Assembly: GCA_004194705.1 (NCBI GenBank)
Contig: SADC01000252.1
Coordinates: 49,175-113,174 of the forward strand
Direction of reading: 5' to 3'
Source of the DNA: Ditylenchus dipsaci
Lineage: Eukaryota > Nematoda > Chromadorea > Rhabditida > Anguinidae
Length of the DNA stretch: 64,000 nucleotides
The notes beneath the pieces were generated by a model. It searched no databases. It was not told the origin of the DNA and worked only from the letters and a program-made list of their open reading frames with translations. The position numbers were made by a program, and so were the translations under genes. Below, one piece after another: positions 1 to 64,000 of this stretch. Every line of letters starts with the position of its first letter. The first letter of the stretch is position 1.

Positions 1-12
1 GGCCGTTTTCTT

Positions 13-162
13 ATGGCTCTTTCACGGACTGCGACTTAGACTGAGACTTAGACTTAGACTGAGACTGAGACTTAGACTGAGACTAAGAGGTGTTCATGTA
101 GCCAAAATAGTCTCAGTCTAAGTCTCAGTCTAAGTCTAAGTCGCAGTCCGTGAAAGAGCCAT
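13..162. repeat. Perfect-arm hairpin with iterated AGACTTAGACTGAG arms
   Basis: An inverted repeat begins ATGGCTCTTTCACGGACTG and closes with its complement, with a loop of roughly 25 bases. Both arms are tandem variants of AGACTTAGACTGAGACTT. It looks like a small foldback transposable element. No coding sequence is visible. Confidence 0.8.
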
Positions 163-310
163 TACGTACATCTTTGTGACTGAGTTACCTGAAACTAGAA
201 CATGAAACCGGATCTGGCAATACATTCCACGTCGAAAATGAATAGGGTAGGATAGAAGATTAGGCTGGAATAGGAAATGAGTAGGGTGCAAAGACAGGGT
301 ACAGAACGTT

Positions 311-473
311 TGACCGCCGGCAAATTTTGACCGCCACTAATTTGACTGCCGCTAGACTGACCGCCCCCTAAATTGACCGCCAGCCAAGTTTGACCGCCAC
401 TAAGTTGACCGGCAGTGCATTTTGACCGCCACTAAGTTGACCGGCAGTGCATTTGACCGCCAGCATATTTAGA
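311..473. repeat. Iterated TTGACCGCC array, one arm of an element
   Basis: About nine copies of a TTTGACCGCCACTAAG-like unit run in one direction. No inverted partner arm is seen to the right, so this may be one arm of an element whose other arm is outside the window or lost. The 386 bases that follow, to 859, hold no gene I can support. Confidence 0.6.
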
Positions 474-859
474 CCAATTTTTATATCTGAATTTTTTTTT
501 AATTTTAAAAATTTGGGCGCTGGGTAACCGACGCAGCACTAAATTTTTTGAATATTCTCGACATTTTGAAATTCAACAGTGTGTTTTTTGGTCACTTTGA
601 CTTCTAACGTAGACCCTGGCGTCAACAAACAAAAATTTTAAGGCCAAACACATGTCATACGTTTTGACGCCGATTCTTTTGAGCGTGCAGGTATGTTTCT
701 GAGTCACACCTATTGGTTTTCGCTCAAAAAATACAAATGCTTCAATTTGGCGAAAATTTTTATACAAAATAGGTAAATGCCTCAAAAATATTAACCAGAA
801 ATTTGTACGATTCATGGACCACGAAACAGGAAGATGCTAAGAAATTATACAAAACGGAG

Positions 860-1048
860 TACAGTCAAGTCTCGATTTAACGAAACCCCGATTTAACGAA
901 ACTCTTGATTTAACGAACCTTTTTTGGTGGCTATTTGGCCACCGATTAAATAAAATGACTAAAATAAGCTCTCGATTTAACGAAACCTTCGATTTAACGA
1001 ACATTTTTGGCGGTCCCCAGGGGTTCGTTAAATCGAGACTTGACTGTA
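860..1048. mobile_element. Tc1/mariner-type MITE, TACAGTCAAGTCTCGATTTA termini
   Basis: The termini are inverted copies of TACAGTCAAGTCTCGATTTA, bounded by TA on both sides as expected for the TA target duplication of Tc1/mariner/pogo elements. The interior repeats ATTTAACGAAAC. It is non-autonomous: there is no transposase. Confidence 0.75.
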
Positions 1049-1109
1049 CTGCTTAAAAAAAAGTAAGAACCCAATAAATGTGTTTATTCGGGGAAAAAAC
1101 AGCATTTGG

Positions 1110-1336
1110 CGCTAGCAGCGAATAACCCCCCCCCCCCAAGCATCCGACCTTTAAAAATTGCTGTAACTACCCTAGCAAACAACAAGTTTAGGCTTAGCCT
1201 TAGGCTTGGGGTAGGCCAGCGTACGGAAGTTGTGACTAATAAATAGTTTACGCACTTTTCTGGGGTCTGGGACATGTATTTGGGTACTCATTACTTAAGT
1301 AAAAAGGAAAATTTGTGGGGGTATTCGCTACTAGGG
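1110..1336. mobile_element. MITE with GCGAATACCCCC / GGGGGTATTCGC termini, copy 1
   Basis: The ends read GCAGCGAATAaCCCCC and GGGGGTATTCGCTAC. A second copy in the opposite orientation lies at 30402-30628. Both share an interior with a TTAGGCTTAGCCTTAGGC-like stretch and the sequence CGTACGGAAGTTGTGACTAA. No ORF is shared. Confidence 0.65.
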
Positions 1337-2455
1337 TCCAGCATTCCATAGCAACAATTATTTATCCAACAGGAGTGGTAGTAACAATCAAAATATCCGC
1401 GGATACGGATAAATATCGGCGGATAAAATCCGTAGTAACAATCAAATATCCGCGGATATTGATCCGTGTCCGCGGATATTATCCTTAGCCTGGTTGGGAG
1501 CAGGATAAATCCGCGGATAAAAATATTTTCTTATGTACTTTAAAATCGATTACCACCCAAAAACGCGTGAATACGTTTGAATAGGTGTACTATACTGCTA
1601 AAAAGAAGTTTTGTTCAAAAAGCAGTCTTTTAGTCGTGTTTTTGCTGCACTAAATTTTTCTTCAAAAATTATTACAAATTATTTTTTTTATCATTTCAGC
1701 ACAGAGAAAATGCTTAGCAATCATTGAAACATGATTCCGAAAACAAATCTATCTGGGGATAGTTATACTTTGGATTTTAACACAAGACTTCGAAAAAGAG
1801 CTTCTGCGGTTTCTAAGTGTATAATTTTTTTAGAAAAATACTTTTCCATCCCTGTTTTTGACTAAATGTAGAAATTACAAAAACTTCAGACAGATTTGAG
1901 GGAACACTTGTGCAAAATTATTAGAAAACATGGTGCAAAAAAGATTTAGGCAATATTTCTCGACTGATTTTGTGAAATAACACATGAATAAATATAAATA
2001 AAACGTTTTCCTGGTTTAAAGGGGCATGCCCACGCCAATAAGTCTGATTTCAAGTGTTTGAATTCCCGGGCACAGTTTTTCAGATGAAGACAAAATAAAT
2101 TTGAATTTGTTTCTCATTTCAAAATTTTTTATGGTATGCTTCTAGTCGTCTCAGGCCTTGCACACAATGGTGGACTGTAAATTCAGCAATCCTCACTCAG
2201 AAATAGCCATAACTCTTTTTAAAAATTTTCCAAAAATTATTCCTTTTGTGCCATTTTGTAGCTGAGCGCTAACTGTGCGACATGTTTCTTTTTATCGCCC
2301 TTCTTGTTTACCCTGTTTCATATAAAATGTAGTCGTTGTGCACGTTTCTTGTTCAATGCTTGTTTTGGCTTTATGCTGCGGTAAGAGTAGGATTTGTATT
2401 GTTTTCAGGTTTATTTTGCTGATCTGCAAATTCAAAATTTCAATCACTAGACAAA

Positions 2456-3091
2456 ATGGTTGGCCGAGTTCGTACCAAGACAGTCAAGAAGGCTTCGCGA
2501 AATATCATCGAGAAGTACTATCCCAAGTTGACGCGTGATTTCCACACCAACAAGCGAATTTGTGAGGGTGGGTTATATTCACCGCTATTTTAACACATAT
2601 TTGACCTTATATCTTTCAGAAATAGCAGTGATCCCGAGCAAAAAGATGAGAAACCGAATTGCTGGGTATGTTTTCTTGATTTGTGTTTCAAGTTTGTGAC
2701 AATTTCGCTTTCTATCCACTACCATAATTTTGTAAAAGCGTGTGCCGAAATTTTGTTCTGCTTCATAGTGCTTCCTAAATCCTGCTTCCTAGTCACAATC
2801 CACTCTATTTAGGTTCACCACCCATTTGATGAAGCGTATCGAGAAGGGCCAGTTCGTGGCATCTCCATTAAGCTGCAGGAAGAGGAACGTGAGCGTCGCG
2901 ACAACTACATGCCCGAGATGTCTTATCTGGATCCCTCTCTCCATCCGTCACTCGCCGTTGACCAGGAGACTAAGGAAATGATCGAGCATTACGTAAGTCA
3001 TCTTTAGCTTGGGTGAGTGAACACGAAGCACGTCCGTATTTTTTAGGGCCTGAGCATTCCAGTTGAGCTGAAGAGCGCTGCTCGTCGTTAA
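2456..3091 (+). CDS. RPS17: 40S ribosomal protein S17 (eS17), four exons
   Basis: This is a small-subunit ribosomal protein. Exons are 2456-2567, 2620-2665, 2813-2992 and 3047-3091, all joined by GT..AG introns of about 52, 147 and 54 bases. The product starts [20 protein letters not shown] and contains the family blocks [20 protein letters not shown] and [20 protein letters not shown]. The predicted length is about 127 residues, slightly shorter than usual (about 130-135), and the C-terminal tail (ending ELKSAARR) diverges from other animals. Exon 3 lacks one base near 2850: the text reads AAGGGCCAGTTCGT where GPVRG needs one more base. Given similar losses elsewhere, this is probably a sequence error. 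A possible tiny 5'-UTR intron (2381-2408) precedes the ATG. A polyadenylation signal follows at 3161. The gene lies inside two nested sets of inverted repeats. Confidence 0.93.
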
Positions 3092-3160
3092 GAATCCAAC
3101 AGAATCGAAGTTGCAGTCTCATTTGTTGTTATTCCTGGTGTTTGTCAATTGTGTGTTGGA

Positions 3161-3166
3161 AATAAA
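3161..3166 (+). promoter_or_regulatory. AATAAA polyadenylation signal of RPS17
   Basis: AATAAA lies 70 bases after the RPS17 stop codon. The next foldback element begins only about 13 bases downstream, close to where cleavage would be expected. Confidence 0.75.
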
Positions 3167-3178
3167 ATAGGCTGTATG

Positions 3179-3953
3179 AGAAATGTACCACCAAAAGTGA
3201 GAATTTGGCCGCCTTTTTATTTTTTTGGCCGCCTTTTTTGAATTTCAAATTAAAAATAGAAATTGGCCGCCTTTTTTTAAAAATTGGCCGCCTTTTTTCT
3301 TGTCAATTCCTGTTTTTCAAATTTTAGCTTTAATTTGATGGTAACTTTGCTCTTAATGATGGCAAAAATGAAAGCCCAAAATCTGGGCTGCATATTGGTA
3401 TGAAAAAATCGTGAACTTATAGGAAAAAATTAGAAAATGTAATCAAAAACACCTAGATGGTTATTTCGGCCTCTATCTCCTAAATGGTTTTTGTGTAATT
3501 TTTTGAATTTTACCTTACAAGTTGACACTTTTTTCAAATTAGTGAGTAGCCAAAGTTCTGAGCTTTCGTATTTGCTATTATAGAAAGAGATAGTACCAAC
3601 TTGTAAAAGCTGTAATTCAAAAAACGTTCAAATTACACAAAAACCATTTAGGAGATAGAGGCCGAAATAGCCCTCTAGGTGTTTTTGATTATATTTTCTA
3701 ACTTTTCCTATAAGTTCACCCTTTTTTATACCAGTACGTAGCCCAGATTCTGCGCTCTCATTTTTGCTATCATAAAGAGCAAAATTACCATCAAATTGAA
3801 GCTAAAATTTGAAAAATAGGAATTGACAAGAAAAAAAGGCGGCCAATTTTTAAAAAAAGGCGGCCAATTTCTATTTTTTAATTTGAAATTCAAAAAAGGC
3901 GGCCAAAAAAATAAAAAAGGCGGCCAAATTCTCACATTTGGTGGTACATTTCT
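3179..3953. mobile_element. Foldback element with iterated GGCGGCC arms
   Basis: A 775-bp inverted repeat centred near 3566. The termini are AGAAATGTACCACCAAA and its complement. Each arm carries four copies of AAAAGGCGGCCAATTTTT and then a long near-complementary interior. ORFs in it are by-products of the repeats. It sits directly behind the RPS17 polyadenylation signal. Confidence 0.8.
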
Positions 3954-5036
3954 ATTTGAGCCAATAAAATATGCTTGTAGTATCTGTGGAACTCATGTTT
4001 TCTGAGATTATGTCACTATCTAGGTGGTTTTATCGGTGGATGGAGTCACATTGGCTCAGTTAAAAATTACAAGGTGATTTCTTCACGGATTTGAGTTTTT
4101 GTGAGTGTTATGTAAGCGGGTTTCATAGCGCTGCGTGAGTCAGCGATGAAAACTAATTTTCTCGCCAAGAAACTCACAAAGTCAAAAGTGCAAGTAAGTT
4201 TATCCCTTCGGGGGTGGGGGGGGGGGTGTGAGGGTTCTATTAGGGCGGTTCAGAAAGTTCAAACACTTGGCTATGTTTTTCTTACACTTTTCCATTTATA
4301 AAGTAGTTTGTTGCGTTTTCGGTATCGGTATTCCGTTTTCAAGCCTAAGACAATCATCAAAAGGGGTTGAGGTACTTTAATCTTTTAACATGGTAAAATG
4401 GAGTGTCAGAAGCCTAAAAATCCAAAAACGACACTTTGAATAGCGAAAATATGAATAGATTAAGCGAGCTGAGATTAAAGATTTGTAGTAGTTTGGGTGC
4501 GATTAAGCGTGGGTAGAGTACCCGCTAGGTGGCTTACCTTAATATAAGCAGGGTAATTTGCCAAGTACCTCTCGGAGACCATACACATGGTGTTATCAAG
4601 CGAGAAAATAATTTCCGAAATTGTTTTATCGTGGTCACTATGTAGGTATGAATGTACACAGGCACCACCTATATACAATGATAAATAAAATGGCGGTAGG
4701 ATTATGTCACGGTAGAACTTTGTCCGGTAGAGCTTTGTCGTTTACACCTTCCATCCTATGGCAAATGGGATCCGTTTATGTTGGATGAAAAATTAACGGA
4801 CTTATAAAATTACAATTGGTGTCGCGGAATGGCATTTGGACGAATAACTGAGACGAAAAATTTCTTGACCTAAGAAGCGAGTTATTGACCAATTGAACTC
4901 GATAAAGCTGTGCAAGAAATGTAAAATTCAATATTTTCAAGATGAGAAACCAAAAATTACAAACCGAGACTCGTTTTGTCCCTAAAATTGGGTATTGCTG
5001 AACAAGATGATAAGTGTTACGGAAAAAAGATCGCAA
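3954..5036. other. No gene seen
   Basis: A+T-rich sequence with short G runs (4208-4228). ORFs are under 90 codons, have no recognisable domain and no splice-consistent extension. Confidence 0.5.
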
Positions 5037-6001
5037 ACTGTGAGACGACTAGAGAAACACGATAAGAACGTTTGAAATGAGAAACAAATTCAAATTTATT
5101 TTGTCTTCATCTGAAAAACTGGTGCCCGGGAATTCAAACATTTGAAATGAAACTTATTGGCGTGGGCATGCCCCTTTAAAGAGAACATAAAAAATAGTAG
5201 TTTAGCTTTTTTTACTTCTAGTGGAAATAACTATGATCATATTTATTCGCAGATTTTATCCACGGATAAATCCGCGGATATATCCGCGGACTTATCCTTA
5301 GCTGCGGATGAATCCGCGGATTTCATCCGTATCCGCGGATATTTATATCTGTGATTGTTACTACGGGTTTTATCCACGGATTTTATCTGTATCCGCGGAT
5401 TTTATCCGTTGATTGTTACTACCACCCCAGATGTCTTACATGTAAAATACAGAAGATCACTTTTCATATGAAAGCATTTTTGCAGCTTGTTTACTCAGAG
5501 AGATTGTCGACAGTTTGAAACAACAACGACAACCCTGAAATCCGAGAAGTTTGCAGTCGATTTTAAGATCTTCGAGTGCTCAACTAATTCCTGAAAAGTG
5601 GAATCGGAGAGCTTGTAGTAATTTTAAAAAACGATAAAAAAAAACTAGCGAAAACGATTATTCGGGCTGAGATATGGAGTCTGTACGAGGGAATCTACTA
5701 GAGAGAGAGATTTGATACAGAAACTGCCGCAACCTCTTTTAATCCCAATGAGGCCTTATTTTTCAAACCTACCGCAAATCAGAAAAATTAGGGGCCAATC
5801 ATTTTTAGGTGGAAATCCAAAACGGTAGAATCGGTAGAGCACGTAGAATTCAAGAAAAAAAACAGATTCGCAAAATATTCGTGCTAGGCTAAGATACAGG
5901 TCTTCAAAGTTAGGAGCGGGTGATTGATGAGGTTATACGGTATGCGACAGAAAACAGACATTAGAACAGGTAGCGAAGGACAACCACAATTTCTCAACAA
6001 T

Positions 6002-6007
6002 TTTATT
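6002..6007 (-). promoter_or_regulatory. AATAAA signal downstream of the zinc-finger exon
   Basis: TTTATT on the plus strand gives AATAAA on the minus strand, about 50 bases past the TAG stop at 6055-6057. Confidence 0.45.
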
Positions 6008-6054
6008 GCAACCAACATCACACATTTGAAACAACATTAATCTCCTTTTTCTCA

Positions 6055-6226
6055 CTAGGCCCTCGGACCCTGCCCATCAGACGGCTCTTGATCTAAAATT
6101 TCAAAAACATTAACAGAAACAAACGATAAAATAAAATGCTTACCATGTTTGTCACGCAAATGCTTTACGAGATCAGCGTAGTGTCCAAAGAGTTGCTTAC
6201 GTCCACACCCGTCAACAGAGCAAAAT
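6055..6226 (-). CDS. 3' end of a possible C2H2 zinc-finger gene
   Basis: On the minus strand, about 6144-6226 reads FCSVDGCGRKQLFGHYADL followed by VKHLRDKH, which carries Cys-x4-Cys and His-x4-His pairs typical of a C2H2 zinc finger. A canonical donor (GTAAGC) follows, then an acceptor and a last exon 6055-6092 encoding DQEPSDGQGPRA and a TAG stop. AATAAA on the same strand (complement of 6002-6007) lies about 50 bases beyond the stop. Upstream coding sequence is not resolved: the zinc-finger frame meets a stop just before the first Cys, either a frameshift or an unrecognised exon boundary. No family beyond C2H2 can be assigned. Confidence 0.4.
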
Positions 6227-6549
6227 CAGCAATGTCCAAGTACACTTCGAATGAAAGCATTATTCAGAGAGAAATACGTTACAATCTGAACCACATAACT
6301 TTGTAAAATTTATGAGTGACTGAAAGATCTAATCACTGCTGCAAATATCCTAAGGCGCTGACTCAACTTTTAATTTTTTGTTGGAAAAAATTTCGGGCAA
6401 TACTTTTTTTTGGCGCAAATCTGTTTTTTTGTGCAAATTTTTCTTCAGCCTGTTTCTCTTAAAAATTTTTATATTTTTCAAGGTTTTAACACCACTATGG
6501 AGTTCTGCGATTCTACTTTCTGATAAAGTATTCTTCATTACATTACCTT

Positions 6550-6638
6550 ATGGCTGTCCACATACTGAGAGTGAGAGTGAGAGTAAGTTGTCATTGTGAA
6601 CACTCCCACTCTCACTCTCGGGTGTTCACAATGCGTTT
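6550..6638. repeat. GAGAGTGAGAGTGAG hairpin, imperfect copy
   Basis: An imperfect inverted repeat. The left arm carries CACATACTGAGAGTGAGAGT and the right arm carries ACTCTCACTCTC. A cleaner copy of the same element is at 20052-20153. The roughly 700 bases after it, to 7380, show no gene. Confidence 0.65.
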
Positions 6639-7380
6639 TTACCATTTTGCATTTAACTAATTATTTTAATATTTTATTTTTGAAATTTCATCATAATATT
6701 GTAAATTACAACAAAAGATTGCTTGTTGGATAGTTATCATGTAAAATTTTGATATTAGACACAGGACTATTAATACAGGTTTCATAGCATTTTAAACATT
6801 ATTTTATGTTCTTATTTCTTCATTCATTTCTCCCTATCCGAGCCCCTATTCATAGTTGTCCAAAATTGTTCTTATATCTTCTTTTAACTCCAAGAGAGTA
6901 AAGCTGCTATCCTTTCCCAACGCTTTAATCCAATAAACTGACTGCACAAATAGGGAGAATTCAACAGTCGGTGTAAAATCTCGCGGTGTCCCGAATCCAC
7001 AATATTGTAGATTTGCTTCAAAATCGTTATGTGATTTCGCTAAATTAGACCAATTCTTATGGATGCTTTTTCAATTTTTTGGAAAGAGCCCGCAACTCTC
7101 GGTGGTAGTAAATCTAAATTCTAAAAAATTGAATTCAGGTGTATGTTGCGGATGAAAATGTCAAAACTATATAGTTTTTCAAAAACGATCGGCAAAATCG
7201 GAATCCTTCTGATAGTTGGTACTAGACTGACCAGTCAGAACCGATCAAAAATTTAAAAACTGGGCTAAAAAGAGACAATACTTTTTGTCTGCACCCCGGC
7301 CGAAAAAATTTTCTGCACCGGTCTAAGTGTGGCAAATCTTGCAGAGTAGACTGATTGAAAAACAAAATTGGTTTGTTCAG

Positions 7381-9933
7381 GTCAGTTCGGCTCACCCATG
7401 TTTCTATGGGAACTGCTCCTGGATGTCATTCTGGCAGCCATTTTAGTGGCTTTTCTCAACTACCAGGTTATTTTTGCAAAGGAACACCAAACTTTTTTTA
7501 CTGATTCCATTGTAGTTTGAGACGGCTTTCCGCATGTCCTTCTTCAGTGATGTGCAAGCCAGAAGGGATACAGCCAAAATGCAGTTAGTCAGAGGTCACC
7601 ACATTCTGATCCTTTCATTTTTTTTCACAAAATTTTTTTTAGATCAAGCTGACTGGCTGCTGACCAACATAATTCCACAACATGCAGTCGAGTCGCTCAA
7701 AACCAACACCAAGTACAGTGAGAACCACAACCTGACTGCCGTTTTGTTTGCCTCCATCACCAACTGGAACGAAATGTACGAGGAGAACTTTGAGGGTTGG
7801 TGTTTGTTGGGCTTGATTTTTGGAATTTGGCTATTGGATTTGTAGGTGGGCGAGAGTTTCTGCGAGTGCTCAATGAAGTGATTGGGGATTTCGATGAATT
7901 ATTGGACAGACCAGAGTTTACCCATGTAGAGAAAATTAAGACTATTGTTCCACTTATATGGCTGCTGCTGGTTTGAATCCTGACAAGAGGCGCCTGTCAT
8001 TACATCCTTATGAACATTTATACCAGGTTTGTGTTTATGAAGATTCAAGAACACAGTAAAATAAAAATACACGCTATTTCTAACTATTTCTAACCAAAGA
8101 CCGAGAAATGGCATCCAACAAGGTCAACCCACGGTCCTATTTAGCCCTGTCTACTTGAAATTAGCTTCCTTAAACGGGCTGAAGTACACTATCTGTACCT
8201 GGCGAAATCGGGTTTTAATTATTTTTAGGGCAGTTTTGGACGTGAAAACGATAAAAAAAGACATTTTTGAAAATTCTTTTTCATCGAAATTTGACTTATC
8301 ACCTTGGTCCCCCAAGATAAGCCAACCTGAAAGGGTGCGTGGATAATTGAAAAAGACAAAATTTGAGCATAGTTTTGTTAGTTGGGGCCTATTGCATAGA
8401 GAAACTCTGGTATGCATATATTTTTTATGCATCCAGAGTTCCTAGATACCCTTTCAGGTTGGTTTACCTTGGTACCCCAAGGCAAAAAGTCAAATTTTGG
8501 TCAAAAAAATTTTTTCCGAAAATGTCTTTCCGCGCCCTGAAAACATGTTTTATGGTGTTTTTACGGTCTAAAACGGCCTTAAAAGTGTTTAAAACCCAAT
8601 TTCGGGCAGGCACAGATAGTACACTCCGGTCCTAAAAAGCTAATGCAAATTAATAAAACAAAAATTTCACAGTTTTTGTGAGGTCAAATAATGGTGAAAT
8701 TACATTTTTACAAGAAAATTAAAAAAACTAAAATGAAATCTATTAAAAATCCCCGGAGCTCTTCCTTAACGAAGCTAATTTGGTATGCGCTCATTCTCAC
8801 GTCAAGATTGATTATTCCATTTTGTTCTACATTTTCCCCATTTTTTCACCGAACTTCAAAATACCCTAAAATGTGTTCAAAATTTTTTAAAATGTCGCTA
8901 AAAAATTATTTTATTCAGTTGATGGAATTCGCACTAGCATTGCAAAATGCGCTGACATTTTTCAATCAGGTATATATGTTTTTAAGACTTTTAAAATTAA
9001 AAAAAATCAAACAATGTCAGGATTTGTTGAACTTTGAATTTGTGTGCAAACTGGGGCTGAACATAGGACCTGTCACAGCTGGTGTTATTGGAACAACTAA
9101 ACTATATTATGGTAAAATAATTGCTGTCGAGGTGGTTATTTAGATTAAATTTAAACCATTGCAGATATTTGGGTGATACAGTTAACATTGCGTCAAGGAT
9201 GTACAGTTGTGGTGTAGAAAACAGGATACAGGTAATTTAGCATTTTAATTTCTGGATAGTGGGCCCTTTAAAATGTCCTTTAACCTCGCAATACAGCCCT
9301 TTGTGCTTATTCTTAATTATTTTTCTAGTCTTTTTATGGCAGAATTTTGACTTGAAAATGGCTTTTGTCTAGTGGAGAATCGGTTGCCAAATATTTCTTG
9401 TTCTTCCTGCTGTTTTTTTCATGAAAAACAGCTTGGCTCTCCTGCTGTTTATTACTTATATTTGTTGAAGTTTTAAGTTTTATTACTACAACCATAATGA
9501 AAGGGAGAGACCAAGCTGTTTTCAGGGAGTACCAATGCTTTTTTTTGCGACCGATTCTACAAGAGTCATGCTTTTTGACCACACCTAAAAAGTCGACTGG
9601 GTGGTGGGGAGGGACATGGTAGGAATTTTATAACTAAGGTTTTTTGAATACGGAACTTTTTCATAATATATAAATTTTTAGTTATAACTTATTTTCAAAC
9701 TCATTTTCAGGTCTCACAACACACTCGTGACTTGCTGATCGATCGCTACGACTTTGAATATCGGGATCACATTGAAGTGAAGGGGGTGGATGGTGGAATG
9801 GACACTTATTTGGTAAAAAAAATACTTCTCCAATCCCATCTCACAACAAATAAATTCAATACAAATTTTTTAGTTGGTGGGTCGCAAAGGAGAGCCTCCG
9901 CTCACTGTGCAAACGCCTAATTTCGACATTTGA
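7381..9933 (+). CDS. ADCY9-like adenylyl cyclase, C-terminal (C2) half
   Basis: Membrane adenylyl cyclase, which makes cAMP from ATP; this part covers the last membrane helix and the C2 catalytic domain. Exons: 7381-7466 ([18 protein letters not shown] helix), 7516-7594, 7643-7795 ([32 protein letters not shown]), 7846-8026 ([24 protein letters not shown], then TYMAAAGLN), 8919-8969, 9021-9111 ([14 protein letters not shown]), 9165-9231 (DTVNIASRM), 9711-9812 and 9874-9933 with TGA. The order and wording match human ADCY9 more closely than other isoforms. The Lys of EKIKTI and the Asn and Arg of VNIASR, which serve ATP binding and catalysis, are present. Single-base losses occur near 7948 and 9173. 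Exons upstream of 7381 are not found; RPS17 lies there instead. A foldback element sits in the 8026-8919 intron. Confidence 0.88.
8157..8655. mobile_element. Foldback element in the cyclase intron
   Basis: Arms at about 8157-8340 and 8440-8655 are inverted copies: GTACACTATCTGTACCTG on the left pairs with the region ending CAGATAGTACACTCCGG on the right, and CTTGGTCCCCCAAG pairs with CTTGGTACCCCAAG. The centre contains a second small palindrome, CTCTGGTATGCATATATT. ORFs here are arm artefacts. Confidence 0.7.
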
Positions 9934-10501
9934 TTATTTTGGAAGGAATCTCTTGCTCACAATTTGATTTTCAATGATTTGTATTTGTTTGGGTGTAGAG
10001 AAAAGATATATTTTGTTGTTGTTAGGGTTGCGTCAGGCGTCTAGAAATGTGTTGTTGTTATTGGCTAATGTTGTCCTTTCCTCATTAGCATCTTCTTATT
10101 TTCTAAAAGTTGATAAAATTGTATTGTATTTAACTGATGTTTGACATTTAAAAGACATTGATTCTACTCCTTCTTGTTATTATTTCTCATCTCTTCAGAT
10201 ATTTTCTCTCTCACTACTCGGGCATTTTTATCTTTTTTCATTTATGTTTTTTGAAATTTATTTTTGCAAAAAGGTGTGAATGAAGGCTAAAGACCGGTGG
10301 GCTTTGGTCTTGTAACAATTTTTAAAAATAGATTCTTACATCATTTATACAATTTTTAAGTGAGATCAAGATCAAACACTAACAATTATCAAGACTTTTT
10401 ATGAGAAAGTGTAGAAAAGAAGTTGTTGTCTTTTTGTTTGTCCTACTTTGACGCCTTTGAACCGAAATAAACAAAAAAAATTCTACGAAAACTATACTTT
10501 A
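9934..10501. other. Downstream of the cyclase stop: no gene seen
   Basis: Probably 3' untranslated sequence followed by intergenic DNA. No clear AATAAA occurs in the first 500 bases after the stop codon (one appears near 10465). Confidence 0.4.
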
Positions 10502-10738
10502 GAGGGCCATTGCCACCTGTTTTGAACTTTCCCCGCCAATTCAAATTTTTTCGCCTGATCATTGAACATCTGTACGGATTTTTCAACTTGGTTTCTAACA
10601 AAGCAAGGCCTAAATTTAATTTTAGGTCTAGTTTTGTTAGCAACCAAGTTAAAAAACCCGAACAGAAGTTCGGTGTTTAGGAATTTTTTTGAATTAGCTG
10701 GGGACAACCATTGTCGGAGACGGCAATGGCCTTTAAAG
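10502..10738. mobile_element. Foldback MITE, TTTTTCAACTTGGTTTCTAA family, copy 1
   Basis: Inverted halves meet near 10618 (CCTAAATTTAATTTTAGG). The arms carry GTACGGATTTTTCAACTTGG and the outer GGCAATGGCC / GGCCATTGCC motif. Related copies are at 12655-12810 (half), 20790-21470 (interrupted) and 37408-37633. Confidence 0.7.
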
Positions 10739-10749
10739 CAGGTTGACAA

Positions 10750-11136
10750 CAGTGCTGTAAATCTCTGCACCGGCTAAACTTCAGGTACCTGTTTCTAGCA
10801 ATTATCAATATCATCCAGCCCGGTGGCGAGGATTATCAGATTATCATCATCAATCGGCACCGATTTAGGAATAAAAAAATTGATTATTTAAACCTTTCTA
10901 GATAGTGGCACCGGCCTGCTGCCCTTTTTAATTTACAAAGGATTTTTACGGCATAATTTCTTTGGCGGACGGCCAGTGCCGCTATGTAGAAAGGTTTAAA
11001 TGATCAATTTTTTTTTATTCCTAGACCGGTGCCGATGTCTCAGCTACCTAATAATTTGCGGCACTGGGCTGGTAATACTAACAACTGCTATAAACAGGTG
11101 CTTGAAGTTTAGCCGATGCCGAGATTTGCAGCACTG
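10750..11136. mobile_element. hAT-like non-autonomous element with 8-bp target duplication
   Basis: Termini CAGTGCTGTAAATCTC and GAGATTTGCAGCACTG are flanked by the direct 8-mer GTTGACAA at 10742-10749 and 11137-11144. The CAGTG..CACTG ends plus an 8-bp duplication are the hallmark of hAT transposons. The interior is a second nested inverted repeat (about 10870-11020). A fragment of the same end occurs near 45205. Confidence 0.85.
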
Positions 11137-11144
11137 GTTGACAA

Positions 11145-13033
11145 TCGACCCACTCATTATTCTTTTAACCCGTGGAGGGCAATTTTTTTAAATTTTTTAC
11201 TGTTGGTACTACTTGTAGTTTAGATACATGGCTTTAAAATAAGCCATTGAAAAATTATATTTGAATGAAAAATTTATATAAAAATGGATGGGTCCTTACT
11301 CAGGCCCACACTAGACCAATTTTCGGCATCAATATCTACCTGAATGCGGACCTAATCCTTTTCATCTAACATTTGCAATCAGATGTAGCTTGTTAATAGC
11401 TTATTATAAAACCCCTCAACCTTAGCTACAAAATGGTATTAACAGTTTTTTTTCAAATACCAGATCGCCTCAAAAGTTCTGTCCGTTTTTTTCAAACTTT
11501 TTTAATAATTTTTTTTTGATTAATTTTAAAAGTTAATCCTATTTTTGCCATTCAGCTTTCACCTTGGATTTTTCAACAACTTTTTAAAAGTTGACTAGCT
11601 ATTTTGTAGTCAAGACTGTAAACAACAAAATGAGAGGTCAACTGTAAAAAATTGCCACAAAAATTACCAAAAAAAACACAATGCCACAAAAATTTATTTG
11701 AAAAAACGGGAAAAAAGTTAAGAGACAGAGGAAGCAGTTTGATTGACTTTTAAATGAACACCTTTTCTCAAAATACTTTCAAATGTGGTTTTCTGAACTC
11801 TAATTTCGCTTGACACACCGAAAAAGCCAAGCAGACGTTTTTGTTGTTGTCAAGCAACTATTGTTTCAACTACTTCAACAACTTTTTAGCACTACTAACT
11901 GTTCCAGGCCACAAAGACAAATTTAAACGGAACTTTGGCAATTATATATTTTTTATCTAAAGTTTGAAGGTGAATGATTTCAGAATTTGGCCGGAAAACT
12001 GATGACTTTTTCATAATGTTCTTTTGTTCTTGCCTTTTTGTTACTTTTTGTCTTCCTCTATTATTCGTTGGTGTCAAATGTGCTCTCTTTTTTTGCTGGT
12101 TTTTTCTTCTTTTTAAAAGGCAAACATTTGAGCAAAAAACTTACATTTTTATAAAATAATATTTTATATGTTTATTAAAAGTGCACCAAGAAGTAATTTT
12201 TTTTGCTTTTTTCAAATTTTATGTCTCAAGTTCGAACCCCAGCTGGATCCGACACTTTTTCCCCAAAATTTTGCTGATCTCTTGCTAATTCTTTTTCGTC
12301 AGTCTAGTCTAAAAAATAGCCGGAGTTCCGATTTCTAATGTTTCTTCTAAAAGTAAGCACTAGCCAAAAAAACCTGCAGATCCCGATAAACAGTCACATT
12401 TTTTGAAAATGTGTTGACAGGTTGTCGGGAACCGACTCAAAGTCGGAGCTTTGATCATTTACAAAAAGGACGCTTAAAATCGCGATTCTAGTCATTTTTT
12501 CAAAACTGGCAAAAGACTTCGAAAATCAGGGTACAAAGGTGTCGCGCCTAGCTGAGGTCGAATTTGTGGGGGTAACAGGTTATCGGGACTCAGTGTTAGA
12601 CCTACTTACCTGTTGAAAATTGACACGAGCAGATGTTATCCTGTTTTCATATTTCAAGAGGCATGCCCAAACTAATAAGAGTTCGTGCCCGGGAATTCAA
12701 AATTGTCCTAGTCGTTGGATTTCTGTATGGATTTTTCAACGTGGTTTCTAACAAAACCATGCCTAGAAGTTAAATTTTAGGCATGGTTTTTTTAGAAGCC
12801 AAGATGAAAATAGAAATTTTCGAGGGATCGGCTCCAGGCTGGAAGCTCGAAAAAAAGTCGATCTTTGAGCCGAAAGCTCGATTTCGAGCCCTCGCTGGAC
12901 AACCCTACTCTCCCAACAGACGCTGGTCAACCCTAAGCCTAAATTAGAAAAATTTTAGAAAATCAAGAAGAGGACCAGAAGATTTTTAATTTTTAAATAT
13001 ATTGGTCCCCTGTTAATTTTTTAAAGTTTCGGT
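11145..13033. other. Intergenic, no gene; one half-copy MITE
   Basis: Only short ORFs without recognisable domains. 12655-12810 holds a half-copy of the GGGCATGCCC / GAATTC / TTTTTCAACNTGGTTTCTAA element. Confidence 0.5.
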
Positions 13034-13295
13034 ATACCGTAAAACCTCTAATTTAAGCACCCCTGGTTCAAAATCGTGTTTGTGGCATTGCGTTTTTGAC
13101 CCACTTTTTGAAGACTGCTTTCATGCAAGTTACCACTCATTTTGTAGCCAGTGAAATGACCTACAAAATGAGGTATAACTTGCCTGAGAAAACTTTTCGA
13201 AAAGTGGGTCAAAAACACAATGCCAAAAACAGGATTTTGAATCAGGGGGGGGGGGTTGGGGGGTGTTGGCTTAAATTAGAGTAAATACGGTATTT
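13034..13295. mobile_element. MITE with ACCGTAAAACCTCTAATTTA ends and a nested hairpin
   Basis: The outer ends TACCGTAAAACCTCTAATTT and AAATTAGAGTAAATACGGTA are inverted. An inner hairpin at 13083-13224 pairs GGCATTGCGTTTTTGACCCA with TGGGTCAAAAACACAATGCC. A half-copy of the inner hairpin lies near 28815-28860. The 1.5 kb after this element contains no supportable gene. Confidence 0.6.
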
Positions 13296-14883
13296 CTAGA
13301 GCTTAAGAAAAGCTCAGGCCAGCCCAGTAGCCGTTAGTAAAGGGCTCAAACTTGTGTTTTTTTCAAAACGTAAAAACAATATAACATTTTCTTACGTCAT
13401 TTCCAACCCAATAATTACTTTAAAATTATAATTTTCGCTTATAATAATAAAAATTTAGTTCCATTGATCTAGAACTCTAAATTTTTTAAACATGGAATTA
13501 CAATTTTTTGGTCTCCAAACAAAGGACGAATATCACGTTTTTTAATAAGCACCTTGTGGCTTAAAATTTTTAAGGAATTCACTTTTTTTTTCAAATTAAA
13601 GGTTTTAAAATAAATTTCATAAAGTCTAACAAATTTTCAAAAATTTGCCTTTTTCTGTTTTTTGTTGTTGCGCTCTCTCAACTAGCTTTATCAGCATCAT
13701 CATCTCCCAGAGCATTTTAAGTCTATTCTCATTTGCTAGTATTTTTCTCAACTCATTTTCTATAATCCCATAATTGGTGGTTGGCTTTAACATTGATGCA
13801 TTTGTTGCACTTTTGTGTGTAGTCGTTTTTTGCAAAGAAAAAATAAGATATTATGGTATTTGGCTTATATAAATAGATATTCACAATACTCTTTTGATTG
13901 AAATCACTCGTCAAACCAATTTATTTTTGTGTGTCTTCTACGTGGTATTATTATTGGAGATGGAAACGTGACGGACAATTCCGTCCCGCCCGGTGGAATT
14001 TTGAAGCATCCTCTCGTCCCGCAATCCAGCCCAAAATTTATATGTCCCGGTGTGGCGTCCAGACGAAATTTTTGGCGCTACTTGGTTTTTAAAACTAGCG
14101 TATATCCTCTATTAATCCCCCACCCCACGGACCTCATATCTAAGTCTAGAGCAAACATTTCATAAATCTGTTTTTTGCGTTTTCTTAATTAGCACGAGCT
14201 CTCCTGATTCCACTTTTGAGATTTTGGTTGAGTACCCAAAAATCTCAAAATCGACCTCAAATTTTTCCGATTTTTAGGGGTTGAAAAATAATCCTCCATG
14301 TGGGATTAATAGAGAAAATACGGTACACTAAAAAGTTTTTTAAAGCAGATTGGAAAATAAACTGTGGAATTTTAAGCGAATGTTCCACAAAATTACAAAA
14401 ACTGACGATAAGCTGAAACTTGAGTTTCGCTAGTCGGTCTATAAATTTCGACACCAGATTCGTGTTCAGAATAACCGATTTCCTTAGAAAACTGTTCCAA
14501 TAATCAAAAGCTCAATGTGAAATTTCGAATTCCCGTCGAGACAAAAATATTTAAATTCGTACTTTTTTCAAGGTTCAATTTTTTTGTATTAAATAAATTG
14601 TTGTAGTGAAGAAAAAAGATATCTGTCAAAAAATGACGTGCGTAAATTGGACTTTTTTATGCTCATTTACACTCTTTAAAAGAGCTAAAAAGAATCAGCG
14701 TCAAATTCTGAGTCAAGAGCGGCAAAAGTGCCGCTCGGTCTTTGGAGTCTTAAAGATATATCTATTTAATATATTTAATTATAATTATCTATTTAATTAT
14801 ATCTATTTAAAGATATAAGATATAAGAAATATATCTAATTTTAATCATACATTTTACATTTTTAAGGTCAAAAATCCCATCTT

Positions 14884-15112
14884 AAAGGGGCATGATCGTG
14901 CCCGATGGGGAGAAAAGGCGCGAACCAGCAGTTCTTCAAATTTTTGCATTCGTTCTCGTCTAGATTTTTTAAGTTTTCTGTCTAGTTTTTAAAAGCAGTA
15001 TAAGGTCATCTATATCAGATTTGACGCATTACGAGTGAAAAATGGGACGATTCGAAAAAATTCGAAAAAGAATGCTGGTTCGCGCCTTAACGCACGGGCA
15101 TGCCCCTTTAAG
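14884..15112. mobile_element. MITE with TTAAAGGGGCATG / CATGCCCCTTTAAG ends
   Basis: Short inverted termini CTTAAAGGGGCATG and CATGCCCCTTTAAG enclose about 200 bases with AAGGCGCGAACCAGC pairing to GCTGGTTCGCGCCTT. The same end sequence bounds the RPS17-flanking arms at 2016 and 5183. Confidence 0.65.
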
Positions 15113-16694
15113 ACCCCCAAAAACTATCGGGGGGGCTTTTACGACACTGGTTTTTTTTGGTGGGAATGGGGGAAATTGGTTCTAGCATTATTTTTTTTCA
15201 TTATCAAAGACACGTAGGAACTTAGAGCTTATTAATTTAACTGATCATGACACAAAGTTACTACTGGTCTATTTTTACTAAAATTAATTTTCAATCAAGA
15301 AATTCCTGGAGAATGTATTATAGATAATCCAGTGTCTAACAATGTTAAAGCAGCTTGCTCTTTTAAATCCAAACCATTCTTTGTAATATTAATAGTGGAG
15401 TGAAAAACACTTTAAATTGCGAGATGCTTCTCCAAAATCCTGCATTTTTAATTTGTTTACCGAAGAATAGATGGAAATATAGCCTTTGTAAACATTCTTT
15501 TCGACCTTTTTTGCTAGAAGTGCAAATTATTCAGAATATAATGGCTAAAAATGGCTTTTTAATTTGTTTTTTTTTGTTTTCATTTTACCCAGTGCGCTTC
15601 AAAAAGTTGTAATTCTATGGAGTCCTTTCAACTTCCAGAAAATAAAAGTACAATTGCGCTAATGATATTATTAAGCTAGAACAAAAGCCAGTTTACAAAC
15701 ATCCGCTTTTTTCCAGCAGGAAGTTGGAAAATTATCAAGCTATATAACTTTGATTGATCTCACCTCTAAAATTTCATTTTTTATAATGAAACTGTCAAAA
15801 ATTTATTTTTCTTTCTATTTTTTTCGTGTTTAATAGTAGTTTTTGAGAGACATAGGACAGTTTGCAACGGTGCGAACTGTCCACTTAGTACAGAGTGGCG
15901 CAAATTTTGCCGGGGTTTGTGGAACTTTTTTTGGAATTCCGTTGACGGGCCAAAATTAGCTTGTGCAAAAAAATTTTTTTTGGGTCGAATCGACTATTTT
16001 GGGGGGGGGGGGGGGGGGAGTGGCAAAAGACTCTTTTTCTCTTCTTTCCTCTCTTTTTAAGTCTTATTGTACCAGCTAATTTTTGCCTCCCAAAGAAGTC
16101 TTTTTGCCCCATATAAAGCTTTTCGACGCTACTCGGTAATACCACACCGCCCCCCCCCCCCCCCAATCAAGATTTTTAGGAGTAGTCAAAACACATTTTT
16201 AAGCAATAATTTCGCCATAAAAGGTCCGGAAAAGCAATTTGAAAGGGATTATGGGCTGTATTGGGAGGGTAAGGGAATAATACAGGGGCCACTTTTTTTA
16301 GCTGCTTCACCATGTTTTTCAACTCGGGCCGTGGCAAAAAAAGACTCTATATGCATTTTATGGTCAAGAGTACTTCTCGGAATCATGTCTAAGGTAAGTG
16401 CGTGCGCGCATCTCTAACTCTCAAGCCCCTCGGGGGCGCAGGGGGCTTAGGGGCTTGGAGTTGATATGCGCACACCCACACTCCTTAGACACAAATCACT
16501 CGAAAGCGACTCTGGATGCATAAAAAACATGCATACCAGATTTATGCATACCAGGTTATTCCCGAGTAGCATTTTGGGGGGGGGGGGGGGGGTATACGAG
16601 TAGTGCCAGCTTTTCCTTAAAAAATGGGTTAAAAAAGTGTCGCACCCTAGACGGGAACGAACTTTTGGGAGTGCGAGTTGTCTGGACTACAATG
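15113..16694. other. Intergenic, no gene; poly-G and poly-C tracts
   Basis: Long G or C runs at about 16002-16018, 16149-16164 and 16575-16592 and a hairpin near 16395-16480 (CAAGCCCCTCGGGGGC region). A related CATGTCTAAGG plus CGCATCTC module recurs at 27340-27430. ORFs of up to 116 codons run through these tracts and show no domain. Confidence 0.5.
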
Positions 16695-16858
16695 TACCGT
16701 ATTCTCTCTAATAGAAGGACATGTCCTTCTATTTTCAACCTTCAAAAAAATTTTGACTTCACTATAAAATGCAATAAAACACAGTTTACCCCCTAAATAT
16801 GGGCTCGACCCCTGTCCTTCTAATAGAGAGTGGTCCTTCTATTAGAGAGAATACGGTA
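16695..16858. mobile_element. MITE with TACCGTATTCTCTCTAATAG ends
   Basis: Inverted termini TACCGTATTCTCTCTAATAG and CTATTAGAGAGAATACGGTA over 164 bases. Diverged relatives with the same ACCGTATT end are at 13034-13295 and 24062-24312 and as fragments near 14300 and 20545. Confidence 0.75.
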
Positions 16859-18654
16859 TGCACGAATTCTGACTTCATGGCAGTTTTTTTTACTCGTTTA
16901 TTGTCTACATTCCATTGCCTGAGCTGTAGACAAGCGCCTGAGGCCAAAGCACCCCCTCATATGCAAATAAGCCCACTTCTTGAAAGAATTGCCATTTCCT
17001 CTTCTCATACTTGGCCAGTAAAAGTAATAGGAATGGTAAATAAAATTTATATTCCAGCCTTTTATATCCACTTATTATTGCATCTCAAAAAAATTCTTCT
17101 TTTTCAAAATAACAACAAGAGATGAAAAAAGCAAATGATAATTTGCCGTCCAGCTCTCAAGTGGTCTGCGGGGGACCACTTTTGTTCTTTATTGCTTCAG
17201 AATGGCCTTTTCTAGTTTACAGGGTATTTGAATTTATTTGGTTTGCTCATATATTTTAGGTGTATTTGTTTTTTTTCCGTGAGGCTATGCGACATGATTT
17301 AAGCCTCCCAGAAAAATTCATCACTTTCCATAGCTGAGCCTCATATGTTTTAGTCGAAATCTTATTTTTTTTAAAAATGCGAGTATTCAGCCCTTTGATA
17401 TGTGGTTCAGGGTCGATGGTACAATTCTGTAAAAGTTTAGCCGTTTTTCACCTTTATTTGACAAATTTTGTCAATTAGAACTAGAATTACAGTACCCGCA
17501 GTCATAGGCGTACAGGATTTTGTGACGGGGGGAGGGGCGGCTCTAAATAGGCTAAAAATCCTATACCTAAATAGGCGAAAAAATTATATTAATGGGGGAG
17601 GGGGTTGGTTGGGGGTACAGCTAGTACAGCCCTAAAATTTTGAAAAAGAACATTGGGTAAAAAAGAACAGTTCGACCGTTTTTGAAGAAAAAAGGTCATT
17701 TTATCCAGTGCTTCTGCTATTTTGGAGGGAAAAAATTTTTTTTGACTAAAACTTCAAAAAATAAAAAAGATTTTGGGTCCGAAAAAAGGAAAAATATTTT
17801 TAAAAAGGTCACTTACGAGCCCTGGGTATAGCCCAGCTCAGAAGCGTAACTAGAAATTTCTGACGGGGGGGGGGGCCTGGTGTTCACCAGGCCATTTTGG
17901 CCATTTTACCTACACCGTTTTAAAAAAGATCTGTTAAAAAATCCCTTTCTTAGAAAAATAACAGCCATATATACTGTTAGGTAGCGTAATGTTTTCGTTA
18001 TATATTGCCGGAAGAGTTTATATTCAAATTTTTTTTAATAGACCTGGTACCCGCCTTTCAAAATATTCCCATCAACCGCGAGCGTGCTCCTTCAAAACCC
18101 CGAAAAAATATGGCCAATCGGGGAGATGCCTAAACTACCTGTACCTTATTGGCTGGATCACTTAGGTGTGGAGGCGCTCTTGCACTCCAACCCCCACAGT
18201 TAATTGCGCCTATCTAAAGTGGGGAAATGTGAGAAGGTTGGCTGCTAGACTGGGTTGTTTATGCCCACCCTTACTGCCCATTTGAAAATAACCATTTTTT
18301 GGAATAATATATGTCTGTTTTTGCCCTGGGACTCTCTGAAACTATTTGTTGTGCTTAATGACGCCAATTAGTAGCTTCTCTTCGCCTTCTTGTGTTATTT
18401 TTCATTTATTGGTGTAATATGAATGGAAAATAAACGAAAACACGCCGGGAAAATAGGATCCTGAATTGTTTAGAGCAATTTGTAATATTTTTCTGTTAAG
18501 AATGATTTTTGCTTTTTGATGAAAACAAATATTTATTTCAAGCACTTAGCTAACAGTTAAGGCATCTTAGAAAAAAATGGGCGCTACTCGGTTTTAACCG
18601 ATTAGCGCCATTTGTTTTGCCCCTTTAGCGCCACGGGCAGGTCACATATCACAC
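16859..18654. other. Intergenic, no gene; degenerate CAGGG-family copy
   Basis: 17633-17826 is a diverged copy of the CAGGG..CCCTG element also found at 43747-43930 and 49932-50133; shared text includes TTTTATCCAGTGCTT and TTTTGACTAAAACTTC. The rest is unassigned. Confidence 0.4.
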
Positions 18655-18727
18655 TACAGTCAACCCTCAATTTAACGTCACCTTAGGACTGGTCCTTGGG
18701 GTGACGTTAAATCGAGGGTTGACTGTA
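18655..18727. mobile_element. Minimal Tc1-type MITE (73 bp)
   Basis: Almost only termini: TACAGTCAACCCTCAATTTA followed by its complement around a CTTAGGACTGGTCC centre, bounded by TA. Confidence 0.75.
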
Positions 18728-18742
18728 GCGCCAATTTGGTTA

Positions 18743-18931
18743 TACAGTCAACTCTCGATTTAACGAACCCCTGGGAACCGGCAAAAATATTCGTTGAATC
18801 GAGAGTTTCGTTAAATCGAGAGCTTATTTTAGTCATTTTATTTGATCGCTGGCCAAATAGGCACCAAAAAAAGTTCGTTAAATCAAGAGTTTCGTTAAAT
18901 CGGAATTTCGTTAAATCGAGAGTTGACTGTA
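18743..18931. mobile_element. Tc1-type MITE, TACAGTCAACTCTCGATTTA
   Basis: The inverted ends TACAGTCAACTCTCGATTTA are bounded by TA. The interior repeats TTCGTTAAATCGAGAG and is a close relative of the element at 860-1048, including TTGGCCACC / GGCCAAATAG text. Confidence 0.75.
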
Positions 18932-18998
18932 TTGAGAAGCGCGAGTCACTTACAAAAATAACCGCTAAAATCAAAATCCTTGCGGTGACAATAGCGCA

Positions 18999-19207
18999 AG
19001 TGTACGCCCCCCTCCAAAGAGTATTTTTCTCTAAGCTAACTTTTTTCATCTTTACCTAAGCCTAAGACCTAAGCCTAAGCCTAAGGCCTAAGCCTAATCC
19101 TAAGCCTGAGTTAGCCGCTACACATTACAAAAAGAAAACTAAAAAAATCAAGGGAACCAAAATAGTACGCTTAGAGAAAAATACTCTTTGGAGGGGGACG
19201 GGCACTT
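18999..19207. repeat. Hairpin whose loop holds TTAGGC-type telomere-like repeats
   Basis: Arms 18999-19039 and 19166-19207 pair (CCTCCAAAGAGTATTTTTCT against its complement). The loop, 19054-19110, is an irregular run of CCTAAG / GCCTAA units, the complement of TTAGGC. Similar units occur inside the MITEs at 1110 and 30402. Confidence 0.6.
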
Positions 19208-20051
19208 GGGCTTTTACGCCTGCGATTTTTCGTACTTTGGCCAAAAAATTAAAACCTAGGGTAAAAAGTTTCAGAGCCTAGGCAGGAATGAATTCGAGGG
19301 ATTATTTTGAGAGTTCTACTGTATTGCTCTACGGTACCACGAATTTTCGAAATTTTGAAAATCGTAGCTGTACAGAGGTGGAGTTGAACCCATGACCTGA
19401 ACAAAAATGGCTTTTTTTCCTACATGAAGTCAGGTGACGGCAAGCTCCACCACTGCGCCATGCAAATACACATCGAAAATAAAAATATACATTTTAGTTA
19501 GTTTAAAAAGACATGGGTACCCTCATTTTTATAAAACTTTAAATAAGTGTTTGCAGCTGGACAAAATCGACCCTGCAACAATTTTTTATCCTTTTTTTTC
19601 AAAAATCGCACATTATTCACAATTCTTGTTGTTGAAAACAAAAACACGCAAATTGAGTTAAGCAGGAGACTTGCAGGTGGATAGGGGCAAGGCAGGCTTT
19701 AGCTTAATTAATTGGCCAATGCAAATTCCAGGAATAATTCATGAGTGCACAACTTTTTTCCCCGTGGCTTATTAAATTAGAATGGCTAATTTGATGTTGA
19801 GAGGGGTAGAAGCCAAAGCATGTTGCTTTCGAAGCAAGTTTGCTTTTTATTTTTCCACGGCTTTTTGCCTGTCTGCAATTAGTGATGGTCTTTGAGTGTG
19901 AGTGACGATTTTTAATATAGTTTGCAAAAGCAGCAGCGACTAATTTAGTCCTCTTTAACCTTTCCTTAACCTTAATTTTAGTTTCCTATTCGCAACAAAA
20001 ATTAGAAGCGAGAGGAAGCTGCAAAGTCGCGCTTCTGTTGTTTGATCTATT

Positions 20052-20153
20052 ATGGCCTGTTCACATACTGAGAGTGAGAGTGAGAGTAAGTTGTCATTGT
20101 GAACACCCCTTACTCTCACTCCCACTCTCACTCTCAGTACGTGAACAGGCCAT
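20052..20153. repeat. GAGAGTGAGAGTGAG hairpin, good copy
   Basis: ATGGCCTGTTCACATACTGA and its complement bracket arms made of GAGTGAGAGTGAGAGT, with a short loop. It has the same plan as the hairpin at 13-162 but a different iterated motif. Confidence 0.8.
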
Positions 20154-20357
20154 TAACTTTTAAAAGTGCAACTAGAGATGCAAACAAATGTCCTGGCACT
20201 CTTCTGGCTCCATTTTGAATATCCTATGAAGGGTTTTTTTTTGTTGGAATAGATAATTCTTGAGGTACTTTTGCCGCCGAAACCTATTCGCCTTGGCATC
20301 CTGTTTTTCGGCACCTGCTAAAACATATGTAAAAAAAGGAGGATAAAGTAGCACAAG

Positions 20358-20535
20358 TTTGGTACCCCTACCTAGGTACCACCAACTGGGTACCACTACC
20401 TGAGTACACCCACTTGGGTAACACTACATGGGTACACCCACGTGGCTACCATTACTTGGGTAAACCTGCCTGGGTACAACCACCTGGGTACCACCAACGG
20501 GATATTACCAATTGGGTACCACCAACTCGATACTA
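20358..20535. repeat. Degenerate GGTACC-containing tandem repeat
   Basis: About nine imperfect units of the type CTACCTGGGTACAACCACCT, roughly 18-21 bases each. A weaker stretch lies at 24380-24560. It is related in wording to the minisatellite at 25490-26935. Confidence 0.55.
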
Positions 20536-20789
20536 CTGAAGATCTACCGTATTATTTCTAATATACCGACCGGTCGATTTATTTTTCAACCTTTGCAAAA
20601 TAGAAGAAATTTCTTGTCGATCTCAAGATTTTTGAGTGAAAATCCAAAATCGAAAAAGCGGAATCAGTAGAACTCGTGGGAGTTAAAAAGGCAAAAAACA
20701 GCTTTGCAAAATATTAACTCTGCCCTGAGATACAGACTCTCAAAGCTAAGGGTCGGTTTATATGGGATCGGTTTATTAGAGAGTGTCGA

Positions 20790-21470
20790 TTTATTAAAGG
20801 GTCATTGCCGTCCCCGACAACGGTTGTCCCGCCAATTCAAATTTTTTCTTTATCGTTGGATTTGGGTACGAATTTTTCAAATTGTTTTCTAACAAAACTA
20901 CACCTAAAATTAAATTCTAGGCCCGGTTTTTTTACAGTCAAACCTCGATTTAGTGGCACCCCCTAAAAGTTCGTTCCCGCCTAAGGTCCGACACTTTTTT
21001 TAACCCAATTTTCAAAATATTTTATCGATCCTGTTATGACAGTCTGGTCGCAAATATCGTGAGGATTCCGATTTTGCCGATCGTTTTTTGAAAAGTAAAC
21101 GAATTTTGGGTTAAAAAAGTGAAACCTCGACATAGTGGCACCCTTTTTTGAAAACAGGTGCCACTATATCGAGGTTTCACTTTTTTAACCCAAAATTTGT
21201 TTACTTTTCAAAAAACGATCGGCAAAATCGGAATCCGCACGATATTTGCGACCAGACTGTCATAACAGGATCGATAAAATATTTTGAAAATTGGGTTAAA
21301 AAAGTGTCGGACCCTAGGCGGGAACGAACTTTTGGGGGTGCCACTAAATCAAGTTTGACTGTAAAACAAAGCAGAAAAATCCGTACAGAAGTTCAATGAT
21401 TAGGCGAAAAAATTTGAATTGGCGGGGGGGGGGGCAATTCAAAACAGGCGGCAATAGCCCTATAAAAAAA
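20790..21470. mobile_element. Foldback MITE, TTTTTCAACTTGG family, split by an insertion
   Basis: The left half (about 20790-20932) and right half (21364-21470) are the two arms of the family seen intact at 10502-10738 and 37408-37633. They are separated by a complete Tc1-type MITE at the hairpin centre. Confidence 0.7.
20933..21363. mobile_element. Tc1-type MITE nested in a foldback loop
   Basis: Ends TACAGTCAAACCTCGATTTA and its near-complement, with TA on both sides. The 431-bp interior is a nearly perfect inverted repeat about a centre near 21145 (GTGAAACCTCGACATAGTGG pairing onward). Confidence 0.8.
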
Positions 21471-21867
21471 TACGGTACTTTTACTAAAAAAAATGTGCTC
21501 GCCACCACCCGAAATGAACCTGTGATCTTAAAAAACTTGCCTATGGCAGGTTTGTTTTGCTATATTGACCACCATGTCGGATGCACCACGTCGGAGTTCT
21601 GTACAATATCGCAAAAGATGCGCCTAGTCGAGTTCTACCGGTATAAAATATACACATGGGGGTGGAAAGCGTTGAAAAAACACGACTAAAAAGCGAAAAA
21701 CGCAAAAAAGCGGAAGGTACACCATCTCCATATGATCAGTCCATATGATCAACTAACATGCAAATAACATTCTTCACATATTTTTGAGTTCCAATCTATA
21801 ACTTGAATTTTTTCAAGAGCTCGAAGTACGAAATTGCCGTTTGAAAACTTCCGTATTTTCGAGGATA

Positions 21868-22045
21868 TTGATTTTTTCTGGTGCAAAAAAATTTCTTTTT
21901 GGTGCAAATTGGCTCTTTTTGATGCAAATTGGCTCTTTTTTGGGACCAATAGGTCTGATTGGCGCCAAAAAAGATCAAATTTGTATCGAGAGAGTTAATT
22001 TGCACCAAAAAGAAATCTTTTTGCACCAGAAAAAATCCATACCCA
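21868..22045. repeat. Inverted repeat with iterated TTGGTGCAAATTGGCTC
   Basis: The arms contain TTTTTTCTGGTGCAAAAAAA and its complement, then repeated TTTTTGGTGCAAATTGGC units. It is another foldback with iterated-motif arms. The following kilobase, to 23100, shows no gene. Confidence 0.6.
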
Positions 22046-23103
22046 ATTTTCGACCAAAGAGTTTGAAATCAAGTGTTCGATCTGACAATCCCAATGATAT
22101 GGCTATCAAGATTTTTTAGAGCTTTAGAGTGCTAGTTGCACTAATTTTCGTTTGCCTTCAGAACCGGGTAACCAAATTTCCTGGGCTGAGCCGAACTTAC
22201 ATGCGAATAACAATTTTTAGTCAAAGTTTCCCTAGTTCACAGTCAAGCTACCTCGTGCCAATCCTATATTTGCGGTCATCTTGGGAAGGAGAAAATTGGG
22301 CCGATTCAAATTGGGCTCTGCTGGGCCCATGTTTTCTTGGCATTTTATCGGCCCAGTTGGGCCCAATCTGAACGGACCCAGCTTAAAATAGCCCATTTTT
22401 CTCCTCCCCGTCATTTTTCAAAAATTTACTTACATTTTCCTGAAATTTAGCGTCAAAACTAAATACTACGCCTTCTAAAGTGCAAACTTTTATTATATAT
22501 ATTTTTTCATCACAATAGCTGTGTTAAATTATTAATTAGTTTCATTTGGTTAATTTTTCAATATCAAAAGCTAAAATTGGGTCTTCGATAAATATATTTG
22601 TGTTTTCTGTGTGCCTTTTTATAAGTCAAATATCAGGCCGCAAATTATATGTTTGTATTATTCAAAAAATCTTTAAATAAAAAAGGTAATTAAGACCGGA
22701 AACGAGCAAGGTGTAGGCGCTAACAATACAATTGGTGTCAAGCCATGTGCTTTTTGATAAATTTCTAATTGCTAGTCTTTTTTTGAACTAGTAACTTTTT
22801 GTGACGGAAATTTAAAAAATTATATACCTTTTCAAGAATTTTAAATTGTAGTCTTTAAGTTTTCCCGTCGAGTCTACTCACTTTAAAGGTTGAAAAATAA
22901 TATTTTTGACGTCAATAACTTAAAAATATTTACAAAAAGTTAGAACTTCATTTTTTAGTGCAGAAGTTTGTTTTCAAGGTTAGCTTTTTAAAAAATTAAT
23001 CTACCCAGACACCGAAAGGCTGGACTACTATTAGAGGGAGAGGGCTAAATAGGCCGATTTCGGGGGTTGGGTACAGTCAAACCTCCATATAGCAACCAGG
23101 GTG

Positions 23104-23296
23104 AAGTCCTCAGCCGGCTGACTTTAGCCGGCTGAGGTTAAACTCAGCCATCCGCCGGCTGAGGCTGAAGGCTGGGGTAAAATTTTGGGCCCGGCTGACG
23201 GCTGAGCTTAATTTTTCAGACCTCAGCCGGCTGAAGATGAGGCTGAGGTAATTTTTTTGAGCCGGCTGACGGCTGAGGCTGATGACTGAGGTAATC
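23104..23296. repeat. CAGCCGGCTG-iterated array
   Basis: At least five copies of CAGCCGGCTGA or GCCGGCTGACGGCTGAGG, in both orientations, separated by short A+T spacers (GGTAATTTTTTTGA). The core CAGCCGGCTG is self-complementary. It is flanked by fragments reading CAAACCTCCATATAGCAACC and GCAATATAGAGGTTGGAC, which look like ends of a Tc1-type MITE. Confidence 0.65.
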
Positions 23297-23744
23297 GTGA
23301 AGTATACCACCCTGATAGCAACCCTCTATATTTCATCCACGTCTATGTTGTATCCGGCAGCGCCGGTTTCTTGCGGTATGCAATATAGAGGTTGGACTAT
23401 ACTATTTTCAACCCTCCTCTTAGGCCTCGCACACAATGGTGGGTCGAAAATTCAACAATACTCACTCGGCAGCAGCTATAACTTTCTTTAATTTTCCGAA
23501 AATTTTTCGTTTGGTGCCATATTGTAGCTGAGATTCAGGGCTACCAAATAGGTATTGGTTGAGTTGGTATTAATTTTAAAAAGTTTGTAAAAAAGTTATC
23601 GCAAATCAATGGTTTTCGAGACTATTGACAAAATAAAATTTGTGGAAAAACAACAGCGGGACCAAAGCATATTTTTTTGGCTTCCTCTTGAACACATATA
23701 AAGCCAGTTTTTTCATTCGACAACCAACAACTTTTATGATATTA

Positions 23745-23945
23745 AAGGACCCTACTTGTTGATACAAATGAAAATTTGGCAAATCCAAGTGCGCGCGGGA
23801 CACTTCTCTTTCACTCTGCTCTTTGGAGTTATATCGAGCGACTCCAAAGAGTACAGTGAGAGACCAAAGAGAAATGTCCCGCGCGCATTTGAATTTGTCG
23901 AATTCTCATTTACATCAACAAGTATGGTCGTTTAAGTGGTTGCCG
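23745..23945. repeat. Foldback element centred near 23840
   Basis: CTTGTTGATACAAATGA.. pairs with ..TCATTTACATCAACAAG, and AAGTGCGCGCGGGACA pairs with TGTCCCGCGCGCATTT. The centre is CTCTTTGGAGTTATATCGAG. Confidence 0.7.
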
Positions 23946-24061
23946 TCAACATAATATGTTTTAACTAGAAGGCGCCACCCCGCTACGCGGCGCAGAACGG
24001 AATTCTGCGTACTCACTATGCAGAAATACCCGGGTCATCATTCTTTTGATTTTAGCATCAT

Positions 24062-24312
24062 ACCATATTTCCTGTAATAAGGCGGCATGCCGCCTTATTT
24101 TTCAAACCCTGAAAATCCGAAAAATTCGAATTTAATCTCGAGATTTTCGGGTGCTCAACCAAAATCTAAAAATTAGAATCGTAGAGCTCGTGGGAGTTAA
24201 AAAAACGCATCAAACAGATAACCAAAATATTTACTCTGCTTCGAGATATAGACCTCGAAGTTGGGGGCGCCGGCTTATTAGAGGGTGCCGCCTTATTACA
24301 GGAAATACGGTA
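24062..24312. mobile_element. MITE with ATACCATATTTCCTGTAATA ends
   Basis: The termini ATACCATATTTCCTGTAATA and TATTACAGGAAATACGGTAT are inverted and continue into GGCGGC / GCCGCC. It is a member of the ACCGTATT group. Nothing coding. Confidence 0.65.
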
Positions 24313-25489
24313 TCCGTACAAATAATAAAGCATAATTACTTGAGGATCTACTTCTGAGTGCCGCTATTTAAGTAACTTTGTCTAGTACCAACATCTAGAA
24401 TTCACTACTTGGGTTTCACAGCTGGTTACCATCGGCAGCTCACCATCAACTGCGTAACACTACCTGGCTACCGCCAGCCAAGTATCACTACATGGGTACT
24501 CTAAACAGGTGACCAGCAACGGGTGAAACTACTTCTAGTTGGCACTACTGCGGTATTGGTACCACCAGCTAATTGGATACTTCCATCAGATGCGTCCACC
24601 ACGCAGCGACGATAAAGAGCAAGCACACGCTGCTACCAGACAGCTTTGCTGGCGCCGAACATGAGCGAGAAACGCACCACCGACTTAGCTGGTGCCGAAC
24701 ATGAAAAGCACACAGACCACCACTACCTTTCACACATTTTTTGTGGTAGTTTGTGTACAGGACTCATTTACTTAGTTCATGCACCATTATGGTTGTTTAG
24801 GTACTTTTCTGGTGGTTCAGGTACTATCCTAGTGGTTCGGGAACTTCCCTAGTCATTCGAGTCCCATCCTGGTAGTTCAGGTGTGTCCATGCAGGCTCCA
24901 AAATGGTGCATTTGACTACCTGCAAGCTTTCCTGGCGCCGATACATATGTACATATTCTGGACACTAATATACATATTCTAGGCACTAATATAAATCGGC
25001 CACATCCCAGGTGGCCACCTGCCCACCTGACTCATTCGAGTGCATCCCTGTGCTTCCGGCTTCATCACAGTGCTTATGATCAATCTACGTGGTTCAAGTA
25101 CTCATCGTCGATATCAATGATTGGTGTGGCGTGAACAAACTGCCAGCTTCGCTGGAGCAGATATAAGTGACATCAATCAATTGCAGTCTTCACTGGCGCC
25201 GATAGAGCCTTATTCACGTGGTCAAAGACCCATTTCGGTAGTTAGAGAATGTTCTCTTCGTTTGGGCTTCATCAATTACCTAGTAGGCGCCACTTCGCTA
25301 CGCGGCGCGGAAAGTAGGTGAAAGTCCCATCCTGGTGAGGCCCTCTTATGATTTGTCGGATGTGCCTGCGTGATTTAGGCCTGTCTATAGTGGTTCGGGT
25401 GTGTGCATGGTTTTTGCACGTGTTTAAGTGGTCCCTCGTGGTTTGGGCCCTATTCTAGTGATTTTGTAGGCCCCATGTGGTTTGAGACC

Positions 25490-26935
25490 CGTACTGGGTT
25501 TCCTACCTGCCAACCCGGGTACACTACCAGGTCACCTACATATTCTATAAGGACACCGTGGTACCCTACCTGCCCACTTGGGTACCCTACCAGGCCACCT
25601 ACCTGACCTACCCGGCCACCTACATATCCTACTTGGCCACCTGGGTACCATATCTGCTCACCCAGGTACCCTATCAGGCCACTCTCATATCCTACCTGTC
25701 CACCTGGGTACCCTACCTGGCCACTTACGTACCCTACCAGGCCACTAACATATAACATACCAGGCCATCTACCTAACTTATCTGGCCACTTAACTACCCT
25801 ACCATGCCATCTACATACTCCACTTGGCCACCTACCTTACCTGACCACTCACCTACGCTACCAGACCGCCTACCATCCCTGTTAGACCAACTACCTGACC
25901 ACCTTTGCTGGCGCCGATAAGAGACCAATAAGAACCAGCTTCCTTACCCGACACGACCACCTAACTGTCCTACCTGACCACCTACCTACCCTATCAAGCC
26001 ACCTAAATTCCTTACGTAGCCACCTGCGTACCCTACCCGGCCATCTACCTAACCTACCAGCCACCTGCCTACCCTACCAGGCCACCTACATAACCTACCT
26101 GCCTACCTGGGCACCCTACCTGCATACGTCGGTACCCTACCAGGCCACCTGACATACCCGGCTACCTACATATCCTACCTGGCCACCTGGGTACCCACCT
26201 ACAAATCCACCTAAGAACTCACCCACATATCCTATCTGCCCGCCCGGGTACCATATTAGGCCACCTAAATATCTTGCCTGCGCACCTGGGTAACCCACCA
26301 GGTTACCTACCTGACCTACTCGGTCACCTACACATCCTACCTGGCCACCTGGGTACCCCACCTGGCCACCTACGCACCCTACCAGGCCACCTACCTGACC
26401 TACCCGGCCACCTACATATCCTACCTGGACACCTGGTACCCTACCTGCCCACCCGGGTACCCTACCAAGCCACCTACCTGATCTACCCGGCCACCTACAT
26501 ATCCTACTTGGCCACCTAGGTACTCCACCTGGCCACCTACGTACTTTACCAGGGCACCTACTTATCTTATTAGGACACCTTGGCACCCTACCTGCCCACC
26601 TGGGTACCCCACCTGGCCACCTACGTACCCTACTCTGCCACTTACATATCCTGCCTACCCACGTGGGTACCCCACCTGGCTACCTACGTACCCTACCAGG
26701 CCACCAACGTACCCTACCAGGCCACCTACATACCCTATACGGCCACCTACGTACCCCACCCGGCCACCTACAGACAATATCCGGCTACTTACCTACCCAC
26801 CCAGGCCACCTACGTTCCCTAACTGGCCACCTACCTACCCTATCAGGACAACTACATACCCTACCTGGCACCTACCTACCCTATCAGGCCATTTACCTAG
26901 CCCTACCAGGCCACTTACTAACCATATACCACACT
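25490..26935. repeat. 21-bp minisatellite, about 1.4 kb
   Basis: Units such as GGCCACCTACATATCCTACCT repeat every 21 bases, with interspersed CTGGGTACC variants and decay at both edges. Because 21 is a multiple of three, frames stay open on both strands: an apparent 149-codon ORF on the minus strand reads QVGYPGGQVGYVGG-like repeats. There is no start context, no splice-linked neighbour and no non-repetitive domain, so I treat it as satellite DNA and not a gene. Confidence 0.85.
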
Positions 26936-28240
26936 AACTTATCCCTTCGAGACAAAATAATAATGCATGCTACTACCAGGTTTTGAACCTGTGATCTTAC
27001 CTTGGTCCTGCAAGGAAACTAAAATCCGCCTAAAAATGCCTGGGTCCCCCCTGTGGTTTTTGGCCAAACTTTGATTTGGCCATAACTTTTTTTTCACTCG
27101 ACCTATCCTAACTTTTAAGAGTTTTCCAAGAAGGAAACCGACCACGCTGAGTCGAATGGTGCTAACAGAATAACGATATGATCAGTGGAACACCCCAAAC
27201 ATTTTTTGTGACTGACAGACAGACACGGAAAATGGCCATATAGTAAGAGTGACAAGCATGATTTTAGGGTCTTTTCGGCAATACCCTGGAAACAGGAAAG
27301 ACTCATAAGATTTATTTTTGATCAAGAGTCTTGCTCGGATACATGTCTAAGGAAGCGTGTGTGCTCGCATCTCGAACCCTTCAAGCCTAGAACTTGGATG
27401 CTTGATGTCGAGATGCGCGCAACTTTTTTTTCAACTCGTTTCTTAATGTATTATCTCCATTTTCAATTCAAAATTTTTTTGCCTTGGTTCTTCAAGAGGA
27501 AAAGTCAAAATATATCAAAAAACTTTTTTAATCGCCTTCTACCCAACCCCATGCTTAAAAACATGTTTTTTCACACATTTCAGGCCCTAAACACTCAAAA
27601 AGGCGTTTTGAACCGCTTTTTGGAAAAAGCTGCTATATTGAACTATGGCCGAAAATTTTCCCGACAAAAAGTATATTTAGTTTGGAATGAATATGTTGTG
27701 AATTATTAATTGTTTTAACAATTATTTTAACAATTTCCCGCTTATGTCGTGCTCATTAGATAAATAAGAAGAACTAATATAGAAAATAGATGTAATACTT
27801 ACAAAGTTATTAGTTTTCCTCTTCAGACATATGTATGTTTAAAAAACTTAGAAATCGTAATATAAGCTTAACAGCATCATTACGCACCCTTTTTCTTGAT
27901 ATGGTCTCATATTTATGCTTTTTTATTTACATCTATTAGAACCTAACAAAATTTATATTTCGATTTTTTTGTTTCACTTATTTCTTGGCTTTTTCAAGTT
28001 CTTGATGTTTCTATAGACAGTATTTTTAAGAATTCTTGTTAAACAGTTTAAAAAGGTTATGGCCATTTCCGAGTGACGAATCTTTTTTATCATCCGCAAA
28101 CAGAATCCTCATTGTGACTTGCTTGAAACTTTCGTAGAGCATGAACAGAGTTCGACATTTGTGCTTTTTTACAGTACAAATGTCAAATCCTTCGAAGGCC
28201 CAAGTTTTCTGAGAATGGAGAAATCTTGTTTAAAAGTACT
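26936..28240. other. Intergenic, no gene seen
   Basis: Contains a tRNA-like B-box remnant (TTGAACCTGTGATCTTA near 26985) and a copy of the dispersed GGCCATAACTTTTTT module near 27076. ORFs lack domains. Confidence 0.4.
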
Positions 28241-28244
28241 GGGG

Positions 28245-28715
28245 TCGAACCCCAATAAGGTTAATTTATAGAATGTGGGAGTGTTGCAATTTTTTACAGA
28301 TGTGTGCCACAGTACTAAAAGGGGTAATTTTTTTTACAAAAATCGATTGAGCGAATCAGAATTCCAGTCCGATGGGATTAATTACTCAGAATTCCAGGTT
28401 TTGGGTAGTTTTCAGTGGTTCCGGGTGGAATTCTAAGCGATTAAGCGCATCACACTGGAATTTTGATCCGCCCAATCGATTTTTCCCAAAAACTTACCAC
28501 CCCTTAGTAACCCCCCCCCAAACCAACTTTCAGGGCTTCTGACCGCTTTGGGGTGGGATTTTGGCCAGTTGATCATATTTTCTGACTGAAAAATTTGAAT
28601 TCCCGCAAAATTTACTGCGGGAATCCAAAAATTAATGCGGGAAATCAGTATTTTGTTTGAAATTCAAATTTACTGCGGGAAAAAAATAAATTTACTGCGG
28701 GAAATCAGTATTTCG
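28245..28715. mobile_element. Partial element, iterated TTTACTGCGGGAAATCAG arm
   Basis: It shares AAACCAACTTTCAGGGCTTC and AAAATCGATTGAGCG with the foldback at 34050-34890 but carries TTACTGCGGGAAATCAGTAT units where that element has TTTACCCCGTCAAAT. Only one iterated arm is present. Confidence 0.55.
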
Positions 28716-29857
28716 GTGCCTGTTTTCACCTACAGCCTTTCAGGAGACTTCTCCTAGGCAAGTTACGACCTTTTTTGTAGCTCATCTTACTGTCTACAAT
28801 ATAAGTAGTAATTTGTCCCTAAGCAGTCTTCAAAAAGTAGGTCAAAAACACAATGCCAAGTCAAAACAATAAAAAAATTTTAAATTTCATGTTTTTCACA
28901 CGATATGTATGCGTATACGCGGATAGCATATGATAGTATGCGCAAATAGTGTATCGTACAAAAAAGTGTATCGTACAAAAAAAAATAATTTTTTTCACTT
29001 TCATGCCTTGGTCCCCCCTCTTAACCATTTGGTAACAAAATACCGAAAAATACCGGTTTTCGGTATTAATAGCGGGAAAAAAATACCGGTATTTTGCCCA
29101 ATCCTAATAAAATACGGTAATCAGAGAGTCGACTGTATTGGTATCATGATACGTTTCGAAAAAATATCTGGCTTCTTTCATTTCATGGCCTGCTTACTTC
29201 TTTTTTCTTCTTCTTTTATTTCGTGGCGTTCTAAAAGCGACACATTATTACATTTTTGGGATAGGTGAACTCAAAGAATTTCATTTGATTTTCAATATTC
29301 CCAATTTTACTTTTTATTTTCCTGGGGTCTTCATTAAAAAAATTGCTTGGGTCTTATTTTAAACTAAAATAAAGCTCCGAAAATAGACCTGTCAAAAAAA
29401 GTTTTAATTAAAATTTTCTGGCAAAAGTTTATTTCAAATTTTTCCATTCGAAATATGTCATTCGCAGCAACTTTTTTTTTTCAAAAGTTGCAATTTTATC
29501 AACTTATAATAAAGCATTTACCAATTAAAAAATTATGACTAAATTTAGGAACAATTTTTTAATTATTTTCAATAATGTTTATCATGAACATGCTAATCTA
29601 CTTAAATTTCTTTTTTGTTGTTGTTTGGGTAATAGAATTACAAAAGAAAGTTTGCTTGATACTTTTTACTCAAACAAAGCACATTTCCTTGTTATAATGT
29701 AATTACAAATTTATATGTGTCGTGATTAAAAAGGCAGGCCCGCCGCCGATGGAATATTTCAAAGGCGGGTACGAGGTCAATTCAAAAAGAGTTTTTTGAA
29801 ATTATTTTCGTTGAGAACCCTACGGATAATAATCAAAAATACTTCAATTGTTTAATA

Positions 29858-29935
29858 GCATCGGTGGCCTAGTGGTAAAGCAGCGGCGTAGTGTGAAATT
29901 TAGTCGTCGGTTCGATTTCCATTGAGGTACTTACT
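29858..29935 (+). repeat. tRNA-derived sequence (A and B boxes), SINE-like
   Basis: GGTGGCCTAGTGGTAAAGC resembles a pol III A box and GTCGGTTCGATTTCC a B box, about 45 bases apart as in tRNA genes. The acceptor ends do not pair into a seven-base stem, so this is more likely a tRNA pseudogene or SINE head than a functional tRNA. Confidence 0.4.
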
Positions 29936-30401
29936 GTTTTGATTCGAATTTTATCTAATTGCTTGAAATTAGTTTTCATCTGAATTTTACTGGTACCCAC
30001 CTTTCAAAATATTCCCATCGGCGACGGGCATGCCCCTTTAAAAGTAGAGACCATTTCCGGGATTGCTGGATTTTTATTTGAACGCATTTTTGATTCCCTT
30101 ATAACGGACATTTATAGCTTAAAATTTCATAACCTTCAGCTATTTTAATAAAAAAGTGATCCGAACAAATAATGACGGAGAAATCCCTTGTAAATTTCTT
30201 CGGTGCCAAGCCGGCGCCGCTATGTAGATTAAGTCAAGTGAACCCTGGATACAGAATACACATTCACTACAATATTTCACTAATTTACTGCAGGAATTAA
30301 CTTTTTTATGGCGCGAATTTAAATTTATCTACTTGAATATATATATTTTAGATCAATAAAATTTGGTCATGCAAAGCAATAAAATCTAGAGGATATTTGA
30401 C

Positions 30402-30628
30402 CCTACTAGCGAATACCCCCAACGATTTTCACTTTTTTACTTTAGTAAAAAGTACCCAAATTTATGTCCCAGACCCGGAAAATGTGCGCAAACTCTTCAT
30501 TAGTCACAACTTCCGTACGCTGGCCTACCCCAAGCCTAAGGGCTAAGCCTAAACTTGTTGTTTGCAAGGGTAGTTACAGCAATTTTTAAAGGTCGGATGC
30601 TTGGGGGGGGTATTCGCTAGTAGCGCCG
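30402..30628. mobile_element. MITE with GCGAATACCCCC termini, copy 2
   Basis: Inverted orientation relative to 1110-1336, with clearer ends: CTACTAGCGAATACCCCC and GGGGGGTATTCGCTAGTAG. Confidence 0.7.
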
Positions 30629-31245
30629 ATATTTTTTGACATGGTAATAAGGCAGTTGGTCAATCTTTGCAAGCACTTTCCAATTAGTCAGTCAAAATAT
30701 CTCACGGAATTGCACCCTAATATTTCCACCTGTTTATTATGCTCCATTTTTTCATATTTTATTCACAAAAAATGCAGTAAGGCCTGAGAAATTTGCTATT
30801 TTTGTTTGTGTTCGTTAAAAAACTTATTTTTTGTCGTGGAAAAAAGCCTATTACGACACTTTGTATGTTGGGCGGCGGCAATGCTTATTATTGTTACGCT
30901 TATTGCATCTCAATTTGTTGTAAGCAAATGCAAAACCAGTGGTGCGTTTCCTTTTCTCTTTCCATTGATATATCCATGTCCCAAGAGAACTTTTTGTTAG
31001 CACATAGAAATGTCATTATTTCAATGCTATTTAAATATTTCTTTATATGTAATCTTGAAAACTGACTGATCGTTGAACTATTTTTTAATAAAAGTTTTTG
31101 GTTCTTTTTTTGATCGACATTTTTTCGAAATGTTTTAAACTATACCCTAAAAATTTTCAGACATTTTCTAATGCAATCAAAGTAGACTTATTTGAGTTTG
31201 TTTCATCGAGCGCTTGCGTGACACAGCCTTAAAGGATGGGAAAAG

Positions 31246-31330
31246 CTGTTTAGGGTCTGAAATTCGTAGTTGGTAAGCGTTTGTGTTTTTGGCCCAAAAT
31301 GTTGCGCAGGTTCGATCCCACGTGGTGGCA
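31246..31330 (+). repeat. tRNA-like B-box remnant
   Basis: GCGCAGGTTCGATCCCACGT matches a pol III B box, preceded at tRNA-like distance by AATTCGTAGTTGGTAAGCG. No convincing cloverleaf. Similar B-box traces are at 19388 (complement), 43110 and 43270. Confidence 0.3.
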
Positions 31331-31823
31331 TGCTATTTTTTTGGTTTGTTTGCCAGAAGTAATTGGGGTCGTTATTCCGAATCTGGAGCTAAAAAGTCGA
31401 ATTTCCCTACACATTGTTCAAAAACGCCAAAGTAAATAGCGTGCCATCAGGTGGGATTTGAGGGACCACTTTGGGCCATAAAACACAAAAGCTCATAGTG
31501 AGTGAGGATTGATAATTTTTTTTAGCATTTTCAATTCACAATATTTTTATTAATAGCTCATCTAGTAGCCCTTAATCTCAGCTACAAAATGGCACCAAAA
31601 AAATAATTTTTGAAAAATTTAAAAAAAGTTATGGCCATTTCAGAGTGAGGATTGTCACCATTGTGAACAAAGCCTAACATTTTGTCCCTTTTGCTAACGC
31701 GAATTAATAGAATCAACATGACAATTTTTTCCAAAATTATGTTTTGTTTCCGCTAAAGTTTTTCTCAAATTTATTTTTAAGTGCCTCAAGACACACATTT
31801 TTTTAATCTATTTGAATTTGCAG

Positions 31824-34800
31824 AGTGCAAAAAGATGCGTCGCCTAGTGTCTATTCCCTGGTCCACCTCGTTTGGCTCTTTATTTGTGCTCTTGACCACT
31901 ATTGGATTGATTGGCAACACTATTGTAATCATAGCTATAGCTGGCGACAAAAAAATGCGGAAGTCAGTGATGAACATGCTCCTACTCAACTTGGTGACAC
32001 ATTTCTTAAAATAAGGATCAAAACATTTTGTTTATATAAAGTTGTGTTGACTAATGCACTTAACGCTTTTGACTAGTGCTGCAGGATTAGTCAAAATACC
32101 GGTGTAATTTTGACTAAGTAAATAAGACAAGGATAATATTGGCTAGTGGCTAACACATTTTCTAAAAAAAAAGTTTAGAAAATGCATAATTGAACAAAAG
32201 TTATTTTAGAAACAGATTTTCACACACTAGTTCATAATTAAATTGATTTTGTAAATGTGTGAGAAATTTTGTAGATGTATTAGCAGAGCAGTAAATCTCA
32301 AAAAATTATAGGTATATATTTTGTCTTAAACGAGACTTCGACAAGGAAATAAGCTTGGTGCAAGAAAATTTTTAAAAAATACAAGTTGTACCAAATTTCC
32401 CTAACACCTTTAAACCGCGATAACATTTTTCGTAGGCCGTTTTTCAAATCTGTTTCCACCGCTCGACTCACCTAGCTCTGAAAAAGTTTGGAACATAATG
32501 TAAAAATCATGATTCCAGTGTGACTCCCACCTGTGGTTTGGGTCTTCTCATCGGCCCGGGCCGCACCCCAGCAAGCCGAGCTGAAAAAATTCCGGATCGG
32601 GCTTGGCACAAGCCCGATAATAATTGAGAGTTGACTGTATTACAAGAGTTGACTGTATTTTTTTAACTGAGAGTCGACTTAAGTGGGAGTGTATTAGGAT
32701 GTGACTGTATTAGGATCGTTGCAGGACCTTTTGCAATCAGATTTAGGCTTTGCTGTAGAAAAATTGAGATTTTCCCATTTGAAGTTGAAAATCGGGGGTT
32801 CATGAGAAAATCCTATGAGAGGTCCCGTTGCACTATTTATATCTTTTTTTTTTGAGAAATACTTTTTCATGCAAGTTTAAATTTGCTCGAGGACCTTCGA
32901 CATTAAGATTTAAAGATTGCTGTAAAAAATTTTGAGATTTCGCCGCTTGTAGTTGGAAATAGGGGGTTTTGTGGGAAAATATCAAAGAAAAATTTGAACA
33001 AAAACTTTTTTTGAATTGCCGCTAATTTCTTGACGATGCCGCTGGCCTATCACCTATTATGGTAAATCTCTTGCAAAATTTGAGGTACAGTCGAACCTCT
33101 ATATAACATAATTCAAGGGGCCGCCAAAAATTTATGCTATTTAAAGTAGTCATCCCGAAAATAAAATCAACCATCGAAAAAACAATAGATTCGAAAGAAA
33201 ATGGTAATTTTGATTCCTCACCTCCTTAAATTCAAACAAATTTCATATATAGACTGAATAAATCTGATTTTTAGAGAAATTTACTGATTTTTTGAGAAAT
33301 TTAATAGATTTAGGTTACATAGAGGGGCGTTTATTCGGCAAGAGCCAGAAAAAATTATGCTATAGGGAGTTTTATGTTATATAGAGTTCACTTTGGCTTT
33401 TTTTTCAATCAGACAACCAAACTGATTTCTGAGTTATGTTATATAGTTATGTTATAGACAGGTTCGACTGTAGACATAATTAAAACACGATAGAGGCGCC
33501 AATAGGCATCTATGTCGCCTGTAATAAGATATTGTCAAGGTTTTCCAATCAAAATGGTTTAGCGCTTGACCAGTCGTTTTCGCACGAACGGGTTCAAACG
33601 ACCGGTAAATTGGAAAAAATGTGGTGTTTTTCGAAAGGCGATTTTTTGTCGTGTCGAAAGATTTTTCCTAAAACATTTTGTGCTTTTATGCAAAACATAA
33701 AAAAAATAATAAGAGTGCATGGAAGTTGTTACTCTTTCCTAGATGAAATTGAGAACAAAAAAAGTGTTTGCAAAGTAAAATGCAAAAAACAATCAGGAAT
33801 TTCTACGCATATTCCCACACAAAAAACTACATGTCTAATATATTTTTATGCACTTTTAATATATGAATAGCTCATTAGAGTGGCCGGAAAAAAGATACAC
33901 AATGGTTTTAGATTCCGCATAAGATATATAGAAATGTTTGATAAATATTTTTTAAAAAAGTGGCAGGAAGTCAATCAAAAATAACTCAACAAAAGACTTC
34001 TATATGCCTTCGTAAAAATGATAATAAACAAAGCTAATTTCTGACGGGCAAATTTTTTTTGTCACAGATTCACTTTTTTCTGTCACAAATTTGAAATGGC
34101 TGTAACTAATTTCACCCGTCAAATTACTGATTTACCCCGTCAAATTATTTTTTACCCCGTCAAATTTGAATTTCGATCAAAATACTCATTTACCCCGTCA
34201 AATTACTGATTTACCCCGTCAAAATATTGATTCACCCGTCGAGTTTAAATTTTCGGTGAAATACTGCAGTAAATTTTGCGGGAATCCGAATTTTATAGTC
34301 AAAAATGACTTGGATCGCGCAAAATCCAGCCCCAGAGTGGCCAGAAGGCCCTGAAAGTTGGTTTTTCTGGGTTTACTAAAGGGGGGGTAAACTTTTTGCG
34401 AAAAATCGATTGAGCGGATCAGATTTCGGGTCCGATGGGCTCAATCGCTCAGAATTTCATCCTGAACCATTCTCAATCATCTTAAACCACCCTAAGCACT
34501 GATTTAGGGTAGTTAGATACCGGTCTGGAGCAGTTTATGATGGCTTAGGATGTTTGAGATACTCGAGAATGGTTCAGAGTGGAATTTTGAGCGATTGAGC
34601 CCATCGGACCCGAAATCTGATCCGCTTGATCGATTTTTCGCAAAAGTTTACCCCCCCCCCTTTAGTAAACCCCCAAAAAACCAACTTTCAGGGGCTTCTG
34701 GCCACTCGGGGGTGGGATTTTGAGCGATCCAAGCCATTTTTGACTATAAAATCTGAATTCCCGCAAAATTTACTGCAGTATTTCACCGAAATTTAAATTT

Positions 34801-37800
34801 GACGGGGTAAATCAATATTTCGACGGGTAAATCAGTAATTTGACGGGGTAAAACAATTTGAGCCATTTCAAATGTCACAGATTTCTTAAATTTTTTCACA
34901 GATTTAGCTAAAACCACAAGGGGGACCAAGCACTTTCAAAATTGGTTCAAAATTTTTTTTCTCATACCAGCCTAAATTTTTTCTATGACGTTTCTACCAT
35001 GTTTTGAGCTTTTTCGCCAAAAATTATTTTTTCCGCAAAATTTTTGCCCCTGGGATCTTAGTGATCGCGCCGTCGTACTCTGTTCTAATTTTTTTCATCG
35101 CCGTCCTGCATTTCAACCATATTTTCATTATAGACCGCTTTTTTATTTCACATTATGTAGCCAGTTTTTATTTTTATACTTAATTTCAGGCCACCGTCCA
35201 AGTTTTCTTTTGTTTTTTATTTCAAAAAATAGGGCCGTCCTAATTTAACCGACTTTTTGAAAATTCGTGTGTAAAATCAGGACGGCCCCATTTTTTTGAA
35301 ATAAAAAAAAGGAAATATGGACGGTCGCCTGAAAATTAAGTGTAAAAATAAAAACTGATTGTATGATGTAAAATAAAAAAACTGTCCATAATGAAAAATA
35401 TGGTTAAAATGCAGGACGGCGATTGAAAAAATTAGGGTGGCAAAGGACGGCGCGGTCACTATGCCGGGACCAAGGTCGCATTTCAGGTTACCAAAAGTTT
35501 TTAGAACTCTCAAATGTAGAATAGACCACACTCTAAAATATTGTAATTTTTTAATGGTGATGTTTATTTTAGGCAGTTGCGGATGCCTTGAACCTAATCA
35601 CAACCACTGTCGAGTGGACTCATACCATTGTTTTGGGCTATCCAGCTTGGTGTTCCCCAGCATGTTGTGCCCTCTTGCCAGGTATTTGGAGTGTGTCTTC
35701 TTGTTCACTTCCATATTGACTCAATTAACTGTTTTGTGGAAAGGTGAATCATTTTTCAATTTTTTATCAATTTTTTTCTTAATCAAATTACTTCAGATAC
35801 ATAGCCATAGTATACCCTATCCATGCCAGAAGATTATGCTCCAGAGCCAATATTCTTCTAATTATCTGCACCATTTGGAGTTTTGTGTTCATCCTGGCAC
35901 TGCCATATGCCTTTTCCACGAGAAAAGGCAGAGTTGTAAGTCTCTTTTGCATCTCTAACACATATTTTAGCTCTATGTGCATTCGCGCCCACCCGAAATA
36001 ATATGCCTTGGTCCCCCCTCTACAATTCCCCAATTTCTTGCAATCGGGATAGATTCCGAAAAAGTCAACAGGGAGGAGCAAATCAAAATTTTAGGCCATT
36101 TTTTCACCGAAAATTTCTTAAATTTAAATTGAATAATCTTTTTTGAGACTTTTTAAGAAAAAGTTTCCTAAAAATTTAATAGGGGAGACCAAGGCATATT
36201 TTTGGGGTGGACGTGAATGCATATAGAGCCCAAGTCTTTGTTGCAATTTTTGAGTAAGTGTTATTTTTGCAGCAAGAGTGTGCGGCAATCCCTATTCCAC
36301 CACCAACTTTTGGATGACTTACAAATGGGTGGAATTCTTCAGCTTCTTTTTTGTGCCATGTATTATATTTGTGCTACTCTATACTAAAGTTTCCTGTGTT
36401 CTCTGGGCCAAAAACAAGCAGTTATATGAAGGTTGGTGCTAAACTGGATCTTAATATTGTTGAGAAAACATCAAATATTTTCTTTCAAGTCTGATGGGGA
36501 AAATATTTTTTCGGTGTGCAAAAGTAGCGAACACGAAAAACTTTTTATGGAATTCTCGGTCATTTTGTTATAAAATCTGACGAGATCACTAAATGGAACA
36601 GCAAAATAAGTTGAATTGGCGCCTGCTTTTGCGAATGGTCGATTTTTTCCGATCGACCTTGGATGGGCTGGTCTATATTCTGCGAAAATGGCCATAATCT
36701 ATCATTGGTTTTTTTCGCATTTCAATTTGGATAGACTGTAATTCTGAAATTGCATGAAAAAAACCAAGGTTACTGGATGAAGCTTTATCAATAGGGATAA
36801 ACGCGGAAAGTTTTCCATGCAAAGAAATTAAAATTCACTGATAAATGTAGAATTCAACGAAAAAATTCTACAGTTATTGAATATACAGGGTGTCTGAAAA
36901 AATTGTAGAGCTTTATAATGGCCGTAACTTTTTCCATAGATTGATCTCCAAAATTCTGTTTTTGTCAGTCAATTTTTCTGGCCAACAATATTTTTTGATG
37001 TAAAATGTCAAAATTACGAAAAATCACGTCAAAATCACCTGTGATTTGGGTCCGAAGTTCAGGATGGCTCCAGGGTGGGCAAGGCCCAAGGCGAAAATCG
37101 TGATTTTGACGTTACATACAAAAAAGTATTTTCGGCGAGAAAAATTGATCGGCGAAACCAGAATTTCGAAAATCGCTCTATAAAAAAGTTACATCCGTTT
37201 TAAAGTATGTGTGATCCTTGTGATTTATGTCCGGTTTCTCACCGTCAAACAAAAAGTTTGAGGAAAACTTTCCTACTAACTTTCCGAATCTTATCCGCCC
37301 AGAAAGGCAAGCAACCCTGAAAAAACGGACAAAACAACTCAAGCCTTTTCAAAGACTTGTTCAGCCGCATCTCAAATGACCGATGAAAACCCTCACTCTC
37401 CATTAAATGGGCATGCCCACGCTAATAAGAGGTGGTGCCCGGGAATTCAAAATTTCTCCATATCGTTGAACTTGTGTGCTGATTTTTCAACTTGGTTTCT
37501 AACAAAACAAGGCCTGGAATTTAATTATAGGTATAGTTTTGTTAGAAACCAAGTTGAAAAATCCGTACAGTAGTTTAATAATTAGTAAAAAATTGAATTC
37601 CCGGGCTCCCCTTATTATCGTGGGCACGCCCTTTAAAATCACACGTTTATGACACCGAAATTCAAAACCTGATCCCTCAGTCAGATCCGCACCCGCAGTC
37701 CAACTACGGAACACCTTTTTAAATTGGCTTAATTTTTCGAAAAATTTTCTTTAGCAGTTTGCAAAGATATTTGCAGCACACAAATATATTGAGTTTTTTT

Positions 37801-39097
37801 TTCAGAACACTCATTCTCCTCCGGCGAATTGAATGCCAGATCAGACGCTTTGGCGATGCGGAGAAGTGTGGTCAAAATGTTGGTGGCTGCTGTGTTTCCG
37901 TCTACTTTATTTGCTATTCACCAATTCAGGGTATATTTCTTTCCAAGTAAGTGCTTTGCTTCCAACCCTAACAAGCACGCAATAACCACACACCAAACCA
38001 ATTCTCACTAACACATCTGAAATCAAAGACTAATTTCTGTCAATTGAGTCAATTACAAATTCAACTAGTTTTTCATCAAAACATCTGTTTCTTTTTAAAA
38101 GTTCAATTAAGATATTTAACGCTACTTGGTAATATCCCGTAATACCCCCCTTGGTAATATCCCATATTTTTTTAACTATTTCAAAAAGACTGAGTAAAAT
38201 CAAAAAACCAGTCAATCAAAATGCATACAGAGGCTTGTTTTTCCCACGGCTTTTCAAGCCGTTGACTTTAGCTTTTGAAAAAATTGCGAGTTCAAAAATT
38301 ATATATTTCCGAAAGTCACTTGTCGAAAAACAGAGCACGGATGCAACCATACTTGCGCATAAAAAGCGCCGTCGCCTCCACCACCGCCGGTATATTGAAA
38401 ATGTCGCCGCCTCCTTCGGCGCTCCGAAATCGCGAATTTTTCCGGCGGGCTGCCGGTTGAAAGCTAAAAAAGTTACAGCCATTTTAAAGGATGTGTGTGA
38501 TCCCTTGTAATTTCTGTCTTATTTCTCTTACCGAAAAGTTTTTTCTTGCAGCGATTACAGCCGAATGAAGTCAGTCAAATTTACTTTTGGTAAAACAAGG
38601 CTTGCGATAAAACGTGACCTTCTTTTGCTCCAACAGAGTAGCGATATATTGAGTCGACTTTTCTAAAGAGTTTTTTCTTGCTGAATCATTGTTTTTGGTG
38701 CAAAAGGACATGATAGAGAGCTGCAAATTGTTTGGTTTCCTGATGATCTGTTTTAATTTTCGTCCGTGACAAACAGTTAAAAAAATGTTTGGGGGCTCTA
38801 TTACAAAAAAGGGGGTATGGAATTTATTCAATGTCGATTAATTCGCCTCTAGCCAGCGAATACCCATAATGGTAGTGCCGTATTTAAAATTTTGTTGATG
38901 CCGGTAAAAATGCTATAAAAAAATCATGACAGCTCTGGTATACAACTCAATTTCTTTGCAGAGTATTGTTCAATGTGACCTTCCACCCTCCATACGAATT
39001 CATTTTGCTGATGAATGCCTTAGCTCTATTATGCAGCGCATGTAATCCGCTCCTCTATACCCTGTTCTCTAAGCGATTTAGAGCAAGAATCACAAGA
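31824..39097 (+). CDS. Class A (rhodopsin-like) neuropeptide-type GPCR, six exons
   Basis: Seven-helix receptor of the plasma membrane, probably for a peptide ligand. Exons: 31824-31993 (TM1 with GLIGNTIVII, then SVMNMLLLNL), 35573-35743 (AVADALNLI, TM2-TM3, RYLECVFLFTSIL), 35797-35935 (ERYIAIVYP after TM3, TM4 SRANILLIICTIWSFVFILA), about 36273-36431 (EC loop Cys, TM5 FFSFFFVPCIIFVLLYTKV), 37806-37930 (RRSVVKMLVAAV and VYFICYSPIQ, TM6) and 38964-39097 (PPYEFILLMNALALL, then NPLLYTLFSKRF, TM7 NPxxY). Exon 2 needs one extra base at TGGTG near 35650 and one in TTTTG near 35733, and exon 5 one near 37902; all lie in short homopolymers. The N-terminal tail before TM1 and the C-tail, cut by the N gap at 39098, are missing. 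Introns of up to 3.6 kb are filled with foldback elements. The ligand cannot be named from sequence. Confidence 0.87.
33086..33472. mobile_element. Tc1-type MITE, TACAGTCGAACCTCTATATA ends
   Basis: Inverted ends TACAGTCGAACCTCTATATA and ..GGTTCGACTGTA with TA at both edges, inside the first long intron of the GPCR. The interior repeats TTATGCTAT / ATGTTATATAG. Confidence 0.75.
34050..34890. mobile_element. Foldback element with iterated TTTACCCCGTCAAAT arms
   Basis: The left arm (about 34105-34260) has five or more copies of TTTACCCCGTCAAATTACTG; the right arm (34795-34860) carries the complement, GACGGGGTAAATCAGTAATT. The centre (about 34500) is a further inverted repeat with CCATCGGACCCGAAATCTGA. 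It lies in the GPCR intron. Confidence 0.75.
35060..35460. mobile_element. Foldback element with GCCGTCC / GGACGGC arms
   Basis: Long arms pair about a centre near 35250: GCCGTCCTGCATTTCAACCA with TGGTTAAAATGCAGGACGGC, and AGGGCCGTCCT with AGGACGGCCCC. ORFs of up to 87 codons on both strands are arm artefacts. It ends about 110 bases before GPCR exon 2. Confidence 0.75.
37408..37633. mobile_element. Foldback MITE, GGGCATGCCCACG ends, intact copy
   Basis: The ends GGGCATGCCCACGCTAATAA and TTATTATCGTGGGCACGCCC, then GCCCGGGAATTC, then TTTTTCAACTTGGTTTCTAA, all occur in inverted pairs. This is the most complete copy of the family in the window, in the intron between GPCR exons 4 and 5. Confidence 0.75.
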
Positions 39098-39114
39098 NNN
39101 NNNNNNNNNNNNNN
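39098..39114. other. Assembly gap (17 N)
   Basis: A run of N directly after the GPCR TM7 coding sequence and directly before an inverted repeat. The receptor tail is lost here, and the true gap size is unknown. Confidence 0.99.
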
Positions 39115-40320
39115 TTGTGCAGAATTTCACGCTGAGCACGATGGTGAAAAAAAAATTGAAAAAAGTAACTCTACGGTGGTCAGCGGCTTTTGTGAACCAT
39201 CAATGTCACGACTTTTGCCTATGCTACTTCAAAGAGGTAAAGAATGCCACTGTTTCAATATATTTTTTATATTTCATGTGCAAAAGAAAGCGCACATTGC
39301 GAGCTTTCAAATAACATATTGTGGAGGTATTTATGACAATCATATGATAATTTTTTGGCTCATAGAAACCATGTGTTTTTTTTAAAAAACGTTGTTCATA
39401 CAAAAATATTGTACAAATAAATGTGGAAGCGCCGTTTTAAGTTTATGGTTGTACTGTTCGACAGAGCAAGAAAAACTGCACCAGACAGTGCTTTAAAGTA
39501 GCCTGCAATCAAGCTTTTTGAGTGTTTAGCAAAGGTTCAAAAGTAAATCCCAAATGCATCTTGACCTGAAACTTCGATTTCGCTACATAAATCTGAAATT
39601 CTGACACTTGATTCGAGTTCAACATGTCGATTTACTTGGGAAAATGTCAATTGATTATCACAATCATTGTCAAATTTCAAATTCCGCTCGGGACAAAAAT
39701 TATTTAAATTCAAAATTTTTCAAATTTCAAATAATTTTTGTCTCGAGCGGAATTTGAAATTTGACAATGATTGTGATAATGAATTGACAGTTTTTCAAGT
39801 AAATCGACCATGCTGAACTCGAATCAAGTGTCAGAATTTCAGATTTATGTGGCAAAATTGAAGTTTCAGGTCAAGATGCCTTTTGGATAATCTTTTGAAC
39901 CTTTGCTAAACACTCGAAAAGCTTGATTGCAGGCTACTTTAAAGCACTGTCTGGTGCAGTTTTTGTTGCTCTGTCGAACAGTATCACCATAAACTTAAAA
40001 AGAGGCGCTTCCACATTTATTTGTACATATTTTTGTATGAACAACGTTTTGAAAAAAAAAACACAATGGTTTCTATGAGCCAAAAAATTATCATATGATT
40101 GTCATAAATACCTCCACAATATGTTATTTGAAAGCTCGCAATCTGCGCTTTCTTTTGAACATGAAATATAAAATATATTGAAACAGTGGCATTCTTTACC
40201 TCTTTGAAGTAGCATAGGCAAAAGTCGTGACATTGATGGTTCACAAAGGCCGCTGACCACCGTAGAGTTACTTTTTTCAATTTTTTTTCACCATCGTGCT
40301 CAGCGTGAAATTCTGCACAA
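39115..40320. mobile_element. 1.2-kb inverted repeat beside the gap
   Basis: TTGTGCAGAATTTCACGCTG at the left edge and its complement at the right edge bracket two arms meeting near 39718. The arms differ by real substitutions (for example TTTCGCTACATAAATC against TTTTGCCACATAAATC), so it is not just one read folded back. Each arm shows a 65-87 codon ORF with no domain. Its boundary coincides with the N gap. Confidence 0.7.
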
Positions 40321-41798
40321 GGACATACCGTCAGGACGTACAGCCGTTCCCGTGTTAAATACTTTGAGAAATACCGTTTTTATGAAAGAGGAGTTGTTTC
40401 ATAAAAACGGGTATTTCTCAAATTTTTTTTTAACAACAAGGGTCAGTTGATGGCTTATCAGAAACAAGAGATTCAGGCTACATGATGATTAAAGAAAAAT
40501 TTTACGACATAAAAACACGAGGAATACTCATTTTTACGATTTGGGATAAATGAATGATTTGGAGGGGTAAAACAATTTGAGCCCATTTTTATAAGATCTA
40601 TTATGGTTCTTCTTGTCCAATTTATCAATTCGCTTCTTTTTGTTTTCGATCAAATCTTTTTCATAAGCAGAACCACGTTGTCCCTCCCATAAATCTTCAA
40701 GTCTTCTTCCGATTCCCAAATCCTCAAAAATCTTGGTAACAACTGTTTGAAATTGCCGTTCCGCACAAAACAAGACTTGGCAAAATGTCAGTGCTAAACG
40801 ATCCCAATTGCTTTTTCCTGTGCTTCTTCTTTTTTTTTTGCATTTTTCCAGCAGCATAGCAGCCATCCAGACCCAATAGCTCTTTTAAATGTGCGTCCGT
40901 TGCATCAGTAGCAGACAGTAGCTGGGGCAAGCTGGCAACAAGATTAATATATGTGTGCAAGGCAGGCAGTCAGAGGAAGCTTTTCAAGCCTAGCCTAGTA
41001 GTATGCTGCTCCTCCTGCCACCTCTCTCCTTTCCTCCTATAAACCGAGTAAAAAAAGCTTGTTGGTGCTGGTGCCAAAACCTTTTCAGGCCCTTCTTCCC
41101 AGTTTTGAGCACTTGAAGCCTTTTTTAGCAAGTGATTTTAAATGTCCTCTCCCTTTTCTCTTTTTTGCTTCTTTTTCTTTGTTTTTGTCCTTTTCTGGCA
41201 CCTATTGTTTGTGGTTCGTGAGACATGCAAGATGAGACGGAAATGGCTATTGAATTTTGTTTAATTTGTTAAAAATGTTTTTTTCTTGCCGTTGTCAGCT
41301 CCAATAGCTTTCTTGTTGCAGTTTTTTGTGCTGGGGTGTTTGGAAGAGAAGTGTGGTTTGATTGATTGCGTAGATTTTATATTGGGTTGGTGGTGATGTA
41401 ATTAATTTATTTTAGGATGTTTTCCGAATATTCCTCAGTTTTTGAAATTCGCGCCTTTTTTAATTTTCATCATTTTGGTGGGTTTTACAGCTTTTTCTTT
41501 TATTTGTTCTTTTGCTGTAGGTAATTTAATTGGGTGGTATTTGATTCTGACCCAAATCTCTGAAAAATGACCGCAAATCTCTACAAAATGACCCAAAATT
41601 TCTGAAAATTGACCGCAAATTTCTCATTGGCTTCTGATGGTCTATATAGCAACTCTACGTGCTACTGACCCTTTAAAATTATTTTAAAGCTATTTCCAGA
41701 GAAAAAATGGTGTTTGCTGGCTACGTTTTATATTTTGCATCTATAGAAATAGCTTTGGGCTAATTTTTTTAACTTTACAGAAATTTAAAATTTTATCA
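40321..41798. other. No gene seen; small hairpin
   Basis: A short inverted repeat at 40353-40435 pairs TTTGAGAAATACCGTTTTTA with its complement. The remaining sequence is pyrimidine-rich on the plus strand from 40980. A 110-codon minus-strand ORF (40534-40866) is lysine-rich and unrecognised. Confidence 0.4.
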
Positions 41799-41976
41799 TA
41801 CAGTCGAGTCTCGATTTAACGTACCCCCAATTTAACGTACCCTTCGATTTAACGTACCCCTGGGTCGGTCCTCCAATAATAAACTCCGTCAAATTTACCC
41901 CCGATATAACGTACCCTCGATTTAACGTACCCTAGGGCCGGTCCCCAGGGGTACGTTAAATCGAGACTCGACTGTA
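41799..41976. mobile_element. Tc1-type MITE, TACAGTCGAGTCTCGATTTA ends
   Basis: Inverted ends with TA duplications. The interior repeats ATTTAACGTACCC. It is a sister of the elements at 860 and 18743 with a different internal repeat. Confidence 0.8.
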
Positions 41977-42182
41977 TCAGTGGTGTGAAATGTCATTTTC
42001 CAAAATAATTTTCTAAAATATTATCATGTTGAGCATTAACCGCGAAATTAAAAAAAAAATACATTTTTTAAAATTACACAACAGTCGAGACCAGAGGCGT
42101 ATCTAGTGGGACAGGAAAGGAAGGGGAGGGCACGTGCTTCCCCCCCCCCCCCTTCCGATCAGATTTTTTTAAAGGGTGTAGC

Positions 42183-42335
42183 TACAGTCAAACTTCTTTA
42201 ACCCGAAACCCAAGGGTTATCGAGGTGTCGGGCTGTGGGGGTGTCTTTTTCCTTAAAATGTCGAGTACCTGGCCAAATCAAGTGTCGACAGGGTGTCGAA
42301 TTATCGGGGTGTCGGGTTACAGAGGTTTAACTGTA
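42183..42335. mobile_element. Tc1-type MITE with GGGTGTCGGGTTA interior
   Basis: TACAGTCAAACTTCTTTAAC at the left and GAGGTTTAACTGTA at the right, with TA edges and iterated GGGGTGTCGGG / GGGTGTCGAATTA. Confidence 0.65.
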
Positions 42336-43518
42336 AATGACCTAAAAAATTCTGGTGCCATATCTTCCGCAGAAATTCCTGCGTTCGCCGCATATCGAGA
42401 CCATGTATTTTTTGCGACTTCAGAGATAAGAAATCCCAAAAAAGACAGAGATTTCGGAAAGCTAATATACGATCCCTGTTCCAATCTCAACATTCGGCCC
42501 TCTCGTGTTTTAGTAGTGTGTGAAATTTGCGGTGCTTAAACTAAATTAATAACTAACTAAATTATTTTTGTACATATTTGCAGGTGGTGAGGAGGAGGTG
42601 TGAACAATTCGATGAGTTGATGCTTTCAATTACAACTCATGTTACCACTTCTAGCTAATTGAGCATGTCTGGCGAGATGAACAACCAGGAGAGCCCGACG
42701 AAGTGGTGCGTATGCTTGCTCACGATGGTGGTGGACACATGGCCAATGGTTAGTTCTAGTGGTTCTAGTGTTGAGGAACTATTCAGGTTATGACTTTTTT
42801 CAGGTTCTAGTGGGCATACTCTTGCTGAACAGGTATGTCTTTGCGCCAATACCCAAGTTAATAGATGTATAAAGAGAATGGTAACATTTTCCTTTGATAC
42901 CTTGTCGTTTTTTAAAAAAGGTACCAGCAGGGAAATTTGCAAGTTTGCTTTTCACTCGCCCAGGCAAGTTTGGTCTCATTGGATAGCCAGTATGCGACTT
43001 CAAAGTAAATCTGTTAAGATGTCGGGCCCGTAGGCCAAAACTTGGGATAAAAAGGCTAGTAAGAGGACCAAGGCATTTTTGAATTAAAAGGAAGGGGGAC
43101 ATTCATATGCATAGGTCACAGGTTCGAATATCACCAGGTGCACATTTTATTTGTTATTCAAGTTTATTCACATGTTTGGTGTGAAAATGATTCTCAGACT
43201 CTTAGCTATCTCACATGATTATTTGAGCAGGGTGAACTGAATAATTTGGCGTAAAAAAGGAAGGTGTGCACCCAGTGGTATTCGAACCTGTGACCTAACT
43301 AAGCCTCCATCTAACTTTAAAAATGCTTATGCTTATACTTCACTATGTTTCTCATTCCAAGTTTTGACCTATGGGCCCGAGATCTCGATAGATTTAATAT
43401 AAAGTCGCATAATGGCTAACCAATCAGACTTCCAGACCAAACTCATCTTGGCGAGTAAAAAACAAGCTTGCAAGTTTCCCTTGTAATGCATTTTGACTTT
43501 CAAGGGGATCGATTGAAC
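42336..43518. other. No supported gene; possible short upstream exon
   Basis: 42666-42749 (MSGEMNNQESPTKW...) and 42804-42832 (VLVGILLLNR) are bounded by plausible splice sites and could belong to the cyclase gene starting at 44200, but they do not match the family N terminus and I do not include them in it. Two tRNA-like B-box traces lie near 43110 and 43270. Confidence 0.2.
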
Positions 43519-43743
43519 TACAGTCAACTCCCTCCATAGTGTACACCGCCATAGTGCACACCCGGTTCCGATGTGGTCGGCCACCACAAAGTCAACTCCC
43601 TTCATAGTAACCCCCCGCCATAGTGCCACCCGGTCCCGATGTGGTCGGCCACCACACAGTCAACTCCCTTCATAGTAACCTCCCTCCATAGTGCACACCT
43701 GGCTCCGGTCCTTGGGTGTGCACTATGGAGGGAGTCGACTGTA
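43519..43743. mobile_element. Tc1-type MITE with iterated CTCCCTCCATAGT
   Basis: Ends TACAGTCAACTCCCTCCATA and its complement. The interior repeats AGTCAACTCCCTTCATAGTA and GGTCGGCCACCACA. Confidence 0.75.
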
Positions 43744-43746
43744 TGT

Positions 43747-43930
43747 CAGGGTTCATAATCGTCCTTTTTAAAAAGATTTATCCTTTTTTCGGGACCAAAA
43801 TCTTTTTTATTTTTGAAGTTTTTAGTCAAAATTTTTTTTGCTCTAAAATAGAAATAAACACTGGATAAATGAAATAAATTTTTTTTTACCCAAATGTCCT
43901 TTTTCGAAAATTTTCATTACGAACCCTGAA
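43747..43930. mobile_element. CAGGG..CCCTG hAT-like MITE, diverged copy
   Basis: Begins CAGGGTTCATAATCG and ends CATTACGAACCCTGA. The interior shares GTTTTTAGTCAAAATTTTTT and GCTCTAAAATAG with the copies at 46508, 49208 and 49932. Confidence 0.65.
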
Positions 43931-44199
43931 CTATGCGGATAATTTTGAAAATTCTAACTACGCTATCTGGCAAAGCACTATCGATTTGCTAGATAAATTT
44001 TAATGTTAATAGTTAAAAAAAATCAATTTCAAGGCTTGAGAAATATGTCAATATAGGCGAAAACTGCTTGATCCTCTATGATTTTTCGAAAAGATATTTT
44101 TTTTACGGTTTTTACAATTCTTACAACTGGACAGGTTCATGTGTAACGCAAAAAAGGCGCCTACTTCTAATTAAAATCTAAAACGTTTCATTATTGTAG

Positions 44200-47100
44200 G
44201 CGAGGGCGCACTCCTCCAGTCCAAGGAGAATCCCTTTGTTCGAAAGGGCATCAGCCAGGTGGTGGAACCCACAATTTGCCTCGTCCACCTGGAGACTCAA
44301 TACTGGAAATGCTCTTTCTCGCTGCTGAAAAATAGATTTCGGTCTGGCTCATCTACATCTTTTTGACTTGCTTGTTGTGGATGCTCTATTTAAAGATATT
44401 TGACCAGGACAGGGCACACCATTGGGTGAGTTTAACGGCGAATATCGATTCGTAGTACTTTATCACCCAACTTTTGAAAATTTTTATTGAAAAATATCAA
44501 TTGTGTAAAGAAAAGTTTTTTGAAAATTAGCCCTAACGTTAAAATCTCTTCCTGAATCCGAATCCGTTAAGATCAGATAGAAATATTTTTAGGAGCTGAG
44601 ATATCCATCTCAGTACGCCAGTGGTGTGAGTTTTCTGACTTGTCTACTCAAAGTAGCTATATCTCAGCTCCCGGAAATATTTTCTGTCTGATCTCAACGG
44701 ATTCGGATTCAGGAAGAGAATTTGGCTTTAGTGGCAGGGGTGATTTTCAAGAAACTTTTCCTTACACAACTGCTATTTTTCAATAAAATTTCCAAAAGTT
44801 GGGTCATCAAGTACCACGAATCGAATATTACTATATTTACCATAGTTTAACAGCAAAAAGTTTGGTTTGAAGATTGGTTGTGTTGTTTTCAGTTAGTGTC
44901 AGGTATGTTAACTGTATTGTGCATCTCCATGCTTTGTTCACATCCTGGTCAGTGCACTACCACGTTTTTATTTGCCTACGTCGTTTCTGTGCATATTCTT
45001 AATTTGTTTGGTCACTCTGCTCATATTCTCCAGCATGGACCCTTTTATGGACCTATGGCTTCAATGGCCACCAGTATTCAGGTTGAAAAAATTCAGGAAT
45101 AATTTTGAAAAACAAAAGAGTCAAATTTGTGATCGAATTTCGGATTAGAAAGCATCAAGAAAATTGTTTTCAAAAAGAGTCAGATTTAAATAAATTCAAA
45201 ACCAGTACTGTAAATCTCGGCACCAGCTAATTAAGTAACTCAGTCATCGGCCGGGCTAGCATTAAATATGACACAAATTTATTTGAGGACATCTTAATTT
45301 TTTAAAATTGAGCCAGGGAATTAGGAAGGAGAAAGTTAAGATAATGCCTTTTGTGATGAAAAACATTTATTTTTTAGTTAATAATTTGGCGTAGAGGCGT
45401 TAGGCCCTTTTTTCCACTTTTTGGCGTTCTGCCTATGTTCTGTTTAGCCACTTAGGCCTTATTTTTTAACTTAGTCTTAGGCTCAGGGTAGGCCACCGTA
45501 CGTTAAGGTACGTTCACATAAAAGTGTCGACCCAAGCGTTCTTTTAACGCGGGAAGAGCTGTACTTTTTTTTCTTGACCAAAACTTTTTTTCTGTTGGTA
45601 TCATTTTGTAGCTAAGATTCAGGGCTTCAAATGAGGTATTGACAAGCCACATCTGAAATGAAAAATTGGGGTAAAAATGCTTAGGTCCGCACTCAGGTCG
45701 ACACTCGGGTCGACACTCACAGAGTGTGGGCCTGAGTGTCGACCTGAGTGCGGACCTAAGCATTTTTACCCCAATTTTTCATTTCAGATGTGGCTTGTCA
45801 ATACCTCATTTTGAAGCCCTGAATCTTAGCTACGAAATGATACCAACAGAAAAAAAGTTTTGGTCAAGGAAAAAAAGTACAGCTCTTCCCGCGTTAAAAA
45901 CACCCAAATCTCACACTCAGGTCGACACTCATTGTGAACGTGCCTTTAGCAGGGACTAAAAAAATGTCTTACGCGCTACAAAATGGCTTGAAAAATAAGG
46001 CCTAAGTGTCTAAGGCCTCAAACACAATGAGGACTCCTCATTGAGGAGTCTGTTTGCGGATGCTAAAACAGATTTGTCGCACGGAAATGGCCATAACTTT
46101 TTTTTCAATTTTTCAAAATTATTCTGTTATTACCATTTTGTAGCGAAGATTCAGCACTACCATATGAGCATTTTATAAAGTAGATGTCCTTTGAAAAATT
46201 GAGATAAAAATGAAAGACTCCGCCCAAGACTCCTGACTCAAATTCTAGTCAGGAGTCTTGGGCGGAGTCTTTCATTTTTATCTCAATTTTTCAAAGGACA
46301 TCTACTTTATAAAATGCTCATATGGTAGCGCTGAATCTTAGCTACAAAATGGTAATAACAGAATAATTTTTGAAAAATTGAAAAAAAAAGTTATGGCTAT
46401 TTCCGTGCGACAAATTTGATTTAGCATCCGCAAACAGATTCCTCATTGTGTTTGAGGCCTAAGACAGAAGATAGGCAGAACGCCAAAAAAAGAAAAAGGG
46501 CCTAAAGCAGGGATGATATCTCAAAATTTCGAAAAAAGTACATTTGGTCAAAAAAAAGTACAATTTGGTCATTTTCGTCAAAAGTGCAATTTTATCCAGT
46601 GCTTATTGCTATTTTAGAGCGAAAAAAAAGATTTTGACTAAAAACTTCAAAAATAAAAAGATTTGGGGTCCCAAAAAAGTACAAATCTTTTAAAAAGTAC
46701 ATATATCATCCCTGGCCTACAGTGTTTTCATAATTGACACTGACATTGACACTGACACTAACGTCAGGCTGACATCTAAAATGACACTAACAATGACATT
46801 GACATCTGACACTGACATGACATTTAAAATGACACTAACATGACACTAAATGTCAGTGTCAGTGTCATTTTAAATGTCATGTCAGTGTCAGTGTCAACAT
46901 GACGTCAGTGTCAGTGTCAATGTCAGTGTCAGTTTAAATGTCAGTGTCATTTTAGATGTCAGTGTCATTTTAAATGTCAGTGTCAGTTTAAATGTCAGTT
47001 TTTAACTGACATGTCAGTTTTAAATTGACATGTTCCTTTGTGTCATGCCATTTAGGTGAGTTTTGAGGTTTCCGCATCTACATTGTATTTGTACATGTAT

Positions 47101-50100
47101 TTGTTTCTTTGTTTGATTTTTAGTTATGTCATTGTATATTCCAGCCTTTATTCTTTAAGATCTCTGCAGTATATGCCATAGTGTTTTAGTTACTCTTCGC
47201 TCTCATACTTCTATCAAGCAAGCAAGCAAAACTGCTCCCGACAGCGGCAAAGGTGTAAACGGACTCGGAAAAGGAGGAGCAAACCGCCATCGCAAAGTTT
47301 GCTCGTTCTCATTTTACTTCAATCACAGCATTTATGCGAGTGTTTTTCTTTCAGATTCTGCTCGACCACATTCAGGAGATCACGAAGCCTTCTATCCGTC
47401 GTCTGGCCCGTTATGGTTGGCTTTTTGAGTCAAGCGCATCTCTGGTCTGATCTACGAAGAAACTCGCAGCGTGCTCAAGACATTCTTGGAGGACGTGATC
47501 CGCGACGCCGTTATCTACACCGAGCACGCCAAGCGCAAGACGGTTGGTTCATTCTCACCCTTCTCATCCGTCTAGTTACTCTTTAATTGTTGTAGGTTAC
47601 CGTCATGGATGTAGTCTATGCTCTGAATCGCCATGAATGAATCGCTGCTGCTGTCCAGAATTTCTCCGAGTTATCTATTGTATTCGTTATCATCTTTACG
47701 TTATTGTCACTTCAAACGCACTCTTTGGTGCTCTGTTGTTTTTCGAATAAAGAATCCCGTTTGAGCTGTTTTTCTTTTGGCACATGTCCTTTTTGTGGGT
47801 TATGAGATTTGATTACAATGGGGGAAAGCTTGAACAGCAGTCTAACCAGGGAGCATTCTGATGTGTCATTTTTCAAAGCCTCGTTGAGAGTTTTTTTACA
47901 GCGTGAAAACGTGAAATGTTTTCAACGTGAAAAGCACACTTCTATAATGAAGTGCTGCCCCTTTTAGATGTCACTTAAAGAAATCCGGGAGACAGGGCTC
48001 CTCCTAAATCTCGAAAAACCATGACGGTATCAGGGGTTCTAAGCCTTTTTCGGGAATATTTCATATTATTCATGATTTTGAGTTTCTAAAGCTTTTTCGG
48101 ACATAGCTATTTACACCAGGATATTATGATTTTACGGTTATTATATGGTTGGTGTATGACTGAACTCAATTACTAGTGATATTTTCCAAACCAAGCGGGT
48201 CTCGTTTTAATTACTTTGAGTGTTCACAGCCAAAAATTTTTACAATGATCGAAACCACCAAAACTTTAGATATGTTACTCATACATATTTAACATATCTA
48301 AGATTCAGGTAGTTTTGACAATGTGAGAAGTTTTCGCGTACTGTTCACTTAAATGAGTTAAGACGATATACGAAAGGTTCTAGACAATGAAGGTGATATC
48401 AGGACTACTAAGGGTATATCAGGGCCATAAGAGTAGTTCAAGACTACTAAAGTATATCAGATCCATTGAGGGTGGGCTTAGGCCTTTAAGGGTAGAACCG
48501 GACTGCTGAATGTTGCCTTGAAAAGTGTTTTGCAAGATTTACGAAAACTGAAAATACCATCAAAACGTAATTTTACTACTGTAAAACCATCTATAGAATG
48601 CTCGAATTAGTGCAGAAACAAATTTTGGAACTCAAAGCGAGAAAAAAATTTGATCTAAGTAAACGACTACTTTGTTTTTTTTATTATATGGGACATCCAG
48701 CAAAACTGCGGTTGGTGCAAAGAAAATGTTTGAATTACCTTTGACCTCCTCGCGGCCAAATATCAGCACACTCCACATTGCGAGGGATAGAATAACATGC
48801 AGTACATGATGTGGTTTAAGAACAACCAAAGAGACACATGAGCGTAGTTTTGCGCAAAAATAAAAATAAAAAAGCGACGAGAACTGGCTGTACACCGAAA
48901 CTGACATGTCAATTTAAAACTGACATGTCAGTGAAAAACTGACATGTCAGTTAAAACTGACATTTAAACTGACACTGACATTTTAAAGGACACTGACATT
49001 TTAAAATGACACTGACATGTCAATTTAAAACTGACATTGACACTGACACTGACGTCATGTTGACACTGACACTGACATGACATTTAAAATGACACTGACA
49101 CTGACTTTAAATGTCAGTGTCAATGTCATTGTCAGTGTGATGTCATTTAGTCAGTGTTAGTGTCAGATGTGATGTCAATTATGAAAACACTGGTCGTAGC
49201 CTTTAGCCAGGGATGATATATGTACTTTTTAAAAGATTTGTACTTTTTTTGGGACCCCAAATTTTTTTATTTTTGAAGTTTTTAGTCAAAATCTTTTTTT
49301 TCGCTCTAAAATAGCAATAAGCACTGGTAAAATTGCACTTTTTGACGAAAAATGACCAAATTGTACTTTTTTGACCAATGTACTTTTTTTCGAAATTTTG
49401 AGATATCATCCCTGCTTTAGGCCTTTTTCTTTTTTTGGCGTTCTGCCCTATCTTCTGTCTTAGGCCTCAACACAATGAGGAATTGTTTGCGGATGCTAAA
49501 TCAATTTGTCGCACGGAATAGCCATAACTTTTTTTTCAATTTTCAAAATTATTCTGTTATTACCATTTTGTAGCGAAGATTCAGCACTACCATATGAGCA
49601 TTTTATAAAGTAGATGTCCTTTTGAAAAATTGAGATAAAAATGAAAGACTCCGCCAAGACTCCTGACTCAATTCTAGTCAGGAGTCTTGGCGGAGTCTTT
49701 CATTTTTATCTCAATTTTTCAAAGGACATCTACTTTATAAAATGCTCATATGGTAGCGCTGAATCTTAGCTACAAAATGGTAATAACAGAATAATTTTTG
49801 AAAAATTGAAAAAAAAGTTATGGCTATTTCCGTGCGACAAATTTGATTTAGCATCCGCAAACAGATTCCTCATTGTGTTTGAGGCCTAAGACAGAAGATA
49901 GGGAACGCCAAAAAAGAAAAAGGGCCTAAAGCAGGGATGATATCTCAAAATTTCGAAAAAAAGTACATTTGGTCAAAAAAGTACAATTTGGTCATTTTTC
50001 GTCAAAAAGTGCAATTTTATCCAGTGCTTATTGCTATTTTAGAGCGAAAAAAAGATTTTGACTAAAACTCAAAATAAAAAGATTGGGGTCCCAAAAAAGT

Positions 50101-53100
50101 ACAATCTTTTAAAAAGTACATATATCATCCCTGGCCTAAAGGCTACGACCAGTGTTTTCATAATTGACATCACATCTGACACTAACACTGACTAAATGAC
50201 ATCACACTGACAATGACATTGACACTGACATTTAAAGTCAGTGTCAGTGTCATTTAAATGTCATGTCAGTGTCAGTGTCAACATGACGTCAGTGTCAGTG
50301 TCAATGTCAGTTTTAAATTGACATGTCAGTGTCATTTAAAATGTCAGTGTCCTTTAAAATGTCAGTGTCAGTTTAAATGTCAGTTTTTAACTGACATGTC
50401 AGTTTTTCACTGACATGTCAGTTTTAAATTGACATGTCAGTTTCGGTGTACAGCCAGTTCTCGTCGCTTTTTTTTTTTATTTTTGCGCAAACTACGCTCA
50501 TGTGTCTCTTTGGTTGTTCTTAACCACATCATGTACTGCATGTTATTCTATCCCTCGCAATGTGGAGTGTGCTGATATTTGGCCGCGAGGAGGTCAAAGG
50601 TAATTCAAACATTTTCTTTGCACCAACCGCAGTTTTGCTGGATCCCATATAATAAAAAAACAAAGTAGTCGTTTACTTAGATCAAATTTTTTTTCTCGCT
50701 TTTGAGTTCCAAAATTTGTTTCTGCACTAATTCGAGCATTCTATAGATGGTTTTACAGTAGTAAAATTACGTTTTGATGGTATTTTCAGTTTTCGTAAAT
50801 CTTGCAAAACACTTTTCAAGGCAACATTCAGCAGTCCGGTTCTACCTTAAAGGCCTAAGCCCACCCTCAATGGATCTGATATACTTTAGTAGTCTTGAAC
50901 TACTCTTATGGCCCTGATATACCCTTAGTAGTCCTGATATCACCTTCATTGTCTAGAACCTTTCGTATATCGTCTTAACTCATTTAAGTGAACAGTACGC
51001 GAAACTTCTCACATTGTCAAAACTACCTGAATCTTAGATATGTTAAATATGTATGAGTAACATATCTAAAGTTTTGGTGGTTTCGATCATTGTAAAATTT
51101 TTTGGCTGTGAACACTCAAAGTAATTAAAACGAGACCCGCTTGGTTTGGAAAATATCACTAGTAATTGAGTTCAGTCATACACCAACCATATAATAACCG
51201 TAAAATCATAATATCCTGTGTAAATAGCTATGTCCGAAAAAGCTTTAGAAACTCAAAATCATGAATAATATGAAATATTCCCGAAAAGGCTAGAACCCCT
51301 GATACCCGTCATGGTTTTTCGAGATTTAGGAGGAGCCCTGTCTCCCGGATTTCTTTAAGTGACATCTAAAAGGGGCAGCACTTCATTATAGAAGTGTGCT
51401 TTTCACGTTGAAAACATTTTCACGTTTTCACGCTGTAAAAAAACTCTCAACGAGGCTTTTGAAAAATGACACATCAGAATGCTCCCTGGTTAGACTGCTG
51501 TTCAAGCTTTCCCCCATTGTAATCAAATCTCATAACCCACAAAAAGGACATGTGCCAAAAGAAAAACAGCTCAAACGGGATTCTTTATTCGAAAAACAAC
51601 AGAGCACCAAAGAGTGCGTTTGAAGTGACAATAACGTAAAGATGATAACGAATACAATAGATAACTCGGAGAAATTCTGGACAGCAGCAGCGATTCATTC
51701 ATGGCGATTCAGAGCATAGACTACATCCATGACGGTAACCTACAACAATTAAAGAGTAACTAGACGGATGAGAAGGGTGAGAATGACCAACCGTCTTGCG
51801 CTTGGCGTGCTCGGTGTAGATAACGGCGTCGCGGATCACGTCCTCCAAAATGTCTTGAGCACGCTGCGAGTTTCTTCGTAGATCAGACCAGAGATGCGCT
51901 TGACTCAAAAAAGCCAACCATAACGGGCCAGACGACGGATAGAAGGCTTCGTGATCTCCTGAATGTGGTCGAGCAGAATCTGAAAAAACACTCGCATAAA
52001 TGCTGTGATTGAAGTAAAATGAGAACGAGCAAACTTTGCGATGGCGGTTTGCTCCTCCTTTTCCGAGTCCGTTTACACCTTTGCCGCTGTCGGGAGCAGT
52101 TTTGCTTGCTTGCTTGATAGAAGTATGAGAGCGAAGAGTAACTAAACACTATGGCATATACTGCAGAGATCTTAAAGAATAAAGGCTGGAATATACAATG
52201 ACATAACTAAAAATCAAACAAAGAAACAAATACATGTACAAATACAATGTAGATGCGGAAACCTCAAAACTCACCTAAATGGCATGACACAAAGGAACAT
52301 GTCAATTTAAAACTGACATGTCAGTTAAAAACTGACATTTAAACTGACACTGACATTTAAAATGACACTGACATCTAAAATGACACTGACATTTAACTGA
52401 CACTGACATTGACACTGACACTGACGTCATGTTGACACTGACACTGACATGACATTTAAAATGACACTGACACTGACATTTAGTGTCATGTTAGTGTCAT
52501 TTTAAATGTCATGTCAGTGTCAGATGTCATGTCATTGTTAGTGTCATTTTAGATGTCAGCCTGACGTTAGTGTCAGTGTCAATGTCAGTGTCAATTATGA
52601 AACACTGGCTACGACCCAATAATTTCATTTATGGCTAAAATTCATTTGCGCCCTCAAAATGCTCATTTACGCCCTCAAATCAATTATTTACGCCCTCAAA
52701 TTTGAAAATTGATCAAATGCTCATTTACGCCCTCAAATTGCTCATTTACGCCTCAAATTTATTATTTACGCCTCAAATCGATCAAAATTGGGTGGGAATT
52801 CCCTATTTTAGATGGCAATATTTTCAGAACTCGAATGGTCTGACTTGTTTAGACTTTTCCAAACCGGTATTCTTCAGTTTCCCTGAGCCATTCTGTAGGA
52901 GAACGCATGAGAAGCTCACTCGAGCGACCCTGAGAGCCGCAAAAAATTTGCACTATATCGAGGTTCGCACTAAATCGGGGTTCCACTTTCGATACTTTCA
53001 AAGACTTTTGACCAAGTCCATCAACTCGAGGTCGCACTAAATCGGGATTGACTGTACCAGAGAGAGAGAGGTAAGTTTTCTCAGGCGGAGGTGCACTGGG

Positions 53101-56100
53101 GATGGTACCTAGGTGAAGTACCTATGTGTACACAGTGGTCGTCCACTTGGATCAAATTTTTTTTTAACGTTTTTCATGTCCGAAACCTGTTTTTTGGATT
53201 TATTCGGGCATGCTGAAGATGGTTTGACGGTGGTAAATGCCGTGTTCTCAAGTATTTTTTGAGTGTTGTGAAATAATTGATTTTGGTGAAATCAATTATT
53301 CACCAAAACTCAAAATATACTCGAGAACACGGGATTTTACCACTGTCAAACCATCTTCAGCGGCAACCAGACAAATACAGTTTTTTCTAAAATTTGTCGC
53401 CCGACAAAACAGTTTTTTGTTGTTTTGTCGCGCGACAAATACAGTTTTTTAAAATTTTTGTCGCGCGACAGGTACAGTTTTTTGTTGTGTTTTGTCGCGC
53501 GACAAATACAGTTTTTTGTTGTTTTTGTCGCGCGCGACAAATACAGTTTTTGTTGTTTTTTATCGTGCCACATTGTTTTGTTATGATACTCACAAATATA
53601 ACAAAATTATCCGGATTGGTCCCCCTTGGATAGCACAGCGAATCTTGAATAGAGCGAAGAAATTCGAGTAGCTTTTCATCTGACGGTTTTACTGGATGTT
53701 CTTTCCTTTGAGCATTCCTCTCGTTGACGATTGCATGAATTCGTTCTTCGGATTCCAGCTGCTTGGCCCTGATGTTGCGAAAATCTTCTTCGTTTTTCTT
53801 TCATGCCTAAACATAATACTGTTTGAAAATGTTTAAAAAAGATGAAACCTGGTAATGAGATGCCGAACTGCTTCTTCTTCATCCATCTGATGCCGAATGA
53901 CCTTGCTGCGCTCAGGCTTGCCACCCCCAGGAAAGTGCGCGTTATATTCTTTATTCCACGATTCCACGGCATTATTTGTCACTGGTCGCTGCAGCACGAT
54001 ATGCTTGTTGCTGACAGACGAAGAAATGGACACCAATTATTCTCGAACTTTCCTGAGCGTATTATTGTACAGCTCAACCAAACATAATGAAAACTTACGT
54101 TGCGATGCGTATAAGAGTAGCTATTGCCCAGACGATACGTTTTCCTCTGCTGCTGACATCTTCACGCTCGATTGGTTCCCTGAGAAGAAAGCTAAGCTCA
54201 TCACCATTTTCTCTTCAGATTGGCAAGACATGTCGACGGATCTAACAAGATCTATTAATGACAACGATAAATAAACTGATAAACTATAAATAATGTTGTC
54301 GTGCGACAGAAAACAACAAAAGTAATGTTTGTCGCGCGACAGATACACAAAAAACTGTATTTGTCGCGCGACAAAATAAAAAATACTGTATTTGTCGCGC
54401 GACAAACATCGAAAAACTGTATTTGTCGCCGACAGTTTCGACACGACATATACAACAAAAACTGTATTTGTCGCGCGACAAAAACACACAAAAAACTGTA
54501 TTTGTCTGGTTGCCTCTTCAGCATGCCCGAATTAGTCCAGAAAACAGGTTTTGGAACATGAAAAATGTAAAAATTTTTATGATATAAAGTGGACGATCGG
54601 CTGGTTTCGCTGGTTGAGACTAAAAATTTTGATTCCCGCAAAATGTTGGCTAAGAATAAGCATTTGGTCGATTGAGGCGTAAAAAAGAATTTGAGGGCGT
54701 AAATGAGTAATTTGAGGGCGTAAATAAGCATTTTGATCAATTTTCAAATTGAGGGCGTAAATAATTAATTTGAGGGCGTAAATGAGCATTTTGAGGGCGC
54801 AAAATCACCTATAGCCATTTCATTTATTGGGTCAATTTTGGCACAAATAGAATTAGCACATTTTCTTTTACTGGAAAAATGAGAAAAATATAGATAAAAA
54901 TCAGAAAAATAATAATTCTACAAAAGCTCGACGGCGTCGACAGGCACTGTCAAGCTTTTGCAGGAAGATTTTTTGGATCCTTGTGGATCCGTAGTGATTG
55001 GCGATTTTCTCTATATGGAGTTTTCTTAATAAAAAAAAAGTGATGTATCAAAAAACTACAATACTCTCTAACCTACCAGGTTGTGCTATTGATCTACACC
55101 GTGATTCCTCTGCCTCTGTATTTGAGCCTTTGATCGGAGTGTGCTACTCCTGCCTATTTGAATTGCTGTCTGGAGGCACTAGAAGCGAGGAGGTGTTTGT
55201 GTCAAGTCAGGCACTAAACTGGCCCTGCATGCTTGCATCCACCTGCTCGGAGTCCACCTGTTCATACTCACTCAAGTCAGGCAACGAAAACCTTTCTCAA
55301 AGTCGGCCATCACTTCTAGCCAGAAAAGACTTGGAATTGGAGACTCAGGTGGGTTTTATGCTAACCAGAAAGTGATTTTACATGCTACTTTAGTTCAAAG
55401 ACACATGATCCAGTCTGTGATGCCCAAAAAGTTAGTTATACTATTTTTTGTTTAAAATTACGAAAGCCTGAACTAGATTCTGAAAATTACTGCCCTACAC
55501 CCCGGAAAAAACTTTTCCCTTGGATTCTTGGCTTTTTTTATGTGTGTTTTCAGGACTGAGTATTTAAAAATAAACCTGGAACGAGGGGAGGGGCTATACA
55601 ATTAAGATCTAAGACCAAAATCCAAATTTTGTAGTTTTGGGAGTAGTTTAATCAAACAAATTTAGAGATGAGTATAACCGGGGTTGGTTACTTTTAACCA
55701 AAATTAAAACCAACGCACTCAAAACTAATTCTGTCCCATTTCTGTCATCACTGAGATAGGCATACACATAAATAGGGGGTAGACAGACGGGAAAAACATG
55801 CACCAACAGCCAAAAATATTTACTGTCATCAAAAATCAACTAACGATATAGTCCAATATAGGCAGTTTTTCACATCATTCAGCCAAATATGGCCAGAATT
55901 TTTTTCTCCATTAAAAAAATTTGGAGCTAATGCAAGGCTTCAAATCAAATTTCAAATAAAGGGCATTTTTATAAAAAAGGACATGTGGTCAGAGAGTCCA
56001 GTGTTGGCTTTGAGTGCCAAAAATAGTCTAATTCCTGAATAACGTACACCCCCTCAAGTTCGTTCCCGCCTAGGGCCGACACTTTTTTACACTGATTTTC

Positions 56101-57357
56101 GGAGTCTTTTGCCGAAACTGATCCGTCAGTCTGGTGAATCAAAATCGTGAGGATCACGATTTGCGGGTCATTTATGAGAAACACAACAGTTTTGCTAATT
56201 AGATTCTCAATAAAGTACACTTTTTAGAAATTAGTTTCGGCAAAATCAGTGTAAAAAAAGTGTCGGACCCTAAGCGGGAACGAATTGAGGGTGTACGTTA
56301 TTGAGAAATCGACTGCAAGATTTTGACGGAGATCTAAAAATTTTTCAAGATTGGAGGTCCTAAATAAAGGACAAATCTTTAAATAAAAGACGTTCGGTAG
56401 CCCTGAGTTTTTTCATCCTGTAGCTTAGGGATAGAACTATAAAATGAGGTATTGATCGAGCAGATATTGTCTAAAAAATTTGGATAAAGAAAGATTTACT
56501 CTCGACCTTGGCAATATCCGAGCGTGGCTTCAGAGTGAGTATAAGCCATTTTTATGCAAAAATTTTCCAATTATAAGTATCTCAGAATAAACTCATTTGT
56601 AGTCCTGCTCCCCAGCTATCAATATAATCACCACCATTAGCAAAATTTATTGATTAAGAAAAAAAATTATGACCATTTCCGAATAAGAGTTCGCGAAAGC
56701 ACGCTCCCATGGGTGCTTTTAGTGGGTGACCCGGCATTAGACTAACCAAAAATTCATTTTCTAGACAAAACGTCCAACTAAACAGACTTAATTACACGTG
56801 TTCATGACTTTCAGGTTGCCAGCGAGCTGCTGAAAGAGACGAGTGAGTTAAGAAGGCCTTCACAAAGCCTGGAGTCTAATTGTCGTACTAGTAACAGCAC
56901 CAATGGTTATATCCTCAACAAATCTAGCCTTCCCTAACATAACCTCCATAACATTACATCATCCATCGCTATCATTCCTACCTTTTACAGTTTCTATTTT
57001 CTTTATTTACAGCCGGGAGAAGCAGTGCCGCAGAGTCGACCGCAGGCATTGTTGGAGCTGGAGGTCTGATTGGAGGGCCAACTTCAGATGTTCGCGACAC
57101 TCCAACTCCATGCCCAGTGTGCGCAAGTTCCGACCTTTACTATGAACCTGATGACTGCGTTTCTATTTTGTTTGCGGATTTGCTGGCTTCACCAAAATGT
57201 CTTCCAATAAATCGGCTGATGAGTTTGGTAGGTGGATCAATGCGTTCAAGCTATTTGTGAGAGAGAGAAAATATTTTTAGGTAAATTGCTCAATGACTTG
57301 TTTGCCGCTTTGACTACCTGTGTGGTCGATGCAATTTGGAAAAGATTAGCACACTCG
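44200..57357 (+). CDS. ADCY9-like adenylyl cyclase, N-terminal membrane half and start of C1
   Basis: Exons and the ADCY9 parts they match: 44200-44425 (FVRKGISQ, then [19 protein letters not shown], first helices), 44893-45081 (63 codons, helices, ending MASMATSIQ), 55080-55348 ([17 protein letters not shown], then in a shifted frame [18 protein letters not shown], then [10 protein letters not shown]), 55394-55430 ([11 protein letters not shown]), 56815-56842 (VASELLKET), 57013-57227 ([21 protein letters not shown]) and 57281-57357 (KLLNDLFA, then [17 protein letters not shown]). Asp of LFAD, a metal-binding residue of class III cyclases, is visible. Several single-base losses shift the frame within exons. 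The next expected block (DCYYC onward) is absent before the window ends. One intron of about 10 kb (45082-55079) contains the histone-bearing transposon nest. Whether this and the C2 half at 7381-9933 are one rearranged gene or two is unresolved. Confidence 0.82.
44441..44829. mobile_element. Foldback element in cyclase intron
   Basis: AATATCGATTCGTAGTACTT pairs with AAGTACCACGAATCGAATAT; the arms meet near 44633 (ATCTCAGTACGCCAG). Interior arm text is GATATCCATCTCAG and CTGAGATATAGCTAC-like. Confidence 0.7.
45497..45955. mobile_element. Foldback element with ACTCAGGTCGACACTC motif
   Basis: Nearly complementary arms meet at about 45724. ACTCAGGTCGACACTC is repeated near the centre and right end. 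Long ORFs on both strands (86 and 77 codons) are the same arm read in opposite directions. Confidence 0.75.
46008..46462. mobile_element. Foldback A, copy 1
   Basis: GGCCTCAAACACAATGAGG outer text and arms meeting near 46245 (CTCCTGACTCAAATTCTAG). Nearly identical to the palindrome at 49461-49884. The arms carry the dispersed GCCATAACTTTTTTTTCAA ... ATTTTGTAGC module. Confidence 0.75.
46508..46714. mobile_element. CAGGGATGATAT hAT-like MITE, copy 1
   Basis: Left edge GCCTAAAG|CAGGGATGATATC; right edge ATATATCATCCCTG|GCCTA, after which the histone-bearing element begins, so its right target duplication is cut short by 3 bases. Confidence 0.75.
47236..47640 (+). pseudogene. Histone H4-like gene with two introns, in a transposon (copy 1)
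   Basis: Three exons: about 47236-47296 ([12 protein letters not shown]), 47355-47542 ([17 protein letters not shown], then [20 protein letters not shown] and [15 protein letters not shown]) and 47596-47640 ([17 protein letters not shown]). This is a histone H4 core, but no ATG precedes it in frame, an extra 11 bases with a frame change sit between ARYG and VKRIS, and the usual C-terminal tail after VVYAL is replaced by NRHE. AATAAA at 47746 replaces the stem-loop of replication-dependent histone genes. It may be a pseudogene, or a diverged variant with an unrecognised first exon. Histone H4 is among the most conserved proteins known, so the number of changes is striking. Confidence 0.82.
47746..47751 (+). 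promoter_or_regulatory. AATAAA polyadenylation signal of the H4-like gene (copy 1)
   Basis: AATAAA lies 106 bases after the stop. The mirrored signal in the second copy is at 51584-51589 on the minus strand. Confidence 0.6.
49208..49414. mobile_element. CAGGGATGATAT MITE, copy 2 (inverted)
   Basis: Ends CAGGGATGATATATGTAC and GAGATATCATCCCTG. Right flank CTTTAGGC and left flank CTTTAGC agree as an 8-bp duplication if one G has been lost. It is the mirror partner of 49932-50133 across the palindrome centre. Confidence 0.75.
49461..49884. mobile_element. Foldback A, copy 2, at the palindrome centre
   Basis: The arms meet near 49675 (CTCCTGACTCAATTCTAGTC). It is the centre of symmetry of the 5.9-kb inverted repeat formed with the two flanking H4-bearing elements. 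Confidence 0.75.
49932..50133. mobile_element. CAGGGATGATAT MITE, copy 3, with exact 8-bp duplication
   Basis: Flanked on both sides by GCCTAAAG (49924-49931 and 50134-50141). Termini CAGGGATGATAT and ATATATCATCCCTG. This copy best defines the family as hAT-like. Confidence 0.85.
50460..50740 (+). other. Unassigned conserved interior segment of the H4-bearing element
   Basis: A 91-codon hydrophobic ORF ([32 protein letters not shown]) ends at a plausible donor AAAG|GTAATT near 50599. The mirrored copy is the minus-strand ORF 48632-48907. It could be a captured exon of another gene or chance; no family recognised. Confidence 0.25.
51695..52100 (-). pseudogene. Histone H4-like gene, in a transposon (copy 2)
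   Basis: Mirror image of copy 1. Exons on the minus strand: about 52035-52099, 51792-51979 and 51695-51739. Compared with copy 1 it has one more T in the T run after TATGGTTGG, which brings a TGA in frame before VKRIS, and it lacks one base in the codons for TFLED. Because the two arms differ at these points but agree on the missing ATG and the altered tail, the shared oddities are likely real and the unshared ones may be sequence errors. Splice sites are retained in both. Confidence 0.8.
53362..54514. mobile_element. MULE-like element with iterated GTCGCGCGAC arms
   Basis: Termini GGCAACCAGACAAATACAG and CTGTATTTGTCTGGTTGCC. Each 200-240-bp arm holds four or more copies of TGTCGCGCGACAAATACAG, whose core GTCGCGCGAC is self-complementary. 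It is flanked by 8-bp direct repeats TCTTCAGC (53354-53361 and 54515-54522), and the uninterrupted sister arm at 53206-53225 confirms the empty site. The interior holds a decayed transposase fragment on the minus strand. Confidence 0.88.
53676..54036 (-). pseudogene. Fragment of MULE/FLYWCH-type transposase-associated protein
   Basis: The minus strand reads [20 protein letters not shown], then [20 protein letters not shown]. The TNNAVESWN block followed by a short helical segment is typical of the region after the MULE-type DDE domain in animal Mutator-like and FLYWCH-associated proteins. Only about 120 residues remain, in two frames; the catalytic DDE core is not present. Its place between MULE-type ends supports the reading. 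Confidence 0.6.
56040..56325. mobile_element. Tc1-like MITE with GTGTCGGACCCTAAGCGGGA arms
   Basis: CGTACACCCCCTCAAGTTCG pairs with CGAATTGAGGGTGTACG, and GCCGACACTTTTTT with AAAAAAGTGTCGGACC. The left terminal CAGTC is eroded; the right edge reads ATCGACTGCA. It lies in a cyclase intron. Confidence 0.55.
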
Positions 57358-57899
57358 GTAGGTTATCCATTATAACATGCTTCTAGTGTGCCTTTTTGTC
57401 TATTTATCCATGGTGTCATTTTGGCTTAGGCTCAAGCGCAATCCACAGTAGACTAGAAGGACTAAAAAATATTTCCTTGCTCTTTTACTTATTCGGGAAA
57501 TACGTTTTGAGTCCGCCTAAGCCAAAAAAAACCACATTGAGAATGAGGTAAAAGACGCCTTGAGTTCTAGACTAGGGCCACTATTTTTATCTTTTTTGAG
57601 CTCAGATAAGAAAATGCCCTTTATATGTTGTGGATTGTCTAATACGAGTTAGTCAATCGAAGTTATGCAGAACAAACCAATTTAGCAACTTCTTTGGTTT
57701 TTTTTAACACGTCCAGTTCTATTACGCTCAACATAATCATACAAGCCGAAGAAGATGCCATTTGGCCTAAAAATTATTTTGAACGATTGTTGGGGTATCA
57801 GGTTCGATAACCCTTGAGTATACTGGCTTTTACAACTTTTTTGGAAAAACTCGAAATTTTAAGCATCCATGTCAATTTTGACAAGTTTTTTTGAACTCT

Positions 57900-58076
57900 A
57901 TGCCCCAGTTTATAGTTGTTCCGGTGAGAACGATACGATGTATGAAAAAAAGTGGAAAGGTAGCAACGAGCGATACAAATAATATTGAGGACCTGATACG
58001 CCTATGCCGTAGGATGTTCGAAACTGTGTGGGGACTTCGTCCTGAAACAGTACCACAGATTTCTGTAACAGAGTGA
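57900..58076 (+). CDS. Unrecognised short ORF
   Basis: A frame of about 60 codons with protein-like composition (SGKVATSDTNNIEDLIRLCR, then MFETVWGLRPETVPQ). It could be an exon, since it has no flanking repeats and moderate coding character, but no splice partner or homologue is recognised. Position follows the cyclase exons, but the sequence does not match that family. Confidence 0.25.
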   Translation: MPQFIVVPVRTIRCMKKSGKVATSDTNNIEDLIRLCRRMFETVWGLRPETVPQISVTE

Positions 58077-58173
58077 GAATGATGACTTTTGAAGTCCGTG
58101 AATGACACTGTGATTGAATCAAATCCGTGCATCAAACCATCAGCGTGTCAATCGGTGTTTAGATCAGTTTTTG

Positions 58174-58467
58174 TACAGTCAACCCTCGACTTAACGTCAC
58201 CAGTGATGTATTTTTGCGATTTTTCGCTCCGGCTCTGGCTCCGAAATCGCAATTTGAGCAATTTTTTCCAGCTCTGGCTCCTTTTGATCTTGAAAAAAAA
58301 TAAAAAAAGAAATGAAATCAGTCAAAATAAAAATTTGTCCAAAAAAAGAAAAAATTTGCCCCAAAAAAGTATATTTGCCATAGAAAAAGGATTACCCCAA
58401 AAAGTGTCCGGCCGAGGTGGGAACGAACTTGAGGGGGGGGGTGACGTTTAATCGAGGGTTGACTGTA
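58174..58467. mobile_element. Tc1-type MITE, TACAGTCAACCCTCGACTTA ends
   Basis: The ends TACAGTCAACCCTCGACTTA and TTTAATCGAGGGTTGACTGTA have TA edges. The interior includes GCTCCGGCTCTGGCTCC repeats and the shared GTGTCCGGCCGAGG..GGGAACGAACTTGAGG block. Confidence 0.75.
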
Positions 58468-58732
58468 TCAAATCTATAGTACACCCTGAGTGGATGTAAA
58501 AGAATACAAAAAGTAAAAAAACAGGTGTGGACAAATATATGCATCGAAAATATAGGCGCTCAAAATTTTGTGCTCAATGAGTTTTGGCTAGAGGAAAAGG
58601 ACTAATAAAATCACAAAAGCTAATTTCACAGACTTTCAAATCTTCGAAGAATAACAAGGCAACGGCACTGACAGCAACTTTATTTTTCACTGGTGATACA
58701 ATAGTAATGACAATGGTCAACGGATACTTTTA

Positions 58733-59837
58733 TTATATTCTTTTCCTCTCACTGGCGGTCTCACCGTATTCCTAAATTTTCAAAATTATTAATTAGGTTA
58801 TAATCAAGAAGAAGAATACTGACCATGCACATCCGCAAGTGATCTTTCATTAGATCAATGTCATTGAACATCATCACGCAGCGATTCTTTTCCCACCTTA
58901 CAGTAGTACTCTCCCAATATATCATGGATGTACTTCTTTAGCTCATCAGCTGACTTTTGATCGAGAAGAAGAAGTAGATGGGACGCAGTCTGACTATTTG
59001 TCATTTGCTTGTTGAGAGAAGATGGGGCATTCACGTTTGAACCACGGAAGTAGCAGCTGTAGATAAGCACGTAATGAGAGGCATAGGAACACTCAGGAGC
59101 ATGAGAGCTGATCCAGAACCATCTGAAACGAATTCAAAGGAAACTGAGGGAAGCCGGAGATTCTTGAGTAAACGGCGAAGGGGTCTTGAGTGTGAACTGA
59201 TCCTCTGAAATAAAGAAGCGGATGAAAAAGGAATAAGGTAACAACAAAATACCCGTTGCCGGACATCACCTGATTGCCTATATAAGCCAAAGGAGTAGGA
59301 AACATGTCGATCGCTTGTACCGCTGGAGTCAAAAACTGCGACAATTGGAAACCGGTGGCTTGAACAGACTGCAAGATTAGAACGCATTGGATGAGCCTAA
59401 AAAACTCCTTAATCCTTCCAAAATTGTCTTTTCTAAAAGTTCACTCTGTATTCTTTTTTGATCAAGATATTCAACTGGGGCTGACAGTCGGCGAAGATTT
59501 GCCTTCATAGCAGTCTCAGTTTCCAAGATTTCCTGACGCATATTCCACACCTTCATCTGGTCGATAGGGAACAAGAACACGCATATCCTCAGAAATAGCA
59601 AATGTCTGCTGCTCGAGAATAGGTTTAAGTGCCACTCCTTTCTGAAAAAAATCTATCAAGAAGTGATAAAAAAAGCGGCCCTACTGATTCTTCCATCGAA
59701 GCCAGTCATGAACTTGCGGATCTCATTCTCGATATCGTACTTGATGTCATCTGCATTTCTTGTACTCTTCATCGGACCCGAACTCGAGAACTTGATCCAA
59801 GAGTTGCTTCAAAGAGAAAGTCGATATTATCAGTCAT
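58733..59837 (-). CDS. Unrecognised multi-exon gene
   Basis: Minus-strand exons with consistent splice sites: 59695-59837 (from an ATG at an acceptor; LLDQVLEFGSDEEYKKC, IENEIRKFMTGFDGRIS), 59253-59641 (ALKPILEQQTFAISEDMRVL, DQMKVWNMRQEILETETAMK, then in a shifted frame LIQCVLILQSVQATGFQLSQ and AIDMFPTPLAYIGNQVMSGN), about 58824-59204 (QKSADELKKYIHDILGEYY, RCVMMFNDIDLMKDHLRMCM) and 58733-58771 (EYGETASERKRI, TAA). AATAAA overlaps the stop region. The product is largely helical, without signal peptide or clear membrane segments, and at least three single-base frame changes are needed. I cannot assign a family. Coding evidence is splice sites plus protein-like composition in several blocks. Confidence 0.5.
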
Positions 59838-60139
59838 CTAAATTAAAAAATGATTTAACCGTGAATGAGAGATTGTCAAATTCTTTTTTTCAAGAGCAGT
59901 GGACCTTGGTCACATAGAATAATTTGCAGTCTGCACGGTGAGTAAATTGCAGCACATCTTTCCAGATATAGCAGTCAATTTAATAGCTGTTTCCAGCTTA
60001 ATAAACAGGCATATCAAATAATTTTTCTGTTGGCAGCATAGTGAGACAATTGATAAATGTTAATGTGTACCAAATATTATGCTGGAATGACAGCTTTATT
60101 TATTGAGTAATGACCGGAGTTATTTGCCAGCTAAAAAAA

Positions 60140-60413
60140 TTTGGACAAGGATAATCGGCTCTCTCCTGTTATATCCAACTGTTACATCTAAAAATGGTTC
60201 TAGTTTTATCAGGTTCTCGCCAAAGTTCAGCAAGGTTTTAGCCTTTTAGTTCAATTATTTATGATACAATACTTCAGGCTTTCCTCTAATACTATATGGA
60301 AAATAACAAAATTTAAATGAAAAAGCTAGAACCGTGCTAGACTTTTGGAGAACCGGATAACTAGACCATTTTTAGATGTAACAGTTTTGGATATACAGGA
60401 GAGCCGGATAATC
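60140..60413. mobile_element. Inverted repeat, CCGGCTCTCCTGTATATCCA ends
   Basis: GATAATCGGCTCTCTCCTGT at the left pairs with ACAGGAGAGCCGGATAATCA at the right, and GTTACATCTAAAAATGG with CCATTTTTAGATGTAAC. A small foldback; a 72-codon minus-strand ORF crosses its right end. Confidence 0.65.
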
Positions 60414-60595
60414 ACGTTGTACAATTATTCTTTTCTGCCAATTTAAAACTGTTTTTCTTGAACTTTCTGCACACTTCAGTGGTCTTCTTGATTCTAAGAC
60501 GTCACAATTACAAGTTATTTGACCGGAAATAGACACTGGTATCACTTCGTGAATCAACCAAATGTGCAAATCTAAGATTTTCATGGCCATTTTAC

Positions 60596-61560
60596 AGTCA
60601 AACTCCGTTGATGCTTCGCCGTTTTGGTGGTACTTTCTTTTAGCGTCAAAAGACGCTTTTTCTCGTCAAAATACGCATTCTAGCGTCAAATACTTTTTTC
60701 TAGCGTCAAAAATACGCCATTCTAGCGTCAAACTTCTAGCGGTCAAATTTTTTCTAGCGAAAATACGTTTTGCTAGCGTCAAAATACGCCATCTAGCGTC
60801 AAAATACGCTATTCTAGCTCAATAGCAGACCCTTTTCATCTGCCATCAAATGAATTTTTGCCGTGAAATGCTTTTCTGCTGTAATGCTTTTTCTGCCATA
60901 AAATACTTCTTTCTACTTCAAACTTCCACTGTCAAAGATGTGGTCGTTTTTCCTGTTTTATTTCCTTTTCATTCTACTCAATCCCTATTCCACATCTTCA
61001 AATATATACTCTACCACACATGTTCAGACCAGACAATTTTATTCCAAATACCACACTCCAAGAACAAAGCGATAACAATGAAACAAAACATATGGACATA
61101 GCACATCCTCTCTTCACAGCAGGCCAAACAGTAACAGCAGCTAAAGTATAGTTACGAGTTTCGCTGTAGCTGTGGACTACCAGACATACCAGACAAAACA
61201 ATAAACACGAACTTGGTCCATATCCTTTGTTCAGCTGCATCCATTGTTCGAGGCATTTTTCTTCAAAGTGGGCGATAGGATGATAGTTCAGACCAAATTG
61301 ACGCTTTCTCACTTGTCCAATCTCAATGAAGGCTTCCGTGTTGGCTGATCAACTGAAATTAAGAATGAACACCCGTGAAACACATAAACAAGAAATGGCA
61401 TATGAGAACACAATTTAGCTAGAATAGCGTATTTTGACGCTAGAAAAATTTTGACGCTAGAAAAAAGTATTTTGGCGCTAGAAAGCGTCTTTTAAAGCTA
61501 GAAAAAGTATTACTCCGCCGTTTGAGGCTGAACTTACAAGGAACCCCACGAGCTGTAAAA
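60596..61560. mobile_element. Element with iterated TAGCGTCAAAATACGC arms
   Basis: The left arm (60596-60830) has about nine TTCTAGCGTCAAAATACGCC-like units; the right arm (61420-61560) has the complement, GCGTATTTTGACGCTAGAAA. Outer ends share CGCCGTTTTG / AACGGCGGAGTA text. The interior (60835-61415) is unique and holds one 104-codon minus-strand ORF. Confidence 0.7.
60998..61312 (-). CDS. ORF inside the TAGCGTC-armed element
   Basis: 104 codons: a charged N-terminal part (HFEEKCLEQWMQLNKGYGPS) followed by hydrophobic segments. The open frame continues a little upstream without an ATG (IEIGQVRKRQFGLNYH). No family recognised. It may be a decayed transposase, captured cargo or chance. Its interest lies in its position between matched arms. 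Confidence 0.25.
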   Translation of the reverse strand: MRKRQFGLNYHPIAHFEEKCLEQWMQLNKGYGPSSCLLFCLVCLVVHSYSETRNYTLAAVTVWPAVKRGCAMSICFVSLLSLCSWSVVFGIKLSGLNMCGRVYI

Positions 61561-61734
61561 CGGAATTAGCATATTTTGAGCTTTATATTGTAGAGCATAT
61601 AGGATTTCCGGCTTTTTTCCCCCACAGAAAGAAAAATCAAATCTGGGACTCGAAAAACGTGTGACAATAAACCAAATTGCCTTGCCCCTCCCCCCTGTGG
61701 ATTTTTCGAAAAATATCTAATACAGTCAAGCCTT

Positions 61735-61815
61735 ACAGTCGAGTCTCGTAATCCGGCACCCTCGGACCTGTTCTTGGGGCCGGATTAGCGGGGGTGCGGA
61801 TAACGAGGGTGCTTC
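61735..61815. mobile_element. Solitary Tc1-type end
   Basis: ACAGTCGAGTCTCGTAATCC followed by GGCACCCTCGGACC and a complementary GGCCGGATTAGCGGGGGTGC, but no closing GACTGTA. A truncated member of the CAGTC group. Confidence 0.5.
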
Positions 61816-62539
61816 TAGGATGATCGCCACTTGGCGTCATTTTTTGGTTATGCTAAGCTTTCATTTAGCACAATACCTGTGAAAGAAGGAGGGAGTGTTT
61901 CATTATTTATTAAAAAGAGATGTCTTTATATCAAACGTCGACCGTACATAGAAAGGCACTGAAATTTATCAGGTTGGTCAGAAAGTTCGCAACTACCATG
62001 AACACATTTGTTTTGACCTTTTTTAACTGAACCGTCTTTTAACCTTTCTTAAATTATAGCGATTCGATAAAAAATAAATCATTCATAATTATTCAGTAAC
62101 AAATTTATCATTTTAATCATCTTGTTCCATACTTATCCACCATCGACGAATGAAATCGTCAGCCGCACATAGAAACAACGAAAAGTTGTAGCATTCTGAA
62201 CCATTCTGGAATGTTCTCAATTAGAGTCTAACTGTTGTTTTTCAGTAATTTAACTGCTTTAGGCAAGTAAAAGATATTTTCGTTGAAGGAGAAAACAAGA
62301 CAAAAAAAAATATATCTAGACAAAAAATAGCAAAATTTGACTTTTTGGATAGGAAAGACCAGGGTAGAGTCCCTTACATACGTGTGTTTTGAGAAATTCG
62401 CCGTTTTGAAATGGGCATAACTTTTTTCCAAAGACGTTTTTCGAATTGATGTTTCTGCCAATCGTTTTCTCTTGACGGGCAGTTTCGTTTAGTGTATAGT
62501 GTCAAAACACGATTTTTGTTTGGTCCCCCTTGTGGTTCT

Positions 62540-64000
62540 GGACCCGTGTCAATATCGAATTAGTGACTAAATATTTAGACACTAAATAAAAGTGGCAATT
62601 TGGTAGTCAATATAGAAACTAACTCTAATATTTAGACTCTACTTTTTGGGTAGTCACTAAACAATTAAAATTCTAGCATGCCACACTCTAAATATTTAGC
62701 GTACGAATATCGATTCGGAGTTTAGATTTGCAAGTGGCATGCTAACTCTAAATATTTAGTCGTAGTCAATATACAGCTACAGCAATTACACCCCCATAGA
62801 CTTTATTTTACAGATAACCTCAAATTACACATCAAAATATTCCCTAACAATTCCTTCTCTCTTGAATTCAGTCACTTGACGTCCTTGGTAGACTTCTTCC
62901 TCAGGTTGGTCATCACCGATTCTTCGTCTTCTCTGGCTCAGGCATGCGCAGATCTACAGCAAGATTGTGCAAGACAGCAGTTGAGGACCACATTAGCCAT
63001 ATGCTCCAAGCCGAGGCGGACTTCACTATGTAAAATGGCAAAACGGCGCTTCCACTGCCGATCCTCTGCTCCACACCGACCCTTGTTCTCTTGTGTGCTT
63101 TATTGTACCTAAATGAAGATGGTTTGCAATTAATTCCGGCTACCAGTATGCGTTTATTCCAACCTTATCTCACTAGCCAACGACGGTCTGAGGAAAGGAG
63201 TCATTAACCACTTCCTGCGCGGGTAGCCTGAATCGCCCAAAAGCACACCACTAATTTCGTTGTTTTGGAAGGATCCCACAGAAGCTTGAACGAAGAATAT
63301 GTGAGTCATGTGCGCACCCGGATGCCGGCGACACATTTGTGAATTGACCTCTGAGTTGACCACCACCTAAAGAGCAAAATAAGCCTGATCATAGAAGTGA
63401 AATATTTAAAGAGATTACTTGACATTTATTGTGGCGATTTTTCCGGTTTAATAGTCCTCTCAACGTCCTGACTCGGCGCTTGAATGTAGATGTGCGTTCC
63501 ATCGATTAGGCCACCATGCTTGAAAGCGTTTCTAAAACGTTTACATTTAAGAATTGAAATTTTTCCTAAAATCACAGTAGACGCAAAAAAACTATGACAG
63601 GAAGAAGGAGCGTTTAAAAGTTGGCCTAGGAACGTTAATATAAAAATAGACCGAAGCGGTAAAAGATGACGAAAATTGGGTTGGAAGTTGAGACTAAACT
63701 AATTTAGACAGCCCCCACCGCCCCACTTTTTAAAAAGGAAAAATAGAGTTTAGTCTCTATATTGACTACGAAAAGTGGAGTTTAGACTCCGTTTTGACTA
63801 CGAAAGTAGACTCTAAAAAAGTAGAGTCTAAACTTTAGAGTCCAATTATATTGACTACAAAATTCTAAATATTTAGTGACTAAATAAAAAGTGGGATAGA
63901 CGGCGATATTGACTACGACTAATTTTTCTCGAATTTAGAATTTAGAGTTTAGATGCACTTGCTAAATTCTAAACTCTAATTCGATATTGACTACGGGTCC
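62540..64000. mobile_element. PIF/Harbinger-type element, right end at the window edge
   Basis: The left terminus GGACCCGTGTCAATATCGAA (62540) and right terminus TTCGATATTGACTACGGGTCC, ending at base 64000, are inverted. Both subterminal regions repeat CTCTAAATATTTAGTC and TAGTCAATAT. The interior carries a Harbinger transposase on the minus strand. The target duplication cannot be checked because the window stops at the terminus. Confidence 0.75.
62872..63534 (-). pseudogene. PIF/Harbinger (HARBI1-like) transposase, N-terminally truncated and frameshifted
   Basis: DDE_Tnp_4-type nuclease. Minus-strand exon 1 (about 63417-63534) gives GGLIDGTHIYIQAPSQ, then a one-base shift to ATINVK at a donor. 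Exon 2 begins at 63366 and gives VVNSEVNS, HIFFVQASVGSF, then GVLLGDSGYPRRKWLMTPFL, then HKRTRVGVEQRIG, then in another frame TAVLHNLAVDLRMPEPE, and stops at 62872. The three catalytic acidic residues expected for the family are visible: D of IDGTH, D of GDSGYP and E of RVGVEQ. Only about 200 of the usual 350 or so residues are present, because the DNA upstream to the element end is too short for the rest. It is therefore a deleted copy. Confidence 0.8.

Follow-up and report, generated by a model that had tools for sequence, protein, structure and literature searches.

The window analysed here, a stretch of 64,000 nucleotides on contig SADC01000252.1 of the nematode Ditylenchus dipsaci, holds an inverted pair of units that belong to a dispersed element family, hereafter family A. 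Very probably, family A is a non-autonomous hAT-like Pack-TIR that captured a histone H4 gene with its introns; the H4 gene would have been broken before the present copies spread and is now free of constraint, and the inverted pair would have arisen from one of its two members, the right-hand copy E2.

The inverted pair and its setting

The elements and their borders are as follows.

46720..49192, + strand: E1, copy 1 of the family A element, ends CAGTGTTTTCATAATTGACA, no matching target duplication
46720..47033, + strand: E1 left end with its subterminal TGACA/TGTCA array
48898..49192, + strand: right subterminal array and end, E1
49208..50133, no strand: palindromic repeat with CAGGGATGATAT ends, centre of the inverted pair
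50142..50149, no strand: left target duplication of E2, GCTACGAC, exact 8 bp
50150..52607, - strand: E2, copy 2 of the family A element, in inverted orientation to E1, ends CAGTGTTTTCATAATTGACA
52608..52615, no strand: right target duplication of E2, GCTACGAC, exact 8 bp

The preliminary description of this DNA had reported two facing units of about 2.46 kb with matching ends, exact 8-bp direct repeats at the borders of copy 2 and arms of iterated repeats, and all three are borne out: E1 and E2 measure 2473 and 2458 bases around a centre near 49671, GCTACGAC stands on both sides of E2, and the arms are the terminal TGACA/TGTCA arrays. The borders of E1 read CTGGCCTA on the left and GTCGTAGC on the right, and this copy is thus devoid of a target duplication. 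In a multi-copy alignment, E1 and E2 mismatch at 5 of 2451 compared bases, which is the figure retained here; the pairwise listing gives 13 substitutions, several of them at the alignment end or in one misaligned run.

Since only E2 has a target duplication, the pair looks like either a local inverted duplication or a fold-back of the assembly. A single insertion, that of E2, would have become an inverted pair in one of these two ways, the duplication being local and around the central palindromic repeat. A fold-back in the assembly, with no real duplication behind it, is possible though somewhat less likely than not: the pairwise alignment of E1 and E2 contains 24 gap events, 20 of them of one base, which resembles read error, and the symmetry is centred on the palindromic repeat, but it ends at the outer element borders and does not extend into the flank.

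The pair had also been placed inside an intron of a cyclase gene, a setting that is not supported and that we have set aside. The evidence for a cyclase is confined to 7.5-9.2 kb of the window, where a homologue search found adenylate-cyclase-9-like coding sequence (7516-7842) and a six-frame scan for three cyclase motifs gave one match, at about 9175; Pfam returned no match in ten open frames from across the window, among them the cyclase piece. A further, distant cyclase exon could still exist.

Copies, target sites and mobility

A genome search with the unit returned at least 14 matches over most of its length, with 89-100% identity, as well as fragments and other matches interrupted by inserts; scoring covered 40 of 2165 candidates, so that this count is a lower bound. 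The family A end pattern gave 577 + 588 matches, versus 21 + 14 for a control pattern. Both family A ends are present in 23 of the elements fetched (L020, L042, L046 and L051, with one end in the fetched stretch, are excluded, and L022 was assessed through its longer locus L050); 17 of these 23 are bordered by exact 8-bp duplications, 16 of which are different. One-mismatch duplications border two others, L048 and L049, and an exact duplication is absent from the remaining four, E1, L014, L021 and L047, that of L021 being offset by one base. When only the H4-bearing elements with both ends are considered (n = 16), exact duplications are present in 13, 12 of them different. The flanks of L012 and L015 are 99.2-99.6% alike and share the same duplication, which was therefore counted once among distinct duplications.

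hAT elements have short terminal inverted repeats starting with YARNG and prefer nTnnnnAn targets. The termini of family A are CAGTG...CACTG, with one-base departures in L016 and L021, and T occupies position 2 in 12 of the 16 distinct duplications (P 0.0005 versus local base composition) and A position 7 in nine of them (P 0.03). Ends, duplication length and target preference all fit a non-autonomous hAT element. The joined flanks of six loci were also searched, and for three of them (L013, L016 and L017) uninterrupted matches of 98-99% identity exist elsewhere in the assembly, which may represent repeats or paralogues and not alleles. Taken with their borders and duplications, the copies establish that the unit is multi-locus, and they support the earlier proposal that an H4 gene with introns and AATAAA was captured by a non-autonomous hAT-like element and moved with it, here to many loci.

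This spread would have occurred by transposition with 8-bp target duplications, presumably by a cut-and-paste mechanism with a transposase acting in trans. The longest open frame in the units of the window is 149 aa, with no frame of transposase length. Three further elements whose ends are of family A type, L047, L048 and L049 (2.0-4.9 kb), were read for coding sequence by scanning their open frames with Pfam, and no transposase with family A ends was found in them. None of the three was accepted as an autonomous partner; transposase-like pieces are present in L048 only. In this element a MADF domain exceeds the Pfam cut-off, HTH_Tnp_4 and DDE_Tnp_4 pieces fall short of it, and both strands are involved, so that it may contain a nested element. 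At least 150 matches to the hAT dimerisation domain are present in the genome (scoring covered 150 of 2005 candidates). For 14 of these 150, about 950 bases of 3' flank were checked and contain no family A end at fewer than 3 differences per 16 bases. The loosest candidate, L080, was also discarded, as its end shows 3 differences and no matching 5' end is present in the longer locus L085.

The H4 remnant and its host relatives

Within E1, the H4 sequence is laid out as follows, exon and intron borders having been placed from GT..AG and alignment, as in the intact host gene L032.

47190..47230, + strand: H4 5' leader; resemblance to intron-bearing H4 genes starts about here
47231..47296, + strand: H4 exon 1 remnant, with ACT instead of ATG at the aligned start codon
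47297..47354, + strand: H4 intron 1
47355..47542, + strand: H4 exon 2 remnant, with an inserted T-run and TGA at 47436-47438
47543..47595, + strand: H4 intron 2
47596..47640, + strand: H4 exon 3 remnant, 24 bases lost ahead of the stop
47746..47751, + strand: AATAAA

The claim that each unit encloses a spliced H4-like gene with AATAAA stands as far as the exons, the two introns and the AATAAA are concerned, but these do not amount to a coding H4. In E1, the T-run inserted in exon 2 shifts the frame, the TGA lies at a glycine codon of intact genes, and the missing 24 bases fall near the C-terminus of H4. An exon-anchored alignment was used to read 18 family A copies, L012 and L015 being counted as two and E1 and E2 likewise. 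The TGA is found at codon 44 in all 18 and the T-run beside it in 16, and the aligned ATG is kept in a single copy and gone in the other 17; variable sites number 27/24/24 by codon position. Private frameshifts were not used as evidence of decay, as most differences between E1 and E2 are one-base gaps and the assembly seems rich in one-base indels; the evidence used consists of substitutions, the loss of the ATG and the lesion that the copies share at codon 44.

With a frame broken in every copy read, an ATG lost in nearly all and variable sites blind to codon position, the H4 in family A is dead, passive cargo of a Pack-TIR element, and neither a working mobile histone gene nor the replacement-type gene of the preliminary description. 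That the element holds a working, amplifiable H4 gene supplying histone from many loci is extremely improbable: leader, introns, AATAAA and most exon sequence are still recognisable, and both introns sit at the same places as in L032, but the breakage near codon 44, the missing ATG and the lack of codon-position constraint rule out a working H4 for the 18 copies read. The shared lesion would date the breakage of the dead cargo to before the spread of the present copies, and the remnant would since have been changing without coding constraint.

Nine intron-bearing H4 genes are found outside the elements. Their variable sites number 1/0/49 by codon position in the seven best (L039 and L066 left out) and 4/1/52 with all nine. 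They form a separate, conserved family in the same genome, in which the parental H4 type sought since the preliminary description is now located; the host H4 sequence lying between transposon ends thus has identifiable intact relatives elsewhere in the genome. Exact runs of 23-45 bases are shared between the element and seven of the nine, and with neither of the two canonical H4 genes tried. As the element H4 is just 73-77% identical to any single intron-bearing H4 gene, over aligned pieces of 501-687 bases, the exact donor gene is not pinned down. The ancestor of family A would have taken up a genomic H4 gene of this family, introns, 3' untranslated part and AATAAA included; intact members of this family are still present in the genome.

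Related cargo and known systems

Downstream of the H4 remnant, E1 carries one more piece that recurs elsewhere.

48094..48428, + strand: segment D, in the same order in family B; further occurrences in family C and at C232 (L070)

Family B has ends (GGCTGTACGAAG) and arrays unrelated to those of family A, and contains a related broken H4 gene with segment D downstream, in the same order and orientation. The presence of related H4 cargo in this second family was unexpected. The linkage of H4 exons to CAGTG ends therefore holds in family A but not in family B, where related exons are joined to unrelated ends.

Two readings of this shared cargo were weighed. Independent captures by families A and B, from one host locus with segment D downstream, now lost or absent from the assembly, are conceivable and can be held tentatively. 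The A and B H4 lineages are not one clade in the best tree (built without L030, L031, L053 and L054), but the test does not reject a single A+B clade (p-AU 0.33), a group defined once the tree had been examined. Each family also keeps parts missing in the other: family A has the 5' leader, and the family B H4, which has no aligned ATG, differs by an internal deletion of its own in 11 of 14 copies (L030 and L031 are left out of the family B codon-position count). Of the D-bearing places outside known elements, four were fetched, leaving out at least C332 and C25. At C232 (L070), where segment D also occurs, the nearest family A or B end is at least 5 edits away in the 2.3 kb fetched, which again favours separate captures. 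Against them, no segment D lies within about 1 kb downstream of the intron-bearing H4 genes in the fetched loci, apart from one adjoining an inverted family C fragment near L038, and a genome search with segment D gave no match on the contigs of these genes (40 of 57 candidates scored).

Transfer of cargo between transposon families, with ends replaced around an inherited H4 and D core, is an equally tentative reading, drawn from the identical order and orientation of pieces between unrelated ends and arrays. The family C element L068, whose gene pieces gave no Pfam match in six frames, also joins an H4-like leader to segment D, but this leader is short (36-42 bases) and was not found by the same procedure in the other family C locus, L067. 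No intermediate element was seen, and supports are 48-62 where the A, B and host groups join in the tree. Related cargo in families with unrelated ends makes transfer between transposons testable. A wider proposal seems unlikely to us, namely that one captured H4-plus-D core passed between A and B, and perhaps C, the cargo and not the ends being long-lived, and that inverted pairs such as this one could make dsRNA containing the 23-45-base runs common to seven of the nine intron-bearing H4 genes, with a link to the control of that unusual gene family.

Few genes are as constrained as those of the core histones, which are now found in hAT-like elements of fungi (H3, published) and of this animal genome (H4); repeated histone capture by the same kind of transposon would call for a reason. 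hAT transposons with histone H3 occur in Pyrenophora tritici-repentis (PMC3538342) and in Pseudocercospora fijiensis and its relatives (PMC6710886). As in family A, a core histone gene lies between hAT ends in many copies; P. fijiensis also shows 8-bp duplications and has additional copies that are inactive, and P. tritici-repentis has a short non-autonomous form. The fungal cases differ in host and in histone, and also in that the units described here have no transposase-length frame and in that the copies of P. tritici-repentis are putatively active. Moreover, the P. fijiensis histone has no introns, pointing to a transcript or retrocopy, whereas the introns kept in the element H4 indicate that genomic DNA was captured here.

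Family A can also be compared with the Pack-TIRs of animals, in which a piece of host gene lies between TIR ends flanked by target duplications. In a survey of these (PMC8277862), 208 of 370 Pack-TIRs are hAT, including one from a frog with three copies and three duplications, and multicopy cases amount to just four in the reference genomes surveyed, plus the Ssk-FB4 family of flies. Family A thus belongs to a class that is rare in that survey, and differs from its members by 12 different duplications among H4-bearing copies and by a captured piece that spans almost the entire gene. Among nematodes, C. elegans has a transposable element, Turmoil-1, that has transduplicated host coding sequence; the genes concerned are rsp-2 and cpg-3 and are sited, unlike the H4 of family A, in inverted terminal repeats (PMC2572040).

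The inverted pair and the mobility of family A

The two inverted units in the window that enclose an H4-like gene remnant both belong to family A, a group of non-autonomous hAT-like elements with CAGTG-type ends:

E1, 46720-49192, plus strand: 2473 bases, family A
E2, 50150-52607, minus strand: 2458 bases, family A

Common to both are CAGTGTTTTCATAATTGACA ends and long subterminal TGACA/TGTCA arrays, and between the oppositely oriented units lies a palindromic repeat, a second copy of which adjoins the left end of E1. The octamer GCTACGAC flanks E2 on both sides; E1 has no matching duplication, carrying on its right the same eight bases in reverse complement. Of 2451 bases compared between the two units, 5 are different; the next nearest copies are 1.7-2.0% divergent from E1. 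One insertion (E2) together with a local inverted duplication is the simplest reading of the pair; a fold-back introduced during assembly is possible. Palindromic repeats with CAGGGATGATAT ends adjoin both H4 elements (49208-50133 and about 46098-46716). A homologue search found relatives of the window's cyclase among nematodes.

The preliminary description regarded the units as transposed, and a search of the 227-Mb genome assembly with the unit agrees. At least 14 matches, 89-100% identical to it, extend over the greater part of the unit, a copy count that is a lower bound because 40 of 2165 candidates were scored; among further matches, some are split by inserts and many are fragments. Among 23 elements retrieved with both ends, 17 are bordered by exact 8-bp duplications (16 distinct); 16 of the 23 hold H4, and of these 13 are so bordered (12 distinct). 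The duplications of L048 and L049 carry one mismatch, and those of E1, L014, L021 (off by one base) and L047 do not match. For six loci the two flanks were joined and the assembly was searched with them, 40 of 4217 candidates being scored. An uninterrupted site matches at 98-99% for L013, L016 and L017. L019 sits in a common repeat, other copies of which lack the interruption (89-97%). For L011 the matches are partial (75-76%), and for L018 no uninterrupted site was present among the matches listed. The units in the window are members of a mobile family. L012 and L015 appear to be a single locus that was assembled twice. By eye, the insertion flanks of L016 (C79:149138) resemble two parts of an intron-containing tRNA gene.

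With up to three mismatches allowed, the family A end pattern occurs 577 times forward and 588 times in reverse, versus 21 and 14 with the pattern reversed as control; the H4 carriers therefore form a minor branch within a large family. Its 8-bp duplications, which favour T as the second and A as the seventh base, and its CAGTG ends fit the target and end consensus of hAT elements. The genome holds at least 150 hAT dimerisation-domain matches, and none was tied to family A ends among the 14 of 150 whose 3' side was checked. An element of 4.9 kb whose ends are of the family A type (L048, on C90) contains a MADF domain along with weakly matching DDE_Tnp_4 and HTH_Tnp_4 pieces, a domain content unexpected for a hAT element.

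The H4 remnant and the intron-bearing host genes

In an exon-anchored alignment, all 18 family A copies carry TGA at codon 44, where intact genes have glycine. A T-run is inserted at this codon in 16 of them, shifting the frame in most, and the TGA is read directly in L022 and L025, which have no T-run. The ATG is kept in L022 only, and 24 bases near the C-terminus are missing from eight copies, including E1 and E2. None of the copies read has a live H4 gene, and the lesion, being common to them, places the breakage of the gene before their spread. A working mobile core-histone gene, as first envisaged, is contradicted for these 18 copies by the broken frames and by variable sites numbering 27/24/24 at the three codon positions.

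The corresponding counts for intron-bearing H4 genes outside the elements are 1/0/49 in the seven best of nine and 4/1/52 in all nine. Five of the nine, L032 and L033 (C681), L036 (C1303), L037 (C508) and L038 (C1064), have three exons without frameshifts and encode one identical protein, which starts MAPGSGKGG rather than the canonical MSGRGKGG. Their differences fall almost entirely on third codon positions, and this N-terminus is absent among the best 120 of 7991 homologous proteins. L034 and L035 have one gap each relative to that protein, and L039 and L066 differ more. AATAAA is present in L032 and L038, the two checked. Intronless canonical H4 genes also occur (C1261, C1290). Canonical H4 is present in a TYCEH form, a feature of C. 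elegans H4, which together with the cyclase homologues suggests a nematode source.

Both introns of the family A cargo lie at the same places as in intact L032, so genomic DNA was taken. A parental H4 type, sought in view of the capture proposed earlier, exists in this intron-bearing gene family, to whose members the cargo is 73-77% similar in aligned stretches 501-687 bases long; L032 comes closest in extent, its match reaching unit position 1126.

Families B and C and known histone-bearing transposons

Family B has GGCTGTACGAAGTTTCGTAACA ends and TTTCGTAACA arrays, with 315 and 309 end matches versus 0 and 0 in the control:

L052-L062, L029 and L030, family B: GGCTGTACGAAG ends, TTTCGTAACA arrays; related broken H4 in most

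As in family A, the cargo consists of an H4 gene and, downstream of it, segment D (48094..48428 in E1); segment D is 74-78% alike in the two families. Residues about 59-80 are missing in 11 of the 14 loci read and kept in one, L029; the other two, L030 and L031, have lost the greater part of exons 1 and 2. An aligned ATG occurs in none of the 14. Among ten elements with both ends, five have exact 8-bp duplications, two 9-bp and three neither. A tree of the H4 parts separates A and B, each with support 100, and joins them and the host groups with supports of 48-62; a clade uniting A and B is compatible with the data (p-AU 0.33). Transfer of cargo between the families is about as likely as two separate captures from a single locus since lost.

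Segment D is also present in family C (L067, L068; CAGTGTTTTCAATAATGAGA-type ends, 12 and 19 end matches versus 0 and 0 in the control). Within about 1 kb downstream of the intron-bearing H4 genes, in the loci fetched, it was not found, except near L038, where a family C fragment in inverted orientation adjoins D; a family C end lies about 240 bases beyond the AATAAA of this intact gene. In L068, an H4-like leader of 36-42 bases is joined to other sequence, which has no Pfam match; the script that found this leader did not find it in L067.

In literature searches on histone genes within transposons and on Pack-type elements, the titles and abstract openings listed, mostly from outside subscription journals, mention no H4 gene in a transposon. 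Published reports describe histone H3 in hAT elements of fungi (PMC3538342; PMC6710886), animal Pack-TIRs, 208 of 370 being hAT and four multicopy (PMC8277862), and transduplication in C. elegans (PMC2572040).
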